This document shows, piece by piece, positions 1 through 34,523 of a stretch of 34,523 nt of DNA (position 1 is the stretch's first letter; the number at the start of each line of letters is the position of its first letter). The DNA is from an uncultured Bacteroidales bacterium (GTDB lineage: Bacteria > Bacteroidota > Bacteroidia > Bacteroidales > UBA4417). The stretch lies in the NCBI GenBank assembly GCA_903822525.1, contig CAIJPI010000154.1:1-34523 (forward strand), written 5' to 3'. Under the pieces are notes generated by a model. The model worked only from the letters and a program-made list of their open reading frames with translations, was not told the DNA's origin and did no database searches. Made by a program: the position numbers and the translations under genes.

Positions 1-69
1 ATCCCATATTGGAAAACAACTTCCGTTTCTACCCACAATGAACCTAGCCTTTTTAACTGGATATCTGTT

Positions 70-530
70 TAATGAATTTCAAAACGCTCCAACCGTTAAT
101 TTAGGTTATCGGCGACCTGAAGCATATTTTTTTTGTCCATTTTGAGGAGTACAAAATCTTCTTCGAATACTTCAATTTCTAAATCGGCGCCAACGAGTTC
201 AGCAAGCCATTTGCAGTCGTGTTTCAGGATTAACCGGATTTCTGTGAATCCCATAACCGGGTATTTTAGTGTAGCGTTCATGGTATTTAATTTTAAATTT
301 GTTATTATATTTTAACATCTTTAATATTTAATAGTAAGCCTCTTTATATTAATTGCCGGTCTTTTAAAAAGTAATAATTCACAGGTAAATTTGTATTGAT
401 TTGATGTATTGTATGGCTGAAAAAACCGATGAATGAGTGGAACAATAAATCGCCTTGCTATACATCCAGAAACCATACCAAATTATCAACTATTAAAACA
501 AGGGGCTTTAAATTCATTTTGTAATACCAT
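70..530. repeat. Tandem duplication, copy A (diverged ~0.5 kb unit)
   Basis: This segment aligns with 598-1048 at a nearly constant offset (527 at the left edge, 524 across the small ORF, 519 and 518 further right). Shared landmarks are the small minus-strand ORF, the string AAAAAGTAAYAATTC, the GATTTGATG block, the CAGAAACC block and a GTAATAC near the right edge. Similarity is highest in the ORF, roughly four in five bases by eye, and lower outside it. Of the copy, 282-530 is AT-rich and holds no convincing gene. Edges are approximate. Confidence 0.7.
96..281 (-). CDS. Small hypothetical protein, paralogue A (61 aa)
   Basis: I do not recognise this family. The ORF encodes a 61-residue protein starting MNATLKYPVMGF, with a central block containing KHDCKWLAEL and an acidic stretch before a lysine-rich end. 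It is supported as coding because a second ORF of the same length and strand sits 524 bp away with about two thirds identical residues, and many base differences between the copies leave the protein similar (Val/Ile and Glu/Lys type changes). There is no signal peptide, membrane segment or cysteine pair (one Cys only, near residue 23). No TAnnTTTG box or ribosome binding site is visible upstream. It could be a small cytoplasmic protein or a decaying duplicated fragment. Confidence 0.5.
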   Translation of the reverse strand: MNATLKYPVMGFTEIRLILKHDCKWLAELVGADLEIEVFEEDFVLLKMDKKNMLQVADNLN

Positions 531-597
531 ATTTTTATGCACTAATACTAAATTTTCCAAAAATCAGAAATGGTTATATTGTTGAATTTATTTTTGG

Positions 598-1048
598 AAT
601 GAAAGTATTAAAACTTGTCTCAGATCAGGAGGTTAAAAAGGTAGTCGATATTTTTTTTATCCTTTTTAAATAGTACAAAATCTTCTTCTGAAACTTCAAT
701 CTTCAGATTGGCTCCAATGAGTTCAGCAATCCATTTGCAGTCGTGTTTGATGAGTAATCGGATCTTTGAGAATCCCATAACGGGGTATTTTAGTTTTGCA
801 TTCATGCTATTTGTTTACAAGTTGTTTATTCTATTTTAATTTTTCTAAAACAGTATTCCTTCTAATGTTTATAACCGCGCTTTCAAAAAGTAACAATTCT
901 CAGATAAAATTAGCTCGATTTGATGCTTTGTCAAGAGGAAATAACCGGGGGGATTTGCGGTATATAATTCTATATCCTATGCTCAGAAACCTTACTCAAA
1001 ATATCAACATAAGAAATGAATGAAATTGAATTCAGTTGGTAATACAAT
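598..1048. repeat. Tandem duplication, copy B (diverged ~0.5 kb unit)
   Basis: This is the second copy of the unit at 70-530 in direct orientation. The part outside the ORF, 806-1048, is AT-rich non-coding DNA that keeps short blocks of identity with copy A. Past 1050 the similarity stops and the hmgA promoter region begins. Confidence 0.7.
620..805 (-). CDS. Small hypothetical protein, paralogue B (61 aa)
   Basis: This paralogue of the ORF at 96-281 starts MNAKLKYPVMGF and keeps the central KHDCKWIAEL and EEDFVL blocks, but diverges over the last ten residues (IDYLFNLLI instead of MLQVADNLN). Conservation over residues 1-51 with a different tail suggests the first fifty residues are the functional part, or that one 3' end was altered by the duplication. 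The function is unknown. Nothing links it to the divergently oriented tyrosine-degradation genes at 1143 except proximity. Confidence 0.5.
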   Translation of the reverse strand: MNAKLKYPVMGFSKIRLLIKHDCKWIAELIGANLKIEVSEEDFVLFKKDKKNIDYLFNLLI

Positions 1049-1089
1049 AATTATTTTTTCTGAACAAAGCTGCTAATGCTTCGTTTTAC

Positions 1090-1097
1090 TATCTTTG
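1090..1097 (+). promoter_or_regulatory. Bacteroidota -7 box (TAnnTTTG) for hmgA
   Basis: TATCTTTG matches the Bacteroidota sigma-ABfr -7 consensus exactly and lies 45 bp before the hmgA ATG. No clear TTG -33 element is seen about 20 bp upstream, so this is a moderate call. Confidence 0.45.
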
Positions 1098-1142
1098 AAA
1101 TAATTCTTTTATTCGTTCTCATATACTTCAATCGAAGTAATT

Positions 1143-2297
1143 ATGCCCTATTATTTTAAACTGGGAGATATCCCTCGTAAACGCCATACACAATTCCGTA
1201 AGCCAGAGGGTGGCCTTTACTCTGAACAACTGGTCAGCACCGAAGGTTTCAGCGATGCCTATTCAAATACTTATCATATTTATCCACCAACCCTGGTTAA
1301 ATCAGTTGACGAAGCCTATAGTGTTGCTCCTGAAATTGCTATTGTAAATAATACACAGAACAGGAGTTTTCAGGGCTTTTCGGTTGCGCCCGGGATGGAT
1401 TTCATTAGCAGCAGGGTTCCTGTGCTGGTGAATAGTGATGTGTATATTTCATTGGCTGCTCCTCAGCAATCGATGAAGGATTATTACCGCAATGCTTCGG
1501 CTGATGAATTGCTTTTTATCCACGAAGGAAATGGCGTTTTGCATACCATGTACGGCGAAATCCCTTTTGGTTATGGCGATCATGTTGTAATTCCGCGAGG
1601 TGTTACCTATAGGATTGAATTTGAAACGGAACATAACCGTCTTTTTATTGTCGAATCTTTTACCCCATTCCGTTTTCCGAAACGATATACAAACCATTCA
1701 GGCCAGCTGCTGGAACATTCCCCTTTATGTGAACGCGATATCCGGACTCCCCAAAACCTGGTAGCTCATGACGAAAAAGGCGACTTTAAAGTACTGATAA
1801 AGAAAAATGACATGATTTTCCCTTATCATTTCGCATCGCATCCTTTTGATGTAATCGGTTGGGACGGCTGTCATTATCCCTGGGCATTCTCAATACACGA
1901 TTTCGAACCTATAACCGGCAGGTTACACCAGCCTCCGCCGGTTCACCAGACCCTTGAAGCCAATAATTTTGTGATGTGTGCTTTTGTGCCGCGATTGTAT
2001 GATTACCATCCCGAATCGATTCCTGCTCCTTATAATCATAGTAATGTCGACTCCGACGAAGTGCTATATTATGTAGATGGTGAGTTTATGAGCCGTAAAC
2101 ATGTCGAACGTGGCCAGATCACACTCCACCCGATCGGGATTGTACACGGTCCGCACCCTGGAGCAGTTGAAAAAAGTATTGGCCTTAAAGAAACCCACGA
2201 ACTGGCTGTGATGGTCGACACATTTAAACCGCTTAAACTGACACGCCAGGCGATGGAAATTGAAGAAAAAGAGTATTACAAATCGTGGATTGAATAG
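1143..2297 (+). CDS. hmgA: Homogentisate 1,2-dioxygenase
   Basis: This non-haem Fe(II) dioxygenase opens the ring of homogentisate with O2 to give maleylacetoacetate, the committed step of tyrosine and phenylalanine degradation in the cytoplasm. The protein has 384 residues, shorter than the human enzyme (445), as in many bacterial forms. The cupin-like C-terminal half carries the expected iron ligands: His299 in YNHSN, Glu306 in SDEVLYY and His335 in VHGPHPG. Residues 120-175 form the N-terminal cupin-like part. The ATG at 1143 is the first in-frame start after a TAnnTTTG box. The next genes are hppD and fahA, giving three consecutive pathway enzymes on the same strand. The gap to hppD is 171 bp. 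Confidence 0.95.
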   Translation: MPYYFKLGDIPRKRHTQFRKPEGGLYSEQLVSTEGFSDAYSNTYHIYPPTLVKSVDEAYSVAPEIAIVNNTQNRSFQGFSVAPGMDFISSRVPVLVNSDVYISLAAPQQSMKDYYRNASADELLFIHEGNGVLHTMYGEIPFGYGDHVVIPRGVTYRIEFETEHNRLFIVESFTPFRFPKRYTNHSGQLLEHSPLCERDIRTPQNLVAHDEKGDFKVLIKKNDMIFPYHFASHPFDVIGWDGCHYPWAFSIHDFEPITGRLHQPPPVHQTLEANNFVMCAFVPRLYDYHPESIPAPYNHSNVDSDEVLYYVDGEFMSRKHVERGQITLHPIGIVHGPHPGAVEKSIGLKETHELAVMVDTFKPLKLTRQAMEIEEKEYYKSWIE

Positions 2298-2325
2298 TTC
2301 GATCAGATTGCTATTAAAAGTAAGC

Positions 2326-2430
2326 ATGAACAGTAAAGCATTCACCAGTTCTGAACCTGCCATACTGAAGAACCGGAAAATTGAAATTCTGCTTTCCTCC
2401 ATCATAAAGTCTACACTTCTTGACGGGTAG
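2326..2430 (+). CDS. Possible 34-aa small ORF between hmgA and hppD
   Basis: An ATG-to-TAG ORF of 34 codons (starting MNSKAFTSSEP, then a hydrophobic-basic stretch EILLSSIIKSTLL) fills most of the hmgA-hppD gap. It has no recognised family and no ribosome binding site. It could be a leader peptide, a remnant of a larger gene or chance. The amphipathic look of the last 20 residues is the only positive hint. Confidence 0.2.
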   Translation: MNSKAFTSSEPAILKNRKIEILLSSIIKSTLLDG

Positions 2431-2468
2431 TATTAGAAAAATTAAGTAAATTGTTTAAAAATTAAGAA

Positions 2469-3566
2469 ATGGATAATCACGACTTTCTTCCTATCAACGG
2501 TACGGATTACGTTGAGTTTTATGTTGGAAATGCCAAACAGGCAGCTCATTATTACCAGACAGCATTTGGCTTTCAGCCTTGTGCGTATGCCGGTCTCGAA
2601 ACCGGAATTACTGATCGTACTTCCTACGTTCTGCAGCAGGGTAAAATACGCTTTGTACTCACAACGGCACTGGTTCCCGATTCGCACATCAGCGAACATG
2701 TAAAACAGCACGGCGATGGAGTAAAAGTTGTGGCTTTATGGGTTGATGATGCCCGCAAAGCTTTTCAGGAAACTACAGCCAGAGGGGCAAAGCCATATCT
2801 TCAACCAATAGTTAAGAAGGATGGTGACGGTGAAGTAGTTCTGTCCGGAATCCATATTTATGGTGAAACGGTACATATTTTTGTAGAAAGAAAAAATTAC
2901 AATGGGATATTTCTGCCGGGTTATGTGAAATGGGAACCTGAGTATCAACCCACAGATGTAGGACTCAAATACGTTGACCATATGGTTGGCAACGTCGATT
3001 GGGGTCAAATGAATATCTGGACTGAATTCTATGCGAATGTGATGGGATTCAAACAACTGATATCGTTCGACGATAATGATATTTCAACTGAATATACTGC
3101 ACTGATGAGTAAGGTTATGTCGAATAACAACGGATTTATAAAGTTCCCTATCAACGAGCCGGCCAAAGGGAAGAAGAAATCACAGATTGAGGAATATGTT
3201 GATTATTATCGTGGTTCAGGTGTGCAGCATGTTGCCATGGCTACTGAAAACATTATGTATACCGTAGGAGAGTTGCGTAAAAGAGGTGTTGAATTTCTGA
3301 CTGTTCCCGAAAGTTATTACGAAACTGTTTCAGAACGTGTTGGCATAATTGAAGAAGATATAAACGAACTTCGGAAACTTGGTGTATTAATTGACCGCGA
3401 TGAGGAAGGCTACCTCTTACAACTGTTTACCAAACCTGTTGAGGACCGTCCTACAGTATTTTACGAGATCATACAGCGAAAAGGCGCCAAGTCTTTCGGG
3501 AAAGGCAATTTTAAAGCCTTGTTCGAAAGTATTGAACGCGAACAGGCCCGGCGAGGGACATTATAA
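2469..3566 (+). CDS. hppD: 4-Hydroxyphenylpyruvate dioxygenase
   Basis: The enzyme converts 4-hydroxyphenylpyruvate and O2 to homogentisate and CO2, feeding HmgA. It has 365 residues, the usual bacterial length, built as two vicinal-oxygen-chelate modules (about 10-145 and 165-335). The three Fe(II) ligands are in place: His171 (KYVDHMVGN), His254 (GVQHVAMAT) and Glu333 (PTVFYEIIQR). The C-terminal helix with GFG-like residues (KSFGKGNFKALFE) that closes the active site is present. The ATG at 2469 precedes MDNHDFLPINGTDYVEFYVG, the normal N-terminus. It lies between hmgA and fahA, so the three are probably expressed together. Confidence 0.96.
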   Translation: MDNHDFLPINGTDYVEFYVGNAKQAAHYYQTAFGFQPCAYAGLETGITDRTSYVLQQGKIRFVLTTALVPDSHISEHVKQHGDGVKVVALWVDDARKAFQETTARGAKPYLQPIVKKDGDGEVVLSGIHIYGETVHIFVERKNYNGIFLPGYVKWEPEYQPTDVGLKYVDHMVGNVDWGQMNIWTEFYANVMGFKQLISFDDNDISTEYTALMSKVMSNNNGFIKFPINEPAKGKKKSQIEEYVDYYRGSGVQHVAMATENIMYTVGELRKRGVEFLTVPESYYETVSERVGIIEEDINELRKLGVLIDRDEEGYLLQLFTKPVEDRPTVFYEIIQRKGAKSFGKGNFKALFESIEREQARRGTL

Positions 3567-3623
3567 AATTTCAAGGCTGAAACAAGAATAAGCAGAAAAA
3601 GTAATTCATTTTAAGTACACATA

Positions 3624-4874
3624 ATGAAATCGTGGATTGAGATTAAAGCTGACAGTGATTTTTCGTTACATAATATTCCTTTCGGCATTGGCGTAATTCC
3701 GGGAAGCGGGCCGCGTATATGCACCCGTATCGGTGATAAAGTGGTTGACTTATCCATAATGGCTAATAATGCATATTTCGATCGTTCTGTTTTTAAGGAT
3801 TCTGATTTTGTGGCCTCGGAGCTGAATAATTTTATCTCTAAAGGGAAACAGGCCACCGGCAAAGTCAGGTCAGCCATTATTGAATGTTTTCTGGAAAAGA
3901 ATTACAATGAATCGGAAGCCGGTTTTATAAGTGATTTTATGTTATACGATGCTTCTGATATTCAGATGCTTCTACCAGTAAGGATAGGTGATTATACTGA
4001 CTTTTACTCAAGTATTGAGCATGCCACCAATGTGGGTATTATGTTTCGTGATCCTGCTAATGCGCTTTTACCCAACTGGCGTCATATTCCGGTAGGCTAT
4101 CATGGGAGGGCCTCCAGTATTTTGGTTTCAGGCAGCAGTATTTACAGGCCAAAGGGGCAGGTAAAGCCTGCCGATGCTTCTTCGCCAGTATTTAAACCAA
4201 CAGGTCAGCTTGATTTTGAACTGGAAACAGCGTTTGTAATCGGCAAAGAAAATCGGCTTGGCGAAAGTATTCCAATTTCTGAAGCAGAAGATTATATTTT
4301 CGGAATGGTATTGTTTAACGACCTTTCGGCCAGGGATATCCAAAGTTGGGAGTACGTTCCGCTGGGGCCCTTCCTTTCAAAGAATTTCGCTTCAGTTATT
4401 TCTCCGTGGGTTGTTACAATGGAAGCTCTTGAGTTATTCAGATGTGCCGGCCCTGTTCAGCAACCCGAGGTGTTGCCGTACCTTAAATCCGACGGAGACC
4501 GTAATTTCGATCTCAATCTCGACGTGCTTATCAAGCCCGGAAAGGGAAATGAGGCAAGTGTATGCCAATCTAATTTTAAATACATGTACTGGAATATGAG
4601 TCAGCAACTGGCTCATCATACGGTTAACGGATGTAATATGCGGGTCGGTGATCTGTGCGGAAGCGGAACTATCAGTGGTCACGCCGAAGGAAGCTACGGC
4701 AGCATGCTTGAGTTAACATGGAAAGGTACCCGCCCTATTGTTTTGCCCGATGGCAGCGATCGTAAATTTTTGAACGACAACGATACTGTAATCATGCGCG
4801 GATTTGGGGATAAGGGAGGCGTCAGGGTAGGATTCGGGGAGGCAACTGTAACCATTTTACCTCCGAAGCAATAA
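3624..4874 (+). CDS. fahA: Fumarylacetoacetase
   Basis: FahA hydrolyses fumarylacetoacetate to fumarate and acetoacetate, the last step of tyrosine degradation. It is 416 residues long, close to the eukaryotic enzyme (419). An N-terminal SH3-like domain (1-115) is followed by the FAH catalytic fold. Metal ligands and the catalytic base fall at the same numbers as in the mammalian enzyme: Asp126, His133 (SSIEHATNVG), Glu199 and Glu201 (DFELETAF) and Asp233 (FNDLSARD). The gene starts 57 bp after hppD. No maleylacetoacetate isomerase gene (maiA) lies next to it, so that isomerisation must come from elsewhere in the genome or occur non-enzymatically. Confidence 0.96.
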   Translation: MKSWIEIKADSDFSLHNIPFGIGVIPGSGPRICTRIGDKVVDLSIMANNAYFDRSVFKDSDFVASELNNFISKGKQATGKVRSAIIECFLEKNYNESEAGFISDFMLYDASDIQMLLPVRIGDYTDFYSSIEHATNVGIMFRDPANALLPNWRHIPVGYHGRASSILVSGSSIYRPKGQVKPADASSPVFKPTGQLDFELETAFVIGKENRLGESIPISEAEDYIFGMVLFNDLSARDIQSWEYVPLGPFLSKNFASVISPWVVTMEALELFRCAGPVQQPEVLPYLKSDGDRNFDLNLDVLIKPGKGNEASVCQSNFKYMYWNMSQQLAHHTVNGCNMRVGDLCGSGTISGHAEGSYGSMLELTWKGTRPIVLPDGSDRKFLNDNDTVIMRGFGDKGGVRVGFGEATVTILPPKQ

Positions 4875-4932
4875 ACACTCCGTTGATCAAATAAGACTTT
4901 TTATATTTCAAGCTACACTCAAAAGTTACTCC

Positions 4933-5847
4933 ATGGCACAAATTGATCCTGATCTGATCCCTTCACACCATTTGCACCGCGTTCTGCTGAGTGCAATTGC
5001 GCCTCGCCCTATTGCCTTTGCAAGTACCGTTGATAGTTCAGGAAAAGCAAACCTGTCACCATTCAGCTGTTTTAATGTTTTCGGCGTAAATCCGAGTACA
5101 CTCATCTTTTCGCCATCGCGGAGCGGCAGGACCAATGAACTGAAGGATACACTGCTGAATGTGAAAGAAATTCCGGAAGTAGTAATCAATATGGTTACTT
5201 ATTCCATGGTCGAACAGATGAACCTTGCTAGTACTGAGTTTCCCCGCGGTGTAAATGAGTTCTTTAAATCCGGCTTTACACCGGTTCCTTCAGAAAAAAT
5301 AAAGCCTTACCGTGTAAAAGAATCACCTGTACAAATCGAATGTAAGGTTAGACAGGTTATTGAAACCGGAAGCGGGGCTGGGGCGGCAAACCTCGTCGTT
5401 TGCGAAGTGGTACTGATTCATATTAATGATAAAGTGCTTGATAAAAAGGGCGCAATCGATACGCGTAAGCTCGATTTGGTAGGCAGGATGGGTGCTGATT
5501 ATTATGTTCGTGCATCTGGCCGCTCCCTATTTACACTTGAAAAACCTTCAGGCAAAGCGGCAGTCGGAGTTGATATTTTTCCGGAGGATGTGAGGATGAG
5601 TGCAATACTAACCGGAAATGATCTGGGAAGATTGGGCGGTGTACATGCATTACCAACTGCTCCTGAAATTGTAAAATACATGGCCTCGCCCTATTTCAGG
5701 ACGATTTTAACAAAGCATAGCGGAAACAAGGAGAAAATTACTGAGGAAGCTCATAAACTGGCTCATGGCCTGATTACAAAAAATGAGCTGCAGGAGGCTC
5801 TTCTGTTAGTATTAGCTACCAGCAATTTTGCCGTTAATGATGTGTAA
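4933..5847 (+). CDS. Flavin reductase-like, FMN-binding protein
   Basis: The 304-residue protein has a flavin reductase-like FMN-binding split-barrel domain (about 12-190), recognised by the N-terminal stretch LLSAIAPRPIAFASTVD, followed by NLSPFSCFNVFGVNPSTLIFS, the phosphate-binding loop region of this family. The last 110 residues, rich in charged helices, are not part of the standard domain. The substrate is unknown. By position it follows hmgA-hppD-fahA on the same strand (58 bp after fahA), so a redox role in aromatic degradation is possible but not shown. Its 3' end overlaps the convergent phhA 3' end by 14 bp. Confidence 0.8.
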   Translation: MAQIDPDLIPSHHLHRVLLSAIAPRPIAFASTVDSSGKANLSPFSCFNVFGVNPSTLIFSPSRSGRTNELKDTLLNVKEIPEVVINMVTYSMVEQMNLASTEFPRGVNEFFKSGFTPVPSEKIKPYRVKESPVQIECKVRQVIETGSGAGAANLVVCEVVLIHINDKVLDKKGAIDTRKLDLVGRMGADYYVRASGRSLFTLEKPSGKAAVGVDIFPEDVRMSAILTGNDLGRLGGVHALPTAPEIVKYMASPYFRTILTKHSGNKEKITEEAHKLAHGLITKNELQEALLLVLATSNFAVNDV

Positions 5848-7567
5848 AAAGTAACATCCCGTCTTCTATCAATTTCTGAAGTTCCTCGTTTTTGCCTGCC
5901 AGAAGGTTCAGGTAGCATATAATTCCTTCGGGAATCCCGGTATTATCCTTGTTTTTTATAAGTTCTTCAGCTATCTCGAGTGGCAAAAGCCACTCATCAG
6001 AATAATTCATTTTCAAGGTCTGCCAGATGTTGAATAACTCATCGTTGTTTCTCCCGGTTTCGCGTACTGATCGAACATTGGCATACAATGAATGCAACTC
6101 TAATGTTTTGCTTGTGTATTGGATATGATGGGTTTTTTCAGCAGGAGCGGGGTATTGAAGTTCATATGCATCAGGATCGGCAGGGCCGGCAAATGCTGAA
6201 ATAATTTTCTCGCCGACAGCCATATCATAAACACCCCATTCCGGTTTGAAAAGCTGGATTCCATTAAATTGAACCGAACAGTTCTGAAATGAGAATAAAA
6301 GGTTCTGTCCATTGAATGAGGTTATTTTATCAAGTCTTCCTTTAACCTGAACGCCGCTGATATATTCAATTGTCAGTTCCCTCCCTTCAACAATGCCGTT
6401 TGCGGCAAGTTCGCCCCGGCTCATGGTTTCAATACTGTTTATATCTTTTATTTTACCTAAAGGCGATCCAAAACCTGTTCTGTGATTGCTGATCCCATGC
6501 CCTTCAAGATTTTTATAGTTATGCGAAAGCATGGAAGGACCATCAAAATTGAGGTACACCGGTTGGTTGTTATCATTGTGAATTTTAACCAGTTTTCCCG
6601 AAACCTGCAAGCCTGAGCTGTAAACAACTGTGCAGGTAGTATCTGATCCCAGGGCTTTTTTCAGCCCGTCGGAACCACCCTGCCTGAAAGCCATGGTGTC
6701 AAGGTATTGTTCAAGAACTGTGTTGAGGTGTTGAAAGTCGGGAGTTACAAAAAGCTGCGGCTGCTGCGTAGTAATGTCGAACGCGTAATTCCGGGCATCT
6801 AACGAATAAGGAAGCTTTTTTACTTTTGTTTTCAGGCAATTATAGCTTTCGCCAATGGAGGAAAGAAGCCCTGCGCCATAAATCTTGGGATTTTCAAGAG
6901 ATCCTATGAGTCCGTATTCAACTGTCCACCAGTGCAGATTGCGAAGCAATGCCATTTCCGAAGGAGCTTCCTGTAATTTTGAAAGATAGTCAAGTTCAGC
7001 TTCAGCTTTTTCGATTGAATCGAATGTAGTGTATGGGTCCGCTTTAAGAATAGAAAGATGACGGATAGCTTCATACATTTTGTTGTCGTATGCCGACGAA
7101 AAAGCTCTTGTTCCGGCGCGCCCAAAATCGCGGAGGTAGGCTGAATATTCTTCATCGGCAATAATAGGTGCATGCCCGGCAGCCTCATGAATAATATCGG
7201 GAGCAGGAGTATAAAGAACCTGGTCGACCGGCCTGATGTCGGCAGCAATTACCAGTACATTATACGCCTGGAATTCCATAAAAGCAGCAGGCGGTATAAA
7301 ACCATCTACTGCCACTGCTGCCCAGCCAATTTCTTTCAGAATGCGGTTCATGCCGTACATTTCCGGAATACGGTCGATACTGATGCCGGTTTGCTTTAGC
7401 CCCTGAAGGTATGATGGGTGAGCAACACCTGGAAGATAACGGACATTCTGACGCATGATGTACCGCCAAACAGCATGATCCTGTGCCGTATAACTTGTAT
7501 AAGGCTGGTCAATGATCAGGCTGAGCAGATGGCGCGGCAACTTATCAAGTACTTCATTACTTTCCAT
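5834..7567 (-). CDS. phhA: Aromatic amino acid (phenylalanine) hydroxylase with long C-terminal extension
   Basis: The N-terminal 290 residues form the pterin-dependent aromatic amino acid hydroxylase fold that turns phenylalanine into tyrosine using O2. The facial triad is visible: His127 and His132 in DIIHEAAGHAP and Glu217 in WWTVEYGL. Typical bacterial enzymes stop near 260-300 residues. This one runs to 577. The extension contains two similar beta-rich segments (about 312-347, YSSGLQVSGKLVKI, and 398-433, YISGVQVKGRLDKI) and a helical tail (485-577). Long versions occur in Bacteroidota, from memory. The start at 7567 is supported by a TAnnTTTG box 20 bp upstream. Its product feeds the hppD-hmgA-fahA pathway encoded convergently, so the function fits its neighbours. 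Tyrosine or tryptophan as an alternative substrate cannot be excluded. Confidence 0.9.
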   Translation of the reverse strand: MESNEVLDKLPRHLLSLIIDQPYTSYTAQDHAVWRYIMRQNVRYLPGVAHPSYLQGLKQTGISIDRIPEMYGMNRILKEIGWAAVAVDGFIPPAAFMEFQAYNVLVIAADIRPVDQVLYTPAPDIIHEAAGHAPIIADEEYSAYLRDFGRAGTRAFSSAYDNKMYEAIRHLSILKADPYTTFDSIEKAEAELDYLSKLQEAPSEMALLRNLHWWTVEYGLIGSLENPKIYGAGLLSSIGESYNCLKTKVKKLPYSLDARNYAFDITTQQPQLFVTPDFQHLNTVLEQYLDTMAFRQGGSDGLKKALGSDTTCTVVYSSGLQVSGKLVKIHNDNNQPVYLNFDGPSMLSHNYKNLEGHGISNHRTGFGSPLGKIKDINSIETMSRGELAANGIVEGRELTIEYISGVQVKGRLDKITSFNGQNLLFSFQNCSVQFNGIQLFKPEWGVYDMAVGEKIISAFAGPADPDAYELQYPAPAEKTHHIQYTSKTLELHSLYANVRSVRETGRNNDELFNIWQTLKMNYSDEWLLPLEIAEELIKNKDNTGIPEGIICYLNLLAGKNEELQKLIEDGMLLFTHH

Positions 7568-7586
7568 AGAGGGATTTTATCTCGCG

Positions 7587-7594
7587 CAAAACTA
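7587..7594 (-). promoter_or_regulatory. -7 box (TAnnTTTG) for phhA
   Basis: Read on the minus strand this is TAGTTTTG, an exact match to the Bacteroidota -7 consensus. It would give a leader of about a dozen bases before the phhA ATG. No TTTG at the ideal -33 spacing is visible. Confidence 0.5.
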
Positions 7595-7595
7595 T

Positions 7596-7603
7596 TACTT
7601 TTG
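7596..7603 (+). promoter_or_regulatory. -7 box (TAnnTTTG) for the glycosyltransferase
   Basis: TACTTTTG on the plus strand is an exact consensus match, one base from the opposing phhA box. It would place a transcription start near 7610 and a leader of about 55 bases. Confidence 0.45.
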
Positions 7604-7664
7604 AAAACTTTTGTGAAATGGTTTCCCAAAGATATATATTTCCCTGAATATAAAACCAAAGATT

Positions 7665-8906
7665 TTGCCTCCATCCCTTATCTATATTGCCCTTCCTGTA
7701 ATGCGGGAGATGGAACGTCTGCCTTTGCTGATAAAGGCCATCATGGATCAATCAAATCAGCGTTTCCGACTCATAGTTTGTGTGAACCAACCCGAATCCT
7801 GGTGGAGCGACCCATTGCGACTTCCGGTTTGCATTGAAAACCGCTTAGCTATCGAATTCCTTGAATCGCTTCATGACGACAGAATCGAAATCCTTGACCG
7901 TTCATCAATGGGAAAAGGCTGGCCTGATAAAGGGCATGGTATAGGAGTGGCACGTAAATACCTGATGGATCATATTTCGTCAGTTGCTGCTGAAAAGGAT
8001 ATTCTAATCAGTATGGATGCTGATACCGTTTTTGATCCCGGATATTTTGAGTCTATTATCGAAAACTTCCGTATAAACCCTGCGGCTTATGCTATATCAG
8101 TGCCATACTACCACCGGCTTTCGGGCAACCCTGAACTTGACAGGGCAGTACTGCGATATGAGATCTATATGCGGGCCTATGCTGTTAATATGTGGCGGAT
8201 CCGGAGTCCTTACTGCTTTTCGGCACTGGGTTCGGCAATCGCATTTCCGATGTGGGCATATCGTGCGGCAGGAGGTATGACGCCTAAACTGAGCGGCGAG
8301 GATTTTTATTTTCTTCAGAAAATTGTGAAAACCGGACGTTTGCTCCATTGGAACGGTGAAATCGTTTATCCTGCCACTCGCCTGTCCGACAGGGTTTTCT
8401 TTGGAACAGGTCCAGCCTTGATTAAAGGAATTGAAGGTGACTGGAACAGTTATCCAATTTATGATTTTAGGCTTTTCGATCAGGTGGCTGAAACATGCAG
8501 AGCATTTGGCAGCCTGTTTATAAAGGATGTTAATACACCTCTTGATGATTTCATGATTCGCAGATTTGGCAGCCTGCCTTGGGAAAATCTTCGAAAAAAT
8601 TTCAAAACACAGGCACATTTTATCAGGGCTTGCCATGAGAAAATTGACGGACTCCGTATACTTCAGTTTCTGAAAGAATCCCAGGACCCGGATGAAAAAG
8701 TTAGTGAAGCATCTTTGTTCTCATTATTGAATCTGTATACCAAACAGTTTGCTGACCAGATAAGTGAAATAAATACGAAAATTGATTTCGGGTTATCTTC
8801 CGTTGATGAACTGAATCAAATACGGGATTTGCTTTTTAATATCGAAATGCATTACAGGAAAATTCACTGGAATGACTTTACGGGCCTCACTACCATGTAT
8901 AATTAA
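7665..8906 (+). CDS. Family 2 glycosyltransferase
   Basis: The protein has a GT-A (GT2-type) fold that should transfer a sugar from a nucleotide-sugar donor. It shows a first beta strand IYIALPVMRE, a nucleotide-binding region up to about 110, the metal-binding DAD motif at 118-120 (ISMDADTVF) and a GED acceptor/base motif at 211-213 (LSGEDFYFL). There are no membrane segments. The C-terminal 150 residues are helical. The start is uncertain: no ATG lies upstream of the essential first strand, and an in-frame TGA at 7614 limits the N-terminus, so TTG at 7665 is the best start. The donor and acceptor are unknown. It is divergent from phhA and not obviously linked to it. Confidence 0.75.
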   Translation: MPPSLIYIALPVMREMERLPLLIKAIMDQSNQRFRLIVCVNQPESWWSDPLRLPVCIENRLAIEFLESLHDDRIEILDRSSMGKGWPDKGHGIGVARKYLMDHISSVAAEKDILISMDADTVFDPGYFESIIENFRINPAAYAISVPYYHRLSGNPELDRAVLRYEIYMRAYAVNMWRIRSPYCFSALGSAIAFPMWAYRAAGGMTPKLSGEDFYFLQKIVKTGRLLHWNGEIVYPATRLSDRVFFGTGPALIKGIEGDWNSYPIYDFRLFDQVAETCRAFGSLFIKDVNTPLDDFMIRRFGSLPWENLRKNFKTQAHFIRACHEKIDGLRILQFLKESQDPDEKVSEASLFSLLNLYTKQFADQISEINTKIDFGLSSVDELNQIRDLLFNIEMHYRKIHWNDFTGLTTMYN

Positions 8907-9044
8907 ATTGTTTTTTTTAATTCATGAAATTGAGATTGCGTCCAATAAATAAGATAAGTCTGGTACTGCATTAACTAAGTAAAAGCCCCTTTATTTTCTT
9001 TTTACTTATTTCACTGCAGCCGGATAATTTATCAGCTCTTAACC

Positions 9045-9052
9045 TATCTTTG
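9045..9052 (+). promoter_or_regulatory. -7 box (TAnnTTTG) for the LUD-domain gene
   Basis: TATCTTTG is an exact consensus match. It covers the TTG at 9050 that would otherwise be the longest in-frame start, which argues that translation begins at the ATG at 9077. Confidence 0.45.
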
Positions 9053-9076
9053 CCTCTTGTTAAAATTACTTTTCCT

Positions 9077-9751
9077 ATGCCTGCTACCCACAATTCAGCC
9101 GATATTTTTGTAAACGAAATGAATACCTGGCATGACCGGACAATCGGGGTAAAAACCGTTGAGGCATTGCGTAAGAACCGGTTTGATGCAGCCTTTTTCG
9201 AAACCCGTGAAGATGTCGTACAGGCTGTCAGTGCTTTTATTTTACCAGGTATGGAAGTAGCTTTTGGTGGGTCGCAGACAGCACGGCAGCTTAAGCTTCA
9301 ACAGATTATGGAAGATGCCGGGGCTTTAATTCTTGATCACAATGCTGAAGGTCTTAGTGATTATCAGAAACTGGAAGTAATGCGCCGGCAGCAGATATGC
9401 GATGTGTTTATTTGCAGCAGCAATGCCATTTCGTTTCAGGGTGAGTTATTTAACATTGATGGGCATGGGAACCGGGTTGCAGCAATGTCATTTGGGCCTC
9501 GGAGGGTTATTGTAATAGCCGGCGTAAATAAACTGGTTGCTGACGAAGAAGCAGCATGGCAGCGCATCAGGACAATCGCTGCACCTATTAATTTTAAAAG
9601 GCTTAACCGGCCCAATCCATGTGCAAAACACGGTGTTTGCATGAATTGCAACCTGCCGACACGAGGATGTAATATTTATGTTGCTACCCGCCGTAGACCC
9701 TCTTTAACAGAGTTTTCGGTATTTATTGTAAATGAATCACTTGGGTTCTGA
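9077..9751 (+). CDS. LUD domain protein (LutC/YkgG-like)
   Basis: This 224-residue protein has one LUD (DUF162) domain, the fold of LutC/LutB of lactate utilisation. Characteristic segments are FILPGMEVAFGGSQTARQL and the later GNRVAAMSFGPRRVIVIAGVNKLV. Near the C-terminus there is a cysteine set in NPCAKHGVCMNC followed by a further Cys, typical of stand-alone LUD proteins and possibly metal-binding. The companion lutA and lutB genes are not next to it, so a role in lactate oxidation is not supported here. The start is ATG 9077 rather than TTG 9050, because the latter lies inside the promoter box. It is monocistronic, with a weak terminator at its end. Confidence 0.75.
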   Translation: MPATHNSADIFVNEMNTWHDRTIGVKTVEALRKNRFDAAFFETREDVVQAVSAFILPGMEVAFGGSQTARQLKLQQIMEDAGALILDHNAEGLSDYQKLEVMRRQQICDVFICSSNAISFQGELFNIDGHGNRVAAMSFGPRRVIVIAGVNKLVADEEAAWQRIRTIAAPINFKRLNRPNPCAKHGVCMNCNLPTRGCNIYVATRRRPSLTEFSVFIVNESLGF

Positions 9752-9773
9752 GTTCCTTCTCAGGCATTTTTTT
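9748..9773 (+). terminator. Weak intrinsic terminator after the LUD gene
   Basis: CTGAG (9748-9752) pairs with CTCAG (9759-9763) across a 6-nt loop and is followed by GCATTTTTTT. The stem is only 5 bp and includes the stop codon, so the call is weak. Confidence 0.3.
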
Positions 9774-9938
9774 AGTCTGGATTTTAGAATTCCGATGCAA
9801 TGATTATCTGAGTCTTCGTCCAGTTTTGTAAAGCTTAAATTGTTGTTTTGGATTAATATGGTATAATAACAGGGATATTTCCGCAAATCTGTCTTCAATT
9901 TACGTGATAAACGGAAAAAAAATTAAATTTTCAAAAAA

Positions 9939-9971
9939 TTTGCAATTCATTCGCAGGCTTTCATACTTTTG
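9939..9971 (+). promoter_or_regulatory. Promoter of purB (TTTG - 21 bp - TACTTTTG)
   Basis: A TTTG at 9939-9942 and TACTTTTG at 9964-9971 form a complete Bacteroidota promoter with normal spacing. The predicted transcription start near 9978 lies after the TTG at 9969, so purB must start at the ATG at 9996 or the one at 10008. Confidence 0.65.
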
Positions 9972-9995
9972 ACCACTGAACTTTATTTTTTTGCT

Positions 9996-11348
9996 ATGGA
10001 TTTGACAATGATTAATGCCATATCGCCCATTGATGGGCGCTATCGCAAACAGGTTGAACGTCTTTCGTATTATTTCAGCGAGGCTGCACTTATTAATTAC
10101 CGTGTATTTGTTGAGGTTGAATATTTTATTGCTTTGTGTGAGTTGCCGCTCCCCCAGCTTAAAGAAATTGAACGAAAAAAAATTACTGAACTCAGGTCAA
10201 TGTGCAGGGATTTTACCTTCACTGATGCCCAGGAAGTTAAAGAAATTGAAGTTACCACCAATCATGATGTTAAAGCTGTTGAGTATTACCTGAAAAAACG
10301 GTTTGATAAATTGGGCCTTGGCAAATACAAGGAATTTATCCATTTTGGTCTCACATCCCAGGATATCAACAACACTGCTGGTCCTTATGCATTGAAACTT
10401 GCTGTTGATGAAGTGATTATCCCCGTGTACGAAGATCTTCTGGTTAAAATTACAAAACGTGCAAAAGAATGGAAGAAAGTTCCCATGCTGGCACGTACCC
10501 ATGGTCAGCCTGCTTCGCCAACCATATTGGGTAAAGAAGTATATGTATTTGCCGAAAGGCTTAAACAACAATTGAAATTGCTGAAAACAATTCCTTTTTC
10601 GGCAAAATTTGGTGGAGCTACAGGGAATTTTAATGCGCATTTTGTAGCTTACCCCGACATCGACTGGGCTTTATTCGGTGACGAATTTGTGAAAAACAAT
10701 TTTTCGCTCGAAAGGCTGCGCTGTACCACCCAGATTGAACATTACGATAATATGGCTGCGCTTTTTGATAATATGAAGCGTATCAATACCATCCTGATCG
10801 ATTTAAGCCGTGATATGTGGAGCTATATTTCGATGGAGTATTTCAAACAAAAAATCAAAGCAGGTGAAATCGGATCCTCAGCCATGCCTCATAAGGTTAA
10901 TCCTATTGATTTCGAAAATGCTGAAGGTAATTTTGGACTTGCCAATGCCATGTTCGAACACCTTTCGTCCAAACTTCCTTTGTCGAGACTTCAGCGCGAT
11001 TTAACCGATTCAACCGTGACCAGGAATATCGGCGTGCCTATATCTCATACTCTTATTGCTATAAAATCGCTTATCAAAGGCCTCGATAAATTGATTCTGC
11101 ACGAAGAAAAAATTCATGCCGATCTCGAAAACAACTGGGCTGTTGTTGCCGAAGCAATTCAGACCATTCTTCGCCGAGAAGGCTTTCCGAAACCTTACGA
11201 ATCGTTGAAAGAGCTTACCCGGACCAATACCCACATCGACCACAAAGCCATCAGCGATTTTATTGAAAAATTAAATGTTACGGCCAAGGTTAAAGCTGAA
11301 TTGAATAAAATTACACCTTCCAATTATACCGGGCGTTTCGAAATCTGA
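9996..11348 (+). CDS. purB: Adenylosuccinate lyase
   Basis: PurB cleaves SAICAR to AICAR and adenylosuccinate to AMP, releasing fumarate, in de novo and salvage purine synthesis. The 450-residue length and the N-terminus INAISPIDGRYRKQVERLSYYFSE match the E. coli-type enzyme. The fumarase/lyase superfamily signature GSSAMPHKVNPIDFEN begins near residue 293. The HGQPASPT segment (catalytic-region histidine) and the TTNHDVKAVEYYLK block are also present. It is the first of several nucleotide-synthesis genes in this window (pyrK, pyrD, purD follow), although it has its own promoter and a 277-bp gap behind it. Confidence 0.96.
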   Translation: MDLTMINAISPIDGRYRKQVERLSYYFSEAALINYRVFVEVEYFIALCELPLPQLKEIERKKITELRSMCRDFTFTDAQEVKEIEVTTNHDVKAVEYYLKKRFDKLGLGKYKEFIHFGLTSQDINNTAGPYALKLAVDEVIIPVYEDLLVKITKRAKEWKKVPMLARTHGQPASPTILGKEVYVFAERLKQQLKLLKTIPFSAKFGGATGNFNAHFVAYPDIDWALFGDEFVKNNFSLERLRCTTQIEHYDNMAALFDNMKRINTILIDLSRDMWSYISMEYFKQKIKAGEIGSSAMPHKVNPIDFENAEGNFGLANAMFEHLSSKLPLSRLQRDLTDSTVTRNIGVPISHTLIAIKSLIKGLDKLILHEEKIHADLENNWAVVAEAIQTILRREGFPKPYESLKELTRTNTHIDHKAISDFIEKLNVTAKVKAELNKITPSNYTGRFEI

Positions 11349-11596
11349 CGGTATTGAAGTGTTTTTTGCTGTTAAACATCAGGTTTCTGATTGTTGAGTC
11401 ATAGGCTCAATGATTAAATGGCGGATTCAAAGAAAAGGTAGGATTTGGTTTCTTCATCCCGGTTTTTTGCTTTACTCATTTCTATGGTATCGAGGAGATA
11501 GCAAGACTGATGAGGTATTTTATTTCGGGAAAGTTATCATTCGTATTAAATTTCGGGCGAACGTAAAACAATGTAGTATAAACAGATTGTTTTAAG

Positions 11597-11604
11597 TAAT
11601 TTTG
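11597..11604 (+). promoter_or_regulatory. -7 box (TAnnTTTG) for the DUF5606-type gene
   Basis: TAATTTTG is an exact -7 match 22 bp before the ATG at 11626. A -33 element is not clear. The rest of the 11349-11625 gap holds nothing I can recognise. A 61-codon ORF there has no coding look. Confidence 0.45.
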
Positions 11605-11625
11605 CACAAAACTTAAAGATATTTT

Positions 11626-12081
11626 ATGGATTTGAAAGAGATTTTATCTGTCTCGGGCAAGCCCGGGCTTTTTAAAACAATAGCACAGACAAAAACCGGC
11701 GTTATCATCGAATCGCTGACTGATGGTAAACGCATTCAGGCATTTGCAAGCGATAAAATAAGTTCTCTTGGGGAGATCAGCATTTTTACCACTACCGATG
11801 ATATGCCTCTTCGGGAAGTATTCAGGTTAATTAGAGAGAAAAACGGTGATCAACCAGCTCCCGATGTTAAATCCGACGATAATGCTTTAAAGGCATTCTT
11901 TGGATCCATTGTTCCCGATTACGATAATGAGCGTGTTTATACTTCGCATATGCGGAAGCTAGTTCAGTGGTACAATATGTTGATTGCTTACGGCATAACT
12001 GATTTTACTGCTCCAGTCGAAGAAACTGAAGGAGAACCCGCATCTCCGGGTGATTCCGGCGAGGTCGCCGAAGAAAAATAA
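11626..12081 (+). CDS. DUF5606-type protein
   Basis: The 151-residue protein begins MDLKEILSVSGKPGLFKTIAQ, which I recognise as the start of a Bacteroidota family (DUF5606) of unknown function. Residues 1-65 look like a small beta-rich domain (TGVIIESLTDGKR, KISSLGEISIFT). Residues 70-135 are mainly helical, and the tail after 135 is acidic and probably disordered. There is no signal peptide or membrane segment, so it is cytoplasmic. It stands alone between its own promoter box and a strong terminator. The family assignment is from memory of its N-terminal motif. Confidence 0.75.
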   Translation: MDLKEILSVSGKPGLFKTIAQTKTGVIIESLTDGKRIQAFASDKISSLGEISIFTTTDDMPLREVFRLIREKNGDQPAPDVKSDDNALKAFFGSIVPDYDNERVYTSHMRKLVQWYNMLIAYGITDFTAPVEETEGEPASPGDSGEVAEEK

Positions 12082-12086
12082 TCAAT

Positions 12087-12118
12087 AAGTCCGTCGTTTA
12101 TCATGACGGACTTTTTTT
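12087..12118 (+). terminator. Strong rho-independent terminator
   Basis: AGTCCGTC (12088-12095) pairs perfectly with GACGGACT (12105-12112), with one more A-T pair possible outside, a 9-nt loop and a run of seven T directly after. It sits 6 bp behind the DUF5606-type gene and separates it from pyrK. Confidence 0.9.
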
Positions 12119-12148
12119 AAGTATTTTCGCCTGTATAATTGCCAACTG

Positions 12149-12919
12149 ATGAAGAAATTTATTCACGATTTTGAAGTTACACGCAACATTCATATTACTG
12201 ACGACTACTTTGCTCTTAACCTGAAATGCCCTGTCAGCCTTCCGGATATGCTGCCAGGCCAGTTTGCTGAAGTTCTGGTTGGCAATTCGGCCACCACATA
12301 CCTACGTAGACCAATATCCATTTACGACACCAATTACGATACGAATGAACTTTCGCTGCTGATAAAAAAGGTAGGAGATGGCACAATTGCTCTTTCAAAG
12401 CTCAAAGAGGGTGATATCCTTAATCTTGTTTATCCGCTGGGCAATACATTCAGTATGCCTCAAGGCGAAAATGCCTTGCTGATTTGTGGTGGAGTTGGAA
12501 TTGCTCCTATGCTTTTACTTGCTAAACTGCTTCATTCGAAAGGATATAACCCTGATATTCTGATTGGTGGCCGCACATCTGCTGATATTATCGAACCCGG
12601 TAAATACGAACCTTACGGTGAAGTATTCATTACTACCGATGACGGCTCTGCCGGTGAAAAAGGAATGGTAACCCAGCACTCGCTTTTTACAGAAAAAATT
12701 AAGTCTTACTCAATTATATACGCCTGCGGCCCTGATCCCATGATGAAAGCTGTGGCCCGGGTGGCTGCTTCGCACCAGATCCCCTGCGAAATATCACTCG
12801 AAAATACCATGGCTTGCGGAATAGGTGCCTGTCTGTGCTGCGTGGTCGAAACAATTGACGGGAATAAAACTACCTGTGTCGACGGTCCTGTTTTCGATAC
12901 ACGGACTCTAAAATTGTAA
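12149..12919 (+). CDS. pyrK: Dihydroorotate dehydrogenase, electron transfer subunit
   Basis: PyrK passes electrons from dihydroorotate via FMN in PyrD to NAD+ using FAD and a [2Fe-2S] cluster. The 256 residues hold a ferredoxin-reductase-like FAD domain (RRPISIYD at 53-60), an NAD domain (GGVGIAP at 114-120; YACGPDPMM at 191-199) and a C-terminal cluster site with Cys223, Cys228, Cys231 and Cys243 spaced as in the Lactococcus PyrK family. pyrD follows 127 bp downstream on the same strand, giving a class 1B NAD-dependent enzyme rather than the quinone-linked class 2. It is about 30 bp past the strong terminator, so it must have its own promoter. Only imperfect -7 boxes (TATTTTCG at 12122) are visible. 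Confidence 0.95.
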   Translation: MKKFIHDFEVTRNIHITDDYFALNLKCPVSLPDMLPGQFAEVLVGNSATTYLRRPISIYDTNYDTNELSLLIKKVGDGTIALSKLKEGDILNLVYPLGNTFSMPQGENALLICGGVGIAPMLLLAKLLHSKGYNPDILIGGRTSADIIEPGKYEPYGEVFITTDDGSAGEKGMVTQHSLFTEKIKSYSIIYACGPDPMMKAVARVAASHQIPCEISLENTMACGIGACLCCVVETIDGNKTTCVDGPVFDTRTLKL

Positions 12920-13002
12920 TGTGCTGAAATATTGTCAGTTAAATTAGTAACAATGTTATTTGATCTCCCGACTTTAAATTGAAGTAATTTACCTGCCAAT
13001 AA

Positions 13003-13037
13003 AATCCGAAATCTGAATTCCGCAATCCGAAATCAAA
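13003..13037 (+). repeat. 7-bp periodic repeat before pyrD
   Basis: Five units in exact 7-bp register (AATCCGA, AATCTGA, ATTCCGC, AATCCGA, AATCAAA) lie just before the pyrD start codon. They are intergenic and do not code. Confidence 0.6.
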
Positions 13038-13046
13038 ATAAAAATA

Positions 13047-13958
13047 ATGCTCGATTTATCAGTAAATGTACATAAGCTGTTGCTCAAAAACCCGGTTATG
13101 TCAGCTTCGGGTACCTTTGGCTATGGACCCGAATTTGACGATTTCATGGATGTTAACAGGCTGGGAGGGATCCTAACCAAAGCCTGCACATCAAAAAATC
13201 GTGATGGGAACCGTTACCCGCGTATGGCCGAAACTCCTTCAGGCATGTTGAATTCAGTAGGTTTGCAAAATAAGGGCGTCGATTATTTTATAGATGTTAT
13301 TTATCCTAAAATCAGCCATTACAATACGCATATTATCGTAAATGTTTCGGATTCAACGGTTGAAGGTTACATGGAAGTGGCTGAGAAGCTGAATCCGCTC
13401 GAAAAAATTACCGGCATCGAATTAAATATTTCCTGCCCTAATGTTAAAGAAGGAGGAATGGCTTTCGGAACCTCATGTCCAATGGCAGGAGCTGTAACAA
13501 AGGCTGTACGTGGTGTTTATAATAAAACGATGATAGTTAAGCTTTCGCCGAATGTGACCAATATTGCAGAAATTGCCAAAGCCGTTGAGGATGAAGGGGC
13601 TGATTCTGTTTCCGTTATAAATACGTTGCTTGGTATGGCCATTGATGCCGAAAAGCGCAGGCCTGTGCTATCGACTATAACCGGTGGACTCTCGGGCCCA
13701 GCCATTAAACCTGTTGCGCTACGCATGGTATGGCAGGTTTCGAAAGCAGTCAAAATTCCTGTGATTGGACTAGGTGGTATCAGCAATGCCACCGATGCTA
13801 TTGAATTTTTGCTTGCCGGCGCAACAGCCATACAGGTTGGAACTGCTAATTTTGTTGATCCGCAGGTGTGTATAAAGATTCTTGACGGTATTGAGGAATA
13901 CTGCAGCCGTCATGGCATAACTGATATTAAAGAACTTATTGGAGCACTTGAGAGTTAA
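13047..13958 (+). CDS. pyrD: Dihydroorotate dehydrogenase, catalytic subunit (class 1B)
   Basis: This enzyme oxidises dihydroorotate to orotate in pyrimidine synthesis. The 303-residue TIM barrel binds FMN. Class 1 features are the N-terminal [16 protein letters not shown], the active-site cysteine Cys130 in LNISCPN (class 2 enzymes have serine) and the FMN-binding end [24 protein letters not shown]. The adjacent pyrK identifies it as the 1B, NAD-linked type, a heterotetramer. The ATG at 13047 gives the usual N-terminus. purD starts 96 bp downstream on the same strand. Confidence 0.96.
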
Positions 13959-14054
13959 AATGAAAAGCAGCTCAACAAAACTCTTAAACCTGAGAAGGCT
14001 CAATACAAATAATCTTGAATCAAACTATCGCAACACTGAAAGCTCATTCCTGAA

Positions 14055-15338
14055 ATGAATAAAACAAATGTACTTCTTATAGGCAGCGGAGGCCGCGAAC
14101 ATGCCATAGCCTGGAAACTGGCTCAAAGCACGCTTCTGAACCGGCTTTATATCGCTCCCGGAAATGCAGGCACCTCAGGCGTTGGAATAAATGTTGCCAT
14201 CAATGGAAATGATTTTGAAAGTGTAAAATCATTTGTTTTGCAGAACCAGATTAACCTGGTTATTGTTGGACCTGAGGAACCTCTGGTTAACGGATTTCAT
14301 GATTTCTTTCTTTCTGATGAACTGTTAAAAGATATTCCTGTTATCGGGCCTCAGAAAGCTGGTGCTGCTCTCGAAGGAAGTAAAGATTTCGCAAAACAAT
14401 TCATGATCAGGCATAACATACCTACCGGTGCCTACCAGACCTTTACTACAGATACATTGGCTGAAGGGATTGAGTTTCTTCACACTCTTTCTTCGCCATA
14501 CGTGCTGAAAGCCGATGGACTTGCCGCCGGTAAGGGCGTAGTAATATGTAAAACATTCGGAGAGGCTGAAACCGAACTTACCGACATGCTGGCCGGGCAG
14601 AAATTCGGGAAAGCTTCCGCTATGGTTGTGATTGAGGAATTTCTAGACGGGATCGAACTTTCGGCATTTGCCCTTACCGACGGGAATGAATATGTTATGC
14701 TTCCCGAGGCAAAAGATTATAAGCGAATAGGGGAGGGCGATACAGGTCCCAATACCGGTGGTATGGGCTCTATTTCGCCGGTACCATTTGCCGGAAAAGA
14801 ATTTTTACAGAAAGTTGAGGATCGGATTGTAAAACCTACTGTCGAAGGCTTGCGTAAAGATGGTATCCCATTTATAGGGTTCCTGTTTTTCGGTCTTATG
14901 AATGTAAAAGGCGACCCATATGTGATCGAATATAATGTACGTTTGGGTGATCCTGAAACGGAGTCGGTTTTACCCCGCATTAAGAACGACCTTTTAGAAA
15001 TATTTCTTGCAACAGCAAATGGCAGGCTTAATGATATCCAAATGGAGATCGATGAGCGGACAGCCGCTTGCGTCATGATTGTATCAGGAGGTTATCCGGG
15101 CAACTACGAAAAGGATAAAGTGATTTCAGGCTTTGCTGATATAAATAAAAGTCTGGTTTTTCATGCCGGCACTTCAGATAAAGAGGGTTCGGTGGTCTCA
15201 TCAGGTGGACGGGTTATTGCTGTCACTTCGCTTGATCATACTATTTGCGATGCTGTTGTCCAATCGCTTGAATCCGCGTCAAGGATAAAATTTGAAAATT
15301 CATACTATCGCAACGATATCGGGAAAGACCTGATGTAA
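14055..15338 (+). CDS. purD: Phosphoribosylamine-glycine ligase
   Basis: PurD joins phosphoribosylamine and glycine with ATP to make GAR, step two of purine synthesis. The 427-residue length is standard. The N-terminal domain begins with NVLLIGSGGREHAIAWKLAQ, the ATP-grasp domain shows VLKADGLAAGKGVVI and a metal-binding segment VIEYNVRLGDPETES, and the C-terminal domain follows from about 325. There is no fusion to purM or purN. It follows pyrD by 96 bp and precedes the membrane protein gene by 26 bp, so those may be cotranscribed. Confidence 0.97.
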   Translation: MNKTNVLLIGSGGREHAIAWKLAQSTLLNRLYIAPGNAGTSGVGINVAINGNDFESVKSFVLQNQINLVIVGPEEPLVNGFHDFFLSDELLKDIPVIGPQKAGAALEGSKDFAKQFMIRHNIPTGAYQTFTTDTLAEGIEFLHTLSSPYVLKADGLAAGKGVVICKTFGEAETELTDMLAGQKFGKASAMVVIEEFLDGIELSAFALTDGNEYVMLPEAKDYKRIGEGDTGPNTGGMGSISPVPFAGKEFLQKVEDRIVKPTVEGLRKDGIPFIGFLFFGLMNVKGDPYVIEYNVRLGDPETESVLPRIKNDLLEIFLATANGRLNDIQMEIDERTAACVMIVSGGYPGNYEKDKVISGFADINKSLVFHAGTSDKEGSVVSSGGRVIAVTSLDHTICDAVVQSLESASRIKFENSYYRNDIGKDLM

Positions 15339-15364
15339 TATAGACTCAAAAAACTTGCTTTTTC

Positions 15365-16348
15365 ATGCTAAGGTGGATTTCGAAATCAGGAACGTTTATC
15401 CAGTTTGCAATTTTTGCAGTGATACTGGTTATGACCTGGGTCCCTGCTTTTGTTAACCCGGTGATTCCTGTTCTTTCCCCGGCTGATGGTCCTTTATACA
15501 GTCTCCTGGCAACCTGGCTTCAACAATTTCCTTTGTTAACAGTTTCGTTTTCATTAATTCTGGTTGTTTTACAGGCGTTAACTTTATTTTATGTGTTTCA
15601 GGCAAACGGATTTTTTGGTAGGAGCAATTTTCTTCCGGCCTTGATCATCCTGCTTGCATATAGCTGGAATGTTAACTTCCAGACCATGCATGCTGTGCTT
15701 CCTGCAGGTTTATTTATTATTGTTGCGCTGAATTCTATTATGATAATGTATGGCCGGCCGGCTGCATATCACCAGGTATTTACGGCTTCCTTCGCATTGG
15801 GGTTAGCTTCATTATTCTATATTCCTCTGGCCTACTTTCTTTTCTTTGTTTGGTTTACATTGATAACATACCGTATTTCATCCTGGCGCGAATATGCTGT
15901 CGCACTAATTGGCTATGTCTTGCCTTTTATCTATTATATCAGCTGGTTATTCTGGGATGATAACCTGGTTAAAGGATTGAATAACTTATCCGGATCATTG
16001 TTTAACCTGGTACTTCCTGCCAGGCTTACGCTTATGAATGCCATCTGGCTTTCGTTGTCAGCATTCATCATGTTTGTAGCTATGGCTGCTGTATTGAATG
16101 TTATGAATGATAAACTTATAAGCCTTCGACGCAGAGCCTGGGTCTTATTCAATTTCAGTTTTATTGCGTTGGTTGCAATCCTTTTAGCAGGCTGGCCTGT
16201 GCTTTCAGCCAATTATCTATTCGTTATTCCCATGGCGTTCTTTTCTACAGGTAGTGTGATTCTCCTGAAACGTCCTTTTTGGTTCGAAATGCTTGCCCTG
16301 GGATATTTCCTGTTATTTGTCGGTTTGAGGGTTTATTTAGTGCTTTAA
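15365..16348 (+). CDS. Polytopic membrane protein (DUF6427-like)
   Basis: The 327-residue protein has about eight to ten hydrophobic segments, separated by short loops, and no soluble domain. It starts MLRWISKSGTFIQFAIFAVIL, which resembles a Bacteroidota family annotated as DUF6427. That family link is from memory and uncertain. No catalytic motif is visible, and transport or cell-envelope roles are guesses. It lies 26 bp behind purD and 63 bp before rnhB, all on the same strand. Confidence 0.65.
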   Translation: MLRWISKSGTFIQFAIFAVILVMTWVPAFVNPVIPVLSPADGPLYSLLATWLQQFPLLTVSFSLILVVLQALTLFYVFQANGFFGRSNFLPALIILLAYSWNVNFQTMHAVLPAGLFIIVALNSIMIMYGRPAAYHQVFTASFALGLASLFYIPLAYFLFFVWFTLITYRISSWREYAVALIGYVLPFIYYISWLFWDDNLVKGLNNLSGSLFNLVLPARLTLMNAIWLSLSAFIMFVAMAAVLNVMNDKLISLRRRAWVLFNFSFIALVAILLAGWPVLSANYLFVIPMAFFSTGSVILLKRPFWFEMLALGYFLLFVGLRVYLVL

Positions 16349-16411
16349 TGGGTTAGCATTATTTATAACACAGAAAACCTGAATAAATTACCACGTTCAA
16401 ACTCTGACCTA

Positions 16412-17005
16412 ATGCTGAAATCTTCATACACTGAAAATATGACAGAAGCCGGTTGCGATGAGGCCGGACGGGGTTGCCTGGCAGGACCTGTATTTGCAGC
16501 TGCTGTAATTCTGCCACATGATTATCAAAATCCGCTTTTGAATGATTCCAAAAAACTAACTGCTAAACAGCGCATCAAGCTGAGAAAAATCATAGAGGCA
16601 GATGCTCTGGACTGGTCAGTGGCTATGGTTGATAACCTTGAGATTGACAGGATTAATATTCTGAATGCCTCCATACTTGCCATGCATTATGCACTTGCTA
16701 AGCTTTCAGTGCCTCCTGCGTTTATACTTGTTGACGGAAACCGTTTTAAACCATTTCAGAAAATTCCTCACCAATGTATTGTTAAAGGAGATGCCCTGTT
16801 TTTGTCAATAGCTGCAGCTTCAGTTTTGGCAAAAACATACCGCGATGATTATATGCTTGAACTTTGTACCAAATACCCTGAGTATGGATGGGAAAGGAAT
16901 AAAGGATATCCTACACTTGATCATAGGAAAACAGTTCTGAGTCTGGGATTTACTCCCTTTCACAGGAAAACTTTTTCGGTTCAGGTTAAAGCAGGCGAGA
17001 GATAA
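16412..17005 (+). CDS. rnhB: Ribonuclease HII
   Basis: RNase HII cuts RNA-DNA hybrids and starts removal of misincorporated ribonucleotides. At 197 residues the length is typical. The acidic active-site residues are visible: Asp16-Glu17 in GCDEAGRG and Asp108 in ILVDGNRF, with a later Asp in YRDDYM. Further family markers are NDSKKLT and EYGWERNKGYPTLDH. The chosen start is ATG 16412; the ATG at 16439 would leave the catalytic motif only four residues from the N-terminus, so the longer form is better. Confidence 0.95.
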   Translation: MLKSSYTENMTEAGCDEAGRGCLAGPVFAAAVILPHDYQNPLLNDSKKLTAKQRIKLRKIIEADALDWSVAMVDNLEIDRINILNASILAMHYALAKLSVPPAFILVDGNRFKPFQKIPHQCIVKGDALFLSIAAASVLAKTYRDDYMLELCTKYPEYGWERNKGYPTLDHRKTVLSLGFTPFHRKTFSVQVKAGER

Positions 17006-17016
17006 TACTATAAATC

Positions 17017-17040
17017 AAAAATCCCCGCTTGCGACGGGGA
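17017..17040 (-). terminator. GC-rich stem-loop with minus-strand terminator polarity
   Basis: TCCCCG (17022-17027) pairs with CGGGGA (17035-17040) over a 7-nt loop. The flanking AAAAA is on the left, so the hairpin plus U-tract reads as an intrinsic terminator only on the minus strand, where no gene is seen. Right after it, AACC recurs at 17047, 17058 and 17070 (11- and 12-bp spacing). The rest of 17041-17299 is AT-rich leader DNA. Confidence 0.35.
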
Positions 17041-17173
17041 GTTCTGAACCAAATTTTAACCAAATTATTAACCAGAAAATCTTCAAATTTTTTTGATCTT
17101 TCCTTATAGTTTGAAATAAGAAAAGATTATAAATAATTTTATTTACTATCCTGTTAATACTGCAAATTTATAA

Positions 17174-17181
17174 TAAGTTTG
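17174..17181 (+). promoter_or_regulatory. -7 box (TAnnTTTG) for the glucosaminidase gene
   Basis: TAAGTTTG matches the consensus and would give a leader of about 110 bases. No clear -33 element is visible. Confidence 0.4.
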
Positions 17182-17299
17182 TCTATGTTTCATTTTATTA
17201 TTTAAAATAAACAAATTTTCTTCAAACGCCCTTTGCTGTTGAAGAGTAGCTGATAAAAAAAGATAAAGAAAGAATGAATGTAGTAAATTAGCAAATTAA

Positions 17300-18337
17300 A
17301 TGGAATTATTTATGGGAATCCGAAGCGCTTTTATTGCCATTTTTCTGATGATAGCTCATTTATTGTCAGCTCAGCAACTAACCAGCTCCGATTATGCAGG
17401 CTATATTAAGGAATATAAGTCCATAGCAATCAGGGAAATGAAATTGTATAAAATACCTGCCAGTATTACTCTCGCTCAGGGGATGATTGAAAGTGGATGT
17501 GGTAAAAGTGTGCTTGCAGTCGCAACGCATAATCATTTTGGAATAAAATGCCAGAAAGGCTGGACAGGAGAAACCTTCTTTTATGATGATGATAAAGCTC
17601 AGGAATGCTTCAGGAAATATAATAATGTCGAAGATTCCTATCGCGATCACTCTCTATTTCTGACTACCAGGCCCAGGTATTCGGCACTTTTTTCGCTTCC
17701 TATCACCGATTATAAAGGCTGGGCAACGGGCCTGAAAGCGGCCGGCTATGCCACAAATCCTGAGTATGCGGCAATACTTACCCGATTGATCGAAAATAAC
17801 CAGTTGTACCTTTTCGACGATTCCACATTAATAAAAACCCATAAATCCATTGTTCAGGCAGCGGTTGAAAAACCTGCTGTTTCTGCTATACCCGATGCAA
17901 CTGACGGGAAACAAATAATAAAGGAGGGAAGGATTCTTTTTCGTAAAAACTACACCCATCCTGATCCGTCACAGTATGAATATGTCTATACCTCGGAATT
18001 AGGGCGCAAAGTTTACCTGAATTGTGATGTGCCTTTTATATTTGCCATGAAAGGCGACAACTGGATGAGTATTGCAAAGGAATTCGGACTTTTTGGTTTT
18101 CAGGTATATAAACAGAATGACTTGTTGAACTCCGACCCTGTTAAAACAGGTCAGATATTATACCTCGAACCAAAGAAGAAAAAGAATTCAGTCCGAACGT
18201 ACCAGGTTCGGAATGGCGATAGTATGTATTCAATCTCTCAGGAATTGTGCATTAAACTGCCTTATTTGCGAAAATATAATAAGATGAAACCGGGCGATGA
18301 ACCTGAGCCGGGAATTGAATTAAAATTGATGAAATAA
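17300..18337 (+). CDS. Secreted glucosaminidase (GH73) with LysM repeats
   Basis: This is a peptidoglycan hydrolase expected in the periplasm. A signal peptide covers about residues 1-24 (hydrophobic core IAIFLMIAHLLSA, cleavage before QQ). The glucosaminidase domain spans about 30-175, with the likely catalytic Glu64 in LAQGMIESGCGKS and the family stretch NHFGIKCQKGW. Two LysM-like modules at about 243-285 and 293-343 (MKGDNWMSIAKEFGL; VRNGDSMYSISQELC) would bind glycan chains. Overall it resembles FlgJ/mannosyl-glucosaminidase proteins common in Bacteroidota. Starts at 17300 and 17312 both give a signal peptide, and the shorter (MGIRSAF) is equally likely. It stands alone, with long non-coding DNA on both sides. 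Confidence 0.88.
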   Translation: MELFMGIRSAFIAIFLMIAHLLSAQQLTSSDYAGYIKEYKSIAIREMKLYKIPASITLAQGMIESGCGKSVLAVATHNHFGIKCQKGWTGETFFYDDDKAQECFRKYNNVEDSYRDHSLFLTTRPRYSALFSLPITDYKGWATGLKAAGYATNPEYAAILTRLIENNQLYLFDDSTLIKTHKSIVQAAVEKPAVSAIPDATDGKQIIKEGRILFRKNYTHPDPSQYEYVYTSELGRKVYLNCDVPFIFAMKGDNWMSIAKEFGLFGFQVYKQNDLLNSDPVKTGQILYLEPKKKKNSVRTYQVRNGDSMYSISQELCIKLPYLRKYNKMKPGDEPEPGIELKLMK

Positions 18338-18432
18338 GCCCTGGTATGAGGTTTTGAACTTTATTGGATTATGAATGAACGTAATTATTTATGTTCTACT
18401 GCGAATTTAATGGAAATGGTTTTTAAAAGGAT

Positions 18433-18571
18433 GGAAGTCCGAAGTCCGAAGAAAGTATCAATTTGCAATTGGTCCTATTGAAAGTTAACATTTGTACAAA
18501 TGCAATTGATCAACAAATCCCAATTTAATGATAAATGAAGTTTCCAGTTAAACTTCCGACTTCTGGCTTCC
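18433..18571. repeat. Imperfect inverted repeat in the 18,338-18,952 intergenic region
   Basis: The left arm 18433-18451 (GGAAGTCCGAAGTCCGAAG) and the right arm 18553-18571 match in inverted orientation at 16 of 19 positions, about 100 bp apart. The left arm is itself two 7-bp units of GAAGTCC. The 615-bp gap holds this element, then the promoter, riboswitch and terminator of the next gene. The element codes for nothing recognisable. Confidence 0.55.
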
Positions 18572-18654
18572 AACAAAATATTTTTACCCACTAAAATAGC
18601 AGTAGAACCATGATTTAAATATTGGAAGCCTGAGTGTAAAATTCATATGGCATG

Positions 18655-18685
18655 TTGCTGCATAAATAAAATAAGTATACATTTG
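18655..18685 (+). promoter_or_regulatory. Promoter of the riboswitch-TonB receptor unit
   Basis: A TTG at 18655-18657 and TACATTTG at 18678-18685 are separated by 20 bp, a full Bacteroidota promoter. The predicted start near 18692 lies about 30 bases ahead of the FMN aptamer, exactly where it should be. Confidence 0.65.
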
Positions 18686-18721
18686 CACCGGCGATTGTGA
18701 GTTGAATACGAATAAACATCG

Positions 18722-18834
18722 CTTTCTTCAGGGCAGGGTGAAATTCCCGATCGGCGGTACAGTCCGCGACTCCCTAACAAGGATTGAACCGGTTCAGCTC
18801 CGGTACCGACAGTATAGTCTGGATGGAAGAAGAA
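18722..18834 (+). ncRNA. FMN riboswitch (RFN element)
   Basis: The sequence follows the RFN consensus closely: CTTCAGGGCAGGGTGAAATT at 18726, then CCCGATCGGCGGTACAGTCC with GCGA after it, a variable arm at about 18773-18784, the CCGGTACCGACAGTATAGTC block and GGATGGAAGAAG. Closing stem P1 pairs TTCTTC (18724-18729) with GAAGAA (18826-18831). The aptamer senses FMN and normally switches off riboflavin synthesis or uptake genes. Here it lies in the leader of the TonB-dependent receptor gene, 119 bases before its start codon, with a terminator hairpin between. Confidence 0.96.
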
Positions 18835-18900
18835 TAATGATTCATGATGCATGCTGTTCAGGCATGTGTTATAGTGTGTCTTTATTTTTTATTCTCATTG

Positions 18901-18928
18901 GCCTTGAAGAATACTTCAGGGCATTTTT
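18901..18928 (+). terminator. Riboswitch expression platform: intrinsic terminator
   Basis: GCCTTGAAG (18901-18909) pairs over all 9 bases (one G-U) with CTTCAGGGC (18914-18922), closing an AATA loop, and is followed by ATTTTTG. It lies between the FMN aptamer and the receptor ATG, so FMN binding most likely causes premature termination. The right arm equals the aptamer 5' strand at 18726-18734, so the left arm could pair with either. Confidence 0.85.
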
Positions 18929-18952
18929 GTATTACTAACTTTATTAATACGG

Positions 18953-21541
18953 ATGATGAATAAAATAATAATTCTGCTGCAGGTAAGCGTATTGATAATT
19001 CTTTTCTCAGGCAAGCTTCTGGGGCAGGAACTCAGAGTAAAAGGTATAGTGGCCGACCGGGCAACAAATGAAACAATTCCGGGTGTTACTGTAAAGGTTG
19101 AAGGAATGGCTTCAGGAACGGTTACAGGAAACGAGGGTGCATTTGAATTAAGCGTAAACGTTGAAAGCGTAAATATTCAATTCTCACATATCTCATATAA
19201 CCCTATCAAATTAAAGGTATTAAAGAAATCCGGGTCTGTAATTGATATGGGTGTAATCGCCCTCGATTCCAGGGCTGTTGATCTCGACGAAATAAAAATC
19301 ATTTCTTCATTCGTAACCGACCGTAATACTCCTGTAGCTGTGTCAACAATACGGGCACATACCATCGAACAGAAAACGGGCAACCAGGATTATCCCGAAC
19401 TTCTTAAAATGACACCCGGTATCTATGCAACCAAAGAAGGAGGCGGTAGTGGTGACGACAGGCTGACATTGAGGGGATTCCAGCAGGAAAATGTTTCACT
19501 TCTGCTCAATGGGGTTCCGGTAAGCAGCATGGAAAACGGGCTTGTTTACTGGTCAAATTGGGCCGGCCTCAGTGATGCTACCGAAGCAATACAGGTCCAG
19601 CGCGGACTTGGGGCATCACGTGTAGCAATGAATTCGGTTGGGGGTACCATCAATATAATTACAAAGTCCACATCAGCAACTGCTGGCGGAGCAATACGCT
19701 ACAGTCTTTCCGACTATGGTAACAGTAAGACAATTGTAAGTTTTTCAACAGGTAAAATGAAGAACGGAACTTCACTTACATTCCTGGGTTCGCGCACTGC
19801 CGGACCGGGTTTTGTTGATGCCACGTATGTAAATGGCTGGGCATATTTTTTAAGTCTGAGTCGCGAATTTGGCAAAAAACAACGCCTGGTATTTACTGCT
19901 ATGGGATCACCCGAAAAACATGGGCAGCGTAACTATGGTATGAGCCAGGCCGATTTTGAAAAATTCGGGCTAAAGTATAACCGGAACTGGGGGACTTATA
20001 ATGGTGAAATTCTTAGCCTTTCGGAGAATTTTTACCACAAACCTCAGATAAGCCTGAATCACTATTGGAATATCTCGCCCAAGGCATTGCTGGCAACTTC
20101 GGCTTATGTTTCATTTGGGAAAGGCGGAGGCCGGTACACAGAGGTATTTAACTATGGTAAGCCAACATGGGATTACAGGCGAAACAATCAGATTGATTTT
20201 GACCAGGTGTTTCTGACTAATTCAGGCAATGCCGAATCAGCAGCACTTGCTGACGGATCGATGGTACAAGGATTTTCAAAGAATATACTTACCAATTACA
20301 GGGCCGACCATTACTGGACCGGTTTGATAAGTTCGCTCACAATCGATGTAAATGAAAATGTAAAAATTACTGCAGGTATGCATGCCCGCAAATTCCGCTC
20401 GCACTTATATGAGGAAGTAAGTAACCTTATGGGTGGAAATTTTTGGGTGGAACAATACGCCTGGTCGCTGGCAGGTGTAAGCGGGCGTAACCAGATTAAA
20501 AGGAAGGGCGATAAAATAAATGTCGATAACTATTCCATGATCAGTTATGGGAATCTTTTCGGGCAGGCTGAATATAAAAAGGGCAGATACCTTGCTTTTC
20601 TGGCAGCTACTGTTTCGGGAACGCATTACAGGCGCGAAGACCCTTACAATTACATTCAAAACCCACTTAGTGAACCTGTTGCCAAAGTTGGTTTTGATAT
20701 AAAAGCAGGTGAAGGATATAAAATAGGGAGATTTGGCAATGTATATGCAAACGCAGGATTCTATTCGCGCGAACCATACTATAAATTTGTATTTGTTAAT
20801 TTTTCAAATACAGTCGCCCGCGATCTTCGTAATGAGAAGATTACTTCTGTGGAAGCAGGGTATACATTTGATAACAACAAAATCTCCGCCCGAATAAACC
20901 TTTACTATACATTCTGGAAGGATAAGTCTGTTTTGTCGCGCGAAAATATTCAACTTGCTGATAGTACCCTGACACGTTCACTTGTAAGAGGTTTAAATGC
21001 ATTGCACCAGGGTATGGAAGCAGAGTTAAGCTATAAAGTACTTCAAAATCTGACTTTGTCTGCTACTGCGTCACTTGGCAGCTGGATATGGCAGAACGAC
21101 GTTTCAGCGACTTTATACAATGATAACCAGGTGTTGGCCGACAGCATGCAGGTATACGCCAAAGGACTGTTTGTGGGCGATGCTCCTCAAACCCAGCTTG
21201 GACTATCGGCTGAATACAACACCAGCGATGGGTTCCGGTTTTCGGCCGATTGGGTGTTTTATGACCGATTGTATGCCAGTTTCGATCCGGTGAACCGGAA
21301 CAATGCCGCCGACCGTATGCAGCCCTACCGTATTCATTCGTATTCCATGCTCGATTTTTATGCTGCTTATAATTTGCTGATAAAACAATTCCCTGTTTCA
21401 TTTCAGCTGAGTTGTCAGAATGTGTTTAATAAAGAAACCATTATACGGGGTGACGATGGCGCAGGTCACAATCTTGATTCTTTCACCGGATTTTGGTCAC
21501 TGGGCAGAACCTATAATATTTCAGCAAAAATTAGTTTTTAA
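18953..21541 (+). CDS. TonB-dependent outer membrane receptor, probable flavin importer
   Basis: The 862-residue precursor has a signal peptide (about 1-24, ending LLGQ), a CarboxypepD_reg-like domain (about 27-110, VKGIVADRATNETIPGVTVK), a plug domain (about 120-240, including LTLRGFQQENVSLLLNGVPV and GGTINIITKS) and a 22-strand-type barrel ending in the terminal Phe of NISAKISF. Such receptors import scarce ligands across the outer membrane with TonB energy. Its leader carries an FMN riboswitch, so the ligand is probably riboflavin, FMN or a flavin precursor. That is inferred from regulation only. No SusD partner, inner-membrane flavin transporter or rib gene lies next to it. The start is the first of two consecutive ATGs. 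Confidence 0.9.
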   Translation: MMNKIIILLQVSVLIILFSGKLLGQELRVKGIVADRATNETIPGVTVKVEGMASGTVTGNEGAFELSVNVESVNIQFSHISYNPIKLKVLKKSGSVIDMGVIALDSRAVDLDEIKIISSFVTDRNTPVAVSTIRAHTIEQKTGNQDYPELLKMTPGIYATKEGGGSGDDRLTLRGFQQENVSLLLNGVPVSSMENGLVYWSNWAGLSDATEAIQVQRGLGASRVAMNSVGGTINIITKSTSATAGGAIRYSLSDYGNSKTIVSFSTGKMKNGTSLTFLGSRTAGPGFVDATYVNGWAYFLSLSREFGKKQRLVFTAMGSPEKHGQRNYGMSQADFEKFGLKYNRNWGTYNGEILSLSENFYHKPQISLNHYWNISPKALLATSAYVSFGKGGGRYTEVFNYGKPTWDYRRNNQIDFDQVFLTNSGNAESAALADGSMVQGFSKNILTNYRADHYWTGLISSLTIDVNENVKITAGMHARKFRSHLYEEVSNLMGGNFWVEQYAWSLAGVSGRNQIKRKGDKINVDNYSMISYGNLFGQAEYKKGRYLAFLAATVSGTHYRREDPYNYIQNPLSEPVAKVGFDIKAGEGYKIGRFGNVYANAGFYSREPYYKFVFVNFSNTVARDLRNEKITSVEAGYTFDNNKISARINLYYTFWKDKSVLSRENIQLADSTLTRSLVRGLNALHQGMEAELSYKVLQNLTLSATASLGSWIWQNDVSATLYNDNQVLADSMQVYAKGLFVGDAPQTQLGLSAEYNTSDGFRFSADWVFYDRLYASFDPVNRNNAADRMQPYRIHSYSMLDFYAAYNLLIKQFPVSFQLSCQNVFNKETIIRGDDGAGHNLDSFTGFWSLGRTYNISAKISF

Positions 21542-21882
21542 TTAGTTTTTAACCTGTTTTTTACCGTTTTTTTTCCTGCAGAAAAATAATTTATTTTCTT
21601 TGCGGTCATGCCTTTCCGTTTTGCTGAATTCCTTATAAATCAAGTAATGCAGAAATGAGTACTCAATTACTTAAATGGTTTTATAATCTATGATTTATTA
21701 ATATAATTCGTATCTTATCTTAAGGTTATTAGCCTAAAGTGCTGGTAAAGAGTGGCGGAAAGTTATTGCATTTCTTATTTATAAACATTATAAATTACTG
21801 TATTTTGTTGTATTAAATGTCGAAATATCGAATTATGTATATATATTTACATTTAGATGAACAAACTAAAACCGACCGCTTT
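21542..21882 (+). other. Leader/promoter region of the hydrogenase operon
   Basis: This AT-rich gap of 341 bp must hold the hydrogenase promoter, but no exact TAnnTTTG is present. The best near matches are TTTCTTTG (about 21596-21603) and TACATTTA near 21848. A 16-codon ORF (21608-21658, MPFRFAEFLINQVMQK) follows the first. I see no terminator hairpin for the receptor gene, only T-rich runs. Confidence 0.3.
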
Positions 21883-22995
21883 ATGAAAAATAAGCAACCG
21901 TCATTTTACGAGGAAGTCAAAGAGGGTGGAATATCCCGTAAGGATTTCCTTAAGTTTTGCACAACAATGGCAGCCTTGCTGGGATTAGAGTCCAGTGGCA
22001 TTGGCCAGATTGTTAAGGCACTTGATTCCAAACCCCGGCTTCCGGTAATTTGGTTTCATTTTCAGGAGTGTACATGCTGCAGCGAGTCTTTTATTAGGGC
22101 TTCGCACCCAATTGTAGCCAGCATTGTCCTGGACAAAATCTCACTCGACTATCAGGAAACTCTGATGGCTGCGTCAGGATATCAGGCTGAAGAAGCTTAT
22201 AAGGCTGTTATGGCCAAGTATCCGGGTGAGTATATAGTAATGGTAGAAGGTTCAATTCCTACCGAAAACGAAGCATACTGCTGCATCGGAGGCAAAAGTG
22301 CACTTCAGATACTGCAGGAAGCTGCTAAAAATGCAAAAGCGGTTGTTGCCTGGGGTAACTGTGCTTCAGCTGGCTGTGTTCAGGCGGCAAGTCCCAATCC
22401 TACGGGTGCGCAACCTGTACATAAAGTTATAAGTGGCAAACCGATTATTAACGTTCAGGGCTGCCCGCCTATTGCTGATGTAATGGCTGGTGTTGTTGTT
22501 CATTTGCTTACATTCGACAGAATCCCACAACTTGATGAACTTGGAAGGCCAAAAGCATTTTATTCGCGTCGGGTTCATGATACCTGTTACCGCCGTGCTA
22601 ATTTTGATGCCGGTCTGTTCGTTGAATCATTCGACGACGAAGGAGCAAAACGAGGATACTGCCTCTATAAAATGGGTTGTAAAGGTCCGGTTACCTATAA
22701 CTCATGTGGTATAATTAAATGGAATGACGGAGTCAGTTATCCGATTCAATCAGGCCACCCCTGTATCGGATGTTCCGAAGCCGGGTTCTGGGATAATGGT
22801 CCATTCTATCAGCATCTGCCAAGTATTGCAGGCTTTGGAATAGAAACTACGGCTGATAAAATCGGTGTTGGTCTTGGTGTTGCTACGGCAGTTGGCGTTG
22901 CAGGCCATGCCATAGTTACCAATATACGCAAACATCGTGAAATAACTAATGCTCCTGCTGCAGGTTCCGAAATTGAAACTCCTAAAGAATCATAG
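21883..22995 (+). CDS. hyaA: [NiFe]-hydrogenase small subunit, O2-tolerant (HyaA/HoxK) type
   Basis: This small subunit carries three Fe-S clusters that pass electrons from the NiFe site to the membrane cytochrome. With the start at 21883 (MKNKQPSFYEE, aligned to E. coli HyaA) it has 370 residues; the in-frame ATG at 21817 adds 22 residues without family support. Proximal cluster: Cys63, Cys65, Cys66 (ECTCCSES), Cys160, Cys165 (NCASAGC) and Cys194, the six-Cys pattern of the [4Fe-3S] cluster of O2-tolerant enzymes. Distal cluster: His232, Cys235, Cys260, Cys266. Medial [3Fe-4S]: Cys275, Cys294, Cys297. A membrane anchor spans about 326-347. The export signal reads SRKDFLK rather than SRRxFLK. 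hyaB follows after 2 bp. Confidence 0.95.
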   Translation: MKNKQPSFYEEVKEGGISRKDFLKFCTTMAALLGLESSGIGQIVKALDSKPRLPVIWFHFQECTCCSESFIRASHPIVASIVLDKISLDYQETLMAASGYQAEEAYKAVMAKYPGEYIVMVEGSIPTENEAYCCIGGKSALQILQEAAKNAKAVVAWGNCASAGCVQAASPNPTGAQPVHKVISGKPIINVQGCPPIADVMAGVVVHLLTFDRIPQLDELGRPKAFYSRRVHDTCYRRANFDAGLFVESFDDEGAKRGYCLYKMGCKGPVTYNSCGIIKWNDGVSYPIQSGHPCIGCSEAGFWDNGPFYQHLPSIAGFGIETTADKIGVGLGVATAVGVAGHAIVTNIRKHREITNAPAAGSEIETPKES

Positions 22996-22997
22996 TC

Positions 22998-24719
22998 ATG
23001 GCTGAAAGAATCGTAATAGATCCCATCACCCGAATTGAGGGTCACCTAAGGGTTGAAATCGAAGTAAAAGACGGAATAATAACGGATGCCTACAGTGCCG
23101 GAACCATGGTGCGAGGCATTGAAACTATTTTGAAAGGCCGCGACCCACGCGATGCATGGGCATTTGTTGGCCGTGTATGCGGTGTTTGTACTTCAACACA
23201 CTCGCTTACCTCAGTCAGAACAGTCGAAAATGCATTAGGTATTACAGTTCCTCCTAATGCTGAACTCATTCGCAACCTGATGGCGAACGCATTGTATATT
23301 CAGGATCATGTTGTGCATTTTTATGTTTTGCATGCACTCGACTGGGTAGATGTGGTTTCAGCTTTGAAAGCTGATCCCGCCGAGGCTTCAAGGATAGCTC
23401 AAAGCATTTCGTCCTGGCCCAAAAGCTCTGTTGGCTATTTTACCGACGTTCAGAAGAAATTTAAGAATTTTGTCGACAGCGGCCAGCTAGGCATTTTTGC
23501 AAACGGTTACTGGGGGCATTCAGCATATAAGCTTCCTGCTGAAATTAACCTTATAGCAGTTGCTCATTACCTTGAAGCTCTCGAATGGCAAAAAGAAATC
23601 GTTAAGGTTCATACCATTTTTGGAGGAAAAAATCCTCATCCGAACTATCTGGTAGGCGGTGTTCCTTGTTCCATCAATATTGAAGAAGCAAATGCAGTAA
23701 ATGCAGAGCGTCTGGCCATGGTTGGTAAACTTTTCGAAGATGCAAAAACTTTTGTCGATCAGGTTTATATTCCTGATTTACTTGCAATTGCATCATTTTA
23801 TAAAAGCGATTGGGGTGCAATTGGCGGAGGGCTAAGCAATTATATGTCATTTGGCGATTTCCCAACCAATGGATACAATAATCCGGATAGCTTTAAAATA
23901 CCTCGCGGTGTTATTTTAAATCGTGACCTGAGCAAAATCCATGAGATAAAAGCGGACGATCCTACTCAGATCCAGGAATATGTAAACAATTCATGGTACG
24001 ATTATTCGAAAGGGGATAAAGCCGGCTTGCATCCATGGGAAGGTGAAACCAAGCTGAACTATACCGGACCAAAGCCTCCATATGAGCAGCTCGATGTTAC
24101 GCAAAAGTACAGCTGGGTTAAGACCCCGAGATGGAAAGGATACCCTATGGAAGTAGGTCCTCTGTCGAGGATGTTAGTCGGGTATGCTTCGGGTAAAGCC
24201 GAATATAAGGAAGTTATCGACAGCACGCTGAAAGCACTTGATGTGCCTGTTGCAGCATTGTTTTCAACACTTGGGCGTACTGCAGCCAGAGGGCTTGAAA
24301 CTAAGCTTACCTGCGACTGGGCACTGGAATTCTTCCAGCAACTTCTGACCAATATAAAAAATGGCGACTCCCGCACTATGAACAACGATAAATGGGAACC
24401 TGAATCATGGCCAAAGTCCGCAAAAGGCATTGGAATGGTTGAAGCTCCTCGTGGAGCCTTGTCACACTTTATTGTAATCGAAGACAAAAAAATCGAAAAT
24501 TACCAATTGGTAGTTCCAACTACATGGAACGCATCTCCCCGCGATCCTGAAGGCAAACGCTCAGCTTATGAAGAATCACTAATCGGGACACCGGTTGCCG
24601 ACCCGAAAGTGCCACTTGAAGTTCTGCGCACCATTCACTCCTTCGACCCTTGCCTGGCTTGTGCTGTGCATGTGTATGATGAAAACGGAAGTACCTTACA
24701 TGATCTAAAAACCTATTAA
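22998..24719 (+). CDS. hyaB: [NiFe]-hydrogenase large subunit
   Basis: This is the catalytic subunit of the uptake hydrogenase, which oxidises H2 on the periplasmic side. It has 573 residues. The Ni-Fe(CN)2CO ligands are Cys61 and Cys64 (GRVCGVCTSTH) and Cys552 and Cys555 (DPCLACAVH). RIEGHLRVE near the N-terminus is the conserved Glu/His region. The 15-residue tail after His558 (beginning VYDENGS) is the peptide removed by the HyaD-type protease after nickel insertion, and that protease is encoded downstream. hyaC starts 3 bp after the stop, so hyaA-hyaB-hyaC are tightly linked. The subunit has no signal peptide and should be exported with the small subunit. Confidence 0.97.
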   Translation: MAERIVIDPITRIEGHLRVEIEVKDGIITDAYSAGTMVRGIETILKGRDPRDAWAFVGRVCGVCTSTHSLTSVRTVENALGITVPPNAELIRNLMANALYIQDHVVHFYVLHALDWVDVVSALKADPAEASRIAQSISSWPKSSVGYFTDVQKKFKNFVDSGQLGIFANGYWGHSAYKLPAEINLIAVAHYLEALEWQKEIVKVHTIFGGKNPHPNYLVGGVPCSINIEEANAVNAERLAMVGKLFEDAKTFVDQVYIPDLLAIASFYKSDWGAIGGGLSNYMSFGDFPTNGYNNPDSFKIPRGVILNRDLSKIHEIKADDPTQIQEYVNNSWYDYSKGDKAGLHPWEGETKLNYTGPKPPYEQLDVTQKYSWVKTPRWKGYPMEVGPLSRMLVGYASGKAEYKEVIDSTLKALDVPVAALFSTLGRTAARGLETKLTCDWALEFFQQLLTNIKNGDSRTMNNDKWEPESWPKSAKGIGMVEAPRGALSHFIVIEDKKIENYQLVVPTTWNASPRDPEGKRSAYEESLIGTPVADPKVPLEVLRTIHSFDPCLACAVHVYDENGSTLHDLKTY

Positions 24720-24722
24720 GCC

Positions 24723-25442
24723 ATGAGAAGCAGAACCCTCCCCATGCGTGAAGTGCATGTATGGGAATTGCCCGTTCGCCTGTATCATTGGATCAATGCA
24801 TTGTGTGTAACTGCACTCTGTATCACTGGTTTTTTGATTGGCAACCCCCTTGCTTTTATGAAGGGCACTGAGGCATACCTGAACTATTGGTTCGGAACAG
24901 TGAGATTTATCCACTTCGTCACTGCGTTTCTTTTCTTTTTCAACTTTATATTCCGTATTTATTGGGGTTTCGTTGGAAATGAATTTTCGCGCTGGTATAA
25001 TTTTATTCCGCTGAAACGTTGTCAGTGGAAAGAAATTATAAATGTAATAAAAGTGGATGTTCTTCAAATCACGAATAAACAGATAGATTCAATTGGGCAT
25101 AATTCACTGGCCAGCCTGATCTATTTTGTGACTTTCCTGATCTTTTTACTGCAATGTCTTACCGGGTTTGGTATGTATGCAGCTATGAGCAATGCATTTC
25201 TCCCTAAGTTGTTTGCCTGGGTCGTACCTTTCCTTGGCGGCGATATGCAAGTGAGGCAACTACACCATATTCTTATGTGGGGGTTCATCTTGTTTGCCCT
25301 TGTGCATGTTTACCTGGTATTCTATCACGACTATATCGAACGCAGAGGAGTTACATCCTCAATGATTGGAGGCTGGAAGTTTATTGAAGAAGATGTGATC
25401 GAACGTCATGAAAACAGGTCGGAAGACTGCCCGAAAGATTAA
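24723..25442 (+). CDS. hyaC: Hydrogenase membrane cytochrome b subunit
   Basis: This 239-residue dihaem cytochrome b anchors the hydrogenase and passes electrons to quinone. There are four membrane helices (about 24-42, 61-81, 130-152, 180-201). Candidate haem ligands are His22, His64, His181/182, His195 and His202, in the contexts LYHWINAL, FIHFVTAF, LHHILMWG and LVHVYLVFYHD, the usual pattern in the Ni/Fe-hydrogenase cytochrome b family. The tail is charged and cytoplasmic. It is separated from the protease gene by 212 bp that contain an inverted-repeat element. Confidence 0.94.
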   Translation: MRSRTLPMREVHVWELPVRLYHWINALCVTALCITGFLIGNPLAFMKGTEAYLNYWFGTVRFIHFVTAFLFFFNFIFRIYWGFVGNEFSRWYNFIPLKRCQWKEIINVIKVDVLQITNKQIDSIGHNSLASLIYFVTFLIFLLQCLTGFGMYAAMSNAFLPKLFAWVVPFLGGDMQVRQLHHILMWGFILFALVHVYLVFYHDYIERRGVTSSMIGGWKFIEEDVIERHENRSEDCPKD

Positions 25443-25504
25443 TCAGTTGAGGTTTTGAGATTTCCTGAAACTCATGTTTTTAAAATAAAAGTGCAAAATG
25501 CCAG

Positions 25505-25601
25505 GTGCTTTGTACTTAGTAAATTCAGAATTGTGTAACAACAATAGATATTTCGATTGTTTGTTCTTAACACAATAAACTGAGCACTAAGTACAAAGCA
25601 C
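25505..25601. repeat. 97-bp palindromic element between hyaC and hyaD
   Basis: Perfect 16-bp arms, GTGCTTTGTACTTAGT at 25505-25520 and its complement at 25586-25601, bracket an inner pair of weaker inverted segments (AATTGTGTAACAACAAT against ATTGTTTGTTCTTAACACAAT). The whole element can fold into one long hairpin. It encodes nothing and has no transposase, so it resembles a miniature inverted-repeat or REP-like element. It could also act as a transcript-processing or attenuation hairpin. Confidence 0.75.
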
Positions 25602-25654
25602 ACTGTTTTTAAATAGTAATCTAGACTAACTCAATAACCAACAATCCGAAAATT

Positions 25655-26122
25655 TTGACCGCTATACAAAACAAAATCCTGGTTCTGGGGATCGGGAATA
25701 TATTGCTGAATGACGAAGGTATAGGGATACATGTGGTAGCTGCCCTGGAAAAGGAAGGCTACACGGGAGCCGATCTGATGGATGGTGGCACCGGGGGATT
25801 CCACCTGCTTGGTTTTATCCAATCCTACAAAACTGTAATAATTATTGATGCCTCGCTCGATGAATTTCCTGTAGGCAACGTGAGAGTTCTGTATCCGAAA
25901 TATGCAAAAGATTTCCCAAAACAATTAAGTGCCCATGAGGTAGGTCTCAAAGATCTTATCGATGCAGCCTTTCTATTGGGGAATATGCCTAGTATTCATC
26001 TTGTTGCCATTTCGATAAAAGATTTTCAGGACATGGGGATGGATTTAACTCCCGAAGTTGAAGCCGCAATTCCTTCTGCGATTTCGCAGGTTAAAGCACT
26101 TGTAGATTCTTTGCAGGATTAA
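25655..26122 (+). CDS. hyaD: Hydrogenase maturation protease
   Basis: This nickel-dependent endopeptidase removes the C-terminal peptide of the large subunit. It has 155 residues. The metal-binding residues of the HybD/HyaD family are visible: Glu21 (NDEGIGIH), Asp65 (VIIIDASL) and His94 (LSAHEVGL). No ATG lies between the in-frame TAG at 25622 and the first conserved strand (ILVLGIGN), so the start must be TTG 25655 or possibly ATT 25652. This is unusual next to the ATG starts of its neighbours. It is the last plus-strand gene of the island and converges with hypB 49 bp away. Confidence 0.93.
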   Translation: MTAIQNKILVLGIGNILLNDEGIGIHVVAALEKEGYTGADLMDGGTGGFHLLGFIQSYKTVIIIDASLDEFPVGNVRVLYPKYAKDFPKQLSAHEVGLKDLIDAAFLLGNMPSIHLVAISIKDFQDMGMDLTPEVEAAIPSAISQVKALVDSLQD

Positions 26123-26171
26123 TCCTCAAATGCAGAATGGTATCTTGGCTTTTGATGAGAGGTAATCAATC

Positions 26172-26999
26172 CTATACCTGATTTTCCAGCCACTTAAACC
26201 ATAATTCCATGCCTTCGCCTGTTTTGGCCGAAACTATTATAAATTCCATTTTCGGGTTTAGCGAACGGGCATATTCTATCGTTTTATCAGTATTGAAGTC
26301 AACATAAGGAAGTAAGTCTGATTTGTTGATAAGGCACAGATTCGACGACTGGAACATATAAGGATATTTCAGGGGTTTATCTTCACCTTCGGTAACACTG
26401 ATAACCACAACTCTTTTATATTCGCCCAGGTCGAACATGGCAGGACAAACCAGGTTGCCGACATTTTCAATAAAAAGAATGGAATTCGGCTCAACATCCA
26501 GTTTTTTAAATGCGGATTCCACCATGCGTGCATCCAGGTGGCATCCCGACCCGGTATTGATCTGTATGGCAGGAGCTCCTGCTTTTTCAATCCTGTCAGC
26601 ATCCAGAAGCGTTTGCTGATCGCCTTCGATTACATATATTTTTCGGGATGCACTTAGCGCTTTAATGGTTTTTTCGAGTATGCTTGTTTTTCCCGATCCC
26701 GGAGAACTTACCAGATTTAAACTCAATATTTTACGATCTTCGAAAACCTTACGGTTGAGCTTTGCAAGGCGATTGTTATCGGAAAGAATATCAATATTTA
26801 GATTAATGACTTTTGATGCCGGCTGATTATGGGCTTGTGTAAAAAGAACACTTCCGTGTTCGTGTGTGTGTGAATGATCGTGATTGTGAGTATGTCCGTG
26901 ATCATGATCGTGGGAATGACCGTGGTCATGATCATGTGAATGTTGACGGTCGTGAATTTTTAATTCTCCTGAATCACCGCATCCGCAGGTATCGCACAT
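26172..26999 (-). CDS. hypB: Hydrogenase nickel incorporation GTPase HypB
   Basis: HypB is the GTPase that, with HypA, delivers Ni to the large subunit. The 275 residues begin with MCDTCGCG, the high-affinity metal motif, followed by a His-rich tract in which every second residue from 20 to 48 is His, as in HypB proteins that store nickel. The G domain shows the P-loop SSPGSGKT (98-105), NKSD (225-228) and the metal site Cys153-His154 plus Cys185. It is the last of the minus-strand hyp genes and is set apart from hypA by a 273-bp gap containing an 8-bp repeat array, unlike the tight spacing of hypA-hypE-hypD. Confidence 0.97.
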   Translation of the reverse strand: MCDTCGCGDSGELKIHDRQHSHDHDHGHSHDHDHGHTHNHDHSHTHEHGSVLFTQAHNQPASKVINLNIDILSDNNRLAKLNRKVFEDRKILSLNLVSSPGSGKTSILEKTIKALSASRKIYVIEGDQQTLLDADRIEKAGAPAIQINTGSGCHLDARMVESAFKKLDVEPNSILFIENVGNLVCPAMFDLGEYKRVVVISVTEGEDKPLKYPYMFQSSNLCLINKSDLLPYVDFNTDKTIEYARSLNPKMEFIIVSAKTGEGMELWFKWLENQV

Positions 27000-27160
27000 A
27001 ATAGTTGTTTTAATTGGTTATTATCAGACTTTTTTATTTACTAAAAGGTGCCGGTTACAATTCCCGACTGAAAATTTTAATTTCTTGAACTTTTTAACCA
27101 CTCAGGCACTGAGAACACTAAGAGCCACTTAGGGAATTAACTAACGAAATTAATGACAAG

Positions 27161-27272
27161 AACCCTTAACCCCTTGAACCCTTGAACTTTTGAACCCTTG
27201 AACTACTATAACTCTCAAACCCTGAAACCCTGAAACCCTGAAACCCTGAAACGCTGAAACGCTCAAACCTTC
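27161..27272. repeat. Degenerate 8-bp tandem repeat array (14 units)
   Basis: Fourteen consecutive 8-bp units stay in one register: first AACCCTTG-like units, then four exact AAACCCTG, two AAACGCTG/C and a final AAACCTTC. The array ends on the base next to the hypA stop codon (27273). To its left, 27100-27133 holds a looser series of CACT-containing units. There are no spacers, so it is not CRISPR. The rest of the hypA-hypB gap is AT-rich and featureless. Confidence 0.8.
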
Positions 27273-27614
27273 TCACTCCACCACCAACGACACCACCCTG
27301 AATTCCTCGCCCCCGAAAATCTCCGATGGGAAACACTGGCATTTTGGGCAGGTAGCCATTCGATGATTCATTTCAAATTCGAGTTTGCAGGAAATGCAGT
27401 TCCCTTTTCCTGGCATTCGGATTATATTCACTTGTGCTTTTCCAAGTATTGAGTCCTTAACAAGCAAACTAAGCGCTGATTCAAAGGCATCTGCCTCTAC
27501 ACCACTCAGATCGCCAACTTCGATGGTTATTTCGAGAATTGTTCTGCCGGTATTTTTCTCCGCCTCGTGTTGAGCAAGGTTAATAACTTCGAGTGCAAGT
27601 GAAAATTCGTGCAT
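27273..27614 (-). CDS. hypA: Hydrogenase nickel chaperone HypA
   Basis: HypA binds nickel through its N-terminal His2 (MHEFSLA) and hands it, with HypB, to the hydrogenase large subunit. It has 113 residues, the standard length. The structural zinc site is Cys73, Cys76, Cys89 and Cys92 (CISC and CPKC). It starts 10 bp downstream of the hypE stop on the same strand, and its own stop codon touches the 8-bp repeat array. Confidence 0.96.
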   Translation of the reverse strand: MHEFSLALEVINLAQHEAEKNTGRTILEITIEVGDLSGVEADAFESALSLLVKDSILGKAQVNIIRMPGKGNCISCKLEFEMNHRMATCPKCQCFPSEIFGGEEFRVVSLVVE

Positions 27615-27624
27615 AAAATTTTAA

Positions 27625-28644
27625 TTAACAGATGCGTGGTAAAAGGTCGCCCGATAACGAATCGATGATACGACGGCCTCCTGTCTCATTTTTCAAAACT
27701 ACTCTTCCCGGGTGATCGCTTACAATGCGGCCTATGATGGTGCTTCTCTTTCCCAATTCATGGTTCTGCAGAGATTTTAAAATTGATTCTGCTTCATTTT
27801 CGGAGGCAACAATCACTACTTTCCCTTCGTTGGCAATATGGAGCGGATCGAAACCGAGGAGTTCGCACATGGCCTGTACGCCTTTATTGATAGGTAATGA
27901 AGTTTCGTCAATTTCGATCCCCAGTTGTATTTTTTCAACCAGTTCATTCAAAACGGTTGCAACTCCGCCACGTGTTGGGTCGCGCATAAACTTTACGGCA
28001 GACTTATCGAGCATTTGTCGGATCATATGATTCAGCGATGCGCAATCGGATTCAACAGTGGTTTTAAAATTGAACGATTCGCGTGCATTCATCACAGCCA
28101 TACCATGATCGCCTATGGTGCCGTTTATTATAATTACATCACCGGGCTGAATGTCTTCCGCTTTGCTGATCAGTCTGTCCTCTTCACGCATGCGCCCAAT
28201 GCCGGCAGTGTTGATAAACAGTTTATCACATTTGCCTTTGTTTACTACTTTGGTATCGCCGGTTACTATCAGCACTCCGGCTTTTTTTGCCTCTGCTGCT
28301 AGTGCTTCAACAATTATTTCCAGTTCGCTTATCGGGAAGCCTTCTTCAATGATGAACGAAACACTGATATAAAGCGGCTCTGAACCAGAAACGGCCAGGT
28401 CGTTCACTGTTCCGCACACAGCCAGTTTTCCGATATTCCCTCCTGGGAAAAACAACGGATGAATGACAAAAGAGTCTGTCGTAAAAGCAATTTCGGACGA
28501 TCCCACTGAAAGAATGGCAGAATCTGTCTGTTCGGATAAAATTTCGTTCGCAAAATGCCGGATGAACACGTCCGAAATCAGGTCATGCATCATTCGGCCT
28601 CCACTTCCGTGGCCTAACAGTATACTTTGTTCCTTAGTTTTCAT
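27625..28644 (-). CDS. hypE: Hydrogenase maturation factor HypE
   Basis: HypE dehydrates a thiocarbamate on its C-terminal cysteine to the thiocyanate that supplies cyanide ligands to the active-site iron. The 339 residues show the AIR-synthase/PurM-like fold: N-terminal ILLGHGSGGRMM, TTDSFVIHP and the ATP-binding region around FMRDPTRGGVATVLNE. The protein ends in PRIC, the conserved carrier-cysteine terminus. Its ATG overlaps the hypD stop by 4 bp, implying translational coupling. Confidence 0.97.
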   Translation of the reverse strand: MKTKEQSILLGHGSGGRMMHDLISDVFIRHFANEILSEQTDSAILSVGSSEIAFTTDSFVIHPLFFPGGNIGKLAVCGTVNDLAVSGSEPLYISVSFIIEEGFPISELEIIVEALAAEAKKAGVLIVTGDTKVVNKGKCDKLFINTAGIGRMREEDRLISKAEDIQPGDVIIINGTIGDHGMAVMNARESFNFKTTVESDCASLNHMIRQMLDKSAVKFMRDPTRGGVATVLNELVEKIQLGIEIDETSLPINKGVQAMCELLGFDPLHIANEGKVVIVASENEAESILKSLQNHELGKRSTIIGRIVSDHPGRVVLKNETGGRRIIDSLSGDLLPRIC

Positions 28645-29720
28645 GAACGGTATTTATAATAAGTAGCACAAGTTCCTTCGCCTGAAACCATGCAGGCTCC
28701 AACCGGATCGGTTGGTGTACATTTTTTTCCGAAAAGGCCGCAATCAACCGGTGTTTTTAAACCCCTGAGAATCTGTCCGCAGATACATCCTTTAGGCTCG
28801 GTTGATTCAGGTACATTAACTGTAAATTGTTTTTCGGCATCAAATTCTGAATATTCATTACGGATTCTGAGCCCGCTTAAGGCAATGGTGCCTAATCCGC
28901 GCCACTGATCATCCCTAAGCTCGAAGACATCGCTTAATAATTGCTGTGCTTTCAAATTCCCTTCGGCTTGAACAACCCGCTGGTACTGAATTTCTACTTT
29001 CGGGCTGCCTGCTTCAATCTGTATAGCGAGCATCAGCACCGCCTGCATCATATCAACCGGTTCGAAACCCGAGATTACAACGCCTAATCCGCAAACGGTG
29101 GCTAAATCATTATAAATAGCTGTGCCTGTGATCGCACTCACATGGCCGGGAGCTATGAATCCGTCAATTTTTACGCCTTCTGCTACCAGGGCTTTCATTA
29201 CAGGAGGCATCACCTTATGTGCGCTGAGAACAGAAAAGTTGGTAATTTTTTCCTGTTTAGCCTTAACTATAGCTGCTGCAGTAAGGGGAGCTGTAGTCTC
29301 AAAACCAATGCCAAGAAAAATGATGCTTTTATCAGGATTGCTTTTAGCAATTTCGAGCGATTCGAGTACTGAATACACTATCCGTATATCGCTGCCATTT
29401 GCCCTTTCTTTCTCAAGCGATGTGGCTGAACCGGGGACCCGTATCAGATCGCCATATGTTGTAACAATTACTCCCGGTATTTTACTGTAAGCCATTGCGG
29501 TATCAATAAAATGCTGGCTCGATACACAAACAGGGCAACCCGGACCAGAAACCAAACGGATATTGGAAGGTAGCAACGACGGTAGCCCAAAACGTTGAAT
29601 GGCCATTGTATGACCTCCGCATACTTCCATCAGTACGATCTCTTTTTTTGAGATTGTTTTTAATTTTTCGGAGACCGAGAGGATCAGATCCTTTTTACGG
29701 TATTCATCGATGTATTTCAT
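28641..29720 (-). CDS. hypD: Hydrogenase maturation factor HypD
   Basis: HypD is the [4Fe-4S] scaffold on which, with HypC, the Fe(CN)2CO unit is built. It has 359 residues. Conserved motifs are CGGHT (Cys34), GPGCPVC (Cys62 and Cys65), FETTAPLTA, SAHKVMPP and APGHVSAI. Cluster ligands lie in the C-terminal third (GCICGQILRG, VDCGLFGKKC, ACMVSGEGTC). It is 110 bp downstream of hypC in the same transcription direction. Confidence 0.97.
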   Translation of the reverse strand: MKYIDEYRKKDLILSVSEKLKTISKKEIVLMEVCGGHTMAIQRFGLPSLLPSNIRLVSGPGCPVCVSSQHFIDTAMAYSKIPGVIVTTYGDLIRVPGSATSLEKERANGSDIRIVYSVLESLEIAKSNPDKSIIFLGIGFETTAPLTAAAIVKAKQEKITNFSVLSAHKVMPPVMKALVAEGVKIDGFIAPGHVSAITGTAIYNDLATVCGLGVVISGFEPVDMMQAVLMLAIQIEAGSPKVEIQYQRVVQAEGNLKAQQLLSDVFELRDDQWRGLGTIALSGLRIRNEYSEFDAEKQFTVNVPESTEPKGCICGQILRGLKTPVDCGLFGKKCTPTDPVGACMVSGEGTCATYYKYRS

Positions 29721-29830
29721 CTATTGGCAGAAAGGGTTAGGATTTGAATGAAATCAGCGTTTCAGAGGTTACCGGAACAGGGTTTCCATCAGGAATTTTT
29801 ATTCAATCTTTACGTTTATGCAATGAATGC

Positions 29831-30055
29831 TCAATCCGGTCGGCCCTTTTGCTCATCATTTAATAGCTGCAAGGTAAATGCAGCTTCTTCGGCATCCACC
29901 TTCTGAATGGCAAAGCCGGCATGCAGCATCACAAAATCACCGGGTTTTACATCATCGAGCAGCAAAAGGCTTGCAGTATATTCAACATCCTCAATAGTAA
30001 CCAGGGCGCTGTCACCCTGAATGCTGATAACTTTAGCAGGTATGGCTAAACACAT
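29831..30055 (-). CDS. hypC: Hydrogenase maturation chaperone HypC
   Basis: HypC is a small chaperone that carries the Fe(CN)2CO moiety from HypD to the large-subunit precursor. It has 74 residues and begins MCLAIPAKV, with the essential Cys2, and holds His45 in VMLHAGFAI. Its start overlaps the 3' end of hypF by 10 bp, so the two are translationally linked. The last ten residues are charged and not conserved in the family. Confidence 0.97.
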   Translation of the reverse strand: MCLAIPAKVISIQGDSALVTIEDVEYTASLLLLDDVKPGDFVMLHAGFAIQKVDAEEAAFTLQLLNDEQKGRPD

Positions 30056-32340
30056 AATAATTCCCTCCTTTTTGATGCAACAGCCAATTGCCCAAGCGCG
30101 ATTCCTCCGTCGTTGGAGGGCACAGTTGCATGTGAATATACTTCAAAATTATTTTTCAGCAGTACCTGTATGGTTCCTTCAAGCAGGTATTTGTTCTGAA
30201 AAACGCCTCCGGAAAGCACAACTTTGTTGATTCCTTCTTTGAGGCGGATTGATTTTACTGTTTCAAAGATAGCTAAAATTATTGTATTATGAAATTTTGT
30301 TGCAATTATTGAGGTATCGGTTCCCCTGCGGATATCGTCGGTAATTTCCTGTATGGTTAACCCGAATTGTATAGTTTCCTTGCATTCGAAGGCATAGCTT
30401 TCAGTGCAGTCGGTCCGCACTATAGCCTCAAGCCGCATAGGCCCTTCTGCCTGAAATGTTGCTTCCTGCACCAGGTCAAGGAGTGAAGCTACACAATCGA
30501 ATAACCTGCCTGCTCCTGAACTTAGGGGGCAATTTATTTTCTTATCAATCATCTGTATGATCAATGCAACTTTATCAGGATCAAGATGATTTAAAAAAGG
30601 TAATCCGAGTGAAAGGAATTCTTTACCATACACTTTATACAGGAACGAAACAGCAGTTCGCCAGGGTTCTTCAGCCGCGCTGTCGCCGCCTGGCAAAGGA
30701 ATATAATCGAAATGGGTGATACGGGTAAAATCATTCAGATCGCAAACCAGGAATTCGCTTCCCCAAATATGGCCGTCGGTGCCATAGCCGGTTCCATCGA
30801 GTGCCACCCCAATCACTTTTTCGTCGAGCATGTGTTCAGCCATACAGGAAGCTATATGAGCATGGTGGTGTTGTATTTTCACTACCTGAAAATTGCCGTA
30901 ATTCAATCCTGCTTTAGTCGAAATATACTCCGGGTGCATGTCAACTGCCAGCAATTCAGGTTTTACCCTGAACAGGCTGATAAATTGCTTTATAGTGTTT
31001 TCGTAGAATTGTATGGTTTCAAGTCCCTGCAAATCGCCTATATGCTGGCTAAGGAATGCTTTCTGCCCTTTACCGACGCAAAAGCAATTGGTGAGTTCAG
31101 CGCCGAAGGCTACAATGCCTTCTGTATTCATTGCCGTTCGCACTGCGGCCGGGGCATATCCGCGCGAGCGGCGGAAAATCCGTTCTTTGCCTCCTATAAT
31201 CCGGGTAACAGAATCGTCCGTTCGGTTGTAAATATCGCGGTTATGCATTACAGCCAGATCAACAACAGGCAAAAACTGTTCAAGGGCAGGCTTGTTATCG
31301 ATCAAAATAGGCTCGCTGCTGAAATTGCCGCTCGTAAGAACAATAGCTGAAGTTTTCAACTGTTGGAACAGCATATAGTGAAACGGCATATAGGGAAGCA
31401 TTACCCCCAGCAGATTTAGACCTGCATTCAGGTTTTGAGCCAGGACATGCTGCTGAGTTGTATTTTTCTTCTTGAGCAATACGATGGGCCTCCGCCACGA
31501 AACGAGCGATTGTTCCTCAATTTCATTCACTTCAGCGTGAATTTTTAATTGAGCGATGTCGCGAAACATAACTGCAAATGGCTTTCCTTCCCGGTTTTTC
31601 AGATCACGCAGTTTTTTTACAGCCGTTTCGTTAAATGCATCGCAAGCCAGATGCATACCACCTAATCCTTTTATAAGCACAACTCCGCTATTTTCGACAC
31701 TTTGCGAGACACGATCAAGTATCACATCTATACTTTCGCTGACCTTGCTTTGTCCCGCATATAACTCGTATGTTGGTCCACAATTGCTGCAGGCGGTTGG
31801 CTGTGCATGGAACCTGCGGTCGGTCACAGTTTCGTATTCCTCCCTGCATTCGGGGCACATGGCAAAGGTTTTCATAGTCGTTTTGGCACGATCGTATGGA
31901 AGATCCTGAATAATAGTAAAACGCGGACCGCAATTGGTACAATTTACAAAAGCATAATTTAATCTGGAACCACTTTTAGTTATATCCTCGAGACAATCAT
32001 TGCAAACTGCTATGTCAGGGCTTATTTCAGTAATTTCGTCTGAAACATTGTGACTTTCCAGAATCCGGAAACTATCAAATACTGCACTTTTTATTTCCAC
32101 TGTCGAAATGGCTTCGATCATGGAAGCCGGGGGAGCTTCATTCCTAAGTGCTGTGAGGAAACTGCTGATGTTGACCGGATCACCGGTAACCAGGATTTTG
32201 ACATTTTCGTTGGTATTTAGCACCCAGCCTGTTAAACCGGCTTTTGTTGCAATCCTGAAAATGAACGGACGGAATCCGACACCCTGAACTAATCCTGTAA
32301 CAATTACCTCTAAAGATATTTCGCTCAAAGTTTCTTCCAT
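30046..32340 (-). CDS. hypF: Carbamoyltransferase HypF
   Basis: HypF converts carbamoyl phosphate and ATP to a carbamoyl group on HypE, the source of the cyanide ligands. At 764 residues it is full length. An acylphosphatase domain (about 8-95, VTGLVQGVGFRPFIFR) is followed by paired zinc fingers (Cys113/116, 134/137, 162/165, 184/187), a YrdC-like domain (about 200-385, FKGL-like VLIKGLGGMHLAC) and a Kae1-like domain with the metal-binding His cluster 491-495 (QHHHAHIASC). It is the first of the minus-strand hyp genes. Its start is 55 bp from the divergent permease gene, so the region between must hold both promoters. Confidence 0.97.
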   Translation of the reverse strand: MEETLSEISLEVIVTGLVQGVGFRPFIFRIATKAGLTGWVLNTNENVKILVTGDPVNISSFLTALRNEAPPASMIEAISTVEIKSAVFDSFRILESHNVSDEITEISPDIAVCNDCLEDITKSGSRLNYAFVNCTNCGPRFTIIQDLPYDRAKTTMKTFAMCPECREEYETVTDRRFHAQPTACSNCGPTYELYAGQSKVSESIDVILDRVSQSVENSGVVLIKGLGGMHLACDAFNETAVKKLRDLKNREGKPFAVMFRDIAQLKIHAEVNEIEEQSLVSWRRPIVLLKKKNTTQQHVLAQNLNAGLNLLGVMLPYMPFHYMLFQQLKTSAIVLTSGNFSSEPILIDNKPALEQFLPVVDLAVMHNRDIYNRTDDSVTRIIGGKERIFRRSRGYAPAAVRTAMNTEGIVAFGAELTNCFCVGKGQKAFLSQHIGDLQGLETIQFYENTIKQFISLFRVKPELLAVDMHPEYISTKAGLNYGNFQVVKIQHHHAHIASCMAEHMLDEKVIGVALDGTGYGTDGHIWGSEFLVCDLNDFTRITHFDYIPLPGGDSAAEEPWRTAVSFLYKVYGKEFLSLGLPFLNHLDPDKVALIIQMIDKKINCPLSSGAGRLFDCVASLLDLVQEATFQAEGPMRLEAIVRTDCTESYAFECKETIQFGLTIQEITDDIRRGTDTSIIATKFHNTIILAIFETVKSIRLKEGINKVVLSGGVFQNKYLLEGTIQVLLKNNFEVYSHATVPSNDGGIALGQLAVASKRRELLCV

Positions 32341-32395
32341 TTATAAATGTAAAAGTATGAATATTTATTTTTACATTTACTGACAAATCAATTGT
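32341..32395. promoter_or_regulatory. Divergent hypF / permease promoter region
   Basis: This 55-bp AT-rich gap separates two divergent genes. Near matches to the -7 box are TACATTTA on plus (32372-32379) and TACTTTTA on minus. Neither is exact, so shared regulation is plausible but unproven. Confidence 0.3.
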
Positions 32396-33214
32396 ATGCT
32401 CACTTTTCTGACAGGTTTCATAGCCAGTATGGCGCATGTAGTTACAGGCCCCGATCACCTGGCAGCAGTTACTCCCCTGGCTATCGACAGCCGCAAAAAA
32501 TCCTGGATCATAGGATTTTCGTGGGGGCTTGGCCATACCCTTGGAATGCTGATGATTGGATTATTGTTTATACTATTTAAAGAATTTTTGCCGATCGAAG
32601 CCATCTCAAAACACAGTGATACCTTTATAGGATTTTTGCTTATTGGTATTGGTATATGGGCCGTAATCCGGATTTATCTGCAACATAAGCACGGGAATCG
32701 TCCACATGCTCATTTCCATGCCACTCCTTACCTGTATGCGCATATGCATAAGCACTCACATGGTTTACATCCTGTCGTAGACACTGAACATCACGATGGC
32801 CATACGCATAGTCACAGCAGCCTTTTAGCGAAGGGGCATACTCATACCCATAATGTTGGACATTCTCATATGTTGGATTCTGATCATGGTCATGAGCATT
32901 TACAGGTAGCCAAAGTGAAACAAAATATTTTCACAGCCTTCTTTATTGGTGTTATCCATGGATTTGCCGGGTTCAGTCACCTGTTTGCTCTGCTGCCTTC
33001 TCTTGCGCTTCCTACCTTCTGGGCCTCGGCCATCTATATTATTGCCTTTGCTTCAGGTACAATACTTACCATGGTTCTTTTTGCCTTTATTCTGGGGTTA
33101 GTAGCTTTCAGATCAGTGGTGAAAGATAAGCAGGTATTTCTGAGGTGGTTCACTCTTTCGGGTGCTTTTCTTGCAATCGCAATCGGGGTTCTTTGGATTT
33201 TTAACCCATTCTAG
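32396..33214 (+). CDS. NicO-like membrane permease with His-rich loop, putative nickel transporter
   Basis: The 272-residue membrane protein has about six helices in two halves, split by a His-rich loop (97-168) with some 25 histidines (e.g. GHTHTHNVGHSH). The first helix has HVVTGPDH (His14, Asp20, His21), resembling the metal-binding motif of NiCoT/UreH/NicO permeases, though spaced H-x5-DH rather than H-x4-DH. Further helix histidines are His47 (GLGHTLG), His188 and His195 (IHGFAGFSH). It is divergent from hypF at the edge of the hydrogenase island, which suggests nickel supply. Databases may call such proteins TauE/SafE-like. Nickel or cobalt efflux is the main alternative. Confidence 0.75.
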   Translation: MLTFLTGFIASMAHVVTGPDHLAAVTPLAIDSRKKSWIIGFSWGLGHTLGMLMIGLLFILFKEFLPIEAISKHSDTFIGFLLIGIGIWAVIRIYLQHKHGNRPHAHFHATPYLYAHMHKHSHGLHPVVDTEHHDGHTHSHSSLLAKGHTHTHNVGHSHMLDSDHGHEHLQVAKVKQNIFTAFFIGVIHGFAGFSHLFALLPSLALPTFWASAIYIIAFASGTILTMVLFAFILGLVAFRSVVKDKQVFLRWFTLSGAFLAIAIGVLWIFNPF

Positions 33215-33271
33215 GTTTTATACGATTCTCGTATTTCAGGAATGCTCGGTTAATATTCCTTAATATTACCT

Positions 33272-33751
33272 TTAATCTGCTCTTTTAAACAATGGAAGTG
33301 AAGTAAGTGCTGACAGAGTTTCTGAACCCAAGTCACCTTCCTTACTGAAAGCCCAAACAAACAGCGCTGTCAACGGATGGTCCCTGCGTATATTTTCAAT
33401 GGCTTGAAGTGAAAGTTGTTTTGCAATTCCCTTTCTCCTGTATTCTTTTAATACCAGTGCTGAACAAAGGTATAAGGCCTGATATTTGACTTGGAGAGGA
33501 GTCAGTTCGAAAAGTTCTTTTTCGGAGATTTCATTTTCTATAAACCTGTACATTAACTCCAGTGTGGTTGGTATAAGTAAAATCCATGCTACCGGTCCTT
33601 TCCCGTCATCATATTCTGAAACGCTTGAAGGATGAATCATTAGTAATCGTTCCAGTACATCCTGATCAACATTGAGCTGGTCAGGATCATTCTTGGTGGC
33701 AAAGACTTCGTCAGCCAACTGTATCATTCGTTCAAGGTTGCTTAAGGCCAT
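33272..33751 (-). CDS. GNAT-like acetyltransferase domain protein
   Basis: The 159-residue protein shows the acetyl-CoA-binding signature of the GNAT fold: a beta strand (ALYLCSALVL) followed by EYRRKGIAKQL at 103-113, equivalent to motif A (R/Q-x-x-G-x-A), then a helix and another strand (TALFVWAFSKEG). The N-terminal 85 residues are not typical. The substrate is unknown. It lies behind the permease gene in convergent orientation, 57 bp away, and is not obviously part of the hydrogenase system. Confidence 0.6.
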   Translation of the reverse strand: MALSNLERMIQLADEVFATKNDPDQLNVDQDVLERLLMIHPSSVSEYDDGKGPVAWILLIPTTLELMYRFIENEISEKELFELTPLQVKYQALYLCSALVLKEYRRKGIAKQLSLQAIENIRRDHPLTALFVWAFSKEGDLGSETLSALTSLPLFKRAD

Positions 33752-33901
33752 GAGATAAAATTTAAATTTTCAGAATAGTATGTGATATCGTGCTAAGCGG
33801 GTTCGCCTGCTCCTCAAACTTTTTAACTTGTTGGTCTTTGCGAAACTTCCTTTATCCGTTCCAATAGCAAATTTTAGGTATCAGAATTTTTTATACAGTT
33901 G

Positions 33902-34429
33902 TTACTGCTGCATATTTGTTTTGGGTTTAATTGGTATCCAGATTTCCTCTTCCGATTCAGGGTCATTGTTTTTATATTTCTCGCCCAGTATTTCAAAATG
34001 GGGACGGCTATCGGGATCGTAAACGGAAGCAGGCAGCCAGGTTCCGAAAATATAACGGAATATCTGTGGCCCGCCGGATGCAGTTCCTTTGTATAAAAAA
34101 ACGGCATACAAGCCAGCCTCCAAAATATAGGTTTCCATAGCATCAGGAACATTGTCAAATCCTGCAACCTCAACAGCTGCCCATTTATCAAACAGTGCTT
34201 CGGGATCAAAATCTCTGAAATCAAATGATGGATCGTAAACCTGCATGGAGAACAAATCGCTTGTCAGACTGTCTTTTATTGTTTTACGCAATGGCATAAA
34301 ACTCTGCCATAGTTGTACGGTTTTGTTTTCGGATATCGACATTTTAACCCGCTTCCCAACCAGTTTTGTTTCTGACAGAGTTTCAATTCGTGGTTTCATA
34401 TGAAAGTGAGGAGTTTTGATATTTGCCAT
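33902..34429 (-). CDS. GyrI-like / AraC effector-binding domain protein
   Basis: The 175-residue protein resembles stand-alone GyrI-like small-molecule-binding proteins. It begins with a strand PRIETLSETKLVGKRVKMS and has the typical helix with LWQSFMPLRKTI, then AAVEVAGFDNVPDAMETYIL and AGLYAVFLYKG, and ends with IFGTWLPASVYDPDSRPHFE before EEIWIPI. There is no DNA-binding domain, so it may sequester a small molecule or bind a protein partner rather than regulate transcription directly. The start could be 34429 or the internal Met at residue 11 (MKPRIETL). No neighbour suggests the ligand. Confidence 0.75.
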   Translation of the reverse strand: MANIKTPHFHMKPRIETLSETKLVGKRVKMSISENKTVQLWQSFMPLRKTIKDSLTSDLFSMQVYDPSFDFRDFDPEALFDKWAAVEVAGFDNVPDAMETYILEAGLYAVFLYKGTASGGPQIFRYIFGTWLPASVYDPDSRPHFEILGEKYKNNDPESEEEIWIPIKPKTNMQQ

Positions 34430-34464
34430 TTATGTTCCAATCAGGTTTCTCAAAATAAAATTGA

Positions 34465-34521
34465 TCATTTCATTGCTTCGTTATAGTATTGCTGCAGTAA
34501 GTGTTCCTTGTTTTGTGCTTC
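34465..34521 (-). CDS. C-terminal end of a gene running off the window
   Basis: On the minus strand the last 57 bases read as an open frame of 18 codons plus TGA (ending LLQQYYNEAMK), rich in charged and Gln residues like a protein C-terminus. The gene would begin beyond the window. Too short to identify, and it may be chance. Confidence 0.3.
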   Translation of the reverse strand, partial: EAQNKEHLLQQYYNEAMK

Positions 34522-34523
34522 CG

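Follow-up and report, generated by a model that had tools for sequence, protein, structure and literature searches.

The stretch of DNA analysed here (the window) comprises 34,523 nucleotides from the genome of an uncultured Bacteroidales bacterium and contains an FMN riboswitch followed by a gene for a TonB-dependent receptor (Table 1). Our reading of the window's genes agreed with the first-pass annotation that the receptor is the sole gene between the riboswitch and a hydrogenase. Behind the receptor, other loci of the same genus carry a serine dehydratase gene or genes on the opposite strand. The hydrogenase was considered as a partner of the receptor and rejected, and we place it outside the riboswitch-receptor unit because the same-genus loci differ at this point.

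Table 1 Features of the riboswitch-receptor locus (positions in the window)
Feature	Position	Strand	Evidence
TAnnTTTG box TACATTTG, promoter element of Bacteroidota -7 type	18678..18685	+	pattern match
FMN riboswitch aptamer (RFN element, RF00050)	18720..18838	+	cmscan 107.3 bits, E 2.9e-24
5' strand of the aptamer's closing helix CTTCAGGGC; alternative partner is the terminator's 5' arm	18727..18735	+	minimum-energy fold
Terminator-like stem-loop, then T run	18901..18922	+	terminator scan, leader folds, aligned position
TonB-dependent receptor, 862 aa; CarboxypepD_reg-like domain, plug, barrel; predicted outer-membrane flavin importer	18953..21541	+	Pfam, AlphaFold, clade, genome context

The riboswitch leader and the receptor

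The aptamer matches RF00050 over model positions 1-138 of 138, above the Rfam gathering cut-off of 66.2 bits, so that the full RFN element claimed by the first-pass annotation stands, with a trivial shift of its start (18722 in that annotation). It is the only RF00050 match in the draft genome, which is 93% complete. As to the consensus promoter also claimed there, a TAnnTTTG box, which we take to be the Bacteroidota -7 promoter consensus, is found 41-48 bases ahead of the same aptamer point in 13 of 14 aligned leaders (the window, 12 others of its genus and genome G314), and the pattern has 25 matches across the window's + strand. A sigma-70 scan of the region gave no surplus over shuffled sequence, and that reading was dropped as probably the wrong promoter type.

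The terminator predicted after the aptamer was recovered as a stem followed by a T run. Three terminator-like sites were found in the region, compared with 0.5 expected from shuffles, and the stem ahead of the T run has energies of -8.7 to -14.9 kcal/mol in 13 leaders of the genus and -7.5 kcal/mol in that of G314. In the minimum-energy fold of the window's leader (-70.2 kcal/mol, z -2.98), the aptamer contributes its 5' strand to a helix with the terminator's 5' arm; when the closing helix of the aptamer is enforced, the terminator forms instead (-65.4 kcal/mol). The leader is therefore predicted to adopt mutually exclusive antiterminator and terminator structures, as an expression platform does. 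These two folds, computed with the ligand energy excluded, have the look expected of a transcription switch that would be off when FMN is present.

The receptor contains CarbopepD_reg_2 and Plug domains (PF07715, 54.8 bits), and no barrel model scored above threshold in the Pfam scan. AlphaFold, applied to the receptor and 22 relatives from named genomes, returned a TonB-receptor fold for the window's protein (pLDDT 82.8, pTM 0.78), and the plug match together with this predicted fold supplies the plug and beta barrel of a TonB-dependent receptor. The protein belongs neither to the SusC/RagA family (TIGR04056; 52.9 bits against a cut-off of 368.25, N-terminal part only) nor to the TonB-B12/BtuB family (TIGR01779; 35.3 against 599.7 bits, plug only). 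The best solved match in Foldseek was PqqU with PQQ (E 1.4e-38, 14% identity), but FecA, Fiu, and FhuA match the model nearly as well, so the structure points to a TonB receptor and does not point to flavin. Sequence searches of protein families and of solved structures gave matches at the level of the plug, mostly to siderophore receptors. One could thus imagine that the receptor imports another substrate, for instance haem or a ferric siderophore, with flavin status setting how much of it is taken up. Flavin metabolism is tied to iron metabolism, and in the available portions of two studies on Vibrio cholerae riboflavin lowers the expression of tonB1 and other iron-uptake genes (PMC5816637, PMC6041382). 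Nevertheless, this explanation is very improbable, as it leaves unexplained both the tie to the loss of riboflavin synthesis and the two exchanges with rib genes that are presented below.

Riboswitch distribution and riboflavin synthesis genes

In a sample of the class (295 genomes, including nine others of the same order), the riboswitch was found in the window's own genome only. Among 41 close relatives, the own genome included, it occurs in 19, namely 13 of the 16 genomes of the genus and six of the 25 others. We then have 85 riboswitches in 84 genomes, 83 of these above the cut-off, in a set of 393 genomes of the order; the large searches were run with the stricter filters of Infernal, at the cost of weak matches. 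In the order set, 32 riboswitches stand ahead of ribD and the rib operon and 13 ahead of ribB, and all 45 are in ribH-positive genomes. A further 38 stand upstream of receptor genes, and 37 of these are in ribH-negative genomes, including that of the window. Since ribH had no match in 82 of the 393 genomes, the receptor-linked riboswitch is present in 37/82 ribH-negative and 1/311 ribH-positive genomes (Fisher p about 8e-28, uncorrected for relatedness). These counts include G309 as well as G587, whose riboswitch is cut and, at 28.5 bits, falls below the cut-off. Two riboswitches were left unclassed: that of G565, at a contig end, and that of the ribH-negative G451, which precedes another cut gene, a frame with CarboxypepD_reg domains.

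The sole ribH-positive genome with a receptor-linked riboswitch, G518, has a second riboswitch on its rib operon. In its receptor locus (L191/L219), the riboswitch is followed by a broken copy of the receptor, then by a second copy that is intact, and then by a nucleotide pyrophosphatase. The receptor-linked form is spread over 15 family codes. Both forms occur, with the ribH state matching, in three genera (g164, g229, and g268), while G518 combines both forms with ribH. This spread over families and genera offers a partial answer to the problem of relatedness.

A foldable stem ahead of a T run was found at 31/45 receptor loci, 26/32 rib-operon loci, and 6/13 ribB loci. The copy of the aptamer strand within the terminator was counted with a loose motif and no shuffle control at 22/45, 9/32, and 3/13 of these loci, respectively, and we put it forward for the genus of the window alone.

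Neither ribH nor ribB was matched in any of the 16 draft genomes of the genus, the window's own included, or in G314 and G329, the other receptor-linked genomes among the 41 relatives. Both genes are present in the four genomes of this group whose riboswitch faces rib genes, and the two models found their targets in 14 of 14 control genomes. The riboflavin kinase gene ribF was matched in all 41. Because ribH and ribB had no match and ribF is present, the members of the genus should be riboflavin auxotrophs able to convert riboflavin into FMN and FAD, a prediction for which the absence of rib genes is read from draft genomes. The locus therefore places a vitamin riboswitch directly upstream of a receptor in a host that seems to lack the genes to make the vitamin. 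According to the available part of a 2026 preprint, riboflavin synthesis is highly conserved in Bacteroidales, whereas ribH went unmatched in 82 of the 393 genomes sampled here.

In three genomes of the genus (G303, 64% complete; G306, 97%; G308, 90%), ribH, ribB, and the riboswitch were all without a match. Of the 82 genomes of the order set that are ribH-negative, 44 had no riboswitch match, and in one more, G451, the riboswitch precedes the other cut gene mentioned above. Other routes to flavin must therefore exist. Two flavokinase matches were observed in 12 of the 16 genomes of the genus. In L335 (G000:C119, 20-8754), a second FAD synthetase/riboflavin kinase gene is the last gene of a hydrogenase cluster that also encodes an iron-only hydrogenase, a NuoF-like iron-sulfur subunit, an iron-hydrogenase/histidine-kinase protein, a response regulator, and a Rex-like repressor.

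The receptor clade, cassette exchange, and accessory genes

When a profile built from 25 riboswitch-linked receptors was searched against the order set of 393 genomes, 38 matches exceeded 950 bits; they lie in 37 genomes, of which 36 are ribH-negative. This ranking by itself is biased, since the profile was trained on riboswitch-linked receptors. Among 80 homologues from named genomes, which partly overlap the order set, 28 loci carry the riboswitch; it lies directly ahead of such a receptor in 26, ahead of the broken copy in L219, and ahead of the rib operon in L221. Twenty receptor loci taken from the order set at which no riboswitch had been recorded proved to have none, and an Rfam scan of ten loci of riboswitch-free homologues found nothing.

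Phylogenetic trees gave the same picture. In a FastTree phylogeny of 174 rows, 68 of the 70 riboswitch-labelled receptors and two rows with a cut upstream region form one clade with a support of 100. An IQ-TREE analysis, thinned to 55 representatives by removing near-identical rows and those of unknown state (such as G551, whose upstream region runs off the contig), grouped 33 of 34 riboswitch-linked receptors with an SH-aLRT of 99, and this clade has no riboswitch-free row inside. The exception, the riboswitch-linked receptor of G357, falls in a sister lineage; the intact G518 copy was labelled "tandem2". The four to five label changes in the FastTree phylogeny trace to an identical G518 row labelled in two ways, to second copies, and to G357. 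The first-pass annotation had proposed to test whether TonB receptors linked to RFN elements form one clade and had named a clade mostly without RFN as speaking against a flavin importer, and the trees came out in favor of the importer on both counts.

The riboswitch-free homologues show a different arrangement. At 35 of 56 named loci, including some of Flavobacteriaceae, a gene of one sequence cluster is found close to the receptor, in most cases 2-38 bases downstream of it; neither of two examples (L234 8555-10231 and L241 8533-9657) has a Pfam match. The receptor and the cluster gene may constitute another, putative, receptor/partner pair.

Two pairs of related loci represent natural cassette swaps on the basis of their alignments. 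In genus g229, the ribH-positive G482 has the order riboswitch, ribD, ribE, ribBA, ribH, receptor-2, whereas G382, with no ribH match, has riboswitch, window-type receptor, receptor-2. Across 612 residues, the two receptor-2 proteins (that of G482 being cut) share 91% identity, and the DNA is 82% identical upstream and 91% identical in the riboswitch, while the middle gives no alignment. Similarly, L221 carries rib genes and L220 a window-type receptor between shared flanks (71% identity upstream, 73% in the riboswitch, and 73% over 5.5 kb downstream). The strongest reason to think that the receptor supplies the same product is that it occupies the place of the synthesis genes under the same sensor. 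The shared position extends beyond the two pairs because an NlpC/P60 gene, identified by Pfam on one example, ends less than 300 bases ahead of the riboswitch at both types of locus (9/45 receptor loci and 4/32 rib-operon loci).

The linkage could also be a relic, in which the riboswitch once faced a rib operon whose genes were deleted, leaving a receptor that merely adjoins it. Two riboswitch-rib operons (L221 and L198) are indeed trailed by another receptor gene. However, both swaps show an extra receptor between the switch and its old neighbor, and the pairing has been kept across the 15 family codes, which makes a relic extremely improbable. We consider it most likely that the receptor is an importer that replaced the synthesis genes of vitamin B2, which its host has seemingly lost.

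Some of the riboswitch loci encode additional functions. A second receptor with a type I phosphodiesterase/nucleotide pyrophosphatase behind it is present in L220, L239, L256, and G518, and in cut form in G505 and G382; in L221 such an enzyme follows the receptor that trails the rib operon. Three of these enzymes match PF01663 with about 300 bits, and one is related to eukaryotic ENPPs and to a bacterial NPP of known structure. Nucleotide pyrophosphatases of this type can split FAD into FMN and AMP. This hints at the use of FAD by the second receptor. By extension, the window's receptor itself might carry FAD, another flavin dinucleotide, or bound flavin, with cleavage in the periplasm before uptake across the inner membrane. 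FAD (about 785 Da) exceeds the usual porin limit and riboflavin (376 Da) does not, which, like the second receptor and PF01663 enzyme at several loci, would favor such a carrier. However, enzymes of this type have broad substrates, and they go with the second receptor or the sister lineage. We regard a carrier of this kind as unlikely, though well within consideration, and as a variant of the flavin-importer reading whose probability it partly shares. Because the window has no match to the pyrophosphatase or to a second such receptor, riboflavin is most likely the ligand there, with FMN or FAD as possible alternatives.

For the inner-membrane step, no ECF S-component scored above the cut-off in the 41 relatives (11 weak matches). 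A PnuC-like family is present in 31 of them, both ribH-positive and ribH-negative. The PnuC-like gene of the window's genome adjoins a gene with an AAA_28 domain, read as a NadR-like kinase; given this neighbor and its presence regardless of ribH, it was rejected as a flavin partner. An Rfam scan of six loci around PnuC-like genes and the second ribF found nothing. In G429, a nucleoside:H+ symporter gene (L138 3507-4811; PF03825, 410 bits) begins 23 bases behind the riboswitch-linked receptor and is a candidate inner-membrane flavin carrier, at one locus among those examined. In G314, an MFS gene lies 708 nt behind the receptor. Three genomes of family code f78 encode a 471-residue protein 17-37 bases behind it (L144 3842-5257, L152 1853-3268, and L154 3829-5244); the one scanned has no Pfam match.

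A predicted flavin-uptake regulon

Taken at the level of genes and genomes, the locus is very probably a flavin-uptake regulon with a single gene, in a Bacteroidales bacterium auxotrophic for riboflavin. The single clade and the genomes without riboflavin synthesis genes support the outer-membrane flavin importer that the first-pass annotation had put forward. The riboswitch, the terminator, the alternative folds, the lack of matches to ribB and ribH beside a ribF, the clade, and the cassette swaps all come from the sequences; the response to FMN, the ligand, and transport by the receptor are what we infer from this context. At low FMN, the 5' strand of the riboswitch would pair with the 5' arm of the terminator, allowing read-through and synthesis of the receptor, which would use TonB energy to draw scarce flavin (most likely riboflavin, possibly FMN or FAD) across the outer membrane. 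RibF would then convert riboflavin into FMN and FAD, and FMN would close the aptamer, let the terminator form, and shut off the receptor. In broader terms, and with somewhat better than even chances, this would be the first dedicated outer-membrane flavin transport system, in which the clade replaced rib genes as a cassette under the same riboswitch in several lineages, and a second receptor with a periplasmic pyrophosphatase lets some of them scavenge FAD.

RibU, RibXY, and other riboflavin transporters under FMN riboswitches act at the inner membrane. As described in the accessible part of a 2013 survey, they share the FMN riboswitch and vitamin uptake with the window's locus (PMC3766115), whose target is instead an outer-membrane receptor. 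Riboswitches upstream of TonB receptors have been described for B12 and thiamin, as far as the available excerpts show (PMC5317091, PMC2211319). The thiamin receptor under a TPP riboswitch (omr; BT2390 in Bacteroides thetaiotaomicron) likewise combines a cofactor riboswitch with a downstream TonB receptor (PMC5317091, PMC2211319), but, in a comparison by description, the riboswitch class and the ligand differ. BtuB under a cobalamin riboswitch has the same architecture and logic according to the partial texts (PMC5317091, PMC11162775), although the TonB-B12 model matches the plug of the window's receptor only. PqqU (YncD), the PQQ importer of E. coli, is a TonB receptor for a redox cofactor in the available sections of two papers (PMC12124388, PMC11658791); at the low identity given above, and with near-equal TM-scores for FecA and others, no shared substrate is implied.

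According to the available text of the 2013 survey, Bacteroidaceae, Mycobacteriaceae, and Cyanobacteria were the only groups examined in which no FMN regulon was found; the regulons comprise seven biosynthesis and five transporter orthologues, and the word TonB does not occur in that text (PMC3766115). In the accessible part of a 2007 metagenome survey, seven FMN riboswitches all stand ahead of rib genes (PMC2211319). Riboflavin and flavin are absent from the accessible text of a 2024 review of TonB receptors (PMC11658791), as are TonB and the outer membrane from the text of a 2015 catalogue of bacterial riboflavin transporters. Among the matches listed, the main texts of the open-access literature held no flavin-regulated or flavin TonB receptor, and in the available portions of open-access papers containing both "FMN riboswitch" and "TonB", the named riboswitch targets are riboflavin genes, never a TonB receptor.

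From a biological perspective, TonB-dependent import across the outer membrane is known for B12, thiamin, and PQQ, and the window's locus adds a predicted case for flavin. If this is true, auxotrophs that depend on flavin cross-feeding would have an importer open to testing, and the locus would be a clear example of how synthesis can be exchanged for uptake in evolution under one regulator.
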